From a virus, in IMG/VR virus record IMGVR_UViG_3300027861_000040, positions 1 to 52,899 of that record: a stretch of 52,899 nucleotides of DNA, one strand, 5' to 3'. The position numbers and the translations under genes were made by a program. The number at the start of each line of letters is the position of its first letter. Position 1 is the stretch's first letter. Positions 1 to 52,899 of this stretch are shown here, piece by piece. The notes beneath the pieces were generated by a model, which was not told where the DNA came from, did no database searches, and saw only the letters and a program-made list of their open reading frames with translations.

Positions 1-115
1 TCTTATCCAATGGCAGGTAAATGTGGTCGCCAACTGAGATTTTATAATCTATCACTATTGACAACGTGTTAACAGTAGAAATTAGCTCACATAAGTGGCG
101 GTGAGTATCAAGGGT

Positions 116-141
116 TGCAACCTTGTAAGAGAACCAAATTA
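116..141 (+). repeat. Internal repeat of the structured RNA, copy 1
   Basis: A 26-nt segment beginning TGCAACCTTGT and ending CAAATTA recurs at 696-721 with three mismatches. The copies are 580 nt apart, both inside the non-coding region. Confidence 0.75.
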
Positions 142-230
142 AGGCGTTGAAGAGCATAAGCCCAGACGTGGCAGAACCAACTTAATGGAGAGCAAAACAT
201 TTGCGTTGCTCACTCTCTCCCTTAGATATA

Positions 231-307
231 GATTAGTTAGAGGGTCAGTTAGATGTACATCAACTTAAATCAACTCCGTAAGAGAGCCCTCTTACTAATC
301 TTTTTAT
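231..307 (+). terminator. Terminator-like long stem inside the RNA region
   Basis: The arms 231-244 and 287-300 pair at 13 of 14 positions and are followed at once by TTTTTATTT. The 42-nt interior holds a smaller GTTAGATGT/ACATCAAC element. It could end a separate RNA lying left of base 307, or simply be a closing stem of the larger fold. Confidence 0.4.
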
Positions 308-695
308 TTCCTCCTGTGGGTAATTCCAGCGCAGGCATCTTGGAGGTGTAAATCCTACCATTAGCTAAAGAAGATGAAGGAATACTGGATAAGAATTAGA
401 AAGGCTGTAAGTCTACCACGCAATAGGAGTCGTGATTAGGACATAGTAGTATTTATACTGCAACAGCGTATACCAAGCAAGTAGATAAACTGCTTATTTA
501 ATTTGATACAGGGCTCTGAGAGTTACCCTCTTTACTATTTGTGGGACCACTGCGAGCTAGTGGGAAGTCTAGTAGTATTAATATTTAGGGGATATGGCAA
601 ATAGTTTTGCAGAAACGGCTTAGTATGATATCCTAGCAACAGAATAGACCGTCAGAAGGGTGCAAAGCCCTTCATTTATACCCAATCATACAAAG

Positions 696-721
696 TGCAA
701 CCTTGTGAGAGTAACAAATTA
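696..721 (+). repeat. Internal repeat of the structured RNA, copy 2
   Basis: Second copy of the 26-nt segment at 116-141, with three substitutions. It could be a loop or strand conserved between two related RNA units, or a remnant of tandem duplication. Confidence 0.75.
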
Positions 722-1465
722 CAATGTAGGTAGCGTGGACAGGAACAGAGCTTGCAGATTACTGTCACCTTATAGTAGAAATACTGTAATGGTTGGAGGG
801 CAAGTACATTGTAATCATATTAATCAAGTTGGTGGTACGCACCATTAAATGCTGCTCAAAAGATTTTAATAGAATCTTTCATGTAAGAGCTTGATTAAAA
901 TATTTCTCTTGTGTAGAGGAAGTCCTATGTTGTCAGGACTTTAAACTATAGATGTTAAACTATAGTGTAAAATAGACAAAACACATTGTAAACAGTACCT
1001 TTCTTGTAAGGGGAGCAGTTACAAACAAGTGTGGATAGCACAAAGACCTTACAGGGTTCTAAAACTATCAGTATTATAAGCAAAGAGTATAGCCTGTAAG
1101 CTATATGTGGTTACTTATAAATTTAGGGATTTGAGCTACTATCCTAGAAAAACGTAAAATGCTATGTTCAAACTAAAAAAAGAACTGGACAATGGTGTGA
1201 TGCCTAAAGCTAATTATATAATCAGAAGTGCCTAATCTTAAGATAGAAATGTCTTAAGTATCCCGCAAGGGCTTATGGATTTTATGTGCCAGCATAATTG
1301 AAATAAGACTTAAGCAAAGTGTCATTGGGCCAATGACATTGAGTGAGAGTAAAATGATTATATTCTAACCTGTTACTATGCAGTCAATCATAGTATGGCA
1401 AAGTTAATGAAGGTGTATTTCACATCGTGTGCTTACTACAGAAAGTCTGTAGGTCATTAACACTT

Positions 1466-1493
1466 CAACCGAGTAGTGCTAGGTTGTTTTTTT
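1466..1493 (+). terminator. Weak intrinsic terminator at the end of the RNA region
   Basis: CAACC (1466-1470) pairs with GGTTG (1482-1486), followed by seven T residues. The stem is only five base pairs, so this is tentative, but it sits where the dense folding stops. Confidence 0.4.
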
Positions 1494-1672
1494 ATAAGTT
1501 ATCCCATCTTGAAAAAATAGAGGGTGACTTGAAGTATAATAAGAATCACCTAAACCTTCATGTGCTGAAGGGTAGTAAGGACAGGCTCACTTACAAATAA
1601 GGATATATAATCCTGTCATTATTGACAGGATATCCTTAAAATAAATTTATTCCCAACTTAAAACTTAAAATT
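1494..1672 (+). promoter_or_regulatory. Leader with three hairpins before the first gene
   Basis: Between the putative terminator and the first start codon there are hairpins at 1523-1527/1546-1550 (GGTGA/TCACC), 1555-1560/1566-1571 (CCTTCA/TGAAGG) and a strong 16-bp hairpin at 1598-1638: inner arms 1610-1618/1623-1631 with a TTAT loop, outer arms 1598-1604/1632-1638. No T-run follows the last one, so it looks more like an mRNA leader or processing structure than a terminator. Confidence 0.5.
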
Positions 1673-2188
1673 ATGTCAAAAGAACAATTAAAGAAAACAG
1701 AATTACATTTAACAGTAGATAAACAATGGTTACTTGAAAATCATCCTGATTTAACACTTAAAGAAATGTGTAAAAATAAAATGATTAAAGAAGAATCTTT
1801 TATAGAAGAAACAGGAAGAATTGAATCAGTTATGATTGAAGGTAAAATTTATACTACAGAAAATGAAGATGATAATTATTACAGGCATTTACAAAACTAT
1901 TTAGATAATTTAATTGAATCTCCTAAACATTTATATGTAACATTAACAAATTTTTTAAAAATTGTTAAAGCTTATGATGAATTTCTTGAAGTTGATAATG
2001 GTTATTTTCATTATGATTTTTTTATGAAATCAGATAAAGATGGACAAATATCTCCTCAAAAATACAATGAAGACACAGATACATTTAGTCCACGTCATTA
2101 TAATCTTCAATATTTGTTTGATTCAAGTTCTTGGATTATGGATAAACTAAATAAATTAGCAATTAAAAAAAATAAAGATGAAAAATAA
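1673..2188 (+). CDS. Hypothetical protein
   Basis: This 171-residue protein has no recognisable domain. It is charged, ends in a Lys-rich tail, and shows no signal peptide or membrane segment. The start is preceded by an A-rich leader (acttaaaacttaaaatt) like those before many genes here. It overlaps the next gene by 11 nt and is the first of four small genes between two structured RNA regions, so it may be part of an early accessory operon. Function unknown. Confidence 0.85.
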   Translation: MSKEQLKKTELHLTVDKQWLLENHPDLTLKEMCKNKMIKEESFIEETGRIESVMIEGKIYTTENEDDNYYRHLQNYLDNLIESPKHLYVTLTNFLKIVKAYDEFLEVDNGYFHYDFFMKSDKDGQISPQKYNEDTDTFSPRHYNLQYLFDSSSWIMDKLNKLAIKKNKDEK

Positions 2189-2456
2189 AATAAATAGAGT
2201 ACCAAAAAAAGTTAAAGATATAATCAGTGATGATATATTTCCTAATTTAAACTTTACAAATTCTAATTTATTATTTTTATCTATGTCTGACTCTTTTAAG
2301 CGTGATCTATTAATTCACGCTTTAAAAGAAAAAGATATAAATACATATATGCATTATTCTAAATTATTAATAGATAATCCAAGAAATAAAGGAGGATTTT
2401 CATCAGAAGAAATTGAAAAAATATTTAAAACTTATACAAATGACACAAAAAATTAA
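2178..2456 (+). CDS. Hypothetical protein
   Basis: A 92-residue soluble protein with no recognised domain. It overlaps both neighbours (11 nt upstream, 17 nt downstream), as expected for translationally coupled phage genes. The hydrophobic and charged spacing suggests a small helical fold. Function unknown. Confidence 0.8.
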   Translation: MKNKINRVPKKVKDIISDDIFPNLNFTNSNLLFLSMSDSFKRDLLIHALKEKDINTYMHYSKLLIDNPRNKGGFSSEEIEKIFKTYTNDTKN

Positions 2457-2739
2457 ATTAAACTCAAAAAATAAATATAAATTACAACAAGCATTAATTA
2501 AAGCTATTAATGATATTAATGTAATTAACTCAACTTTTAATATAGAGGATAAAGAAATAATGATTCCAGAATGGCTTTTAGGAATTATGATAAAAGATGA
2601 AGTTAATATGATTGTTAAAAAAGATTATAACATTGATAATATAACAAAGCTTATATTTGATACTAATAATAGTAAAAAATTTAATGAAACATATATTAAT
2701 CATGAAAATCCTTTTAGAAATAAATTATGTAAAAATTAA
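2440..2739 (+). CDS. Hypothetical protein
   Basis: A 99-residue Lys/Asn/Ile-rich protein from the ATG at 2440. An ATG at 2413 in the same frame would add nine residues and lengthen the overlap with the preceding gene from 17 to 44 nt, so I prefer 2440. No domain recognised. Confidence 0.75.
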   Translation: MTQKIKLNSKNKYKLQQALIKAINDINVINSTFNIEDKEIMIPEWLLGIMIKDEVNMIVKKDYNIDNITKLIFDTNNSKKFNETYINHENPFRNKLCKN

Positions 2740-2744
2740 AAACA

Positions 2745-3119
2745 ATGAAAGTAAAAATACACATAGCAAAACCGTTCTTTAAAGAAGTAGAACAAAAGAT
2801 AACAAAAAGAACTGTAGGAGAAATAGTACTAGGAAAAGAAAAGAATAAAAATATAACAAAAGACATAGTAACTACTATCACTAAACCTAAAAGATCTAAA
2901 TGTATAGTAAATACATTATCATTTGATAACATTAATTCTAATGACATTGAAAAAATTGTTTCAAATATAAGAGATAGATATGGTATCAAACTTAATAAGA
3001 AAAAAGAAATGGTGTTTGTACAACCAAATACTACCAAGTCTTTACCTAAACTTTCATACACATTGCAAAAGTTTTGTGATAAAATGAAAAAACAGGCAGA
3101 AGAATACTCTTCTAATTAA
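2745..3119 (+). CDS. Hypothetical basic protein
   Basis: A 124-residue basic protein with no membrane segment or recognised domain. It starts 5 nt after the previous stop, and its own stop abuts the first arm of the structured RNA at 3121, so that RNA may be carried on the 3' end of this transcript. A long antisense reading frame here is only its mirror. Function unknown. Confidence 0.8.
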   Translation: MKVKIHIAKPFFKEVEQKITKRTVGEIVLGKEKNKNITKDIVTTITKPKRSKCIVNTLSFDNINSNDIEKIVSNIRDRYGIKLNKKKEMVFVQPNTTKSLPKLSYTLQKFCDKMKKQAEEYSSN

Positions 3120-3120
3120 A

Positions 3121-3530
3121 AAATTTTGAAATAAAAGAGAACAACTGATATAAAAAGAGCGTCAGGGTTTTCCTCTTTTGGCTTGATTATGTCATCTGGT
3201 TACATTATTTCAAAATTTGGTGGACAGTGGCCTATATTGTCCTTAATTGAGTGCAGAATGAAATGTCAGCCATGCACTCAGCCAATACTTTTTTGTGTGC
3301 CTAAATGTGAAACTCATAGCAAGGTCGTAAGTACCTCGAGAAGACTTATATGGATAGAGTTATAGCCTCTATACACAAAACTAACTAGTCCCACAATGAG
3401 TTGAAGAAGTTCAACTTTGGGCAGAAATAAGAGTTTAAAAACTAACCTAAAATAACAAACAAATGGCAGAATCAATAGCTTAAGATATTGATTGGGATAT
3501 TATCCTTAGTCTGCTCTCTTATTTTCTTAA
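3121..3530 (+). ncRNA. Second structured RNA, about 400 nt
   Basis: The 429-nt gap between genes is filled by nested inverted repeats. A perfect 14-bp stem joins 3121-3134 to 3205-3218 and encloses AAAAGAG/CTCTTTT (3153-3159/3173-3179). Then come GAGTGCA/TGCACTC (3249-3255/3273-3279), ATAGAG/CTCTAT (3354-3359/3367-3372) and CCCA/TGGG (3390-3393/3418-3421) enclosing GTTGAA/TTCAAC with a GAAG loop (3400-3415). A 3' domain closed by AAATAAGAG/CTCTTATTT (3425-3433/3516-3524) encloses GCAGA/TCTGC (3466-3470/3510-3514), AATCAATA/TATTGATT (3470-3477/3486-3493) and GGATA/TATCC. This is far more pairing than other gaps in the window show. No known RNA family is recognised. The strand is inferred from the neighbouring genes. 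Confidence 0.7.
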
Positions 3531-3548
3531 CTTATTAAAATATTAATT

Positions 3549-4574
3549 ATGAATATATACTTTGATAGATGTGAGTCTAATGAAAAAAAATGTAGAGAAA
3601 TTTTAAAACTACCTAAGCACATTCAATTAGCTTTGCATGATCAAATTTTGCATCACAGCAAATTTAATACAGAAATGAATTATCTTAATATTGTAAAAAA
3701 AGTAAATAAATTACATTCTACATTATGTTATAAAGAACTTAAAAAAGGTACATATTCTTTATATATTAAATCATATACTAAATTTGGTTTTACTTATGAT
3801 TTTACTACTAAAAAATTAAATATTTGGAAAAATAGCTTAAATAAAAAAAATTCTAATGAATTTTTATTAGATATGTTTGTTTTTTTATCTCAAAATAGAG
3901 AAAAATATAAAATTTATGAATTTGATAATGGCTTATTTGATATTGATTTTGATATTGAAATATTAGAAAAAACTTTTAATTCTAAACTAGGTATTTTACT
4001 TAATCCTATTAGATTAAAATTACCAGAAAATATATTTCATTTACCACCATCAATTTTTAAAAATATTGTTTTTGGTAAAATAAAAACTAAAAATGATTTA
4101 TTAGAATATATTTTAAGATATAGTTATAAATTTAAAAAAAGTTTTCTAACTTCTGATATTTTAGAAAAAATATCTGATTTAAAACTTACTCATAATAATT
4201 ATCAAAATATGAGATCTTGTTTTGATGATGCTAAAACTTTTAATCATTTTATAACTTTATTATATAATAAATATATACCTGGTAATCATATTATGGGATA
4301 TAAGAAATATAATTTTAAAGATTGTGCAATAAATATTATAAAAGATTTTAATGAAATTTTATTATATGCATCTTATGTAAATTATAAATTTAATATAAAT
4401 GATATTAATAATTTATTTGATAATAAATCTGATTATAATCAAAAATTTTTAAAAAATTTAAAAGAAAAAGATAGATTAAATAGACAGATGTATAATTTAT
4501 TATATTTACCTAATAATTCTAGAATGTATGGTTTTACTCGTTCAGAAGACATATATAATGATTTACCCTTTTAG
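3549..4574 (+). CDS. Hypothetical protein
   Basis: A 341-residue protein, very rich in Lys, Asn, Phe and Tyr, with no recognised domain and no membrane segment. It lies alone between the structured RNA (ending about 3530) and a strong terminator at 4600-4637, so it may be transcribed together with that RNA and nothing else. Its only Cys residues are scattered, so no zinc site is apparent. Function unknown. Confidence 0.85.
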   Translation: MNIYFDRCESNEKKCREILKLPKHIQLALHDQILHHSKFNTEMNYLNIVKKVNKLHSTLCYKELKKGTYSLYIKSYTKFGFTYDFTTKKLNIWKNSLNKKNSNEFLLDMFVFLSQNREKYKIYEFDNGLFDIDFDIEILEKTFNSKLGILLNPIRLKLPENIFHLPPSIFKNIVFGKIKTKNDLLEYILRYSYKFKKSFLTSDILEKISDLKLTHNNYQNMRSCFDDAKTFNHFITLLYNKYIPGNHIMGYKKYNFKDCAINIIKDFNEILLYASYVNYKFNINDINNLFDNKSDYNQKFLKNLKEKDRLNRQMYNLLYLPNNSRMYGFTRSEDIYNDLPF

Positions 4575-4597
4575 TTAATGTTGGGAAACTTTAACAA

Positions 4598-4639
4598 TAA
4601 ATGGTGACTAATTTATATTAATACTTTAGTCACCATTTT
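4598..4639 (+). terminator. Intrinsic terminator
   Basis: A perfect 12-bp stem AATGGTGACTAA/TTAGTCACCATT (4600-4611/4626-4637) is followed by TTAATTA, just after the 341-residue gene. Confidence 0.75.
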
Positions 4640-4700
4640 AATTATAGCTATATAATAAAATAAATTTATGCTAAAATTTAATTTATTTTCTTAAGTTAAT

Positions 4701-4708
4701 TATATTTG
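4701..4708 (+). promoter_or_regulatory. Bacteroidota-type -7 promoter box
   Basis: TATATTTG matches the host -7 consensus TAnnTTTG. It lies 18 nt before the ATG at 4727 and just after a terminator, so it probably starts the next transcript. I see no clear -33 element. Confidence 0.5.
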
Positions 4709-4726
4709 ACATATACATAAAAAAAT

Positions 4727-4981
4727 ATGTTATATCAATTACCAAATGGTCATACAGTTGAAATAAGTTTAGAAGAATACTTATCATTAAGTGATGATGA
4801 ACTTAAATCATTAAATGGTTCTAATTATGGATTACAATTAAATAATCCAATGTTTGGAACTGTAATAAATAAACCTGGTAAATTAGATAAAGAAAAACCC
4901 CTCATTTCTGAAAAAGATATATATAATATTTCTACAGAAGACAAAATTCAAGATCAAGATTTCAAACTTGATGAAGAATAA
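4727..4981 (+). CDS. Small acidic phage protein
   Basis: An 84-residue protein that opens MLYQLPNGHTVEISLEEYL and then runs into a polar, acidic C-terminus. The first 30 residues look like a small folded motif; the rest is probably disordered. It is the first gene after the promoter-like box at 4701. No function can be assigned. Confidence 0.8.
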   Translation: MLYQLPNGHTVEISLEEYLSLSDDELKSLNGSNYGLQLNNPMFGTVINKPGKLDKEKPLISEKDIYNISTEDKIQDQDFKLDEE

Positions 4982-5020
4982 ATAAATAATAACTTTTATT
5001 AATAATTAAAACTAAAAACA

Positions 5021-5038
5021 ATGAAAAAATATGTTTAA
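5021..5038 (+). other. Five-codon ORF overlapping the next start
   Basis: ATG AAA AAA TAT GTT TAA lies directly after the A-rich leader aaactaaaaaca and overlaps, in another frame, the ATG at 5031. It could be a leader peptide controlling the next gene, or mark an indel that moved the original start. Confidence 0.3.
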
Positions 5039-5561
5039 GTCAAAAGTATGCGTATGCTCAGATGAAGCTGGAGCAATTATTGTTCAAACTGAAAATCCTG
5101 ATTATGGATACATCAGATTAGAACAAACTAAAACAAATTTTAAAAAAACTGGATGGATAAAAAAACAAAAACTTTCTTCATTAATATTTGGAGAAGTTGA
5201 TGAGTTAAAAGAACTTAACTGGCAAAATGGAATGGTATTACCTGGAAATATTGTTGTTTTAGAACAACTTGAACCTTTTAGTACTGAAGAACCTGATAGA
5301 GATTATAAAATAGCAGGTTCTACTGGTATTATATGTTGTGTTGATGGTCAACCAATATATAGAAGATCGTATTATGAACCAAATGAAGATATTAATGATA
5401 CATTAATTGAACATGATAATGGTGAAGTAATAAGTGAAGCATTTAAATTAGAATTAGAAGAATTATCAAATTCTCAACCTATTGATGATTTAAATGCAAA
5501 TGTAAAACCTACCAAAAGTAAAAAGAAAACTAAAGTTTCTGATGATATAGATTTATCTTAA
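5031..5561 (+). CDS. Conserved-looking phage protein of unknown function
   Basis: A 176-residue protein with a beta-rich core (residues about 5-140) and a Lys/Asp-rich tail. It has Cys at residues 7 and 9 and a CC pair in the middle, with no clear zinc-site spacing. The start is uncertain because a better-placed ATG at 5021 opens only a five-codon frame. A terminator follows, so it shares a transcript with the 84-residue gene. Function unknown. Confidence 0.8.
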   Translation: MFKSKVCVCSDEAGAIIVQTENPDYGYIRLEQTKTNFKKTGWIKKQKLSSLIFGEVDELKELNWQNGMVLPGNIVVLEQLEPFSTEEPDRDYKIAGSTGIICCVDGQPIYRRSYYEPNEDINDTLIEHDNGEVISEAFKLELEELSNSQPIDDLNANVKPTKSKKKTKVSDDIDLS

Positions 5562-5585
5562 TCTCAAATACTTGATAAGTTTAAA

Positions 5586-5614
5586 AAAAAGGGCTCAAAG
5601 TGGGCCCTTTTCTA
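5586..5614 (+). terminator. Intrinsic terminator
   Basis: AAAAGGGC (5587-5594) pairs with GCCCTTTT (5604-5611), with a 9-nt loop and T-rich sequence after. It closes the 4727-5561 unit. Confidence 0.8.
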
Positions 5615-5636
5615 TTTTAATTAAAAACGTTTCCCA

Positions 5637-6116
5637 ATGATTACAAAAGACTTTAAAGATTTAAAAAAATTAAATAATAATAATAATATTAATTATAATG
5701 GTAATTTAAAAAATTATCAACTTAATTCTTCTAATACACAAATTTATGAAATAGATAAATTTAATAAATATCAAAATTTCTTATATAAAAGAGCTTTATA
5801 TGGATTAAATATGTTTGAAGAAAATGAAATTAAAAAAATGCATTGGCAAAAAAGAAAAAGAATTATTAAAGTACATAAAAAAGCTCAAAATGCATTAAAT
5901 TTGTATAAACAAGAAAAAACTAATAAATATATAAAAGAATTTTTTAAATTGTTTCACAAAAGTAAATTGTGTAAAGAATTAATTGAAGATTTTATAGATC
6001 CAAATTATATTAATGATTTAGATTTTAAAAGTTTAAAAATATCTAAAGAAGATATTGTTAAAATATTTATAAAAAATTCAGTTTTACCAAAAAACTTTTA
6101 TAAACTAAAAGTATGA
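5637..6116 (+). CDS. Hypothetical basic protein
   Basis: A 159-residue Lys/Asn-rich protein with an Asn-rich N-terminus (residues about 13-35) and a basic, probably helical centre. It is the first gene of a long run of overlapping genes and overlaps the next by 4 nt (ATGA). No domain recognised. Confidence 0.8.
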   Translation: MITKDFKDLKKLNNNNNINYNGNLKNYQLNSSNTQIYEIDKFNKYQNFLYKRALYGLNMFEENEIKKMHWQKRKRIIKVHKKAQNALNLYKQEKTNKYIKEFFKLFHKSKLCKELIEDFIDPNYINDLDFKSLKISKEDIVKIFIKNSVLPKNFYKLKV

Positions 6117-6475
6117 GCAAAGAAAGATTTAAAGGATTATCAAATGAAGAAATAACATATATTTACTTTTATTTAAGTAATAAACTTTCTGATTATGATA
6201 ATATAATAAATGACAATGGTGTTTCTCATGTAATTGATGGCCCAATAGGCAAAGTTGGATTTTTTCAAGAATACAGTCAAGAAAAGATTGATTTGATAAA
6301 AAATTCTAACAAAATTAAATATATGAGAAATATTATTAAAAAATTAAAACCGATTGTAGAACTAATAGAGGATTCAGAACCTCTATTGGTTCAAATTGTA
6401 AAAAATTCAGTTGATACTATATTACTAACTCGCTTTAATGACAATGATAATGAAGACAATGAAGATATGCTTTAA
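6113..6475 (+). CDS. Hypothetical protein
   Basis: A 120-residue protein, mostly helical by composition, with an acidic C-terminal tail rich in Asp, Asn and Glu. It shares an ATGA overlap with the upstream gene and overlaps the HNH gene downstream. No recognised domain. Confidence 0.8.
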   Translation: MSKERFKGLSNEEITYIYFYLSNKLSDYDNIINDNGVSHVIDGPIGKVGFFQEYSQEKIDLIKNSNKIKYMRNIIKKLKPIVELIEDSEPLLVQIVKNSVDTILLTRFNDNDNEDNEDML

Positions 6476-6848
6476 ATGTAAGAATGAAAAACCAATTTGG
6501 AAAAATCATTTAGGAAAAAAATATTGTAAATATTGTTGGATGAGTAATTTATCACTTAAAAAAGATGTAAAACAAAAACGTATAAAAGCTTTTTCAGATA
6601 AGAAACTTAAAGAAACAAGAGAATATTCTAAACTAAGAAAAATATATTTAGACAAACATCCTATGTGTGAAGCATCAATTCATAATTGTTCACTTAAAGC
6701 ATCTGAAATTCATCATATTAAAGGTAGAGGTTCAAATTACTTATTATGTGAAGAATGGATGGCTGTTTGTAGAAATTGTCACACTTGGATTGAAAATAAT
6801 CCAATAGAGGCTACTTCAAAAGGTTTTAGAAAATCTAAAATAAAATGA
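6459..6848 (+). CDS. HNH endonuclease
   Basis: A 129-residue protein with a zinc ribbon at the N-terminus (CFKCKNEKP then CKYC) and an HNH core near residues 80-115: EIHHIKGRGSN, then CRNCHTWIENN. The HH pair, Asn and final His are the usual catalytic and metal residues of HNH nucleases. In phages such proteins act in packaging, recombination or homing; here it stands alone among small genes, so homing or an accessory role is possible. ATG codons at 6438, 6444 and 6450 are also in frame; I chose 6459 because the ribbon begins directly after it. It ends in an ATGA overlap with the next small gene. Confidence 0.85.
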   Translation: MKICFKCKNEKPIWKNHLGKKYCKYCWMSNLSLKKDVKQKRIKAFSDKKLKETREYSKLRKIYLDKHPMCEASIHNCSLKASEIHHIKGRGSNYLLCEEWMAVCRNCHTWIENNPIEATSKGFRKSKIK

Positions 6849-6976
6849 AAAATATAAAAAAAAGAAAAGCTATAGAATTAAGTGATATGATAAGTTTTTG
6901 GACTAAAAATAATAATGGAAGTTTTAATATAAAACTTTATACTAGAATTTGTTGCATTAAATCTCAAATTAGATGA
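6845..6976 (+). CDS. 43-residue small protein
   Basis: A very short gene joined by ATGA overlaps at both ends, to the HNH gene and to the next membrane protein gene. This coupling is the main evidence that it is real. It is Lys-rich at the start and has a Cys-Cys pair near the end. Function unknown. Confidence 0.65.
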   Translation: MKNIKKRKAIELSDMISFWTKNNNGSFNIKLYTRICCIKSQIR

Positions 6977-7272
6977 CTGTAAGTTTAATATTTTACATAT
7001 TATCATTTATAATTGGAACTGTATTTGGTTATTTAATTTCATCTATAAAGTTTAAAAGTTTAAGTAGATACGGATTAACTAAAAAAATGTATTTAACTAT
7101 GATGGTTTTTGAAATTAATAAAAAAATTGAAGAAAATATTGAAGCAGATACACCTGATTCATATCATAAAGCTTATGAATTAGATCAGGAAAAAAGAAAA
7201 TTATTAAAAAAAATTAAAAAACTAACAAATGGAAGATTGTCAAATTTGCACACAAACAAGAGAAAATTGTGA
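6973..7272 (+). CDS. Single-pass membrane protein with cytoplasmic helix
   Basis: A 99-residue protein with one N-terminal membrane segment (residues about 3-23, LIFYILSFIIGTVFGYLISS) followed by a charged, probably coiled-coil region. Expected topology is an N-terminal anchor with the helix in the cytoplasm. It overlaps the next gene by 44 nt. Function unknown. Confidence 0.8.
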   Translation: MTVSLIFYILSFIIGTVFGYLISSIKFKSLSRYGLTKKMYLTMMVFEINKKIEENIEADTPDSYHKAYELDQEKRKLLKKIKKLTNGRLSNLHTNKRKL

Positions 7273-7630
7273 ATGTCATATTAATAGAGAAAAAGAAGCA
7301 AATGATTTTACAAAAATCATAAATGAAAGCATAAATCATAAAGAAGATGAATTAATTGATTTAATTAATGAAAGAATATTAGAAAATCATATTGAAACTA
7401 AAAAACAATCAAGAAGAGAAGGTTTTAATATTGGTGTTTTAACTATTTTATTATTTCAATTAGGTAATATATTAATGACATCATCCAGTATTATATATAT
7501 AATATTTGGAATAATATTTTCAGCAATATCAATATTTGTTGCTTTACCATATATTGTTTACCAATTAATATCTATATATTTTGATATAAAATATTATTTT
7601 ATTAAAAATAAGAAAAATGATAAAAACTAA
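7229..7630 (+). CDS. Two-pass membrane protein with Cys-rich N-terminus
   Basis: A 133-residue protein. It starts with a Cys-rich stretch (CQICTQTRENCECH) that could bind a metal, continues as a charged helix, and then has two membrane segments at about residues 70-90 and 95-118. It is nested between a single-pass membrane protein and the helicase gene, overlapping each. Function unknown; the paired membrane genes suggest an envelope-associated role. Confidence 0.8.
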   Translation: MEDCQICTQTRENCECHINREKEANDFTKIINESINHKEDELIDLINERILENHIETKKQSRREGFNIGVLTILLFQLGNILMTSSSIIYIIFGIIFSAISIFVALPYIVYQLISIYFDIKYYFIKNKKNDKN

Positions 7631-8732
7631 AAATAATATTAATGAAGAAGCATTATCAGTTATTAATCCTTTAACTAATGCTGGATTAGCAATTACTGTT
7701 GGTGGCGGAAAAACATTAATTGGATTAAAACATTTTCAAAATTTAATAAATGAAAATAAAAATTTATTTACTTCAAAAGCATTAGTTGTTGCACCAAAAA
7801 AATCAATTATTAATTCTTGGAAAGATGAAGCTAAAAAATTTAATTTAGATTATCTTTTAGAACATATAACTTTTACTACTTATTTATCATTAAATAAAAA
7901 AAATCCTCATGATTATGATGTAGTTTATCTTGATGAATGTCACAGTTTATTATATAAACATGAAGAGTTTTTAAAAAAATATGAAAATGTAATTATTGGT
8001 TTAACAGGAACCCCTCCAAAAAGTAAATATAGTGAAAAAGGCAAATTAGTTGATAAGTATTGTCCTATTGTATATTCATATATTACTGATGAAGCTGTAA
8101 ATGATAAAATACTTAATGATTATAAAATAATTATTCATTTATTAGAATTAGAAGATATAAATAATATTAATGTAAAAGTTGGAAATCGTAAATGGAAAAC
8201 TTCAGAACAAAAACAATATAATTATTGGACTAATAAATACATTGAAGCTGATAATCCAAAAGCAAGACAAATATCTAGTATTATGAGAATGAAAGCTATG
8301 CAGACATTTCCTAGTAAAGAACAATATGCTAAATTAATATTAGATGAAAGTAAAAATAAATGCATTTTATTTGCTAATGAACAATCACAATCTGATAAAT
8401 TATGTAAATATAGTTATCATTCTAAAAATCCAGATTCAGAATTAAATTTAAATAATTTTAAAGAAGGAAAAATAAATAAATTATCTTGTGTACTTCAATT
8501 ATCTGAAGGTGTCAATATTCCAAATTTAAAAGAAGGAATTATTATGCATGCATACGGAAACAATAGAAAATCAACACAAAGAATTGGTAGATTATTAAGA
8601 CTTAATCCAGATGATAAAGCTATAATACATATTTTATGTTATAAACAAACTATTGATGAAAAATGGATTAAAGATGCATTATCTGAACTTAATCAAGATA
8701 AAATATCTTATTATGATCCATATGAATTTTAA
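7617..8732 (+). CDS. Superfamily 2 DEAD-like helicase
   Basis: A 371-residue ATP-dependent helicase or translocase. Visible motifs in order: Walker A TVGGGKTLIG (residues about 28-37), motif II DECH within VVYLDECHSLL, motif III-like GLTGTPPK, and motif VI QRIGRLLRL near the C-terminus. The domain order fits the compact SNF2/RAD3-like helicases common in crAss-like phages. It probably remodels DNA during replication, recombination or transcription. It overlaps the membrane protein gene upstream by 14 nt. At 371 residues it is near the minimum for two RecA domains, with little accessory sequence. Confidence 0.9.
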   Translation: MIKTKNNINEEALSVINPLTNAGLAITVGGGKTLIGLKHFQNLINENKNLFTSKALVVAPKKSIINSWKDEAKKFNLDYLLEHITFTTYLSLNKKNPHDYDVVYLDECHSLLYKHEEFLKKYENVIIGLTGTPPKSKYSEKGKLVDKYCPIVYSYITDEAVNDKILNDYKIIIHLLELEDINNINVKVGNRKWKTSEQKQYNYWTNKYIEADNPKARQISSIMRMKAMQTFPSKEQYAKLILDESKNKCILFANEQSQSDKLCKYSYHSKNPDSELNLNNFKEGKINKLSCVLQLSEGVNIPNLKEGIIMHAYGNNRKSTQRIGRLLRLNPDDKAIIHILCYKQTIDEKWIKDALSELNQDKISYYDPYEF

Positions 8733-8743
8733 AAACTAATAAA

Positions 8744-8989
8744 ATGAGCGATAATTTAAATAAACATAGACAAGTAAAAGACATTGTATATACACCAAAT
8801 ACAGATAATATTGTTATATCAAATGAACAAAAAATAATAATATTAGGAGAATATGCATCTTTATTAGAAAAAAACTTTCCTAATGATAAAGAATTTGGTA
8901 ACAAAATAAGAAATAAATGTTTAGAATTAAAGATAAAACCAAGTGGAAAATATACTAATCAAATGTTTCCTGGTTCAACAAATTTATAA
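8744..8989 (+). CDS. Hypothetical small protein
   Basis: An 81-residue soluble protein with no recognised domain. It starts 11 nt after the helicase gene and ends in a TAATG overlap with the next gene, so it belongs to the same transcript. Confidence 0.8.
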   Translation: MSDNLNKHRQVKDIVYTPNTDNIVISNEQKIIILGEYASLLEKNFPNDKEFGNKIRNKCLELKIKPSGKYTNQMFPGSTNL

Positions 8990-9534
8990 TGGCATTTAAA
9001 AAAATTAAAAAAATAAATAGTGTTTATTTTGGTAATAAAAATACACCTTATTATTATAATGAATTAGACTATGTTAAAAAAGAAATTAAATATTCTTTTG
9101 AATCATTATCTAAATCAGAAAAATTAATATCTAGAACTATGAGAGGAATTTTTGAAGGTAAACTTGTAAAAAAAGATGGTAAAATGATTTACAGACAAGG
9201 TAAAAATAGAGAACTATATAAAAAGTTTGTAGATGAATTAGATGAAGGACAAATTATTAATGTATATATGGAAGCAACAACAGGAAACGGAACACTTGCA
9301 CAATTAGCAAAAGTTCATAAATGTATTCGTGTATTAGCTAATGATATAGGATATTCTTTTGAAGATGTTAAATTTCTTGTAAAAGATAAAGCAGGATTAG
9401 TTATAAAAAGAAATGTAGGTGAAAATATTTACAATGATTGGAAATCTTTTGCTGATTGTTCAGTAGAAGAACTTAATTTAGCTATTCAAGCTTGTATTGA
9501 TTTAGGAGATTTTGTTGGATCTAATCTTCGCTAG
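8989..9534 (+). CDS. NinB-like recombination accessory protein (tentative)
   Basis: A 181-residue protein. Its C-terminal half has the general layout of NinB-type phage recombination proteins: a region around residues 98-130 (KVHKCIRVLANDIGYSFEDV) where NinB proteins have a helix followed by a lysine-rich segment, and a closing helix (residues about 157-175) with the pattern of their last helix. NinB binds single-stranded DNA and helps recombination. This is pattern recognition rather than a firm match, and a family of unknown function remains possible. The gene starts at a TAATG overlap, and its last 14 nt overlap the tail of the minus-strand gene at 9521. Confidence 0.85.
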   Translation: MAFKKIKKINSVYFGNKNTPYYYNELDYVKKEIKYSFESLSKSEKLISRTMRGIFEGKLVKKDGKMIYRQGKNRELYKKFVDELDEGQIINVYMEATTGNGTLAQLAKVHKCIRVLANDIGYSFEDVKFLVKDKAGLVIKRNVGENIYNDWKSFADCSVEELNLAIQACIDLGDFVGSNLR

Positions 9535-9826
9535 ATTTAGGTTTATCTATTTCTGTCATTACAATATCATTTTTAAAAGATTCTTCTATTTCTTTAATAA
9601 GAATAGAAAGAATTTTTATAATAAAAATAAATTTTTTATTTTCCTCTTTAACATTTTCATTATTATTTTTTAATATTGCTGTTAATACATTTTGTAAATC
9701 ATCTGGTTCAACTAAATTTAATATTTCAAAATAAGAATCTTGAATATATTTATAAAAAGCACCAGATAACTTTATATTACAAATTGCATCATTTGGTATT
9801 GTTGGAATTTTTATTTTTTCTGACAT
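9521..9826 (-). CDS. Hypothetical protein on the opposite strand
   Basis: A 101-residue protein, the only minus-strand gene within the left plus-strand run. Its composition is that of a normal soluble protein, and a TATCTTTG box lies four bases before its start, so it appears to have its own promoter. It converges on the NinB-like gene and diverges from the gene at 9867. No domain recognised; its isolation suggests separate regulation. Confidence 0.75.
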   Translation of the reverse strand: MSEKIKIPTIPNDAICNIKLSGAFYKYIQDSYFEILNLVEPDDLQNVLTAILKNNNENVKEENKKFIFIIKILSILIKEIEESFKNDIVMTEIDKPKSSED

Positions 9827-9830
9827 ACAT

Positions 9831-9838
9831 CAAAGATA
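9831..9838 (-). promoter_or_regulatory. -7 box of the minus-strand gene
   Basis: On the minus strand TATCTTTG matches TAnnTTTG. Only four bases separate it from the ATG at 9826, so transcription would begin at or next to the start codon and the mRNA would be leaderless. Confidence 0.5.
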
Positions 9839-9866
9839 TAAAAAAATTTTGTAATTTTATTATATA

Positions 9867-10118
9867 ATGACGGAACCACTATATAATGAAGATAAAGCAA
9901 TGAATCTCATATATGATATTCTCACATCTAAAGAAAATGTTTATGAATTGCTCAATAAAATTCTTGAAACAAATATTGACTATTATTATTTTCCATTTAA
10001 TCCACTTGATTATTCTAAAGAAGATATTAATAAAGTATTAACTTATTTTTCAAATAAAGATGAATTTGAAAAATGTATAAAAATAATGGAATGTTGTTCA
10101 GTAAAAACAAAGAAATAA
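9867..10118 (+). CDS. Hypothetical protein
   Basis: An 83-residue acidic protein with a predicted helical fold and a Cys-rich end. It diverges from the minus-strand gene across a 40-bp AT-rich gap, and its 3' end overlaps the next gene. Function unknown. Confidence 0.75.
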   Translation: MTEPLYNEDKAMNLIYDILTSKENVYELLNKILETNIDYYYFPFNPLDYSKEDINKVLTYFSNKDEFEKCIKIMECCSVKTKK

Positions 10119-10384
10119 GAAAAAATCAAAAATTAATTGAAAACTTTTTAGGTAAAGCACCATCTAAAATAACTATTGGATATAACAATGATTGGAATGA
10201 ATTAAATAAAGTATTTAAACAAATTGGTGATATTTTATTTGATGATCTAACACCTGATTCAGATGTTGAATTAATTGAAAAATCTTTTGAAAATTTAGAT
10301 TATTGGATATTATCTAATGATATAAATACTGCATATGATTCTGTTATAATTTTTATTAAAAAATATTTTGACGAAGATGAGTAA
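10091..10384 (+). CDS. Hypothetical protein
   Basis: A 97-residue acidic protein from the ATG at 10091; an ATG at 10073 would add six residues with a longer overlap. It ends with an ATGAGTAA overlap into the next gene, an arrangement repeated at 10823. No recognised domain. Confidence 0.75.
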   Translation: MLFSKNKEIRKNQKLIENFLGKAPSKITIGYNNDWNELNKVFKQIGDILFDDLTPDSDVELIEKSFENLDYWILSNDINTAYDSVIIFIKKYFDEDE

Positions 10385-10631
10385 AAAAGACCCTAATTTT
10401 TTAGAAGGTATTTGGGTAGGAAAACAAATGCTAAAAGACATAGATAAAACTTATTATGGTACAGTAGAAAATGCCATAAAAAAGAAAACAGAACTTGCAG
10501 AAGATTTAAGAGATCAGTTTAAATGGAAAGATGATGAACCTGAATTAGCAAGAGTTCTTGGTATTATTGAAGGTTTACAAACTAATTTAAAAAGTAATTC
10601 AATTTTAAACGAAAAAGGTGATCAAATTTAG
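10377..10631 (+). CDS. Hypothetical protein
   Basis: An 84-residue soluble, charged protein starting at ATGAGTAA, coupled to the stop of the upstream gene. It stops with TAG. No recognised domain. Confidence 0.8.
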   Translation: MSKKDPNFLEGIWVGKQMLKDIDKTYYGTVENAIKKKTELAEDLRDQFKWKDDEPELARVLGIIEGLQTNLKSNSILNEKGDQI

Positions 10632-10635
10632 ATAA

Positions 10636-10830
10636 GTGAAATCTTTTCTAAAATTCACTATTATATGGATTAGTCAAAACTTAGCAGTCCCATTCTGGAT
10701 TGTTGGGCATATCCATTTATCAAATAACATTTATCAAGACATACATGAAATCCTTGCCTCAATAGGAATGCATCTTATTGTAGGTATAGGATTTTTTCTT
10801 GATTATAAAAACCAAAACAAAGATGAGTAA
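10636..10830 (+). CDS. Two-pass membrane protein, GTG start
   Basis: A 64-residue hydrophobic protein with two membrane segments (residues about 5-25 and 38-56) separated by a His-containing linker, and a charged tail. The only suitable start is GTG, 4 nt after the previous stop. Size and topology would also suit a small holin, but the better holin candidate is at 16397 beside spanin-like genes. It ends in an ATGAGTAA overlap with the next gene. Confidence 0.7.
   Translation: MKSFLKFTIIWISQNLAVPFWIVGHIHLSNNIYQDIHEILASIGMHLIVGIGFFLDYKNQNKDE
10809..10827 (+). repeat. 19-nt direct repeat, copy 1
   Basis: AAACCAAAACAAAGATGAG occurs here, across the start of the gene at 10823, and again at 11072-11090 at the 5' edge of the pseudoknotted RNA. 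Its first 13 bases occur a third time at 11183-11195. Confidence 0.8.
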
Positions 10831-11041
10831 AAGAGAAATTAAAAAATGTGTGTTAGAAATAATAGAAAAGGCATTTGCTATACATATTGTTATGTGGCGT
10901 TTTATCCCTAAAAATAAAATGTACTCAGCTTATGAGAAATATATTATATCAATAGATGAAAATGAAGTAGGTACATTTTATTGGTTTGTTTGTTATGTTA
11001 AAGAGAATAAAGAATTTAGAAATAAGTGGCTTGGATTTTAA
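10823..11041 (+). CDS. Hypothetical protein
   Basis: A 72-residue protein rich in aromatic residues (MWRFIPKN, GTFYWFVCYVKEN), with no clear membrane helix. It starts at ATGAGTAA, overlapping the previous stop by 8 nt, and is followed by the non-coding gap with the third structured RNA. Function unknown. Confidence 0.75.
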   Translation: MSKREIKKCVLEIIEKAFAIHIVMWRFIPKNKMYSAYEKYIISIDENEVGTFYWFVCYVKENKEFRNKWLGF

Positions 11042-11071
11042 ATGCCACATAACACAGAAATATACCACAAT

Positions 11072-11090
11072 AAACCAAAACAAAGATGAG
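11072..11090 (+). repeat. 19-nt direct repeat, copy 2
   Basis: Identical to 10809-10827. Together with the 14-nt TAAACCAAAACAAA found at both 11071-11084 and 11182-11195, it brackets the RNA candidate. Confidence 0.8.
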
Positions 11091-11180
11091 GTATTGAAAA
11101 AGGGTTAACAGTAAGCTATTCAAACCAGTAACCCCGAAAGACACAGAGTAAAGGCAGCTGTTAGGGATAGCACCTCACTA
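11085..11180 (+). ncRNA. Compact pseudoknotted RNA candidate
   Basis: About 95 nt with unusually consistent pairing: outer stem TGAGGT/ACCTCA (11087-11092/11172-11177); TTGAA/TTCAA (11094-11098/11119-11123) interlocked with GGGTTA/TAACCC (11102-11107/11129-11134), which makes an H-type pseudoknot; ACAG/CTGT (11143-11146/11158-11161); and a possible long-range GCTAT/ATAGC (11115-11119/11167-11171), which shares one base with the TTCAA arm. The composition is richer in G and C than its surroundings. It resembles a ribozyme or riboswitch in compactness, but no known class is recognised. It lies upstream of the zinc-ribbon and endolysin genes and could control them. Confidence 0.6.
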
Positions 11181-11181
11181 T

Positions 11182-11195
11182 TAAACCAAAACAAA
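11182..11195 (+). repeat. Direct repeat flanking the RNA candidate on the 3' side
   Basis: TAAACCAAAACAAA is identical to 11071-11084. The pair brackets the RNA like an insertion duplication, though such A-rich leaders could also be shared translation signals. Confidence 0.6.
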
Positions 11196-11223
11196 TTGGA
11201 ATAATTTAAATTAAAATTAAAAA

Positions 11224-11382
11224 ATGGCTAAAAGAAAAAATCAAAGTAAAATAATAGACAATGAAAATCATAAATTATCATTTGAAAATAGAACTTGTTT
11301 TGCATGTAATGAAGTTAAACAAGCTAAAGATATGATATTAATGGCCGTGTGGGTTTGTAAAGATTGTTATGAAAAAAATTAA
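11224..11382 (+). CDS. Zinc-ribbon microprotein
   Basis: A 52-residue protein with two CxxC knuckles: CFAC at residues 25-28 and CKDC at 45-48. That is the spacing of a treble-clef or zinc-ribbon module. Its N-terminus is basic and opens with A-rich leader DNA. It overlaps the endolysin gene by 14 nt, so the two are probably co-expressed. Such small ribbons often bind nucleic acid or RNA polymerase; the target here is unknown. Confidence 0.75.
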   Translation: MAKRKNQSKIIDNENHKLSFENRTCFACNEVKQAKDMILMAVWVCKDCYEKN

Positions 11383-11839
11383 AAAAATGAGAAATAAAAT
11401 TATAAAATTTATAGAAATATACGGAATGTGGTTATTTGCATTATGGATGTTATTTGTAATGATACTATTAGTAACTAATATTAAAAGTCAAACATCTGAT
11501 GAAGTTAGATTAGAACTTGATAAATATAACATAGCTGAAAAACATAAAAATATTATTGTTGCTCAATCTATCTTAGAAACAGGATGGTATAAGTCTTTAT
11601 GGTGTAAAAACTTTGAAAATATATTTGGTTTAACAAAAAGAATTGACAAAAAGCAAGTTCCTCAAGTATTTACTGATTGGAAACATAGTGTTAAATCTTA
11701 CTATTATCAAATATATTTAAAATATACAAAATTAGAAGAAGATAAAACTTATTATGCTTTTCTAGTTGATTTACCATATGCAATGGATCCAGGATATATT
11801 AATAAACTTAAAAAAATTGAAAAAAAATGTCAAAAATAA
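11369..11839 (+). CDS. Membrane-anchored GH73 glucosaminidase endolysin
   Basis: A 156-residue cell-wall hydrolase. A single hydrophobic segment at residues about 19-36 acts as signal anchor. The rest matches the glucosaminidase (GH73, FlgJ-like) core: IIVAQSILETGW with catalytic Glu70, then FENIFGL in place of the usual NNLFGI. Such enzymes cut N-acetylglucosaminyl bonds in peptidoglycan to release progeny. The N-terminal anchor suggests export through the host Sec system with later release, as in signal-arrest-release endolysins. The holin and spanin-like genes are about 4.5 kb away on the other strand. The catalytic domain is short for the family. Confidence 0.85.
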   Translation: MKKIKKMRNKIIKFIEIYGMWLFALWMLFVMILLVTNIKSQTSDEVRLELDKYNIAEKHKNIIVAQSILETGWYKSLWCKNFENIFGLTKRIDKKQVPQVFTDWKHSVKSYYYQIYLKYTKLEEDKTYYAFLVDLPYAMDPGYINKLKKIEKKCQK

Positions 11840-12216
11840 CTCAATTAGAAAAAGATATATGTTTAATAATACTTAACTTAAACGGTATATCAAATATAGA
11901 ATTTTGTTATTCAGGATCTGGTGATGATGGAGCAATAGATGATATTTCTTATTTTAATATAAATGGGGATAGAATTGTTATTAATGAAAAAACTGGTGAA
12001 AAGATAAATGATATAAATACTATACTTGAAGATACTGCAGATGAACTTTTATGTCAAATAACTGATTGGTGGAATAATGATGGAGGTTATGGTGATTTAA
12101 CTTTAAATACTATTGATGGTACTTATAAAATTCAAAATAATGTTGGAAACATGAATTATACAGAAGAATCTTATGAAGGTAATTTTTTTACAAATAAACC
12201 ACCAAAATATCTATAA
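11827..12216 (+). CDS. DUF6878-like protein (tentative)
   Basis: A 129-residue acidic protein. Two features stand out: GSGDDGAIDDI near residue 30 and WWNNDGGYGDLTLNT near residue 80. These recall a family of small proteins of unknown function (DUF6878) found in phages and bacteria; I place it there from memory of the pattern only. It overlaps the endolysin gene by 13 nt and the next gene by 1 nt (TAATG), starting a cassette that ends with the VWA and MoxR proteins. Confidence 0.85.
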   Translation: MSKITQLEKDICLIILNLNGISNIEFCYSGSGDDGAIDDISYFNINGDRIVINEKTGEKINDINTILEDTADELLCQITDWWNNDGGYGDLTLNTIDGTYKIQNNVGNMNYTEESYEGNFFTNKPPKYL

Positions 12217-12557
12217 TGGCACATCCTAATATACACGCAAAATCCTCAGTTAAAAAATGGGGTGGTACAGAACAAGACTATATACATATTCATAACTGGC
12301 TTGATGAAACCAAAGCTTGGATTGGACACAGTAAACATCGTTTATTTAGACATCATAGTGAAGGAATATTTGAATGTGAAAAAACATTTGGCCCATCATT
12401 TATAAATTCAGATAACAAAGTTGTATATACTAGATATGTTGCGCAACAACATGTCAAAGAAGATTGTAATAATTACATACCTTCTGCAAAAGAATGGATT
12501 GATAATATAAATACTCCTAAAAAATGGATGTTAAAAACTTTAAAAATTGAAGACTAA
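12216..12557 (+). CDS. DUF6915-like conserved protein
   Basis: A 113-residue protein with a strongly marked pattern: AHPNIHAKSSVKKWGGTEQD, then HIHNWLDETKAWIGHSKHR, HHSEGIFECE and QQHVKEDCNNYIPSAKEWI. This His-rich arrangement belongs to a small family (DUF6915-like) in bacteria and phages with no known function. The many conserved His, Asp and Glu residues suggest a metal-dependent fold, perhaps a nuclease or phosphohydrolase; that is inference. It has TAATG overlaps with both neighbours. Confidence 0.85.
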   Translation: MAHPNIHAKSSVKKWGGTEQDYIHIHNWLDETKAWIGHSKHRLFRHHSEGIFECEKTFGPSFINSDNKVVYTRYVAQQHVKEDCNNYIPSAKEWIDNINTPKKWMLKTLKIED

Positions 12558-13015
12558 TGAAAGTTACTAAAACACTTATTAATGAACTTAATTTTGATAA
12601 TATATTAGAATTAATGAATTCAAAAGACGAAAAATCAAAAGTATTAGGTTTAACAATTCTTGAAAACTCTGATATTAATAAATCTTATATTTATATGTTA
12701 TTGCTTTATAATAACTGGATAGAAATTCCAAAAATTACAAATAATGAAGATTTTTTATCCACAAAACTTAATTTTATAAATAATATGAAAAGTTTTGATG
12801 ATAAATTTGATGAAAATAATGTATCATATAAATTTATTTACTCATATATAAAAGATAATGAAAAAGAACTTTTAAAAAATTTATCAATTCAAGAAATTAA
12901 AAAATTTAAGAAATTTATTATTAAAAAGTTTAATGATGAATTAATTATATTATTAAAAAATTTTAATTATAATTTTTTTGATGATTTTGATCTTATTATA
13001 ACTGAAAAAATATAA
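12557..13015 (+). CDS. Hypothetical protein with a helical repeat-like motif
   Basis: A 152-residue protein. Residues about 16-50 (LELMNSKDEKSKVLGLTILE) resemble segments in the proteins at 22407 (MLDSVDSKDREMAKEMI) and 23533 (MFNSEDKKNHLIALEIL), so all three may share a small helical domain. It is translationally coupled to the DUF6915-like gene and sits 2 nt before the VWA protein gene. Function unknown. Confidence 0.85.
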   Translation: MKVTKTLINELNFDNILELMNSKDEKSKVLGLTILENSDINKSYIYMLLLYNNWIEIPKITNNEDFLSTKLNFINNMKSFDDKFDENNVSYKFIYSYIKDNEKELLKNLSIQEIKKFKKFIIKKFNDELIILLKNFNYNFFDDFDLIITEKI

Positions 13016-13017
13016 AA

Positions 13018-14379
13018 ATGAATAAAAATAAATTATTAGCAAGAGCTACAAAAGAATTAATGTTAAAAGAGCCTTTTTATGGGCTCTTTTTAATTACATT
13101 AAACAAAGTATGGAATGAAAAAATAGATACAGCAGGAGTAAGTAAAAATGGTATTAATATGCAGTTAGCTATTAATTCTACATTTTGGGAAAATTTATCA
13201 CCTGAATATAGAGTAGGTATACTTAAGCATGAGTTATTACATATTGCTTTTCATCATTTGTCTTTAAGAGATAAATATAAAGATCATACATTATTTAATA
13301 TAGCAGCTGATTTAGAAATCAATCAATATATTAATAGAGATTATTTACCTGGAGGAAATTATCCAGATAAAGAAACTTATGAAGCTGATTTAAAAATATT
13401 TATGGATGAAATTAAAAGAAAAATTACAGCAGGTGAATGTACTCCAGAAGAAGGAAGAGCAGAAATGCTTAAACTTACTATGAGAGCTTTATTTCTTGAA
13501 GATTTTAAAGAATTAAACTTAGATACTAAAGCAGGTACTGATTATTATTATAAAGAACTTCTAAAAGCACAAAAATGCAAACCTGGTAGTAAAGGTCACT
13601 GTCCTTTTTTAAGTGACTTAACAGATGGAAATGGTGAAGGTAATGGTAAAGGAGGAGGAGGAGGAAATTCTGATCCAAGAGAACCTCATCATGCACATAC
13701 AACTTGGAAAGAATTTGAAAATTTATCTGAAGCTGAAAAAAAGTTAGTTGAAAAACAAATTGATTATCAACTTAAAAATGTTGCTGAACAAGTACAAAAA
13801 AATAGAGGATATGTACCTGGTGAAATTAAAAATTATATAGATGGTTTATTTAATGTTGAACCTCCTAAATTTGATTGGAAAGGTTATTTAAGAAGATTTA
13901 TTGGCGGTTCTGTAAAAACTTTTACTAAAAAGACAAGAACAAAACCAAGTGTAAGATTTGAAGGACAACCTGGAATAAAAATTAAACCAAAGAATAATAT
14001 TCTTGTTGCTATTGATACTTCAGGCAGTGTATGTAATGATGAATTACTTGAATTTTTCAGTGAAATTCATCATATGCATAAAACTGGTGTAGAAATTACA
14101 GTTATTCAATGTGATACTAGAATAAGTAGTATAAAAGAATATAAAAGACCAGAAGATGGTAAAATAGAAATTACTGGGAGAGGTGGAACATCATTTCAAC
14201 CTGTAATAGATTATTATAATGAAAACAAACGTAAATATTCTTGCTTAGTATATTTTACAGATGGTGAGGCATCAAATCCTGATCCTAAACCAAGAGGTAG
14301 AATGTTATGGGCATTATCTGAAAGATCTAATATAGATTATATTTCAGATTTTCCTGGAGCAAAAATTCAATTAAACTAA
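13018..14379 (+). CDS. Metallopeptidase-like and VWA-domain protein
   Basis: A 453-residue protein. Its N-terminal half has a zincin-type HELLHIAFHH motif (about residue 76) followed by a conserved AADLEINQYI helix, as in putative metallopeptidases of the DUF2201 type. A Gly-rich linker (GNGEGNGKGGGGGN) leads to a C-terminal VWA-like domain with the metal-ion site IDTSGSV near residue 338, GGTSF and YFTDGEA. Such proteins work with a MoxR AAA+ ATPase, encoded directly downstream, probably to remodel or activate protein complexes. A terminator-like hairpin lies inside codons 17-25. Confidence 0.9.
   Translation: MNKNKLLARATKELMLKEPFYGLFLITLNKVWNEKIDTAGVSKNGINMQLAINSTFWENLSPEYRVGILKHELLHIAFHHLSLRDKYKDHTLFNIAADLEINQYINRDYLPGGNYPDKETYEADLKIFMDEIKRKITAGECTPEEGRAEMLKLTMRALFLEDFKELNLDTKAGTDYYYKELLKAQKCKPGSKGHCPFLSDLTDGNGEGNGKGGGGGNSDPREPHHAHTTWKEFENLSEAEKKLVEKQIDYQLKNVAEQVQKNRGYVPGEIKNYIDGLFNVEPPKFDWKGYLRRFIGGSVKTFTKKTRTKPSVRFEGQPGIKIKPKNNILVAIDTSGSVCNDELLEFFSEIHHMHKTGVEITVIQCDTRISSIKEYKRPEDGKIEITGRGGTSFQPVIDYYNENKRKYSCLVYFTDGEASNPDPKPRGRMLWALSERSNIDYISDFPGAKIQLN
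13065..13091 (+). terminator. Terminator-like hairpin inside a coding region
   Basis: A perfect 9-bp stem AAAAGAGCC/GGCTCTTTT (13065-13073/13082-13090) with an 8-nt loop is followed by T and AAT, 47 nt into the VWA gene. It has the form of an intrinsic terminator and could limit expression of the VWA/MoxR pair or end the upstream transcript. Confidence 0.5.
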
Positions 14380-14406
14380 TAAACACTAATTTAAAACTAA
14401 AAAAAA

Positions 14407-15597
14407 ATGAACAACGCAGTTTCCTTAAATGTTAATGAATTACAAGATTTTTTAACACACATAATTACAAACAATAGACATCTTCAAGAAAAAGGTAAAA
14501 ATATGGTATCTACTGAAGTAGTAGGTGAATCAGGTATTGGTAAAACATCAAGTATAAAACAATTAGCAGATGATCTTAATTTAGATTTTGTTAAAATAAA
14601 TTTAGCACAAATTGATGAAGTTGGTGATTTAGTAGGATTTCCTACAAGACAATTTCAAATGGCTAAAAAAGATGAAAAAAGTGGTAATTGGACTACTAAA
14701 TGGGCAGATGAACAGCTTGTAGAAGATTATAAGAAAAAAGGATATCAATCAACTGGTAAATCACAAATGGGACACTGTGTTCCTAAGTGGATTGCTAATA
14801 AAAAAGATGGTGGTATTTTATTATTAGATGATTGGAACAGAGCTGAAGTAAGATTTATTCAAGCTGTTATGGAATTAATTGACAGACAAGAATATATTTC
14901 TTGGACTTTACCAAAAAATTGGCATATTATATTAACTGCAAATCCAGATAATGGAGATTATTTAGTTAATTCAATTGATTCAGCACAAAAAACTAGATTT
15001 ATATCTGCAAATTTACAATTTGATGCAGAAACATGGGCTAAGTGGGCAGAATCTGCAGAAATAGATGGTAGATGTATCAATTTCTTATTAATGCATCCTG
15101 AGTTAGTTACACAAGAAACTAATGCAAGAGCAATTACTACTTATTTTAATGCAATTAGTTCATTTGAAAAATTTGAAGAAAGTCTTCCTATGATTCAAAT
15201 GATTGGTGAAGGTTCTGTAGGAACAGAATTTTCTACTATGTTTACTACATTTATTAATAATAAACTAGATAAATTAGTTACTCCAGAAACAATGTTGACA
15301 CATGAAAATGATCAACATATTAAAACTTTATTAAAAGAAGCAATTGGAGTTGATCATAATTATAGAGCTGATGTAGCCGCTGTATTATGTACAAGATTAG
15401 CTAATTATGCATTACATTATGCTACTAATAATAGTATTACACAAAATATTATTGATAGATTAATTATGTTATCTACTGAAGATATTTTTGCTAATGATCT
15501 TAAATATTTTGCTATCCGTGAAATATTAAATGGTAATAAACAAAAATTTCAAAAATTAATGATGAATGCAGAAGTTGTAAAAATGGCAACTTCTTAG
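14407..15597 (+). CDS. MoxR-like AAA+ ATPase
   Basis: A 396-residue ATPase. Walker A is GESGIGKTS (residues about 40-48), Walker B is LLLDDWNRA (about 139-147), and the ANPDNGDYLV sensor region follows. This layout is typical of MoxR/CbbQ ATPases that partner with VWA proteins, and the VWA gene lies 27 nt upstream. The A-rich leader aaactaaaaaaa precedes the ATG. It probably drives conformational change in a target complex; in phages this pair is of unknown purpose. A GC-rich hairpin after the stop likely ends the transcript. Confidence 0.9.
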   Translation: MNNAVSLNVNELQDFLTHIITNNRHLQEKGKNMVSTEVVGESGIGKTSSIKQLADDLNLDFVKINLAQIDEVGDLVGFPTRQFQMAKKDEKSGNWTTKWADEQLVEDYKKKGYQSTGKSQMGHCVPKWIANKKDGGILLLDDWNRAEVRFIQAVMELIDRQEYISWTLPKNWHIILTANPDNGDYLVNSIDSAQKTRFISANLQFDAETWAKWAESAEIDGRCINFLLMHPELVTQETNARAITTYFNAISSFEKFEESLPMIQMIGEGSVGTEFSTMFTTFINNKLDKLVTPETMLTHENDQHIKTLLKEAIGVDHNYRADVAAVLCTRLANYALHYATNNSITQNIIDRLIMLSTEDIFANDLKYFAIREILNGNKQKFQKLMMNAEVVKMATS

Positions 15598-15613
15598 TAA
15601 CTTAATTATAATT

Positions 15614-15640
15614 TAGGGGGGATTAAATTCCTCCCTTAAA
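15614..15640 (+). terminator. Probable intrinsic terminator
   Basis: GGGGGGA (15616-15622) pairs with TCCTCCC (15629-15635) through one G-T wobble, followed by TTAAAATAATA. The poor T-run makes it less certain. Confidence 0.5.
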
Positions 15641-15650
15641 ATAATATATT

Positions 15651-15800
15651 ATGAGTCTAAATTGTAAAATAAATAATATTCTAAAAGAATGTATAAAAAG
15701 AAAATATAATATTAATACTGCACAAAGATATCTAAAATTATTTTGTAAGATTACTTTATCAAATGAAGTATTAATAGAACGCCACAAGCTACTGAAGTAA
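15651..15800 (+). CDS. 49-residue small protein
   Basis: A short plus-strand gene after the terminator-like hairpin. It encodes a basic, helical-looking protein with three Cys residues. Its last 50 nt overlap the 3' end of the minus-strand gene at 15751, so the two converge. The normal codon use supports coding, but the evidence is modest. Confidence 0.45.
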   Translation: MSLNCKINNILKECIKRKYNINTAQRYLKLFCKITLSNEVLIERHKLLK

Positions 15801-16161
15801 CTAAGGACGTAAGTTTTAATGTTTTAACTTTAACTTTTTCTTTCTTTAAAGACTTTTCTAAAGTTTTAATATAATAATCATTTGATTTGATTATTTTATT
15901 TTGGTTGTATGAAATAGAATCTAAATTAGTTAATTGATTATTTAAATGTAATACTTGATTATCTAATAATTTAATTTCTTTATTAGATGCAATTAAAATT
16001 AAGTTACATTCTTTTAAATTAATTAATTTTTTAGCAATTTTTTTAGCTTCTTCAGTTGTATAACATATAATTGTATCTCCATATTCATTAATCCCAATTT
16101 GCCCGTATGATACTGTCAATTTGAGAAACATTAGAATTATCAATATACTTAATTGTTTCAT
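15751..16161 (-). CDS. Exported coiled-coil protein, possible spanin component
   Basis: A 136-residue protein with an N-terminal signal sequence (MKQLSILIILMFLKLTVSYG), a long coiled-coil (residues about 50-110) and a C-terminal membrane segment (LTSLVTSVACGVLLILHLIK). A protein anchored in the inner membrane and reaching into the periplasm is what a one-piece spanin looks like, except that no lipobox Cys follows the signal. Its first 74 nt overlap the end of the upstream gene in another frame, the Rz/Rz1 type of arrangement. It is the third gene of a minus-strand lysis-like group. Confidence 0.8.
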   Translation of the reverse strand: MKQLSILIILMFLKLTVSYGQIGINEYGDTIICYTTEEAKKIAKKLINLKECNLILIASNKEIKLLDNQVLHLNNQLTNLDSISYNQNKIIKSNDYYIKTLEKSLKKEKVKVKTLKLTSLVTSVACGVLLILHLIK

Positions 16162-16396
16162 AATAAACTTTTTTAATTGAGTCTTTATAAATAATTACAG
16201 TATCTCTTTGAGATTTAAGATCATTAATAGTTACTGATAATGAATCATTTTTAATTTTAAGTAAATTTATTTCATTAATAAACCTGCTATTATCCGTTGG
16301 TTTAGGAATAATAACAGGTTTAGAGATGATCATATAACCAACTAAAATAATTATTATTAAAAATAATATTAATATTATCTTAGTAGTTATTTTCAT
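16088..16396 (-). CDS. Membrane-anchored coiled-coil protein, i-spanin-like
   Basis: A 102-residue protein with one N-terminal membrane segment (residues about 5-26), a Pro-containing linker and a periplasmic coiled-coil (residues about 40-90). This is the layout of an Rz-type inner-membrane spanin, which disrupts the outer membrane during lysis. It abuts the holin-like gene upstream with no gap and overlaps the exported coiled-coil gene downstream by 74 nt. Spanins diverge quickly, so topology and position are the evidence. Confidence 0.8.
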   Translation of the reverse strand: MKITTKIILILFLIIIILVGYMIISKPVIIPKPTDNSRFINEINLLKIKNDSLSVTINDLKSQRDTVIIYKDSIKKVYYETIKYIDNSNVSQIDSIIRANWD

Positions 16397-16591
16397 TTAC
16401 TTTTTTTTGAGTCCGTCTGCAAGATGTTCAACACCATTGCCAATTGCATATGTACCAAAAACCCATACAACAAAATTAGACCATTGAGGAAAATCACATT
16501 TACTTGTGAAAAGAAATATGCTTACAATTAGCATTAATACTAATGCAAAAAACATTTTTCTACCTCCTAAAAATTTAAAAAAATTTTCCAT
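16397..16591 (-). CDS. Holin-like small membrane protein
   Basis: A 64-residue protein with two membrane segments (about residues 12-29 and 38-55), a GGRK motif before the first and a Lys-rich C-terminus, as in small holin-like proteins of many phages. It would form holes in the inner membrane and time lysis. It is the first gene of the minus-strand group with the two spanin-like genes and diverges from the DnaA-like gene across a 47-bp AT-rich gap that must hold promoters in both directions. Confidence 0.8.
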   Translation of the reverse strand: MENFFKFLGGRKMFFALVLMLIVSIFLFTSKCDFPQWSNFVVWVFGTYAIGNGVEHLADGLKKK

Positions 16592-16638
16592 AATTTTATT
16601 ATTTATAATTTATAATTAATAATCTAATATACAATATT

Positions 16639-17082
16639 ATGATAATAACACCAAAAAATAAAAAAGATGCTGAAGGTTATATAAAAAGATTTAAAAAAAG
16701 ATTTAAAAAGAAATTTTCAGCAAAAATAGAAATTAAATATACTTTTACTGAAAGTATTAATTCAATTGAATTACCATTAATTGAACTTGATCAATTACAA
16801 GAAATAGTTGATGAATATTTAAAAGCAAATACAGGGCATAATACTATACTTTGTGAATCTAGATTAGGTGAAATTGCTTTATATAGACATATTTTTTGTA
16901 AAATTGCTCGTGAAATGGATTACCAGTGGACAACTGTTGGTATATTTTTGAATAGAACACATGCAAGTATTATTAACGGACATAAAAAAATAACTAATTG
17001 TTTAATGATTAAAGATAAACAAATAACAAAAATGTATTTGGAAATTATTTCACATATAAAACTTCTAGAAAATTATGAATGA
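16639..17082 (+). CDS. Stand-alone DnaA domain IV-like DNA-binding protein
   Basis: A 147-residue protein whose C-terminal half (residues about 75-120) matches the DNA-binding domain IV of DnaA: SRLGEIALYRHIFCKIAREM, then QWTTVGIFLNRTHASIINGH in place of the usual FGGRDHTTVLHA, and KKI. There is no AAA+ ATPase domain. It probably recognises DnaA-box-like sites and may direct host or phage replication proteins to the origin or act as a repressor. It opens the replication block and overlaps the next gene by 8 nt. Confidence 0.85.
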   Translation: MIITPKNKKDAEGYIKRFKKRFKKKFSAKIEIKYTFTESINSIELPLIELDQLQEIVDEYLKANTGHNTILCESRLGEIALYRHIFCKIAREMDYQWTTVGIFLNRTHASIINGHKKITNCLMIKDKQITKMYLEIISHIKLLENYE

Positions 17083-17659
17083 ATTATTTAAAATAATTGT
17101 AAGAAACAAGTTAACACCAAACGGTTTATATATATTAAACAGTATGATAGAAAATGTTAGTTCTGTAAATTTATGCTTAGAAGAAGAATTATTAAAACTT
17201 AAAAAAGATAAATGGATAACTAATGATAATAAAATTACTGATAAAGCTAAAAGACTAATTAATGAAGTTAATGCTTTATTTAAAAAAGTAAAAAAGAAAA
17301 CTAATGATAAAATAATGGGAAATAACTATAATGAAAAAATTGATGAGTATAATCAATTATTTCCTAAGATGAAATTACCAACAGGTAAAGCAGCAAGATC
17401 ATCAAAAAGTAATTTAGAAAACGCTTTTAGATGGTTTTTTCAAAATCATGATTATGATTGGGAAACTGTTTTAAAAGCGACAAATGCTTATTTAACTGAA
17501 AGAAAATTAAATGAATGGAAATTTACAAGAAATTCACAATATTTTATCAGAAAACAAGTAATTGATAAAACCTGGGAATCATCATTAGCAAATTGGTGCT
17601 TGATTATTGAAGACGGATTAGATGAAACTGTAAATCCTTTTCAAGAAAAAGTATTTTAA
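17075..17659 (+). CDS. Conserved-looking phage protein near the helicase
   Basis: A 194-residue protein. The C-terminal half has a patterned helix-rich region: ENAFRWFFQNHDYDWETVL, then NSQYFIRKQVIDKTWESSLA. The N-terminal part could be a winged helix. Its place between the DnaA-like protein and the replicative helicase suggests a helicase loader or replication-initiation factor, but that is inferred from position only. Confidence 0.85.
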   Translation: MNELFKIIVRNKLTPNGLYILNSMIENVSSVNLCLEEELLKLKKDKWITNDNKITDKAKRLINEVNALFKKVKKKTNDKIMGNNYNEKIDEYNQLFPKMKLPTGKAARSSKSNLENAFRWFFQNHDYDWETVLKATNAYLTERKLNEWKFTRNSQYFIRKQVIDKTWESSLANWCLIIEDGLDETVNPFQEKVF

Positions 17660-17706
17660 TTTTTTATACTTATTGATATTAATATTTAACAAATTAAAAT
17701 ATATCA

Positions 17707-17865
17707 ATGAGTAGATTAACTAAATTATTTTTATTTCATGTAATATCATTTATTATATTGATGTTAGTTTTAAAATTAAATTGTATTGACTATATTTTTA
17801 TTCAATTTATTTTGATTTTGAATTATAAATTTTTAAATTTATCTTCCTCAAGAAGACACAATTAA
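17707..17865 (+). CDS. 52-residue membrane protein
   Basis: A short gene in the gap before the helicase, encoding two hydrophobic stretches (residues about 7-23 and 27-46) and a basic end (SSSRRHN). The start has no obvious leader, and the AT-rich DNA makes chance hydrophobic frames common, so confidence is moderate. Confidence 0.5.
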   Translation: MSRLTKLFLFHVISFIILMLVLKLNCIDYIFIQFILILNYKFLNLSSSRRHN

Positions 17866-17901
17866 AAACTTACTTAAAACTAACTAAACTTAATATATTA
17901 T

Positions 17902-18894
17902 ATGATTGGACAATGGAAATCTCAAAAAGAAGCATATCAAGAATCTTTAGTATATTTAAAAGGAAGAAAAAATGGTTTAATAACCAGCATTAAAACACCC
18001 TGGGTAAAATTTAATGATGCATCTACAAATGGTATTGAATGGAATTCAATGACTGTTATTGGAGGTAGACCTGGTGCAGGTAAAACATTAATTAAAGACC
18101 AACTTGTAAGAAACGCCTTTCCTTTAAATCCCGCTGAAAATTTTAGAGTTTTAGAATTTCAACTAGAAATGGTTGGTAAAAATTCTGCTATACGTGCATA
18201 CGCAAGTGAACTCGGAACAAGTTATAAATATTTATGTAGTGCAGATGGTATTTTATCTGACAATGATTTAGCAAGATGTTTTGATTATGCTAAAAAAGCT
18301 ATCAAATATCCAATTGATATTGTTGAAGAAGCACCTACTGTGTTAGAATTTAAAACAATTATAACTAATTATTTAAACCAACATGTAAAAGTATTTAAAT
18401 GTTCAAAAACTGGAGATGATATAAAAGAATATACTAAAACTATAATAACTTTAGATCATTCTATATTAATACGTAATAAACCTAAACAAAGTAAGCAAGA
18501 CATGCTTTATGAGTTAGGTGAAGTATTAACATCACTCAAAAGAAAATATCCAATTGCTTTTATAATATTATCACAACTTAATAGAGGAATTGATTCTCCT
18601 GAAAGAAATGAAGATGGTAAATATGGTAATTATATACTAGCTTCTGATATTTTTGGATCAGATGCTTTGTTACAACATGCAGATATGGTTGTAGGTTTAA
18701 ATAGACCTGGTTCACAAAAAATTAGATTTTATGGACCTGAAAGATATATAATTGAAAATGATAAATTGTTAGCTATGCATTTTATAAAATGTAGAAATGG
18801 TGAAACAGGAATAGCATTTTTTAAAGCTGTATTTGAAAATATGAAAGTTTTAGAAACTGAAACACCACCAAAAATGAATCTAAATATAAGATAA
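17902..18894 (+). CDS. DnaB-like replicative helicase
   Basis: A 330-residue RecA-fold ATPase. Walker A is GGRPGAGKT (residues about 55-63), Walker B lies in ITLDHSILI (about 190), and IILSQLNRG follows, all in the order of the DnaB C-terminal domain. The N-terminal primase-interaction domain of DnaB is absent, as in other phage helicases of this size. It should unwind DNA 5' to 3' at the fork with the primase encoded at 20832. It ends in a TAATG overlap with the next gene. Confidence 0.9.
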   Translation: MIGQWKSQKEAYQESLVYLKGRKNGLITSIKTPWVKFNDASTNGIEWNSMTVIGGRPGAGKTLIKDQLVRNAFPLNPAENFRVLEFQLEMVGKNSAIRAYASELGTSYKYLCSADGILSDNDLARCFDYAKKAIKYPIDIVEEAPTVLEFKTIITNYLNQHVKVFKCSKTGDDIKEYTKTIITLDHSILIRNKPKQSKQDMLYELGEVLTSLKRKYPIAFIILSQLNRGIDSPERNEDGKYGNYILASDIFGSDALLQHADMVVGLNRPGSQKIRFYGPERYIIENDKLLAMHFIKCRNGETGIAFFKAVFENMKVLETETPPKMNLNIR

Positions 18895-19409
18895 TGAATA
18901 CAAAAACTAAATTAACTCCTCTTGCAAGAAAAGAAAAAGTGCAAGAGTTAAAAAAATTTCATGAACAAACTTTTAAAGAATTGAATGTTAGTGATCCAGT
19001 TTATATACCTAAAATGGCTCATTTTGCATCAGGACTTCAAGGTTTGCATATGGGATTTTTTGAAAGTGAAATAAATCACGGACAAGATGTATATACAGAA
19101 AAAGTAAGTAAAATAATGGAGTCAGAAGATCCTAAAAGAGTTTTATATAGATATAAATATAATCCTCATTTTCAAGAAGAATATTCTACATCTGCTCCTG
19201 TAAGTACAGGTAATGTACGTTACTTAGTTCCAGTAGAGGAACTTGAAATTGTTGATACTTCAGAAATTGAAGATGAAGAATTTAACTTAATGAATCCTGA
19301 TGAAGATTTACCACTTGATCAGTTAACAATAAGAGATGTTGCTGCATTATTGTTAAAGAAACCCGTCAGCAAAAAAGTATGGTTAAACCAAATAATAAAC
19401 AAAAAATAA
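18894..19409 (+). CDS. Conserved-looking protein between helicase and NTPase
   Basis: A 171-residue protein with a basic N-terminus and an acidic region (residues about 118-140), ending in LPLDQLTIRDVAALLLKKPV, which looks like a short helical interaction motif. It is linked by TAATG overlaps to the helicase before it and the Sak4-like NTPase after it, so a role in the replication or recombination complex is likely. No domain recognised. Confidence 0.85.
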   Translation: MNTKTKLTPLARKEKVQELKKFHEQTFKELNVSDPVYIPKMAHFASGLQGLHMGFFESEINHGQDVYTEKVSKIMESEDPKRVLYRYKYNPHFQEEYSTSAPVSTGNVRYLVPVEELEIVDTSEIEDEEFNLMNPDEDLPLDQLTIRDVAALLLKKPVSKKVWLNQIINKK

Positions 19410-20092
19410 TGGCACAAAGTATTTTAATAATAGGAGAGTCAGGATCAGGTAAATCTACAGGAGGTAGAACTTTAAAACCTGAAGAAACTTTTTGGATTAA
19501 TGTTGCTAATAAACCTTTACCATTTAAAGGTTGGAAAAGCAAATATCCAAAAATTAGCAAAGAAGTAAAAGATGGTAGATTATCAACAGTAAATAGTCCA
19601 AATGGTATCATAAAAGCTATGGAATATGTAAATACTGAAAGACCAGAAATCAAAAATTTAATTATAGATGATTGGCAATATATGTCAGCATTTGAGTTTT
19701 TTGATAGAGCTGATGAAAAAGGTTATGATAAATTTACAGATATTGGCAAATGGTTAGCTGCAACTGCAAAAAAACCTATGTCATTAAGAGATGACTTATT
19801 TATATATTTTTTAACTCATTCAGAAGAAAATACTGATGCTTTAGGTAAAAGAAAACAAAAAGCAAAAACTATTGGAAGAATGGTTGATGAAAAACTAACT
19901 TTAGAAGGTTTATTTTCTATTGTACTATATGCAAAAGTTAAAAGAAATGATGATGGAGTATTAACATATGTATTTGAAACTAAAAATAATGGTATGAATA
20001 CTTGTAAAACTCCTATGGGAATGTTTGAAAAAGAAGATATCCCAAATGATCTTGATTATGTTAAAAATAAAATTGTTGAATTCGAAAAATAA
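19409..20092 (+). CDS. Sak4-like RecA-fold NTPase
   Basis: A 227-residue P-loop protein. Walker A GESGSGKST lies directly after the start (residues about 8-16) and Walker B is in NLIIDDWQYM (about 87). This compact form fits the AAA_24/Sak4 group of phage recombinases, which pair single strands with help from a phage SSB; the next gene encodes a likely SSB. I use the ATG at 19409 (TAATG overlap) rather than the in-frame ATG at 19379, because it puts the P-loop at the usual distance from the N-terminus. Confidence 0.88.
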   Translation: MAQSILIIGESGSGKSTGGRTLKPEETFWINVANKPLPFKGWKSKYPKISKEVKDGRLSTVNSPNGIIKAMEYVNTERPEIKNLIIDDWQYMSAFEFFDRADEKGYDKFTDIGKWLAATAKKPMSLRDDLFIYFLTHSEENTDALGKRKQKAKTIGRMVDEKLTLEGLFSIVLYAKVKRNDDGVLTYVFETKNNGMNTCKTPMGMFEKEDIPNDLDYVKNKIVEFEK

Positions 20093-20099
20093 TAAAAAA

Positions 20100-20774
20100 A
20101 TGATTAGTACTAAAAAAACAAATGATAACGGAACAGAAAGTTCTTTTGTAAATAAATCTTTACAGCCAGGTAATACTGTAATAAAAGTTGATAAAATATA
20201 TTTAGAAGATTTTCCATTTGGAGAAAATGCATATAATTTAATATTAGAATGTCAAGGACAAGATCTAGAAAATTTTGATGGATTTTTTATTGATAAAGAT
20301 GATGAGTCAAAAGGTAAATATAAATGTCAAGTAGGAAGAATTAAATCAAGTCAATGGGCTTATGCAGATAAGCAGTTAAATGATGATGTATTTATTTCAA
20401 GAGATGAAGAAATAGTAAAATTTCTAAGAACATTATGTTATGCTACTGATTCAATTGATTGGTTAGATGGTGTAGATGGTAAATATGAAACTATTGAAAC
20501 ATTAGTTGAAGCATTAAATACAGATTGTCCATTTAAAGATAAATGGTTAAGTGTATGCATAGGAGGTAGAGAATATCAAAATAAAGCTGGTTATACTGCA
20601 TATGATTTATTCTTACCTAAATTCTCTAAAGAAGGAATACCATTTGCAGCATTTGATTCAGAAAATTCAAATTCACAAATATTTACTTTTAACAATGATA
20701 CACATGTTAAAAGAAAAGTTGTAAAAAATGTTGATTCATTTGAGCCAGCAAGTAAAGAGGATTTTGAATTATAA
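20100..20774 (+). CDS. Single-stranded DNA-binding-like protein
   Basis: A 224-residue protein with a beta-rich core and several aromatic and charged strands (NTVIKVDKIYLEDFPFGENA), consistent with an OB-type fold, and an acidic C-terminus (FEPASKEDFEL) like the tail SSBs use to bind partners. It directly follows the Sak4-like NTPase. Function is inferred from this pairing and general character. The start at 20100 follows an A-rich leader; a frame open upstream to 20025 lies inside the NTPase gene. Confidence 0.85.
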   Translation: MISTKKTNDNGTESSFVNKSLQPGNTVIKVDKIYLEDFPFGENAYNLILECQGQDLENFDGFFIDKDDESKGKYKCQVGRIKSSQWAYADKQLNDDVFISRDEEIVKFLRTLCYATDSIDWLDGVDGKYETIETLVEALNTDCPFKDKWLSVCIGGREYQNKAGYTAYDLFLPKFSKEGIPFAAFDSENSNSQIFTFNNDTHVKRKVVKNVDSFEPASKEDFEL

Positions 20775-20794
20775 AAAATTTTTTTTGTTTACAC

Positions 20795-20818
20795 GGGGAG
20801 TTTTTATAGCTCCCCTTT
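20795..20818 (+). terminator. Intrinsic terminator
   Basis: GGGGAG (20795-20800) pairs with CTCCCC (20810-20815) and is followed by TTT, after the SSB-like gene. Confidence 0.75.
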
Positions 20819-20831
20819 AATATTTTAAATT

Positions 20832-21779
20832 ATGATAAGTACTATAAATAAAATTGATAAAATTCCTACTACATGGATATTTGAAAACTATTGTAATTTA
20901 GAAGAAAAATTACATGGACAAGATGTAAAAATTTTGTCTATGTTTAATTCTAATGATACAATTCCTTCTATGTTTATATATATGTTTAATACAAAATATT
21001 TTTTTAAAGATTATTCATCTGGTAAAACAGGAGATGGAATAAAATTAGTATCATATCTATTTAATATAAGCAGAAAAAATGCTGAAAAAAAAATAATTAA
21101 TGATTACTCAGAAAAAAATGAATATATCGCAAGTGATAATTTAAAAAAAGTTGAAAAATATAAAGTAACTTCATTTATAAAAAGACCTTGGAATGAATTA
21201 GATGCAAAATATTGGATACAATTTAATATTGGATCTACATTATTAAAAAAATATAATGTTTTTGCTTTATCTGAATATACTATGTCTAAAAAATTAAATA
21301 ATGAACTATCAGAAATAAATATAAAAAATAATCACATATATGGTTATTTTAAAAATAATGGAACATTGTATAAAATTTATCAACCTAATATTAAAAAGAA
21401 AAAATTTATTAAAGTAAAAAACTATATACAAGGAACTGATCAATTATTATATAATAAACCTAATTTAATCATTGCATCTTCATTAAAAGATATTATGTGT
21501 TTAGATTCTTTGAATCTTAATGCAGAATTTGTATCACCAGATAGTGAGAATACTTTAATTTCTAAAAAAATTATATCTTCTTATTTGTTAAAGTATAATA
21601 ATATATATACATTATTAGACAATGATAGTGCAGGACACATTGGAATGAATAAATACTGGAATGAATACGGAATAAATGGTATTTATCTAAATTTATCTAA
21701 AGATGTTTCTGATTCTGTAAAAGATTTTAATAAAACCACAGTTAAAAATTATATTAATCCTTTAATACCTATAATATGA
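20832..21779 (+). CDS. DnaG-like primase with Toprim domain
   Basis: A 315-residue protein. The N-terminal part resembles the CHC2 primase region without its zinc Cys residues (IPSMFIYMFNTKYFFKDYSS, then KTGDGIKLVSYLF). The C-terminal Toprim domain shows ASSLKDIMCL in place of the EGxxD motif and the acidic LLDNDSAGH motif (about residue 262). It should make RNA primers for lagging-strand synthesis. The loss of the zinc site is common in phage primases. It ends in an ATGA overlap with the next small gene. Confidence 0.85.
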   Translation: MISTINKIDKIPTTWIFENYCNLEEKLHGQDVKILSMFNSNDTIPSMFIYMFNTKYFFKDYSSGKTGDGIKLVSYLFNISRKNAEKKIINDYSEKNEYIASDNLKKVEKYKVTSFIKRPWNELDAKYWIQFNIGSTLLKKYNVFALSEYTMSKKLNNELSEINIKNNHIYGYFKNNGTLYKIYQPNIKKKKFIKVKNYIQGTDQLLYNKPNLIIASSLKDIMCLDSLNLNAEFVSPDSENTLISKKIISSYLLKYNNIYTLLDNDSAGHIGMNKYWNEYGINGIYLNLSKDVSDSVKDFNKTTVKNYINPLIPII

Positions 21780-21949
21780 GTGCAGAAGATTTAAAAAATG
21801 TTTATACTGAAAAAATTGAAAATGAAAAAAGCCCTTTTATGAAAAATATATTAGAAGCTGAATTAAAACATAAACTTGAATTATTAGAATTAGGTATTGA
21901 AAATATAACTCCTCCTGATCCTGATGATTGTATTGCATGTAGTGGATGA
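21776..21949 (+). CDS. 57-residue protein with C-terminal CxxC
   Basis: A small acidic, helical protein with a C-terminal DPDDCIACSG sequence. ATGA overlaps join it to both the primase and the RuvC-like gene, which makes it very likely real. A lone CxxC could complete a zinc site with a partner or act in redox. Function unknown. Confidence 0.7.
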   Translation: MSAEDLKNVYTEKIENEKSPFMKNILEAELKHKLELLELGIENITPPDPDDCIACSG

Positions 21950-22389
21950 AAATACTAAGCTTAGATATTGCCAGTACAACTGGATGGTGTTTGGATAAAC
22001 ACTTATATGGAACCTGGAATTTTAAAACTAGGAAAGATGAATCAATGGGTATGAAACTCATTAGATTTTTAGCAAAATTAAAAGAAGTATATGAACTTGA
22101 AAAGTTTGATATAGTAGTGTATGAACGCCCTGCAGGAAGACATGCACATGCTATTATACACCAAGCTAAATTAATAGCTATATTAGAACAATTTTGTGAA
22201 GAAAATAATGTAGAATATAAATCTTATTCTGCATCTGAAATTAAAAAATTTGCTACTGGAAAAGGTAATGCAAATAAACAGCAGATGATAGAAGCTGCAA
22301 AACAAAAATATCATTATTTAGGAAATGATGATAATGAAGCTGACGCAATTCATATGCGTTATTTAGCTAAAGAAGAACTAGGAATATAA
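21946..22389 (+). CDS. RuvC-like Holliday junction resolvase
   Basis: A 147-residue RNase H-fold nuclease. The motifs are in order: LSLDIASTTGW with the first acid Asp7, VVYERPAGRHAH with the Glu, and DDNEADAIHM with the last acids. The length and pattern match phage RuvC-type resolvases, which cut four-way junctions before packaging. It sits between the primase and a pair of related unknown genes. Confidence 0.9.
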   Translation: MKILSLDIASTTGWCLDKHLYGTWNFKTRKDESMGMKLIRFLAKLKEVYELEKFDIVVYERPAGRHAHAIIHQAKLIAILEQFCEENNVEYKSYSASEIKKFATGKGNANKQQMIEAAKQKYHYLGNDDNEADAIHMRYLAKEELGI

Positions 22390-22406
22390 CTTAAAATTTA
22401 AAAAAA

Positions 22407-23549
22407 ATGGCATTCAATCCTTTTATAGTATTGGATGATGGTGAAGTCTCAAAACTTGGTTTTGATTTTACACGTCATCCATATATTTATTATACTGAAA
22501 ATTACGGAATAAAACTTGGAGAAATATTTAAAGTAAAAGAAGATATTTATAATAAAATAACAAAATTAATGTCTGGAAATGAAAATACAACTATCAATAA
22601 AAAAGATAAAGTATTTATATGTCCAGGATGTAAACTTCCTTTATACAGAATTAAAGAACACTTAAGAACAATTGGTGCAACAATAACAAGAGATATTGAA
22701 AAAGCAACAATTATATTATCAACAAATAATATTTCTGAAAATGTTGATAATTGTTATAGAGAAAATAAACAAGCTAGATTAAGAAAATTATTTTTTGAAG
22801 ATGATGGTATGTATTTTATTAGAAAAGGAGAAGAACTTACTCTTTCAGATTATACAAATATATCTGATATGTTTGACAATAAAATTACAGATACAGAAGA
22901 AATAGAAAATGTAATGTTCAGCAGTCTTGTAAAAGACAATATATCTTTTCATGGTTCTTTTGTTAGAAATGCTGATTATGATAATCAACATTATCTGTAT
23001 CCTATTTCAATAAAAATTATATATGAAATATTATCAAAAAAAATACCTATTATTCATGAAGATGTTTTTTGTTTAAGTGCAAATTCTGGTCTTAAATTAA
23101 ATGATAAAGATACTTTTAATAATATTATAATGATGCTTGATAGTGTAGATTCAAAAGATAGAGAAATGGCAAAAGAAATGATTTCTAATTCAGATTTTAG
23201 TGATGCTGATCATCAATTATTTTATTTAGCACAAAATTTTTATGTTAGTCTTTCAAATTCAAAAAATAAAAATCATAAATATTTTGTTGATGAATCTAAT
23301 TTAAGAAAATATTATAACATGAATGACTTTCAATTTATACAATATTTAAAAAATAATAATAATCTTTCTGTTGAAAAATTTAAAGAAAAATTACAAAATT
23401 TTATTGAAGAGTGTTTAGATGATGTAAGACATACAAGTTATAAAGAAATGTTTAATATAAGAATTTCTCTAAAAGAAGAATGGTTAAACTTTGTAAATGA
23501 AGAAGATAAAGATTTAAATTACGAACTAAATAATGAAAAAGATGATTAA
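22407..23549 (+). CDS. Unknown protein with a GCxxP motif domain, paralogue 1
   Basis: A 380-residue protein. Around residue 72 it has KVFICPGCKLPLYRIKEHL and then GATITRDIEKATIILS, a layout that could be a BRCT-like fold. A second region near residue 245 (LDSVDSKDREMAKEMI) resembles parts of the proteins at 12557 and 23533. It is followed in an overlapping frame by a 420-residue gene with the same order of motifs, so the two look like old tandem duplicates. It sits in the recombination cluster. Function unknown. Confidence 0.85.
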   Translation: MAFNPFIVLDDGEVSKLGFDFTRHPYIYYTENYGIKLGEIFKVKEDIYNKITKLMSGNENTTINKKDKVFICPGCKLPLYRIKEHLRTIGATITRDIEKATIILSTNNISENVDNCYRENKQARLRKLFFEDDGMYFIRKGEELTLSDYTNISDMFDNKITDTEEIENVMFSSLVKDNISFHGSFVRNADYDNQHYLYPISIKIIYEILSKKIPIIHEDVFCLSANSGLKLNDKDTFNNIIMMLDSVDSKDREMAKEMISNSDFSDADHQLFYLAQNFYVSLSNSKNKNHKYFVDESNLRKYYNMNDFQFIQYLKNNNNLSVEKFKEKLQNFIEECLDDVRHTSYKEMFNIRISLKEEWLNFVNEEDKDLNYELNNEKDD

Positions 23550-24795
23550 AATAGATTCAATTATTTATATAAAAACTATGAAACCGCCAAATCATAATGA
23601 TGAATTTCATGAGCATACTTATAGAAATGGTAGATATGAAAGAGTAAAATTTACCAATATAGGATATTTTGAAAGAAAAATAAGTTTTGATAATTTATCT
23701 AGTATTGTATCTTCAGATGAATATATACCAAAAGATAATGATAAATTATTTTTTAGTGAAGGATGTACAATACCAAGACATAAAGTTAGAAATTGGGGTA
23801 AAGAAAAGAACATTACAATAACTGTAAAACCTGAAAAATCAAATGTATCAATTGTATCAAAAAGTTTTTTTAATAGTGTTATAGATCATAGTATATCTTA
23901 TCGCACTATTCTTTTAGATAAACAGAAATATATTGATTTTATAAAATTTAATTATAATACAGATGCTGTTGATATTCTAATAGATAAAATTAAAGCTACA
24001 AGTTCAAAATATGTTTTAGTTGGATTTAATTGGGATGATAATGTTATAATGCTAGGACATCGTTTTGAAAATAAAGATTTATTTCAAGTTAATTATAAAT
24101 CTCATCAATTTACGGATTCTGAATTAAAAGCAAAACAAGTTAAGAGTACATATTGTAATATGTATGAAAATAATGAGTTTGATACTTATCAAGATAAAAC
24201 TAAATTAAAATATGTAATATTTGATGATAACTTTTTAAAAATGAAATCATTAAATAAAATTTTAAATATAAGTCCTAATAATACTATAATATTTGATACA
24301 GTATTAATTGATGTTGTTAACCAAGACTCTATAACAATTGATAAAGAAATGTTTGAAGGAATAAGAAACATGTTTAATAGTGAAGACAAAAAAAATCATT
24401 TAATAGCTTTAGAAATATTAGCTAATTGTAATTATAAAACATCTTTACATAAAATATTATTAATATTTAGAGAATTCGCTCCTATAAAAATAAATAATAT
24501 GAGAGAAAAATCACATGTTAATTTTAAAAGTCTAATAAAATTTATAAATATTAATGATTGGTATTATCCTTCATATGATGATATTATTAATTCTTTAATG
24601 GATAAAAATTATTTAACTAAAGAAATATTAAGTGAAATATCAATTCTTGCAAAAAAAGAAATGGAAGAACGCTTAAGAAATCACGGATATCAAGTTTTTG
24701 AAATTAAAAATATAACATTATCTAATAAAGTAAAAAGATACTTTGGACATGATATACCTTATTCAGAAAAAGAAATGCTAGAAAATAAAATATGA
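23533..24795 (+). CDS. Unknown protein with a GCxxP motif domain, paralogue 2
   Basis: A 420-residue protein. KLFFSEGCTIPRHKVRNWG (about residue 75), then ITITVKPEKSNVSIVS, matches the motif region of the gene before it, and MFNSEDKKNHLIALEILANC (about residue 278) matches its second region. The proteins differ elsewhere, so the duplication is old. It overlaps the upstream gene by 17 nt and the nuclease gene by an ATGA. Function unknown; a DNA-linked role is suggested by the neighbourhood only. Confidence 0.85.
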   Translation: MKKMIKIDSIIYIKTMKPPNHNDEFHEHTYRNGRYERVKFTNIGYFERKISFDNLSSIVSSDEYIPKDNDKLFFSEGCTIPRHKVRNWGKEKNITITVKPEKSNVSIVSKSFFNSVIDHSISYRTILLDKQKYIDFIKFNYNTDAVDILIDKIKATSSKYVLVGFNWDDNVIMLGHRFENKDLFQVNYKSHQFTDSELKAKQVKSTYCNMYENNEFDTYQDKTKLKYVIFDDNFLKMKSLNKILNISPNNTIIFDTVLIDVVNQDSITIDKEMFEGIRNMFNSEDKKNHLIALEILANCNYKTSLHKILLIFREFAPIKINNMREKSHVNFKSLIKFININDWYYPSYDDIINSLMDKNYLTKEILSEISILAKKEMEERLRNHGYQVFEIKNITLSNKVKRYFGHDIPYSEKEMLENKI

Positions 24796-25826
24796 TGGAT
24801 GAAAAACAATTAATAAATAATTTTTATAATAAAGAGTTTTCATATAGTTACTCTTCTTTAAATAAACTATTATATGATCCACAATTATTTTTTAAATGGT
24901 ATGTTTTAAAACAAAAAGAAGATAAATTGGACCAACATCTCATTGATGGGAAGTTGGTTCACTGCCTTCTTTTAGAAAAACATAATTTTGAAAATAATTT
25001 TGTACTTGTAGATTTTAAAGTTCCATCTGGAAACAATAAAAAAATTGTTGAATACCTATGGAAATTAAATATGGAAACAGATAACTTAGAATTATATGAA
25101 ATAGAAATTATTCAATGGTTAAAATGGAATAATTTACATCAATCTTTAAAAGATGATAAAGATCCTAAAGCTTCAGATTATAAAACTGGTGATCTAAAAA
25201 GAATGAAAAAAATTCTAACAGATGAAAATAAAAAATATTTAGAATTTTTATATAAATCTGAAGGTAAAAACATTGTAGATAAAGAAACATATGAAAAATG
25301 TTTAGAATCAGCTGATAAAATAAAATCTAATAAAGATGTATATAAATTATTAAAATTAGATGGTTCTGAAGATTTTGAAAATATAGATGTTCATAATGAA
25401 CTTAAAATAGAGGGTTATTCTGATTATTTTGAATGTAATATAAAAGGTATAATAGATAATTTAGTTATTGATTATAAAAATAAATATGTATATATAAATG
25501 ATGTTAAAACATCAGGTAAAACATTATTAGAATTTGAAGACACAGTAGAATACTATAAATATTGGGTTCAAATGGCAATTTATGAAGAACTTGTAAAAAT
25601 ATATTTAAAAAATAAATCTTTAAACTTTAATAAGTTAAAAATTATTTCTACTTTTATAGTAATTGACAAATATCAAAATGTTTACCCATTTGAAGTTTGT
25701 GGATCATCTATAGAAAAATGGAAACATAAAACTAAAGTAAATGTAATTGATAAAGCAAAGTACCATTATAATGAAAAAAATTATTCATTACCATATGAAT
25801 TTTTAATAGAGAAAGTAATACTTTAA
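24792..25826 (+). CDS. PD-(D/E)XK nuclease, RecB/Cas4-like
   Basis: A 344-residue nuclease. It starts with the SYSSLNKLLYDPQLFFKWYV helix typical of RecB-like phage exonucleases (DUF3799-like), has GKLVHCLLLE, then the catalytic core GIIDNLVIDYKNKYVYINDV followed by KTSG (metal-binding Asp residues and Lys), and ends the core with WVQMAIYEEL. It should degrade or resect DNA ends for recombination, alongside the Sak4-like NTPase. It follows the upstream gene with an ATGA overlap. Confidence 0.88.
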   Translation: MMDEKQLINNFYNKEFSYSYSSLNKLLYDPQLFFKWYVLKQKEDKLDQHLIDGKLVHCLLLEKHNFENNFVLVDFKVPSGNNKKIVEYLWKLNMETDNLELYEIEIIQWLKWNNLHQSLKDDKDPKASDYKTGDLKRMKKILTDENKKYLEFLYKSEGKNIVDKETYEKCLESADKIKSNKDVYKLLKLDGSEDFENIDVHNELKIEGYSDYFECNIKGIIDNLVIDYKNKYVYINDVKTSGKTLLEFEDTVEYYKYWVQMAIYEELVKIYLKNKSLNFNKLKIISTFIVIDKYQNVYPFEVCGSSIEKWKHKTKVNVIDKAKYHYNEKNYSLPYEFLIEKVIL

Positions 25827-25837
25827 ACTATCAACTT

Positions 25838-26416
25838 ATGGAAGAAAATATTATTGAATTGTATAATGCATATTTCCAAAAATCAAGGGTATTTTTATAC
25901 CCTTATTTGGAAATAAAAAGAGGTACTAAAATTGTACCTATAGAAACATATGTTTCTTGGAAAAATAAAATTGAATATTATGAAAATCAATTTATATGTT
26001 TATATGAAATAAATAAAACTACAAAATTTCAAAATTTTGAAAATATTTATTTATTAGGAAATAAACATTTTAATTCTTTTTATCAAATTGATGAAAATAA
26101 AGGTATTTATACATTTAATTTTGAAAAATCAGATTGGAAACATTTTTTATCAGGAAGATATTCTTTATTATCTAGAAAGTTAAAAACTAAAATATTAACT
26201 TTTTATAAAAATAATCCTAATATAGATAATGTAAAAAGTTATTTATATCCTGAAGAATATTATCAAGCATACTCTGAATTACTATCAACAAGCACTAATG
26301 AAAAAGATAAATTAAGTAAAATAATAATGGATATTGGAGAATTATGTGATAAACCTGATTTAAAAAAAGAACAACTAATTTTAACTCCTAAAACTTTGAA
26401 GTTACAAGATATATGA
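25838..26416 (+). CDS. Conserved-looking phage protein
   Basis: A 192-residue protein beginning with a distinctive FQKSRVFLYPYLEIKRGTKI segment, then PIETYVSW and FNFEKSDWKHFLSGRYSLLS. The pattern seems shared among crAss-like phages, but I know no function. A 15-bp hairpin lies inside codons 12-26. It follows the nuclease gene by 11 nt with a short leader. Confidence 0.85.
   Translation: MEENIIELYNAYFQKSRVFLYPYLEIKRGTKIVPIETYVSWKNKIEYYENQFICLYEINKTTKFQNFENIYLLGNKHFNSFYQIDENKGIYTFNFEKSDWKHFLSGRYSLLSRKLKTKILTFYKNNPNIDNVKSYLYPEEYYQAYSELLSTSTNEKDKLSKIIMDIGELCDKPDLKKEQLILTPKTLKLQDI
25873..25913 (+). other. Strong hairpin inside the 5' end of a coding region
   Basis: An outer stem TTTCCAAA/TTTGGAAA (25873-25880/25906-25913) and inner AAGGGTAT/ATACCCTT (25885-25892/25897-25904) with a four-T loop lie about 35 nt into the 192-residue gene. 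It may affect translation or mark transcript processing. Confidence 0.5.
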
Positions 26417-26445
26417 TTAATTTAGTAAAAATTAAAAACTAACTT

Positions 26446-26895
26446 ATGTCTGAAAAAACAAAAAAATGGGGAAAGGAATCTATGTTACTTGTTACAGGTA
26501 ATTATGGTCCTACTTTAACATTTAAATTAATACCTGTATCATTAGATTCACCTTATATTGAAGCTATTTTTAATCCAATGGCTAAAGTATTAGCAATAAT
26601 CGGAACTAGAAAAAAAGATGTTTTTCATATGATTGAAAGACTTGATGAAAATGGTGATCCAAAAATGAGAAAAGCAAAAATTACAAAAGATGAACCTCAT
26701 CAGAAACAAAGAGTTTCAGTAGAAAGTTATAGTGAATACTATATTACTGAAAGAGATGAAATTGATGATTTCATAACTAATATTGCTGTTAATCATAATA
26801 GTTTTGATTATAAAAAATATCTTGATTTAAAAACTATGGAAAGTCCTAATCTTTTAGGAACTACACCTCCTCCAGTTGATTTAATTAAAGTTTAA
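26446..26895 (+). CDS. Conserved-looking phage protein
   Basis: A 149-residue soluble protein with a compact beta/alpha core (ESMLLVTGNYGPTLTFKLIP, then EAIFNPMAKVLAIIGT) and a disordered Pro-rich end. It is preceded by the leader ttaaaaactaactt and followed by a perfect terminator. No function assigned. It lies between nuclease and polymerase genes, so a DNA metabolism role is possible. Confidence 0.85.
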   Translation: MSEKTKKWGKESMLLVTGNYGPTLTFKLIPVSLDSPYIEAIFNPMAKVLAIIGTRKKDVFHMIERLDENGDPKMRKAKITKDEPHQKQRVSVESYSEYYITERDEIDDFITNIAVNHNSFDYKKYLDLKTMESPNLLGTTPPPVDLIKV

Positions 26896-26915
26896 TAAAG
26901 TTAATTCTTTATTAT

Positions 26916-26942
26916 AAGCACGGATAGTCCGTGCTTTTTTTT
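26916..26942 (+). terminator. Intrinsic terminator
   Basis: A perfect 9-bp stem AAGCACGGA/TCCGTGCTT (26916-26924/26928-26936) with a 3-nt loop, followed by a run of T. Confidence 0.9.
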
Positions 26943-26967
26943 GCTCTAATTTTTAAAAATTAAAAAT

Positions 26968-27312
26968 ATGAAACCAATAATGAATATACTTACACGTCAA
27001 AATTTTGAATCAATGCAATTAGCAGGTCAAATATTAAATATTCCTACTTCAAAAATTAAAGAAAGTGCTGATAATAATAAAATTATTTTAATAAAAAAGA
27101 AAAAATATTTGTTTAAATATTCTACTATTACTGAAACAAGAAATTTTAAAGTAAGAAGATTTACTTTTGGTAAATACAAAAATAAACTTATAAAAAAATG
27201 TGATGATCTTTCTTATTTAGAATGGTATATTAAATTACCACTATTAAATGCACAGTTTAAACATGCAATTAAAACTAGAATAAAAGATCTTAAAACAAAA
27301 AAAAATGACTAA
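26968..27312 (+). CDS. DUF3820-like protein with N-terminal HTH-like segment
   Basis: A 114-residue protein. The C-terminal half, FTFGKYKNKLIKKCDDLSYL then EWYIKLPLLNAQFKHAIKTR, resembles DUF3820 proteins, a small family often next to exonuclease or polymerase genes. The N-terminal part (AGQILNIPTSKIKESADNNK) looks like the HTH modules of homing-type proteins. It overlaps the DNA polymerase gene by 8 nt. Confidence 0.8.
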   Translation: MKPIMNILTRQNFESMQLAGQILNIPTSKIKESADNNKIILIKKKKYLFKYSTITETRNFKVRRFTFGKYKNKLIKKCDDLSYLEWYIKLPLLNAQFKHAIKTRIKDLKTKKND

Positions 27313-29290
27313 CCATTGGGTAATGGATTATGAAACTATGGCCAATTGTTTTGTAGCTGTATTTGAGCATTATAAAACAGATGAACAAAAAATTTTTGTA
27401 ATACATGAAAAAACAAATGATTTTAATGACTTTATAACTTTTTTAGAAAAAAATATATCTAATAAAGAAAGACATATTTCATATAATGGTCTTGGATTTG
27501 ATGCACAAATAACTGAATACATGTTAGCTGCAAAAGATGAATGGTCAGAATATAATGCAAAAGAAATAACGTATGAAGTATATAAATTAGCACAACATGT
27601 TATAAATAAGCAATCAAGTCGTGAATGGCTAGATTATTATGAGTATAATATGCAAATACCTCAATTAGATGTCTTTAAACTAAATCATTGGGATAATGCA
27701 GCTAAAAGATCAAGTCTTAAATGGATTCAGTTCTCAATGAGATGGAAAAATTTACAAGACATGCCTTTACATCATGGTGATCCTATTTATAAAAAAGAAG
27801 ATTTAGATATGATAATTGATTATTGTATTAATGATGTTAATTCTACTAAAGAAATATTTAAAAGGTCAATTGATCAAATTAAATTGAGAAAATCTTTAAC
27901 AACTGAATATAAGATAAATTTATATAATGCTTCAGAACCAAAAATTTCTAAAGAATTATTTTTATATTTTTTAACCAAAAAAACTGGTTGGAAAAAAACT
28001 GATATAAAATATTCTAGTACACAAAGATCAACAATTGATGTAAGTAAAATTTTACTACCATATATTAAATTTAACAATAAACAACTTATTGAATTATTAG
28101 ATAAATTTAAATCAAAAATAATTGATCCTTCAAAAACAAAAGGAGGTTTTAATGCTAGTATTAAATTTCACGGAGTCAAAACTGATTTTGGTTTAGGTGG
28201 TATACATGGAGCTCGTAGTAGTGGTATATATAAGACTAATGAAGATATGATGATTATGTCATCAGATGTTACTAGCTTTTATCCTAATCTTGCTATTAGA
28301 AATAAATGGTCTCCAGCTCATTTACCAAAAGAAGCTTTTTGTGAACAGTATGAATGGTTTTTTAATGAAAGAGTGAAAATACCAAAATCTGATATTAGAA
28401 ATTATGTATATAAAATTATCTTAAATTCAACATATGGTTTAAGTAATGATAAATATAGTTTTCTTTATGATCCGCAGTTTACAATGCAGATAACTATTAA
28501 TGGACAACTTAGTTTATTAATGTTATATGAAATGATTATGGACAAAATACCAGGATCAATTCCATTAATGCAAAATACAGATGGATTAGAAACTTTAATA
28601 CCTAAAAAATATAAAGAAAAATATCTTGAAATATGTAAAGAATGGGAAGATATTACTAGTTTAAATTTGGAACATGATAGTTATAGAAAATTAATATTAG
28701 CTGATGTAAATAATTATATCGCAGTACATGATTGGAAAAGAGTAGAACGTGATGAATACAATAAACTAAAAGAAAATCCTCATAATTTAATTAAACAAGA
28801 AAAAGGTAATTTTTATCATTCTAAAGTTAAATGTAAAGGTAGATTTGAATTTCAAAATTTACCATTACATAAAAATCCAAGTAATTTAATAGTCCCTCAA
28901 GCATTGTATCATTATTTTTTAAATGATGTAACGCCTGAAAAGTACATAGAAAATAATAAGAATATTTTTGATTATTGTATTGGTAAGAAAATTAAAGGTA
29001 ATTGGAAATTTGAAAAAAGATGGATTGACAAAGAATATAAAACTGAAGATTTACAAAAAACTATACGTTATTATGTAAGTAATCAAGGTTGTAAAATTGT
29101 AAAAGTAAATAAAGGAGATGGACGTGAAATCCAAACAGATAGTGGAAAATGGCTATTAACTTTATTTAATGCATATGAAAAAAAAGAATGGTCTAAATAC
29201 AATATTAATGATAAGTATTATTTGAATTCTATTTATACAGAAATAGAAAATATTGCAGGCCCTAAAACTAAACAAATAAAATTATTTTAA
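27305..29290 (+). CDS. Family B DNA polymerase with 3'-5' exonuclease
   Basis: A 661-residue replicative polymerase. The exonuclease motifs are MDYETM (Asp8, Glu10), SYNGLGFDAQ and YCINDVNSTKEIF. The polymerase motifs follow: motif A SSDVTSFYPN (Asp321), motif B KIILNSTYGLS (about residue 370), and motif C QNTDGLET (Asp426). All catalytic acids are present. It is short for family B, closer to protein-primed and crAss-like phage polymerases than to T4. It replicates the genome with the helicase, primase and SSB encoded upstream. Confidence 0.95.
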   Translation: MTNHWVMDYETMANCFVAVFEHYKTDEQKIFVIHEKTNDFNDFITFLEKNISNKERHISYNGLGFDAQITEYMLAAKDEWSEYNAKEITYEVYKLAQHVINKQSSREWLDYYEYNMQIPQLDVFKLNHWDNAAKRSSLKWIQFSMRWKNLQDMPLHHGDPIYKKEDLDMIIDYCINDVNSTKEIFKRSIDQIKLRKSLTTEYKINLYNASEPKISKELFLYFLTKKTGWKKTDIKYSSTQRSTIDVSKILLPYIKFNNKQLIELLDKFKSKIIDPSKTKGGFNASIKFHGVKTDFGLGGIHGARSSGIYKTNEDMMIMSSDVTSFYPNLAIRNKWSPAHLPKEAFCEQYEWFFNERVKIPKSDIRNYVYKIILNSTYGLSNDKYSFLYDPQFTMQITINGQLSLLMLYEMIMDKIPGSIPLMQNTDGLETLIPKKYKEKYLEICKEWEDITSLNLEHDSYRKLILADVNNYIAVHDWKRVERDEYNKLKENPHNLIKQEKGNFYHSKVKCKGRFEFQNLPLHKNPSNLIVPQALYHYFLNDVTPEKYIENNKNIFDYCIGKKIKGNWKFEKRWIDKEYKTEDLQKTIRYYVSNQGCKIVKVNKGDGREIQTDSGKWLLTLFNAYEKKEWSKYNINDKYYLNSIYTEIENIAGPKTKQIKLF

Positions 29291-29291
29291 A

Positions 29292-30014
29292 ATGCCAACA
29301 AAAATAGGAAACATAAGTGAAGCAGAAATTAAACAAGTTTCTCTTCCAACAGGATTTAGTAAACAATATGTAACAGTTCCTCACGGATATATAATTGATA
29401 CTGTTAAAAATTTATTAAGTCAGAAAAATTACGAAATAAATAAAACTGAATACAGATGTACAAATGGTGGAGAAGTAGTTCAGGGTGTATATTATATTAA
29501 TCATGGTGATGATCCAGAATTAGGTCTTATGTTTGCATGGTCAAATTCATATGATAGATCTCAGAGATTTAAATGTGCAGTAGGTGCACATGTATTTGTA
29601 TGCGGAAATGGTATGCTTGTAGGAGATATGGCCAATTATGGAAAAGTACATAAAGGTGATAAATCTCAAGTATTAAAAAATGTAAGTGATCATATTGAGT
29701 TACAAATAAATTCTGCTTCTAATTTTTATGATATGATTAAAAAAGATAAAGAAGCTATGAAAAATAAATGTTTAACTGAAAGTGAAATAGCTGAATTAAT
29801 GGGTGTTTTATTCTTTAAAGAAGATTTAATTACAAGTGGACAATTAATTACTGCTAAAAAGCAATATTTAGAACCTGCTCATGATTATAATGCTCCTTTA
29901 AATTCTTTATGGACTATATATAATCATATTACATATGCTTTTAAATCATCTCATCCTAAAAAATGGATGGATACATTAGCTAATTTTCATTCATTTATAT
30001 CAAAAGATATATAG
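29292..30014 (+). CDS. DUF932 protein, possibly frameshifted at its end
   Basis: A 240-residue protein of the DUF932 family, common in phages and plasmids and of unknown function. The pattern includes YIINHGDDPELGLMFAWSNSYD-like spacing (residues about 62-82), CAVGAHVFVCGNGMLVGD (about residues 95-112) and a C-terminal LWTIYNHITYAFK helix. It ends with TAG at 30012. The following 80 nt stay open in the -1 frame and lead without a start codon into the acidic protein at 30095, so a longer product made by frameshifting, or an indel, is likely. It starts one base after the polymerase stop. Confidence 0.85.
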   Translation: MPTKIGNISEAEIKQVSLPTGFSKQYVTVPHGYIIDTVKNLLSQKNYEINKTEYRCTNGGEVVQGVYYINHGDDPELGLMFAWSNSYDRSQRFKCAVGAHVFVCGNGMLVGDMANYGKVHKGDKSQVLKNVSDHIELQINSASNFYDMIKKDKEAMKNKCLTESEIAELMGVLFFKEDLITSGQLITAKKQYLEPAHDYNAPLNSLWTIYNHITYAFKSSHPKKWMDTLANFHSFISKDI

Positions 30015-30094
30015 AAGACAATACAGTTACTATAAATCCAAACCAGGTAACATTAGATCAGTTAATTAATCAAGAAGATGTTATTGATAAAGAA

Positions 30095-30712
30095 GTGACT
30101 CCAAACCCACTTGATAATTTATTAGGAACAGACGATATGAATTCTTGTCCTGAAGCTACTGAAGAAGAAGCTAATGAACTCTTACATGGAGTTGATAATA
30201 CTGGAGGTTTAGAACCTGAACATAATCCTGTTAGTTTAAGAGTGAGAGATGATAAAATAGAACAGTTTGATGATGAAACAGGTGAAGTAATAAGAAATGA
30301 AGCTTTAGATAATTTAGCTGATGAGGAAGCTGATATGATTGAAAAAGAAGAGATCATTGAGGAGAGAGAAGAAGAGGATGTGTTTAATGCTATTGCTGAT
30401 AAAGTCAGACCAGAAGTTTCTGAAGAAATAATTGAAAAAACAGAGGCTGAAGACATTTTAGGTGAGGCAGAAAATATAGAAGAATCTAATAATGATTTAT
30501 CTTTTGATAATTATTTTGGAGAAGAGTCTATAGATGAAGACATAAATCTTTCTGATATTAATGACATTAAAACTGAACTTAAAAATGGATCTCAAGAAGA
30601 TTTTGATGAGAAAGTTGAAAATGAATCAGACGTTGAAAATGTGGAAGATGTGGAAGATATTGTTGAAGAACCAAAAGAAGACAAATTGGAGTTGCCTGAA
30701 TTTGATTTTTAA
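30095..30712 (+). CDS. Acidic, low-complexity protein, likely the 3' part of a longer gene
   Basis: A 205-residue protein made largely of Glu, Asp, Asn and Ile, probably disordered with coiled stretches. The only usable start is GTG at 30095; there is no ATG in frame further up. Yet the frame stays open back to 29984 and reads like coding sequence (EDNTVTINPNQVTLDQLIN), overlapping the DUF932 end. It may be the C-terminal tail of a DUF932 fusion made by -1 frameshifting, or a gene using a rare start. A strong terminator follows. Confidence 0.7.
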   Translation: MTPNPLDNLLGTDDMNSCPEATEEEANELLHGVDNTGGLEPEHNPVSLRVRDDKIEQFDDETGEVIRNEALDNLADEEADMIEKEEIIEEREEEDVFNAIADKVRPEVSEEIIEKTEAEDILGEAENIEESNNDLSFDNYFGEESIDEDINLSDINDIKTELKNGSQEDFDEKVENESDVENVEDVEDIVEEPKEDKLELPEFDF

Positions 30713-30719
30713 CAATAAA

Positions 30720-30748
30720 AAAAGGGAGGTGAAAACCTCCCTTTTAAA
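30720..30748 (+). terminator. Intrinsic terminator
   Basis: AAAAGGGAGG (30720-30729) pairs with CCTCCCTTTT (30736-30745) around a 6-nt loop, after the acidic protein gene. Confidence 0.9.
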
Positions 30749-30838
30749 CTTAAAACTAGAATTCTATGAACATATAGAAAACAAACACATTTCAAATATA
30801 AACATTATTTATTTATAAACAAATTAAATTTAAAAAAA

Positions 30839-31315
30839 ATGGCATCAACAAAAACATATCTTAGAGATGGTAAAAATTGGACAAAAGAAGAATTAAATAC
30901 TTTATTGGACCAACATATAGAAGGTGAAACTGATAAAACTATTGCATATGTACTAGATAGAAGAATCAAAGGAGTACGTAATAAAAGAACTGAACTTATG
31001 AGAGAATTAGTAAATGACTTTACTAAACTAGATACTAATGGTTTAGATGAAAAAGGAATAGAACCTGGAGAAGGTTACTATATAACTAAAGAAAATTATG
31101 AGAAAATATTAAAGCTTATTAATAGTGATTTAGATTCTAATTTATTTAATTTATTAATTAAAGAAAATTTAGAAAAAAATGCTATAATGAATGTATTATT
31201 CAATGATGGTGTAGCAGGAATTGTAATACAAAATGCAATTGATGCTGCAAAAGCAATTACAAATGATGACATTGAAAAAAGAAAAATAGAACTTAATGAT
31301 TCAAAAAGTAACTAG
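30839..31315 (+). CDS. Myb/SANT-like DNA-binding protein
   Basis: A 158-residue protein whose N-terminus (residues about 12-50) reads WTKEELNTLLDQHIEGETDK and then IAYVLDRRIKGVRNKR. Such a W-led helix, followed by a basic recognition helix, is like SANT/Myb or small HTH folds used by phage regulators. The rest is helical. It has its own leader after the terminator at 30720-30745 and overlaps the radical SAM gene by 20 nt. It may regulate this transcript. Confidence 0.8.
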   Translation: MASTKTYLRDGKNWTKEELNTLLDQHIEGETDKTIAYVLDRRIKGVRNKRTELMRELVNDFTKLDTNGLDEKGIEPGEGYYITKENYEKILKLINSDLDSNLFNLLIKENLEKNAIMNVLFNDGVAGIVIQNAIDAAKAITNDDIEKRKIELNDSKSN

Positions 31316-32150
31316 AAAATCTATGATAATAAGGACATCAGGAAGGAGTAGTGATTATATTGCTCCTTCTTTTGGTTATGGTTGTTTATTAAACTGTTCT
31401 TATTGTTATATGAAACGTAATGTTCCAGAAGGATTAAGTGTTGCAAAAAATATAGAAGATATATTAACTGCAATAAACAATCATTCATTATTTGATACAA
31501 TAGAAAAACCAAACCAAACTGATCCTAAGTATATAACATATGATATTGCATGTAATGAAGATTTTGCTCTTCATTCTAAATATTATAATTGGAAAAAGAT
31601 ATTTCAATTTTTCCTTGAACATCCTTATGCAAAAGCAACATTTGCTACTAAAATTATTCCTATTAAATTTTTAGAATACAATCCTTTAAAAAAAGTTAGA
31701 ATAAGATTTAGTTTAATGCCACAAAAAATATCTAGTATTGTAGAACCAAATACTCCTGATATTATAGACAGGATTAAAGCTGTTAATGCGTTTATTGAAG
31801 CAGGATACGAAGTTCATTTAAATTTTAGTCCTGTTATAATTAATGATAACTGGCTTAAAGATTATAGTTTATTATTTAATATGTGTAATGATTATATAGA
31901 TTACAAAGATGAAGTAAAATCAGAAGTTATATTTTTAACACATAATAAAAATAAACATCAATATAACATTGATAATAATATTCCAGGAGAAGATTTACTA
32001 TGGAATCCATCAACACAAGAAGAAAAGACTTCTAGTTATGGCGGAGTTAATGTAAGATATAAAAGATCATTAAAACAAGAATCTATAAACTTGTTTAAAG
32101 AATTGCATGATAGTATTATTCCATGGAATACAATAAGATATATTTTTTAA
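31296..32150 (+). CDS. Spore photoproduct lyase-like radical SAM protein
   Basis: A 284-residue radical SAM protein with the cluster-binding motif CLLNCSYC (Cys30, Cys34, Cys37) in the context APSFGYG...YMKRNVPEG, as in spore photoproduct lyase and its relatives. Those enzymes reverse UV damage in DNA with an iron-sulfur cluster and S-adenosylmethionine. Family members outside Firmicutes may do other DNA-linked chemistry, so repair here is inferred. A second in-frame ATG at 31323 is an equally good start. A bidirectional terminator follows. Confidence 0.88.
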   Translation: MIQKVTRKSMIIRTSGRSSDYIAPSFGYGCLLNCSYCYMKRNVPEGLSVAKNIEDILTAINNHSLFDTIEKPNQTDPKYITYDIACNEDFALHSKYYNWKKIFQFFLEHPYAKATFATKIIPIKFLEYNPLKKVRIRFSLMPQKISSIVEPNTPDIIDRIKAVNAFIEAGYEVHLNFSPVIINDNWLKDYSLLFNMCNDYIDYKDEVKSEVIFLTHNKNKHQYNIDNNIPGEDLLWNPSTQEEKTSSYGGVNVRYKRSLKQESINLFKELHDSIIPWNTIRYIF

Positions 32151-32210
32151 AAATTTTGTATATTTACAGCATAATTATGTTTTTTTGCGTAATTATTGTT
32201 TTTCATGTTT

Positions 32211-32240
32211 AAAGGTGGCAGAAATGTCACCTTTTTTTTT
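32211..32240. terminator. Bidirectional terminator between converging genes
   Basis: A 10-bp stem AAAGGTGGCA/TGTCACCTTT (32211-32220/32225-32234) with a GAAA tetraloop (one G-T pair) is followed by T on the plus strand and by TTT on the minus strand. It separates the plus-strand block from the minus-strand block. Confidence 0.85.
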
Positions 32241-32601
32241 AATCAATAATATCTCCTTCTTTTTTTCTGAAAGCTTCATAATCATGCAAAATTTCTGAAT
32301 CTTTTTTAATATTAGTTTTAGTAATAACTGTTATAAGATTTTTTTCACAATTTATTGAAACTCTTATATTAGGTTTAGAAGAACTATTATAAATTCCAAG
32401 ATATCCTAATGGAAATAATACTGCCCAAGGTTTTTGATTATGACTATAACAATACTTAAAAAGTATATCTTGAGGTTTTTTAGTTAATAAGATACCTGGA
32501 GAAATTTCTATCTTTGTTCTTTTAGGTATGTCCTTCTTTGCAAATACACCTAATCCATGTAAATTAGATTCTCTAATTTCAATATAATCACTAATAAACA
32601 T
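32239..32601 (-). CDS. SET-domain protein, putative lysine methyltransferase
   Basis: A 120-residue minimal SET domain. Visible motifs are ESNLHGLGVFAKKDI (residues 11-25), IYNSSSKPNI in place of the canonical NHSCxPN (residues 70-79, with Asn72 and Asn78) and ILHDY with the catalytic-type Tyr108. SET enzymes transfer methyl groups from SAM to lysine. There is no pre-SET or post-SET zinc module. The His and Cys of the canonical NHSC motif are replaced by Ser here, but in many prokaryotic SET proteins they are not conserved. It has a TAATG overlap with the 2,490-residue giant upstream, so it is made with virion genes and may modify a virion or host protein. Confidence 0.8.
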   Translation of the reverse strand: MFISDYIEIRESNLHGLGVFAKKDIPKRTKIEISPGILLTKKPQDILFKYCYSHNQKPWAVLFPLGYLGIYNSSSKPNIRVSINCEKNLITVITKTNIKKDSEILHDYEAFRKKEGDIID

Positions 32602-35600
32602 TATCTAAATCTTTGTCTAAACGAATTAAAGTTTCTTGCTCCTAAATAAGGATCCATTGAACTTCCTGTTATACCAAATGCTTTAAATGCATTATTCCAT
32701 ATTTTAAAAGAATCTTCTTTTTGCCAAACATATGGGCCAACATCTTTTTTATATCTTGATTTTTTACCTTCCCCAAAAAACTCTTCATTCATATCTGTAA
32801 TTATTTTTACATATGTATCAGTAGTAGGACCAAACACAACTGAACTAACATTTTTCATTTGTGATAAATCTTTTAATCCATATTTTGATAAAGGAATAAA
32901 CTGCTCATTCTCTGCTCTTATATTCATAAGAAGATATAATAAATGTTGTTGTAAGTATCCACCTAATTTAAATTCTCTGTCGTCTTCAACAAAAAATCCA
33001 GGTAATGGACCAGAAAGTTTTTTCATTTTTTTCCATCTATCCTCATCATCGTCATTATATCCAACTAAGCCGTATGCTAATACTGTAAGATTTAACATAG
33101 CAAATTCTAACATAGTTCTCTTAAGAGCATTTGCTTGATCAGGAGTCATATATTTAATAGCAGTAGTTCCTCTTTTTAAAACTTCACCTGCAAATTTAAA
33201 AGTTTCTATATAATAACCTAGCTGTACTTCTGCTAATCCCATATTATATCTACCATCTATTGAATAACCAAAAATCTTATTTGAATCTTTAGTAAGTTTC
33301 ATACCAAATCTTCTCATCATCATAGTTGTAAAATACTTTCTCATATATGATGCCATTCTAAACATTAAATATCTATTAGCTTCAGGCTGATCTTCTGCTG
33401 CATATGCACCTTGCAAATCTCTAGTGACAGCATTCATTCTATTTTTTATTTCAAAAAACTTTTTCCCATTAACATCATATTCAGGATCTAATCCTTCTTT
33501 CAAAGATAATTGTCCATCTACTAATTCAAATGCTTCCGCATAAGGAACACTTTGGGTAATTTCATCTACTTTAATTTGATTACCATCTTTATCTACTTTT
33601 GGCACATTAACATTATACATCATTCCTCCAAATGCTTGCAATGTAGCACCCATTTCCATAAATTTTCTAGGAGAATAAACCCAACTACCTGAAACAACAT
33701 CTCTAAGTAAACTTCTTCCAGCAGCATCACCTTTTCTTTCTTCCTGATAACCTTGTATAGCATCAAATGCAAATACTAATTGAGCATTTAGTGTTTTAGA
33801 ACCTACTTTATATAATTGTGATGTAATTTCCATTTGAGCTTTTGCTGACCAAACCCTTCCTTGGGCATAAGAAAAAGGAGTCATATACTTCATAGCAGCT
33901 GTTTCTATTATACTTTGAAATATTGCACCATATCTATTTTTAAGTGCTGAAGGTGTATTTAAAGCAAAAAATCCAAAAGATGCTCTTTTTTGTAAAAAAC
34001 CAACTGATTTATGTAACCAAGCTTGATTTTTTGTTCTACCTGTTATATTTAAACCATGAAAATCTCTTTCTATAAGATTATCTATAGCTTTTGCTCTTAC
34101 ACTTTTTCCTTCTTTTTTCAAACTAGTTTTTAAACCATAATTTTGATATGCTTTTTTAATGATTTTCTTAACACCATTAACAGTATCTATTACACCTTGT
34201 TCATTAAGAGTTGTTGATAAAGCTTCTGCAATTGGACTTATTTCAATTAGTTTTAATTGTCTTTTAGCTGATAACTGATATTTATCAACTGCTGATAACA
34301 AATCTAATGATACTTCATCTAAATCCATTTGGTATCTTCCTGATATTGGTATTTTTGCAGTGTTATCACTAAGTAAATCTAAATTTACCTCAATATGCTG
34401 ATCATCTGGATTTAATCCAACTTCCCAATCTTCTCTAGTTTTAAAAAATTTAGATTTTGTATCTTTAACAAATGCTGTCCAACCATTTAATTTTTCTTTT
34501 CCTTGTGTGACAATATTTTTTCTTTGAAATAACCCAAGTCTTGTTAATCTATATCTAGGAACATCGTAGCCTAACTTACTACTTCTATTTAAACCTTTTT
34601 GATTATTAATATGATATTTTTTTACTTTTTCTAAAAGTTTAAATTCAGAACTATTTTTATCCATATTTTCATAATCCATATTTATATATCTATAAGGATC
34701 TTCTAACTGTGGATTTTTAGCAACTATTTTTTGCATTTCAGAATAAGATTTTGGCAACCAATTTCCTTTTACATCAACAGTTTTTCCAATTTCTTTAGGA
34801 GTATGATATTCTTTTTTAACAACTTTCTGTCTAAATTTATAAGAAGGTTTTCCAAAAATTTCATCTATTTCATTTCCCTGAGCATCATAAAGTTTAGTTT
34901 TTTCATAAAACTTACTTGGACCTGCAGATCTAACTACACCATCTTTTTCTTCAAATTCATCTTGAGGTTTAACTTTGCTCCAAACATATACTCTTTTATA
35001 TGATGTATATTCATCACCATTCCTATCTACCTTATCATTTGCTAAATGATTTTTATCAAACCATTTTTTAAAACCTTTATTTCTTCTTAATGAAGCCAAT
35101 ACACCTGAAAAATCTTTTGTTAAAAGCTTATTTGCTAACTCATTATCAAATTCTTTTTTATCTGTAGAATTTTCTAAAGTAGAACTTAAATTTTCTTTTT
35201 GTATAATATTATTTATTTCATCGAGATAATATATAGTAGCATCAGTTTTTTGTAATTCTGATAATCTTTCAAATGCAGCAAATAATCTTTTTTTCTGTAG
35301 TTTACTTAAACCTAATTCAGATCTAGTTTCTGATAAAGTTTTAAATTCATTAAATTGCGATTTAGTTAACTTTTGTTTATTACGCAACATTCTAAAATAA
35401 TTTTGTAATGTTTCATATTCTAATGTAGTTAAACCAGTTAACCCTGCATATTCTTCTTTTATTGCTTCTATATCATATTGTAATTGTTTTACATCACTAA
35501 TCCTTTTTTCATCCATTTCTAAAGCATTAGGCTCATTATCATCATCTCTAAAAGGTGTTACTGCGTCAAATATTTTTTCATATGCTTCTTCAATATTAAT

Positions 35601-38600
35601 ACTTTCTTTAACATTAACAGGTAAATCTTTTGTGATATCTTTTATTATATCAAACTGTTGTTGTCTTAGGTCATACCATTCTTGTGATACTTGAGGAATA
35701 GTATTTTTATCTATCCATTCTTGTTTTAATCTATTATATTCATTATCATATTTACTTGTACCTTGTTCAAATTCTTCATCAGATAACTTTTGTTCTAATT
35801 TTTCAATAAAATTTAAATATGCGTTATTAAATACATTTGGTAATTCAACCCAATCATAAAATTCATTTTTAGCATTTCTATACTCTTTTAATAATTTTGC
35901 TTTTGCTTTTCCTTCTTCATCTTTACCGTATTCAGAAAATAATAATCTATATTTTTTCCATAATTGATCTAAAACATCATAGTTTTGAAATTCATCATAT
36001 TCATCTTCCATTTGATCTTGTAATAATGATATTTCTTCTAATACAGAATCTCTTTCTTTCAATGCTTCTCTTCCTATTTCATTTTCCATCATTTTATCAG
36101 GTTCATAAAATGAATCTAAATATGTATTATTAAAAAATAATTTTTTATGATTTCTGTATTTTTCAACTAAATCTGCATAAATTTTAAAATCTTTTTTATC
36201 TCTTGTAGAACTATATTTTTGTTTTGCTTGATCTACATTTTGTTGCATTATTGCTATTTTAAGTCTATAATGCTTATATGGATTTAACATAGTCCATACT
36301 TCAAATTTTTCAATATTACCTTCATCATTTTTAGTAACATCTTCATCAATAAATAAATACTTCTTCCAAAACTTTTCTAAATTATTTGAATTATAACCCG
36401 CATCTTTTAAATCATTTTTTATACTATTTAAAAATTTATTTGATTCTTTATCACTCTCATTCATTATTTCAGTCAAATTATTTCTTAAAAATACACCAAA
36501 ACTTCCTATAACAGGATCATTGCTGTACATATAACCTTCTAAGAAACTGTTAAATGCATTTGCATCTCCCATCTCACCTTTAAGATACTCTTTCATCTTA
36601 TCTTTAGAAATCAAATATTTTTTATAATCATTGTATTCTTTTTCTATTTGACTTTTAGGAGCTTCTCTAGCAACTAATTTTGCTTTTCTTTGTTCCCATA
36701 ATTCAGTAATTCTATCATTTACAACATCAAACTGTTCTGATAATATATCAACTAAACCTTTTTCAAATACTTTATTTATAATAGTTGTAGAATCATCAAT
36801 TCTATCTGAAATATTACCAACTAAATTACCTATATCTGAATCTGATTGTACACCAGCTTCACGCATTGTCTTTTTTGTATCATCAATAAAAGTTTTCCAA
36901 TTCATAAGTAAGTTATTATAATAAGTTATTTGAATTAAATTTTCCTTATTATTAGGACTTTCTTTCATTAAATTAATATGCTTATATATATGCTTTATTA
37001 GCTTGTTAGTTTTAATTAAATTACCTGTAAGTGCTAATGCAGCCTTTTTTTGAAATTCCATACTATCTAACAACTCTTCAATTGATTCATCTGTGTTTGT
37101 TAAAGTTTGTACTTTAGAAATTCCTTGTTGTAACTCATCATAAAGACCAGTTCCTTGTTCAGGAGCTAATATGTATTTTAAACCTTCATAATTTTCATCA
37201 TCTCTCACTTTTAAAATATGAGATCTAATCAACTCATACTGTGAATTAATTATTTTAATTACTTCTTCTCCTTCTATGTTTAAAATATCTTTAGCAAAAT
37301 TTTGAGTATCTGTTAAATATTGCACTACTTTATCTTCTGTTACTATACTAGTATTTACATTAAATGAAACATTATTATCAGGATCAGCAGCTTGATTTAA
37401 CATTTCTGCTAACTCTTTTAAATTTGTTAATGGGTTTAGTTTTTCAATTTTAATTTTTTTACCAAATAATTTTCTTAGAACTTTTTTTATACCAAGTATT
37501 ATCCTTTGCACTATACTTTTCATTTCAGAAGAGCTCTGTTCTTTTTTATTAATAAATTCAGCAGCATTTGTTAATGCTTTTACTAACATTTCATCTGTTA
37601 CAGCATAATGATTTGAATCAAAACCTGGATATTCATTTAAAGATTCATCTAATAACTTTTTTCCTATTGCAGTGTTTTTTAAATCAAAAACTAACTTATT
37701 ATATAAATTTGGATTTGATTCTCTTATAGCGGATATAAAAGGATGAGAAAATTCATGTAATAATTGTTCAGTTGATTGCAACTCATTTATAAAATATAAT
37801 TCACCTTGATAATAAAAAGAAGGGTTTTGTCCTGTATAAGGATTCTGAGATTCTTCAGTTAATGTTATTGCATCTTTCTTTGATATCATATTATAATTGA
37901 TATTAAAAGAATTTTTTAATGCTAAAGCTATTTGTGTTAATGCATCATTAGCTATAATATTTTTTTGACCTTCTATATCAAGATCTACAAGATGAACATT
38001 TTCAGTTGGATTTAATAAAGCAGCATCTTCAAAAAATTCTTCATCTGTAACAACATCTTCTTTTAATGTAAAGAATCTAAATCCTTTATTTTTTAATTTA
38101 TATTTATCTTTAACATAAGGAACAAAAAATATTAAATCAGTTAAATCTTTTGCTCTTCCCATCTTTATTTTAGCTTCAAATATTTCTTTCCAATCTTTAA
38201 AATAATTACCAAACATTTGAGGATAAGATTTTTTATCTTTATTATATGGTACAGTTCTAAGAAAGAAATCTATTTGATATCTTTTTGGCATAAGTTTTCC
38301 ATGGTCAGGACTAAAAGCATTATCTACATTTTCCATTATTGTTGGATGCTCAATATATCCCATTATCACAACTGTTTCACCATTTTTTTCAGATTTTCCA
38401 ATAAATGATTTTTCAAAAACATATTTTCCACCTTTACTTTTACTAGGATATTTATCTACTAACTCTTTATACCATTCTTGTTCTTCAATGAATTTTTTAA
38501 CTCCAACATTAAATTCAAAAGCTCTACCTCCATGACTTAATGCAATACCTGTATCTTCTATCCATTTTCTAAAAACTAAAGCATTACTTTCTTTTATAAA

Positions 38601-40073
38601 ATCATCATACAATATTGAACCATCAATATCATGTATTTCTTCATTTACTGATCTTAATATTTTTCCGTATTTTCTTAATGCTAAAGAACCTGATAATTCA
38701 AATGTAATTGAAGAAAGATTAAATAAAGTTTTTAATATCCTAGCTGCAAAAGGATCTTTTTTTAAAGATTCCTCATAATTTTTTGCTTCATATTCAACAT
38801 TTTTTACGTCCACAACTTTTTGAGTTACAGGATCAATATTATATGCTCTTATAATTTTATTAAAATTTTCTTTATAAACATCATCAGCTACATCTAAAGC
38901 AATATCTACCAGGTTATCATAATTTAACTTTTTAAATGTTTTATTATTAAAAACTCTATGTAAAAAATTCCAAATAGCATTATAAAATGCTTTTAATATA
39001 TTTTCTTCATATCTGTCTTTTGCGCCTGATTTTAAAATAAAATCTTTAGTAATATCAGGATTTTCTCTTTTCTCTCCTAAATATTCATTATCTAATCCAT
39101 GCTCAAGAGCTTGTGCAATAAACGTAATAACTACTTGTTTTCTAATCCAATAATTATCTTTTTTTATATCAAAAACATCACCATATATATCTTCGTCAAT
39201 CTCTGATTCAAATCTATTATACTTATCTTTATCTTTAATTTTTTCAAAACTTACTTTATATTTATCATAATACTTTTGATATTCAGACCATTCGCTAATA
39301 TTTTTCATAAACTGAAAAGATAAAAATGATCTTTTACCAAGCATTGTAAAGATTATATTAGCAGATTGCATTAATAAATCTTTATCTGTAACATTGTCTC
39401 TTAATACTAATATTTTTTGAAGTTGATCATATCCAGACATTGGATTTTGACCACGTATATTCATTTCATCTAATACCTTATCAGCATCTTCATTTGTTAT
39501 TTCAATATTTAAACCTTTTATATACTTACTTAATTTTTTTCTTAATTCTAGATTAAACTTTTGATGAGCCATTTCACCTAATGTTTTATCTACTTCTTGA
39601 TTTGATATCTCATTATATGAATTTGGTAATATTTTAAATGCATTATTTTTTTTGAATACAACATAATCAGTAATGCCACTTTCATCATTAACTCCTATAT
39701 AACCTTCAGAATTTATATTTAAATTTTCAGTTTTTAATATTTCTGGATTAACACTTGTTAAATTTTTAGCAGATATTACATATGGTGATTCATTTTCAAT
39801 ATATGCAGTTGTAAATTCAAATCTATTAGTAGTCCCCTTTTTTTTATAAACTAAAATAGGTTCATTATTTTCATCTTTTACATTTGAATCAGAAAACCAT
39901 TTTTTAAAAGCTGGTGTATAAACTTTAGCCCAAATTCTTAAAGCGTCTTCTTTTGATTTTACTTGCGGTAAAGATTCAATTTGCGCATAAAGTTTTGACT
40001 CAGCACCAGTAGGTGAAAGAACACTTGTTATTTGATTTGATTTTTTATCTCTTATAATTCTACAAGTTGCCAT
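32601..40073 (-). CDS. 2,490-residue giant polyvalent protein (virion cargo candidate)
   Basis: A giant protein with several domains. An ART-like region at residues about 45-150 contains DENNEPILVYKKKGTT and DYVVFKKNNAFKI. A nucleotidyltransferase-like region at about 455-650 has LSGSLALRKYG, IHDIDGS, QIDFFL and KMGRAKDLTDL. A zincin motif HEFSH lies at 773-777. Long coiled-coil sequence follows (about 900-1700), then a C-terminal third with amphipathic stretches such as FLQKRASFGFFALNTPSALK, which may insert in membranes. In crAss-like phages the largest proteins beside the RNA polymerase are virion cargo injected with the DNA; I infer the same role. It lies 3 nt after the 4,094-residue gene in the same operon. 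Confidence 0.88.
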   Translation of the reverse strand: MATCRIIRDKKSNQITSVLSPTGAESKLYAQIESLPQVKSKEDALRIWAKVYTPAFKKWFSDSNVKDENNEPILVYKKKGTTNRFEFTTAYIENESPYVISAKNLTSVNPEILKTENLNINSEGYIGVNDESGITDYVVFKKNNAFKILPNSYNEISNQEVDKTLGEMAHQKFNLELRKKLSKYIKGLNIEITNEDADKVLDEMNIRGQNPMSGYDQLQKILVLRDNVTDKDLLMQSANIIFTMLGKRSFLSFQFMKNISEWSEYQKYYDKYKVSFEKIKDKDKYNRFESEIDEDIYGDVFDIKKDNYWIRKQVVITFIAQALEHGLDNEYLGEKRENPDITKDFILKSGAKDRYEENILKAFYNAIWNFLHRVFNNKTFKKLNYDNLVDIALDVADDVYKENFNKIIRAYNIDPVTQKVVDVKNVEYEAKNYEESLKKDPFAARILKTLFNLSSITFELSGSLALRKYGKILRSVNEEIHDIDGSILYDDFIKESNALVFRKWIEDTGIALSHGGRAFEFNVGVKKFIEEQEWYKELVDKYPSKSKGGKYVFEKSFIGKSEKNGETVVIMGYIEHPTIMENVDNAFSPDHGKLMPKRYQIDFFLRTVPYNKDKKSYPQMFGNYFKDWKEIFEAKIKMGRAKDLTDLIFFVPYVKDKYKLKNKGFRFFTLKEDVVTDEEFFEDAALLNPTENVHLVDLDIEGQKNIIANDALTQIALALKNSFNINYNMISKKDAITLTEESQNPYTGQNPSFYYQGELYFINELQSTEQLLHEFSHPFISAIRESNPNLYNKLVFDLKNTAIGKKLLDESLNEYPGFDSNHYAVTDEMLVKALTNAAEFINKKEQSSSEMKSIVQRIILGIKKVLRKLFGKKIKIEKLNPLTNLKELAEMLNQAADPDNNVSFNVNTSIVTEDKVVQYLTDTQNFAKDILNIEGEEVIKIINSQYELIRSHILKVRDDENYEGLKYILAPEQGTGLYDELQQGISKVQTLTNTDESIEELLDSMEFQKKAALALTGNLIKTNKLIKHIYKHINLMKESPNNKENLIQITYYNNLLMNWKTFIDDTKKTMREAGVQSDSDIGNLVGNISDRIDDSTTIINKVFEKGLVDILSEQFDVVNDRITELWEQRKAKLVAREAPKSQIEKEYNDYKKYLISKDKMKEYLKGEMGDANAFNSFLEGYMYSNDPVIGSFGVFLRNNLTEIMNESDKESNKFLNSIKNDLKDAGYNSNNLEKFWKKYLFIDEDVTKNDEGNIEKFEVWTMLNPYKHYRLKIAIMQQNVDQAKQKYSSTRDKKDFKIYADLVEKYRNHKKLFFNNTYLDSFYEPDKMMENEIGREALKERDSVLEEISLLQDQMEDEYDEFQNYDVLDQLWKKYRLLFSEYGKDEEGKAKAKLLKEYRNAKNEFYDWVELPNVFNNAYLNFIEKLEQKLSDEEFEQGTSKYDNEYNRLKQEWIDKNTIPQVSQEWYDLRQQQFDIIKDITKDLPVNVKESINIEEAYEKIFDAVTPFRDDDNEPNALEMDEKRISDVKQLQYDIEAIKEEYAGLTGLTTLEYETLQNYFRMLRNKQKLTKSQFNEFKTLSETRSELGLSKLQKKRLFAAFERLSELQKTDATIYYLDEINNIIQKENLSSTLENSTDKKEFDNELANKLLTKDFSGVLASLRRNKGFKKWFDKNHLANDKVDRNGDEYTSYKRVYVWSKVKPQDEFEEKDGVVRSAGPSKFYEKTKLYDAQGNEIDEIFGKPSYKFRQKVVKKEYHTPKEIGKTVDVKGNWLPKSYSEMQKIVAKNPQLEDPYRYINMDYENMDKNSSEFKLLEKVKKYHINNQKGLNRSSKLGYDVPRYRLTRLGLFQRKNIVTQGKEKLNGWTAFVKDTKSKFFKTREDWEVGLNPDDQHIEVNLDLLSDNTAKIPISGRYQMDLDEVSLDLLSAVDKYQLSAKRQLKLIEISPIAEALSTTLNEQGVIDTVNGVKKIIKKAYQNYGLKTSLKKEGKSVRAKAIDNLIERDFHGLNITGRTKNQAWLHKSVGFLQKRASFGFFALNTPSALKNRYGAIFQSIIETAAMKYMTPFSYAQGRVWSAKAQMEITSQLYKVGSKTLNAQLVFAFDAIQGYQEERKGDAAGRSLLRDVVSGSWVYSPRKFMEMGATLQAFGGMMYNVNVPKVDKDGNQIKVDEITQSVPYAEAFELVDGQLSLKEGLDPEYDVNGKKFFEIKNRMNAVTRDLQGAYAAEDQPEANRYLMFRMASYMRKYFTTMMMRRFGMKLTKDSNKIFGYSIDGRYNMGLAEVQLGYYIETFKFAGEVLKRGTTAIKYMTPDQANALKRTMLEFAMLNLTVLAYGLVGYNDDDEDRWKKMKKLSGPLPGFFVEDDREFKLGGYLQQHLLYLLMNIRAENEQFIPLSKYGLKDLSQMKNVSSVVFGPTTDTYVKIITDMNEEFFGEGKKSRYKKDVGPYVWQKEDSFKIWNNAFKAFGITGSSMDPYLGARNFNSFRQRFR

Positions 40074-40076
40074 TAT

Positions 40077-43000
40077 TTAACAATTTTGATCAAATATTTC
40101 TAATATTTGGTTTATACTATTCTCTATATTATCTTCTAACATCTTATTAGTTATATTCTGACTATTATTTATATTATCAGTTATAACACTATTTTCTATA
40201 GATTTTGGATTTATGTATCCAAAGTTTTCATAAAGCTTTTTACTAAGATATTGATAAGTTTTAGGTGCTTTTTTATATAAATTTTCTCCATAACCACTGC
40301 TTAAAAATAATAATTTATTTCCATTATTCATTTCTGTAACATAATAATCTATATCAGTATCAATATTTTCTTTATTAAATTCAAAATTTTCATCATTTTG
40401 AATATCATTTAAAATAATTCCCAAATTTCCATCTACATAATTTTTAGACTTAATTTTATATGCTTTGTTATTTAGATAAAAGTTTTCATTTTGTATTGGT
40501 AAAACAATTAACTCATTAGTGTTTTCAGTTTTTTCAATTAAACTGTTTATATAAGCACCATTTTTTCTAGAAGTATTAATAAGTTGTATAGATGGATTAT
40601 TTACATAAATATTATTTATATCAGTAAGTGTTTCTTTTAAGTTACTTGTTTTTTCTGTCCAATTTTTAAATCTCCAAGCTTTTTGATTTTGATCTTCATA
40701 TTTATTAATAAGACTTTTAGTAAATGAATCTAAATATTCTGCACTTTTCATTCTTCCATCATAAGTTTTATCATTAAACATATCAATGACATCCTTATGA
40801 GCAGACTTTAATACTTCTAATATTTTTTCATTAGGTACACCTCTTACTAAAGATAGCGGACTATTTATATCTTGTCCTGTTTGAAAAAACGCAAAAAATG
40901 GAAAATCTTTAAAAAACTCTGTTATCATTTTATTATCTTCTTCATTTTCTACCTTTTTTATATTTGGATCCATTAATTCTGAAACATTTAAATAATAATT
41001 TTCAAAAGTTTCACCGTCATCTATTTTTTCGTTATACTTTAAATTAGTCACATAATTTCCTTTATCAATTACTAAATTGCTTAATATTTCGTATTGATTA
41101 ATTAAATCTGGATGTTTATCTAAAATTTCTGATAACCTAACCGCATAAGTATTAGTTGATTTAAATAGTTTTTGTTTATTATATATGTTATCTAATGTTT
41201 TTTGATTTAAATAAAAATCATAAACTTTTTTTAGACTTTCTTTTTTCTTTTCTGTTTCTTCTTCAGCAACATATTCATCATATAAATCAGTAAAATATTT
41301 ATCATCATATAAATCTTCTGCTGTTGTTGAAGATTTTAATAATTCTTTTTGTAAAGCAAATTCAAAATAATCATCAAAAGAAGTTATATATCTACCAATT
41401 TTAGGATCTTTTTTAGCATCTAAAAAATCGCTATTAAGTTTATTTGAATTTACATATATAACATCATCTTTAATTGCTACACCTTGTTTTAGATTTTGTA
41501 CATATTCAATTTTTAAATCTTTTTCAACTTTAAGGCCGCTTAATACTAATTTTCCATCAACAATTTTAGGTAAAAAAGATTCTCTTATTTTATTTTGAAA
41601 CATAAATGATACAAGATCATTTTTAAAAATATTAACAAATCTTTCTTTACCATCTACATCATTAGTCATTCCCATCTTTTTCAATGGAACGCTTCCTGAA
41701 GCTATTTCATTAGATAAATGATTATTTATATCTGGATGATTTCTTAATTCAAATAAATTAGATAAATACTTTAATGAAAATTCTGATATATCATATAATC
41801 CTATTATAGATGTATCAATTATTTTACTAATTAAATTTGAATCAAAATATTTTAAATTTAATAATCCTAATTTTGCTTTTTCTCTTTCAAATGCCGCATA
41901 TAATGAAATTGATTTTTTAGTATCATATGTTAAATTAGTTTTAATCTGAGTCATTTCATTAGATGGAGCTCTAAGTTTTAAATAATGATAAAATGCTGCT
42001 TGCGCAACTTCTCTATTATTATCATCAATACCATTCATTGCAATATCTTTTAAAATTTCAATATTATCTATTTCTTTTTCATACTTTTCAATTTCTGTAT
42101 TTGCAATCTTAAAAGAATTAAAATTAAAATTTTTCTTAGATGTATTAAATCCTTTAGGAAATTTATTTAAAGGATTTAATATAACAGCTTCTTCAGCTTT
42201 TATATTTATTAACCTAAGACCAAATGGAGATTTACTCGCCTCTTCAGATTGCTTTGTCAAGTATGCTTGTGATAATTCATAAAATACAGATTTTTTTATT
42301 CTAACTTGTTTTATATAATCTACTACATAAGGATTAGAAATAAAATAAACTGCTTTTTCTTCTGGAACACCGCTTTCAGTTAATAAAGTAAGTAAAGGAG
42401 CATTTTCAATTCCTGCATTAATATCAAATAGCCAAGCTTTCTTTTCAACATCTACTGCACCATTTATTAATTGAGAATTTGTATCAGAGATTTTAGTTGT
42501 ACCATTAACATCATAAACATTAGAAAGAGAAATATACTCTTTTTTATTTTTTAAAAATTTATTATGTGACAGCTTTAATTTAACTTTTTGTCTAATTCTT
42601 GGTTTATCCCCTGTATGATAAACAGTAAATTTTGCATCTATAAGTTGTAAATATTCAATAAATCTTTCATCAACACCAGGCATATCACCTACAATAAAAG
42701 TTACCCCTCTTTTGTGTTGTTCATCAATTTTTTCTTTTGTATACTCACTTAAATCAACATTTTTAAATGAAGCATTACGTGCTAACATAACAACTGAAGT
42801 TTCATCATTTAAAATATTTTTTGAATCTTCATTTTCATCAACTTCTTCTAAATTTATTTTTTCTTTTATTTTATTTAAAGATGTATTACTACTACTATCT
42901 TCTTTTCTTATTTCACCAATAAAACCATTAGCATCTTTACGCATTGCAGCATCTTTAGCATCTCCTTCAGCTGTACCTTTTCCTTTAGTACTAGATCCAG

Positions 43001-46000
43001 GAATCACTTTTGTATTAAAGTCAATATCATTTATATATGCTCCCATTCTATTATATACAGAATTAAATGTATTATTTACAGCATATAAACCTAATACAGC
43101 TTTTCCAATTGCATTAGATGAATGTTTATATAAATTATAAATTGGTTCAAATATTCTTGCAACTTCTAATACATCACTTTCACCTTCATCAGTATTTAAT
43201 TGCTGATATTGAGAATATTTCTTTTTACCAGCAGGACTTTGAGCCATTTTATCAGCTAATGCTTCTAATGATGCATTACCTAATGGTAAAACTAAATCAA
43301 TAAAATTTTCTGGTTGCTCAAGTATTTCTCTTATAACTTTAATAGTGTCATTATCTATACCTTTTGAACCAACAGAATTTAACTTTCTTTTATTTTCAGC
43401 TAATTTTTCATATAAAGGTTTTAGAATATTTTTTTCTTCTTTATTAAAAATTTCATATTCTTCTGTTAAATAAAATTGTTCTAATGCTTCTAATCTATTT
43501 TCTACCTCATTAATAGCATTTCTAGTTTCATCTAGCTTATTAGTAACATATGTTCCTTTTACTTTTAATGATTGAGTATATAATTCATTCCAGGTAGTAA
43601 GTAATTGTTTTTTAAGTTTTCTATCAACTTTTGATTCTTGTCTAAAAGTTTCTTCTTTTTCTTGAAACTCAATTTGAAGCTCAGGACTTAATTTTTTCTT
43701 TCTTTCTTTCCACTTACTTTTTCTCCAATTATTTCTTTTTTCTTTTATTTGATCTTTTATAAAATCTATTTTATTTTCTAAGTCTTCTTTATTTTCAGTT
43801 ACATCTAAATTTTTAATTAATTCTGTTTTACCATTAATAACTGTTAAGTTAGGCATATATATAGAAAGCTTATCAACATCAAAATCTGAACCTGATTTAG
43901 CAACCATTTCAGAAGGAGGTATAATTATATTACCAGCTGATTCAGGCAAAAATTCTCCAACTTCCATAAATTCCATAGAGTTAAGACCTTGAACTGGTAT
44001 ACGTACACCAACCATAGTAATCATTCTTCTATTGTCATCTTTATTTAACCAATCTTCATTTTTTATTACCTTATTCAATCTTTCTCTAGTACGAATTTTA
44101 TCACCTTTTAAATCTGTTAAATTAAGTAATTTTGTAAAATCACCTTGTAATGCAATTTTAATTTTCATTGCAGAGGTCATTCCATTATTAGCATTTTCTT
44201 GATATGAAGCTAAACCATCAGTACCATATGTTTCTTTATCTAATTCTGTTGCGTTTGTAAACTGTGAACTTTCAAAACCAGAATTAGAAACTAATACAAG
44301 CATTTCTCCATTTAGTTTTGACTTAATTAATTTATTATTAACTAATGCCATTAACATTTTTTCTATTTGTGGAGCATTTAGAGATAAAGATAAATCAGTA
44401 ACTATTTCACCATTATAATCAACATTAATAAAATCAAGCTCATGTGCAGCAAGATCTCTAGCTTTTAATTGCCTAGCTACCATTTCAACTAAACCTGAAA
44501 CATCTTCAGATCCTAAAGTATATCCTGATTCTCTTAATATTTCTTTTTTAGTACTTTCAATTTTTTGTTCTAATAAATTTTCATATGTAGTAGCAAAAGC
44601 TTTCATTTTTTTAGAAATAGCTCTTCCTTTTTCAAATATATTTAACTCTACTAATTTTCTAAATTGAGTTGAAAATGTAGCCTTTCTTTTAAATTCTGGA
44701 TGAATATCAATTTGATCTTTTAAGTATTCTAAATAAATTGGATTAGAAATAAATTTACTTTCTTCATTAAATTCTCTACTTTCTGTAGGTTTTATATCTC
44801 CTTTATATAATAATGAATTTTCACCATTTTCAGTTATTGTAGAAATCTTACTTCCTGAACCATATGTAGCATAAGTAATATTTTCTCTTGTCATTTTATT
44901 ATGTAACTTTTCCAAGTTAGTTCCTTCAATTACATTTGGTATTAAAGGCATTAATGAATATTTATGAAAACCTGTTAAAGGTACACTATTAGTAGTAGCT
45001 AAAGGTCCAAAATATTGATATTTTCTAACTGGAAAAAATTCTGATAAATTGTATTTAGATACATCTTCTTTATTAATAATTTTTTGGAATAACTCTTCTT
45101 GTTTTTTTGACCATTTACCTTGTAATTTACCAAGTATTCTATAAGCATCAAATGTAAGATATCCTTGACCATCACCTTCTTCCATTTTTAGATATGGTTT
45201 TATTGCACTTTGAACTGCATTATTTATCATATCATCTTTTACAGTTTTAGATAATTTAAGATTTTTATATCTTTCTATATAATATTTTCTAAATGCTTTT
45301 TCATAATTTTCAGCATATGCAGATTCTATTTCATTTTCTTTTAAAACTATAGTATTAAGTTTACCATTAAAATATAAAAGAACATTAGACATTAAACCAA
45401 GTGATTGTGTGTATGTTGTATTACGTGTTGGATTTGAAGTATTAGGAGCAGTAAATACATTATTAATCCAATTATACATTGCTTGATCAGTTCTAAAGAT
45501 TTGACCTGCAGAAGCCATCGCTGCATTTCTTTTATGAAAATCTTCTTTTAGCATATTATATTGAGAAGGATCTCCATAAAATATTGTCATTAAATCAAAT
45601 TTATTTAACATTTGATTTGCAACATATGAGCTTACTATTATTTCTGCCATTTGTTCTTTTGAAAGCTCTTCATCAGTATATTGTCCTAATTCTTTAGATA
45701 TTTTATCTTCTAAAGACTTTGATATAAAAGGCATTTCATTAAATTTCTCATATGTTTGTTCATAAACATTATTTAAATAATCATTTAAATCCATAGTTAA
45801 CCAATCTCTTAATGACCAATTTTCATCATAGTCAGCATCAAGAAATTCTTCAACTGTATCATATTCATCTAATACATCATATTCTCCTATTATGTCATGT
45901 TGAATTGCATCATAAAGTTCATCACTTATCATTCCTTTAAAAGTATACAACTCTGTACCTTTAGCTTTTATTTTATTTGTACCAACTGTATATCCTAAAA

Positions 46001-49000
46001 CTTCAGGTTGACCACCTTTTTTTATTATTTCTATTTTTTTAATATCAGCTATTATATGATCTATAATTTTGTTAATAGTTTTTACTGTTCCATCAGTTGT
46101 AACAACTTCACTAAAATTCTTACCATCATAGAACTTTATTGTTTTCTCATAATCTTCAGAAAACTCTACACTGTCAACATATACATGTTTATTTTGTCCA
46201 GAATTTTTAACTCTAGATGGCGAAGCAGCCAGTGCTGTAGATTTTGAAGCGTGTCTTGGAAATTCAGGATTACCTCTTATTAGAGTGTCATGTATATCTT
46301 GAATTAATTTATCATTATCTGTTAAATCAGCTGTTACATTTGACTTATCTAAAATTTCATCTTTTACTTTAGCAACTCCAGATAAATTTGTTAATTTAAG
46401 TACTATTTCTTTTTTAGTTGTTTTATCAATCAGTTTTGGACCTTCTCCATTTCCAATATCAAATATTGAATTTAATATACCATTTGATAATACAGAAGGA
46501 TTATTTCTAAAATCTAAGAAAGACATATAAGGTCTAGAAACTAATTCAGAATAAGTTTTAGATTTATTAATCGCATTTACAATTCTATTTACAGTTCCAT
46601 TATAAGTATGTTCATTCTGTAAATCATTGTTTGCATTATTTACGGAAAAATTAGAATACTTATCAGAAAATTTAGATTCAGCATTTAATATTTCAGTTAC
46701 TCTAGCAGTTTCACTTGATAAGTCTTTAATTATATCAAATATTAAACCTTTTCTTTTTTTATCTATTAATGCAGTGTATATATATTTTATTGATTCTTTA
46801 TATTTTTCTTTATTATTAATCTCATTAATTAATAAGTTATTATTATCTAAATTAAAACCAATATTTTTTAAAAATGTAAAAGGATTTTTTTGAGCAGCAT
46901 AATAATCAGGATAAGTTCTTCTAAACTTAGTATTTTCTCCAGTTTTTAAAACAGGTACTTTTCCTCTTCCTTTTATTTTTATTTCTGTTATATACTTATT
47001 TGGATCTCTTTTTATTGATTTAAAAAATGAAGAAAAATTAGCTCTTATTTTTTGTAAATTACCATGTGCAGCACCAGAAGTTAATTCATATTCAAGAATA
47101 GATTCATAATCTTTCTTCCCAGATTCACTTTTTATTTCTTTTTTAGTATTTAATTTAACAGTTATCTGCTCTAATGGTACTCTTGATTTATTAAATACTT
47201 GCCAAAAATCTGTCCATATGTCTACTTCAGAATCTGCTTTAGCTAAATTAGGATCACCTAATTTTTTTAATAATTCATTTATTGTACCTGCTACATTTGC
47301 ATCTGCTTTAGAAGCTTTTTTAAGAGCATCATACATTTCTTCTGGATGTTCTATTGACTCTAAAGTTTTTAATAATCTGCTCCAAGTTCTATTAAATTCA
47401 GAAAGTTCATGAACATCAATTTGATTAAGTTTTGGAGAACCATCTTCATTATATTTATGTAAACTTTTTATTAAAAATAAAATTTGTTTTGACGCACTTT
47501 GAATTGTTGAAAGCTTATTACTTGACCCTTCAATTACTTGTTGCCATTGTTGATTTTCTGTGTTAACACTTATTAAGTCTTTTACTGCTTCTGCATCTAA
47601 AGAATCAGTTAAACTTCCTGTATATTTAGAGTTATTTCTATGATATGCTGCTACACCTTTTGTAGATCCTAAATCACTTATATCACCCCATTGAGATATT
47701 GCATAATCTAATAATTCTTTTTTATATTCTGTATCTGCAGTTTCTCTAAGTTCTGTAAACTTATATAAAGCAAATTGATATGCATGTTTATAGAAAAATT
47801 CAGGAGCGGTATGCCATGCAGATGACCATTTAGTATTTTTATCTTGATCAATCCTCATATTAATAAATGTAGAAATAAATGAATCTATAGATTTCATTAA
47901 TACTCTTGACTTTTGAATGTCTAAATTTTCTACATTTTCATTTAAAGACTCTATTCCGTAATTTAGTTTTCCCCATTTAACATTGTTAATAGAATAATTT
48001 CTCTGTTCAAAATCCCCATTATAAAGCTCTTTTTGTAATTTTCTTACTGAATTTAATATTTCTGGCCTTACAATTGCACTTTCATAAGAAGTATTAGTAA
48101 ATAAAGATTTTAGAAAGTTAAATATTCTACTAAATATATTATTTCTTTTAGGAGAATCTTTCTTAGTAATTTTTCCTCCTGAAAGGCCGTACGCTCTATA
48201 ATCTTCTGCTAAATACTCTTCTATTTCTTTATCATTAGCTTCAGAAAACTTTTTAGTTACTCCTTTATATGTTACAAAAGTCCCAGTATCTTTTTTTACT
48301 TCATTATATAATTCAGATTTTTCTTCTGGAGTTAAAAATAATTGGGTGAAACCATGCCATGATTCATGGTAAAGATCTGTGTAATTAAAACCATCATGTA
48401 ATGTTATACCATCTACTGTAAACTGTGCATATATATTAGAGTTTACAATATTAGATATTATTTCATATGGTAAATACTTAGACATAGGATTTGAATCATA
48501 CCATTGTTTAGCTCTTTTTTGTTGTCTTTTTGTTTCAGCTCTTTGAGTTTCTCCTGCAGGTTTTGTTCTATATAATTCTTCAGAAAGATCATCAGTAGAA
48601 TTAAATCCTGTATTATTCTTTTCAGGTTCTTTTTTTAATTCAACCTCATTACTTTGAGCTGGTAATTGAGATGAAGGTATATGTCTAAAATTAATACTAT
48701 ATCGTGTACCCTTAGCTTTACCTACAGAATGACTTAACTTTCCAGTACTCATTTCAGCTAATGAATTATGTGTAGCTTGAAAATCAACACCACCAATCTT
48801 ATGTTTATTTTTAGTATGTCCTATAGAATAAATAGCAACACTACCTACTTCTCCTTTTTCATTATCGTAAATACTTTCAGCATCAGTATGAGTTCCTATA
48901 CCTACATTATCTCCGTATCTATTTATAAGAACATGGTTGTAGTATCCTGCAGGCTTACCTAAATCTTTTTCTACCTTTCTTGAAAGCTCTTGCATCCATT

Positions 49001-52000
49001 TTGGAATAGCTTTTATATTATGTATAGCCATTCTCTTATTACCTTGGCTATCTTTACCACCTTTAGCATAAGAATATTCTTTAGGGCCATATACAACAGC
49101 TACTTGCTTAACTTCATTATCAAAATTACTTTCTTTGTTTTGTTCAGTAGCTAAAAGATTTTCTACTTTATTAATATAGTCTTCACTTTGCTTATCAGTA
49201 AAAGCATCTTCTAAAATAGTAACTGTACCACCTTTTACAGGAGTAACAATAGCATTACTGTTTAAAGTAGATCCATGAGTTTGTGTTGGTTTAACTTCTA
49301 AATTTTCAAAAGATACTATATACTGACTATCACTAAACATTGTAAAATCAATACCTTTATATCCTTTCTTATGTAAAAAATCAAAAAATTGGTTTTGTTT
49401 TTCTTTTCCTTTTTTACTATTATCTAATAAATCAAATATTTCTCCTGTATTTTTAGAATCTTCTTGTTTTAAATCCTTATATAACTTAGAGTTACCTTTT
49501 AATAAATCTTTTATATTTAATGTAACAGTTCTTACATTTTTACCATAATCTTTAGCTTCAGATTTATTAACAGTAAAATAATTAAATTTTCTATCAGTCA
49601 AAGTATCATATCCTTGATATACTTGTTTAACCTCACTAGTTGGTGTTACTTTTAAATTAGGTATTTTTTCTAATTTTTTTAACTTATATGGTTCTTCAAT
49701 TCCAGAAAATTCAGATGGATAAGTTGTATATTCACCTTTTTCAGATGCAGCTTTAATAGGGATTATTAATAATTCAGATGCACTAAGACCATCTGTGTTA
49801 TTTAAGAGAATATTATATGTTGATAATTGTTTTGAAAACTTAGAGGCATCACTTTCACCACCTTCAAAACCACTGTCAAAGAACCTACTACCAGCTCTTT
49901 TGGTTTTCATATCCCAAATCTTTATTTCTCCAGTCTTCTTATTTATAGTTAAAAGATCTAATGTTCCTGCTATACCTAACTCATCATTATAAACAAGCAT
50001 TCCTTCTGCATAAACTTTTTCATCTTTTGAAATATTTTCTTCAGCCCAGGTTTCTATTGCATCAATAGCATCGTAATACATTGATCTTTTAATTGCGTTC
50101 TTTTTAAACTCACTATTAGCAATAAAGTCTTTATATGATTTGGAGCCATCTTCAGAAAAATAATCTCTAAAAATTTCATCAAAAGTAATACCAATAACTG
50201 CTCCTGTTTTAATTCTTAATATTGCGTCTTCTTCAGTGTTATTATTTTTATCTATAGGATCATCTAATAGATTTAAAAGATAACTATTCTTTTCCTCCAA
50301 AATATCTCTATCAATACTTATAGTTCCATCATCATTAAACACAAATGCATCTTGTTTTTCTACTTCTCTTAAATTATCAAGAGTGTCAGATGATTCAGAT
50401 GTTACATCCGTTACTCTATTATAAGTACGTATTATATTTCTATTTTCATCAAGTTGAATATATTTTTTTTTATCAGGCGATATTATAAAATTTTTTGATC
50501 TAGCTACAATCTGATCTAATATAACTATACTATTAGCTGCAGAAGAATTTTTAAGACTTGTATTACCCTTTATTATTCTTTTATTTCTTTTAAGATTATT
50601 TAAATCAGATACAGAAAAAGTGTAATAACCTCCAAGTAATGGTACTTGACCTTCAGCATTAACTACAAAAGGAGATGAAAAGTTTTCTTTTACAAAATCA
50701 TTATAATCTTTTTCTTGTGTTTCAACTTTATTATTTTCTATAGAAATTATATCATTTATTTTAGTTCCTAATGATCGTGAATCAAGATTTAATTGTAAAA
50801 CAAAGCTTTTTTCTATTTTCTCTTTATTTTTATCTGTTATAGGATATTTATAACCTTCTATTTTTTTCTCTATATCTTTTTTTAATTGCTTCTTAGTATA
50901 TACATCCCCTTTTTTATTTTTTACAATTAATTCTTTTGGATTTTTTTTGTCATAACTATATTTATAATCACTTATATACGTATATTGTTTAATTAATTTA
51001 ATTCTTTCTAAAGCCTTTATATCCAAGTCATCATTTAAAAGAAGTTCTTTTATAAAATCTGCGTACTTAGTATCCTTTAGAAGTAAATAATCAATTGGTA
51101 TATTAGGTGTAAAAGGATCAGAAACTTTTATAACAGCCTTTCCTTTATTCTCTCCTACTTTTTCTATTTCAATATCAAAAGGTAAAGTTTCATTAAAATT
51201 TATTTCACTTAATGGAACCTTTTCTTCATAGTTAACAACTGCATGACCTGGATTTACAGTTGTAATTTCAGTAATAACTTTATTATTCTTTTTATCACTT
51301 TGAATATATTTTATTGCATCATCTACAGCTTTCCAATCTGCATCAAATCTTTTTTTAACTTCTTTAACTGATTCTCCAGTTTTTTTAGCTACATCTTGAA
51401 AAGATGCTAAACCTCTATAAAAATTTTCTTTATTTCCAAAAGTTCTTCTAACATTATCATATGAAGCAATTCCTTCTTCAGCAGATACCACATTATAATT
51501 ACCAGAGTCATCTTCCTTAAAATATAATATATTACCATTATTATCTGTAATAACAGCAGATATACCATTTTGATAATCTACTTTTCTCTGAGCTAATGTT
51601 TGTTTCTTTTGAACTACATCTTTTTTTAATTTTTCATCCCATCTATAATCAATATGTTCTTTATCAGTAATTCTTCTTAAATGCTCTGGTCTTAAATCTT
51701 CTTTTCTTAACATCGTTTGAGACATAAGAGTTATTTTAAAACCTGTATGTCCACCAAAGGTAAGATCAGACATTGATAAATTATCTGATTTATTTAGTGC
51801 TAATGCAAATGCTTTCTTTAAATTTTTATAAAATGTATTTTCTTTATCTAAGATTCCTTGTTGAGATGATAGTGCAGCAAACAAGTGAGGTCTAGTTATT
51901 GTTGACGCAACATCTTGTGGTTTAGCATCAAAAATAACATTTGTTACTCTACTTTTTTCATCTATTGAATTTCCTGCATTATTTCTTTTTAACTTCTTTT

Positions 52001-52361
52001 TTTGTTTACGAGATAATGTAGAAGGATCAATTTTAAAATATTCAACAACCTTGTTAAAATCACTAAATTCTTCTACTAATTTTCCTAAATTATCTAAACT
52101 AAAACCTTTACCTCTTTGTTGCAACAATAATTCTTGATTTCCCGATATAACTTGCAACATTATACTTGGTGTTAATTGCATAAAAGATAATGCTGTTAAA
52201 GGTGCTATACCACCTTCTATTGAAGCATTATAATAAGTATCAATAATATTTTCAAAATTAATTAACTCATCTTTTTGAAAAGATTGTTTAGCAAAAGATG
52301 AGAGAATTAATAAAATTCTATCTACATCGTTATCAAGTAATGTTACACATTTAATAGACAT
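40077..52361 (-). CDS. 4,094-residue giant protein with RNA polymerase and polyvalent domains
   Basis: Domains from the N-terminus: a PD-(D/E)XK nuclease region (about 730-870; GIAGTLDLLTI, IKIWDMKTK, QLSTYNILL); an ART-like region (about 910-1022; VYQGYDTL to GYKGIDFTMF); an AlkB-like dioxygenase (about 1080-1230; INRYGDNVGIGTHTDAE with His1158 and Asp1160, then LSHSVGKAKGTRYSINFR); a zincin with HESWH at 1332-1336 and an EEYLAEDYRAYG helix; and a long core with the metal-binding motif SGSDFDVDKLSIYMP (Asp residues 2826, 2828 and 2830), the signature of crAss-like virion RNA polymerase (phi14:2 gp66-like). A SLOG-like nucleotide-binding region follows (about 3184-3258; TFIVGDMPGVDERFIEYL). 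The polymerase should transcribe early genes after injection. It is much longer than the roughly 2,200 residues I recall for gp66. Confidence 0.92.
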   Translation of the reverse strand: MSIKCVTLLDNDVDRILLILSSFAKQSFQKDELINFENIIDTYYNASIEGGIAPLTALSFMQLTPSIMLQVISGNQELLLQQRGKGFSLDNLGKLVEEFSDFNKVVEYFKIDPSTLSRKQKKKLKRNNAGNSIDEKSRVTNVIFDAKPQDVASTITRPHLFAALSSQQGILDKENTFYKNLKKAFALALNKSDNLSMSDLTFGGHTGFKITLMSQTMLRKEDLRPEHLRRITDKEHIDYRWDEKLKKDVVQKKQTLAQRKVDYQNGISAVITDNNGNILYFKEDDSGNYNVVSAEEGIASYDNVRRTFGNKENFYRGLASFQDVAKKTGESVKEVKKRFDADWKAVDDAIKYIQSDKKNNKVITEITTVNPGHAVVNYEEKVPLSEINFNETLPFDIEIEKVGENKGKAVIKVSDPFTPNIPIDYLLLKDTKYADFIKELLLNDDLDIKALERIKLIKQYTYISDYKYSYDKKNPKELIVKNKKGDVYTKKQLKKDIEKKIEGYKYPITDKNKEKIEKSFVLQLNLDSRSLGTKINDIISIENNKVETQEKDYNDFVKENFSSPFVVNAEGQVPLLGGYYTFSVSDLNNLKRNKRIIKGNTSLKNSSAANSIVILDQIVARSKNFIISPDKKKYIQLDENRNIIRTYNRVTDVTSESSDTLDNLREVEKQDAFVFNDDGTISIDRDILEEKNSYLLNLLDDPIDKNNNTEEDAILRIKTGAVIGITFDEIFRDYFSEDGSKSYKDFIANSEFKKNAIKRSMYYDAIDAIETWAEENISKDEKVYAEGMLVYNDELGIAGTLDLLTINKKTGEIKIWDMKTKRAGSRFFDSGFEGGESDASKFSKQLSTYNILLNNTDGLSASELLIIPIKAASEKGEYTTYPSEFSGIEEPYKLKKLEKIPNLKVTPTSEVKQVYQGYDTLTDRKFNYFTVNKSEAKDYGKNVRTVTLNIKDLLKGNSKLYKDLKQEDSKNTGEIFDLLDNSKKGKEKQNQFFDFLHKKGYKGIDFTMFSDSQYIVSFENLEVKPTQTHGSTLNSNAIVTPVKGGTVTILEDAFTDKQSEDYINKVENLLATEQNKESNFDNEVKQVAVVYGPKEYSYAKGGKDSQGNKRMAIHNIKAIPKWMQELSRKVEKDLGKPAGYYNHVLINRYGDNVGIGTHTDAESIYDNEKGEVGSVAIYSIGHTKNKHKIGGVDFQATHNSLAEMSTGKLSHSVGKAKGTRYSINFRHIPSSQLPAQSNEVELKKEPEKNNTGFNSTDDLSEELYRTKPAGETQRAETKRQQKRAKQWYDSNPMSKYLPYEIISNIVNSNIYAQFTVDGITLHDGFNYTDLYHESWHGFTQLFLTPEEKSELYNEVKKDTGTFVTYKGVTKKFSEANDKEIEEYLAEDYRAYGLSGGKITKKDSPKRNNIFSRIFNFLKSLFTNTSYESAIVRPEILNSVRKLQKELYNGDFEQRNYSINNVKWGKLNYGIESLNENVENLDIQKSRVLMKSIDSFISTFINMRIDQDKNTKWSSAWHTAPEFFYKHAYQFALYKFTELRETADTEYKKELLDYAISQWGDISDLGSTKGVAAYHRNNSKYTGSLTDSLDAEAVKDLISVNTENQQWQQVIEGSSNKLSTIQSASKQILFLIKSLHKYNEDGSPKLNQIDVHELSEFNRTWSRLLKTLESIEHPEEMYDALKKASKADANVAGTINELLKKLGDPNLAKADSEVDIWTDFWQVFNKSRVPLEQITVKLNTKKEIKSESGKKDYESILEYELTSGAAHGNLQKIRANFSSFFKSIKRDPNKYITEIKIKGRGKVPVLKTGENTKFRRTYPDYYAAQKNPFTFLKNIGFNLDNNNLLINEINNKEKYKESIKYIYTALIDKKRKGLIFDIIKDLSSETARVTEILNAESKFSDKYSNFSVNNANNDLQNEHTYNGTVNRIVNAINKSKTYSELVSRPYMSFLDFRNNPSVLSNGILNSIFDIGNGEGPKLIDKTTKKEIVLKLTNLSGVAKVKDEILDKSNVTADLTDNDKLIQDIHDTLIRGNPEFPRHASKSTALAASPSRVKNSGQNKHVYVDSVEFSEDYEKTIKFYDGKNFSEVVTTDGTVKTINKIIDHIIADIKKIEIIKKGGQPEVLGYTVGTNKIKAKGTELYTFKGMISDELYDAIQHDIIGEYDVLDEYDTVEEFLDADYDENWSLRDWLTMDLNDYLNNVYEQTYEKFNEMPFISKSLEDKISKELGQYTDEELSKEQMAEIIVSSYVANQMLNKFDLMTIFYGDPSQYNMLKEDFHKRNAAMASAGQIFRTDQAMYNWINNVFTAPNTSNPTRNTTYTQSLGLMSNVLLYFNGKLNTIVLKENEIESAYAENYEKAFRKYYIERYKNLKLSKTVKDDMINNAVQSAIKPYLKMEEGDGQGYLTFDAYRILGKLQGKWSKKQEELFQKIINKEDVSKYNLSEFFPVRKYQYFGPLATTNSVPLTGFHKYSLMPLIPNVIEGTNLEKLHNKMTRENITYATYGSGSKISTITENGENSLLYKGDIKPTESREFNEESKFISNPIYLEYLKDQIDIHPEFKRKATFSTQFRKLVELNIFEKGRAISKKMKAFATTYENLLEQKIESTKKEILRESGYTLGSEDVSGLVEMVARQLKARDLAAHELDFINVDYNGEIVTDLSLSLNAPQIEKMLMALVNNKLIKSKLNGEMLVLVSNSGFESSQFTNATELDKETYGTDGLASYQENANNGMTSAMKIKIALQGDFTKLLNLTDLKGDKIRTRERLNKVIKNEDWLNKDDNRRMITMVGVRIPVQGLNSMEFMEVGEFLPESAGNIIIPPSEMVAKSGSDFDVDKLSIYMPNLTVINGKTELIKNLDVTENKEDLENKIDFIKDQIKEKRNNWRKSKWKERKKKLSPELQIEFQEKEETFRQESKVDRKLKKQLLTTWNELYTQSLKVKGTYVTNKLDETRNAINEVENRLEALEQFYLTEEYEIFNKEEKNILKPLYEKLAENKRKLNSVGSKGIDNDTIKVIREILEQPENFIDLVLPLGNASLEALADKMAQSPAGKKKYSQYQQLNTDEGESDVLEVARIFEPIYNLYKHSSNAIGKAVLGLYAVNNTFNSVYNRMGAYINDIDFNTKVIPGSSTKGKGTAEGDAKDAAMRKDANGFIGEIRKEDSSSNTSLNKIKEKINLEEVDENEDSKNILNDETSVVMLARNASFKNVDLSEYTKEKIDEQHKRGVTFIVGDMPGVDERFIEYLQLIDAKFTVYHTGDKPRIRQKVKLKLSHNKFLKNKKEYISLSNVYDVNGTTKISDTNSQLINGAVDVEKKAWLFDINAGIENAPLLTLLTESGVPEEKAVYFISNPYVVDYIKQVRIKKSVFYELSQAYLTKQSEEASKSPFGLRLINIKAEEAVILNPLNKFPKGFNTSKKNFNFNSFKIANTEIEKYEKEIDNIEILKDIAMNGIDDNNREVAQAAFYHYLKLRAPSNEMTQIKTNLTYDTKKSISLYAAFEREKAKLGLLNLKYFDSNLISKIIDTSIIGLYDISEFSLKYLSNLFELRNHPDINNHLSNEIASGSVPLKKMGMTNDVDGKERFVNIFKNDLVSFMFQNKIRESFLPKIVDGKLVLSGLKVEKDLKIEYVQNLKQGVAIKDDVIYVNSNKLNSDFLDAKKDPKIGRYITSFDDYFEFALQKELLKSSTTAEDLYDDKYFTDLYDEYVAEEETEKKKESLKKVYDFYLNQKTLDNIYNKQKLFKSTNTYAVRLSEILDKHPDLINQYEILSNLVIDKGNYVTNLKYNEKIDDGETFENYYLNVSELMDPNIKKVENEEDNKMITEFFKDFPFFAFFQTGQDINSPLSLVRGVPNEKILEVLKSAHKDVIDMFNDKTYDGRMKSAEYLDSFTKSLINKYEDQNQKAWRFKNWTEKTSNLKETLTDINNIYVNNPSIQLINTSRKNGAYINSLIEKTENTNELIVLPIQNENFYLNNKAYKIKSKNYVDGNLGIILNDIQNDENFEFNKENIDTDIDYYVTEMNNGNKLLFLSSGYGENLYKKAPKTYQYLSKKLYENFGYINPKSIENSVITDNINNSQNITNKMLEDNIENSINQILEIFDQNC
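43872..43886 (-). other. RNA polymerase catalytic DFDVD motif
   Basis: Codons 2826-2830 of the giant protein encode DFDVD within SGSDFDVDKLSIYMP. In multisubunit-type and crAss-like RNA polymerases the DxDxD carboxylates bind the catalytic magnesium ion in a double-psi beta barrel. Confidence 0.8.
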
Positions 52362-52378
52362 ATTTTAAAATATTTGTT

Positions 52379-52899
52379 TTAACAATAATTATCAGTTTTA
52401 TCAATTTGTTCTTTTATTGCAGCAAGCGGATCTATTGCATCATCAAATCCTTTTTTGATTTGGTCATTAGAAATTTTTATATTATTTTGATTTTCATTTG
52501 CTGCACCAGCTTCCTCATCAGTTGGATTTACATCATCATCTTTAATAGGGGCAGTATCATTAATAAGTTTAAAACTTTTATCTTTCATAATTTCTTCTGT
52601 AAATTCATATTCTTCTAAATCAGCAATGTTAACAGATTTATATAATATTTCATCATTTGTTTTATTCATAATATAATATTTTTTTCTTTTATATTTAAAT
52701 ACCTGACCTACTTCAATATCTTCAATAGGCACATTAGATAATACTTCATTTAAATACTCAGTTAAGATATCATCAATATCATTTATTTCATCATTATATA
52801 AGGTTATTTCATCTTTACCTTTTCCAATTTTATCATTATTTGATGTAAATTCAATTGTCCAGCTTTCAAATTCTTGAGCTGCATTTGATCCAGCTTTTA
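52379..52899 (-). CDS. C-terminal end of a protein running off the right edge
   Basis: The frame is open from the right edge to the TAA at 52379, giving at least 173 residues. A GTG at 52732 is in frame but should not be taken as the start, because coding-like sequence (FESWTIEFTSNNDKIGKGKD) continues beyond it. The visible part is acidic: a small beta-rich segment (VGQVFKYKRKKYYIMN) followed by a disordered tail. It lies 17 nt upstream of the RNA polymerase gene in the same operon. Its family cannot be judged from this end; a virion protein is likely. Confidence 0.8.
   Translation of the reverse strand, partial: KAGSNAAQEFESWTIEFTSNNDKIGKGKDEITLYNDEINDIDDILTEYLNEVLSNVPIEDIEVGQVFKYKRKKYYIMNKTNDEILYKSVNIADLEEYEFTEEIMKDKSFKLINDTAPIKDDDVNPTDEEAGAANENQNNIKISNDQIKKGFDDAIDPLAAIKEQIDKTDNYC

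Follow-up and report, generated by a model that had tools for sequence, protein, structure and literature searches.

A new family of large structured RNAs within a probable row of exchangeable RNA cassettes in a crAss-like phage genome

Results

A gene-free stretch holding a new structured RNA

The contig IMGVR_UViG_3300027861_000040 (52.9 kb, linear, viral; its full 52,899 nt are called the window here) opens with a gene-free stretch that almost certainly contains a large structured RNA, R600, that is genuine and belongs to a new family. We consider it very probable that this stretch (1-1672) represents the right side of an 'RNA island' without coding sequence, that is, a row of exchangeable RNA cassettes. 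Sequence comparison shows the family itself with its base pairing and two long-range contacts, as well as the modular build of the island and a neighborhood in common with GOLLD, hatchet and tRNAs. The features are as follows (L numbers denote related loci).

1-134 (+): element A, a new RNA; 95% identity to L057 and L121 up to 134-137
138-224 (+): element C, a structured module of ~90 nt with a CCAGACGUGGCAG core; homologues in L092 and L190-L194
229-303 (+): long hairpin closing the C cassette, which spans 138-303; from the fold, the terminator scan and the border at 303 given by L190
304-848 (+): middle segment, unclassified; 113 other bases stand in its place in L190
916-1496 (+): R600, almost certainly a new family of large structured RNA; alignment with 10 homologues, double changes at 69 of 158 pairs
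930-934 with 975-979 (+): pseudoknot; three of five pairs double-changed, no mismatch, 10 sequences
1049-1054 with 1094-1099 (+): loop-loop pairing with a covarying pair
1186-1188 with 1289-1291 (+): third, weaker long-range pairing; one compensated change, in L092
1327-1331 (+): hairpin tip with a palindrome; GGCC in all but one of the 11 sequences, GCGC in L182
1466-1494 (+): 3' hairpin CAACCGAGUAGUGCUAGGUUG with a T-run behind it; shared by all 11 sequences, compensated in L189

No ORF in window 1-1672 reaches 75 aa, and just one, with 62 aa at 660-848, reaches 60 aa. The initial annotation had described ~1.5 kb without coding sequence; the absence of genes stands, but the stretch reaches from 1 to 1672 rather than to 1493, and its left end is cut because the contig is linear. 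The base composition does differ from that of the genes, as had been claimed, with a GC content of 33-40% across 1-1500 versus mostly 15-27% in the genes downstream. The region also folds more strongly than dinucleotide shuffles, in keeping with the structured RNA that had been proposed (z = -2.7 for 1-990, -5.9 for 661-1640 and -3.4 for 880-1510; 20 shuffles each). The 4094-aa protein of the window matches the catalytic RNA polymerase subunit of phi14:2 (E 1e-17) and those of other crAss-like phages; a giant RNA polymerase of the crAss type marks the phage, on this protein match, as crAss-like, again as first annotated. Several records with similar islands encode a giant protein of the same kind. 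We found no real match to the region by blastn against cultured-phage records, and the flanking gene at 1673-2188, used as bait for related loci, brought up no relative.

R600 is supported by extensive covariation

Scanning IMG/VR with conserved words yielded 10 homologues of R600 that could be aligned, all in uncultivated viruses, together with a contig-end fragment, L190, which is 99% identical to window 849-1006 and stops inside R600. Identity to the window is 86% for L092, 83% for L177, 81% for L172 and L189, 79% for L184 and L181, 78% for L183 and L180, 73% for L182, and 79% for the partial L186. Conservation extends from ~921 through the 3' T-run, giving a length of ~580 nt.

RNAalifold predicted 148 pairs from a 10-sequence alignment, 63 of them with a double change. 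In the 11-sequence alignment, with the long-range pairs included, 97.8% of 1640 pair cells are paired, and double changes occur at 69 of 158 pairs, compared with 31.5 ± 3.4 in shuffles and 6-10 in slid structures; the structure was derived from the same sequences, which favors the true version over slid ones, especially in the percentage paired. We judged the excess of double changes to be too large for this bias alone. Twenty-five helices were counted within 916-1496 alone, 23 of which contain at least one double-changed pair, so that the 'at least twelve' stems initially noted for the whole stretch proved too low a figure. Two GNRA tetraloops alternate between GAAA and GCAA, and conserved G-U pairs are present. 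With hundreds of nucleotides, many covarying helices and long-range contacts, R600 has the properties by which large ornate RNAs are recognized.

The initial annotation had looked to homologues for covarying pairs and for a conserved protein; the covariation is there, and no ORF of at least 75 aa lies inside R600 in the homologues, the exception being a 135-base overlap in L184. R600 loci have few neighboring proteins in common, and R600 is therefore not tied to one gene. The next gene starts 172-291 bases 3' of R600 in several loci, and between most loci these next genes are unlike one another.

Long-range contacts and the 3' end

We scanned the unpaired columns of R600 blindly for helices of 5-6 pairs. 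Only two regions were hit, 930-934/975-979 and 1049-1054/1094-1099; in the controls, the mean was 0.03 hits for row shuffles, and a parallel-strand version had none. The first, a pseudoknot, occurs as UUGUC:GACAA, CUGUA:UACAG, UUGCA:UGCAA and UUGGC:GCCAA. The second, a loop-loop pairing, reads UUACAG:CUGUAA or UUGCAG:CUGCAA; one of its pairs is A-U in four sequences and G-C in six, with one mismatch, in L182.

The palindromic tip at 1327-1331 is a candidate contact between two R600 molecules, for which its single switch is only a hint. Comparable evidence has been used elsewhere: switching of a tip between palindromes supports contacts between OLE molecules, and an internal GC/CG switch supports intermolecular contacts in GOLLD (PMC12286853). 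We read the 3' hairpin and its T-run as the end of the predicted R600 transcript; a simple terminator scan of the window did not list this 3' end.

R600 has no match among known RNA families

A cmscan search of 1-1680 against the 4227 families of Rfam 15, with E up to 10, returned chance hits only (E at least 1.8), and cmscan of the window at gathering scores returned nothing real. The window is not a member of any of the Rfam families checked, OLE, HEARO, raiA, introns and ribozymes included. Moreover, the GOLLD model (RF02032) run directly on the window gave no match, while the same search recovered the GOLLD of L031; the ROOL model (RF03087) run directly with E up to 10 found nothing in the window and, in 10 records with R600 homologues, scored at best 7.2 bits (E 5), away from R600. 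The initial annotation, which could match the region to neither GOLLD nor ROOL, is thus borne out by the Rfam scan and by both models. It had also thought the RNA longer than either of them, which does not hold, since the largest module, at ~580 nt, is close in size to the ROOL model with its 574 positions. Lastly, it had offered a new class or a tandem of known units: R600 agrees with the former, and the stretch is not a tandem of known units.

R600 itself had no real match by blastn to cultured-phage records. A covariance model of its domain R1, searched against ~1.84 Mb of loci and 32 whole records, matched R600 loci only, and a model of domain R2 (0.2 Mb searched) matched R600 loci and, weakly and in part, the R600 fragment in L190. 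One hit for R600 from a pattern scan of GTDB was put down to chance, as the covariance model rejected it. We found no description of such an RNA in crAss-like phages in the literature covered, which took in only a minority of subscription journals.

Element A has a constant frame and free inserts

Element A, which has lost its first few bases at the contig start in the window, was found in 146 copies. It is built from a closing helix (UC)UCUUA/UAAGAGA, a linker UCCAAUGGCAGG, a variable arm and a 3' hairpin, the last being CAAGG-GUUGCAA-CCUUG at 109-125 of the window. Across A elements there is very little change in the closing helix, in the linker, UCCAA(UU)GCAGG, or in the hairpin, CAAGG-(G/A)UUGCAA-CCUUG; the inserts range from nothing to ~170 nt and fall into ~75 unrelated classes. 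The closing helix covaries (pair 1 is TA in 54, AT in 16 and GC in 2; pair 7 is CG in 66 and TA in 8) and is 99.2% paired, versus at most 93.3% over 1000 shuffles. Upon inspection of the 3' hairpin, we noted that its loop contains the palindrome UUGCAA, and that the loop UUGC could alternatively pair with GCAG of the linker.

A was present in 19 of the 27 records searched whole, most of which had been chosen as A carriers, once in 17 and twice in two. Islands containing A have a median length of 754 nt and reach 2.9 kb. The strand of A is that of the flanking genes (67 ++ versus 2 --). There are 80 pairs of A elements with an insert but neither flank in common, 83 that share the downstream flank only and 65 that share the upstream flank only; by this comparison, inserts and flanks are mixed freely. 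No hit to A was obtained in a scan of GTDB genomes and no real match in cultured phages, nor did Rfam intron and ribozyme models match the window or the tested A elements.

Two candidate identities for A were rejected. Its shortest form of ~70 nt, its acceptor-like helix and its 3' hairpin recall a tRNA, but it has no canonical T-loop and takes arbitrary inserts; its inverted-repeat-like ends recall a simple mobile element, but different inserts are also found between the same flanks. In many related loci (for example L024, L065 and L097), we also noted a hairpin that recurs just 5' of A, CCUGAGCAUG-AAUUAAAAC-UGCUC with T-rich sequence after it. A version of it forms the end of window segment 394-500, and it may be a shared terminator.

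Cassette borders between A and R600

Element C shows compensated changes, for example from GAGAGC/GCUC to GAGAGU/ACUC. The hairpin that closes its cassette is terminator-like at its tip (278-295) and comes with a T-run; the terminator scan found two such sites versus 1.1 expected. Within the middle segment, 394-500 has a relative just 3' of A in L057, and 690-717 is similar to the 3' end of an A element. L190 corresponds to window 132-303 joined to 849-1006 across 113 other bases; module borders therefore lie near 303 and 848, and the cassette common to the window and L190 begins at ~849. In L092 the order is A, R600, C.

The initial annotation treated the whole stretch as one very large structured RNA region. 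On a single-RNA reading, A, C, the middle segment and R600 would be domains of one molecule. All parts do lie on one strand with no gene between them. The modules are, however, found apart or reordered in L092, L190 and L057: each of R600, A and C is seen in places that lack the other two, 304-848 is exchanged in L190, and the order differs in L092. Terminator-like hairpins at 278-303 and 1466-1494 also speak against a single RNA, to which we give only a very small probability.

GOLLD, hatchet, element B and tRNAs in related islands

In L031 the order is A, a GOLLD match and two B elements; in L183 it is a hatchet ribozyme, R600 and B; in L126 it is hatchet, A and B. A is followed by R600 in the window and in L092. 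In the few informative loci, then, A or hatchet comes before R600 or GOLLD, and in two of them B comes after it. These orders place R600 and GOLLD in similar positions, a likeness drawn from a single GOLLD locus and a small number of R600 islands, neither RNA being present in most A islands. In L182, tRNA-Pro and tRNA-Ile stand immediately upstream of R600.

The GOLLD match at L031:4367-4761 (+) scores 100.8 bits (E 7e-27), under the cut-off of 150 bits; it is a diverged GOLLD hidden by the Rfam gathering score. The hatchet ribozymes at L126:2899-3036 (-) and L183:10438-10575 (-) score 82 and 87 bits, over the cut-off, and none was found in the window.

Element B is a further uncatalogued RNA, present at L031:4759-5105, at L183:9000-9170 (-) and in ~50 places in related loci. 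In order, it comprises UAAUGCACCA, a hairpin around UUCCCAAGG, CAGUUGUAAUA and UAUUACAACUG with an insert that varies, and AGUGCAGAGGGG. In the records checked, B lies a few hundred bases 3' of A, mostly once per genome; B in L031 had no Rfam match. Beside R600 we also noted tRNA-like sequences at L184 ~463-533 (-) and L177 ~1011-1091 (+). The acceptor and T-arm are present, the D and anticodon arms are replaced by ACAUARAGAUGAUAGCCUUUAUGAUGGA, and ARAGORN made no call.

Discussion

Taken together, we picture an RNA island of separate cassettes in which R600 would be a stand-alone ornate RNA resembling GOLLD and ROOL, an overall explanation that we consider about evenly balanced between right and wrong. 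The island would be transcribed on the gene strand during infection, with the hairpin and T-run setting the 3' end of R600. Structured elements upstream, A here and hatchet in one relative, might free R600 from the remaining transcript. R600 would then fold compactly through its pseudoknots, loop-loop contact and GNRA tetraloops, and might take on the role of GOLLD and ROOL, as an RNA particle present in abundance and possibly multimeric. Both of those RNAs assemble into multimers made of RNA alone (PMC12286853); that R600 likewise assembles into a multimer is a tentative suggestion, which by analogy we hold a little short of even. We infer the common role from size, complexity of fold and a handful of loci, because R600 has no detectable sequence relation to either RNA.

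GOLLD is a parallel in context: it too is a large ornate phage RNA, and the order A-GOLLD-B compares with A-R600 and R600-B. Its Rfam model, by contrast, has 416 positions and another set of helices, and matches R600 neither in sequence nor by covariance model. ROOL resembles R600 in length and differs in giving chance scores only in the direct search. GOLLD and ROOL are often found near phage tRNAs (PMC7567579), and the L182 copy of R600 has such a neighborhood as ROOL often does. OLE, which is encoded by the host and not by phages, differs from R600 in having no cmscan match in the window. Hatchet (RF02678) shares the islands, 5' of R600 in L183 and 5' of A in L126, and has no detectable match to A. 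In phage ICP1, an ORF-less region of ~1 kb yields the most abundant transcript, a large non-coding RNA of ~800 nt (PMC7567579), which is like R600 in its origin from an ORF-less phage region.

Could R600 nevertheless be a very diverged ROOL or GOLLD? Its ROOL-like size, GOLLD-like neighborhood and island context would fit, but with no cmscan match at E up to 10 and with both direct models blank in R600 we regard this as improbable. Slightly less probable still is a cis-acting, riboswitch-like leader of the next gene: the gene start 172-291 bases downstream in several loci would suit a leader, while the change of next gene between most loci, the closing hairpin with its T-run and a length of ~580 nt, very long for such an RNA, would not. 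The stems might also act in DNA, as a replication origin, packaging site or hairpin promoter. Covariation alone cannot separate RNA from single-stranded DNA, and the island is actively recombining; yet features of RNA are seen in the conserved G-U pairs, the pseudoknots, the swaps of GNRA loops and the 3' end resembling a terminator, and A follows the strand of its neighboring genes. A role in DNA is accordingly the alternative to which we give least weight.

More room is left for R600 or A being itself a self-splicing or self-cleaving RNA, an intron or a ribozyme, although we still think it unlikely. Hatchet ribozymes in the same islands are consistent with it, as is the build of A, a compact conserved core with arbitrary inserts such as ribozymes can have. 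Against it stand the lack of any Rfam intron or ribozyme match in the window or the tested A elements, and R600 has no intron-encoded protein. For A taken separately, position suggests a self-cleaving or processing element, a somewhat better prospect that we nonetheless doubt. Returning to the cassette reading, a wider extension of it would have crAss-like phages of open environments carry islands that slot GOLLD or R600 interchangeably beside self-cleaving elements, namely hatchet, A and B, with A and B as new ribozyme classes and R600 as one more phage RNA family that assembles into an RNA-only particle; as a whole, this is rather unlikely to be correct.

To our knowledge, only a few families of giant ornate RNAs are known. 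R600 and GOLLD in like places form a comparison set in which the activity of two unrelated RNAs at a shared location is likely to point to function. The islands also carry at least three more uncatalogued RNA elements of crAss-like phages (A, B and C), one of them in >100 copies.

Other observations in the window

A second G+C-richer gap lies at 3120-3548 (GC 0.33; fold z = -2.6) and includes the following feature.

3217-3285 (+): possible second RNA segment; 80% identity over 70 bases with a relative directly 3' of element A in L016

The giant RNA polymerase protein, encoded at 40077-52361 (-), also matches a 2OG-Fe(II) oxygenase domain. A radical SAM protein resembling spore photoproduct lyase is encoded at 31296-32150 (+) and is conserved at ~70% in 17 related loci.
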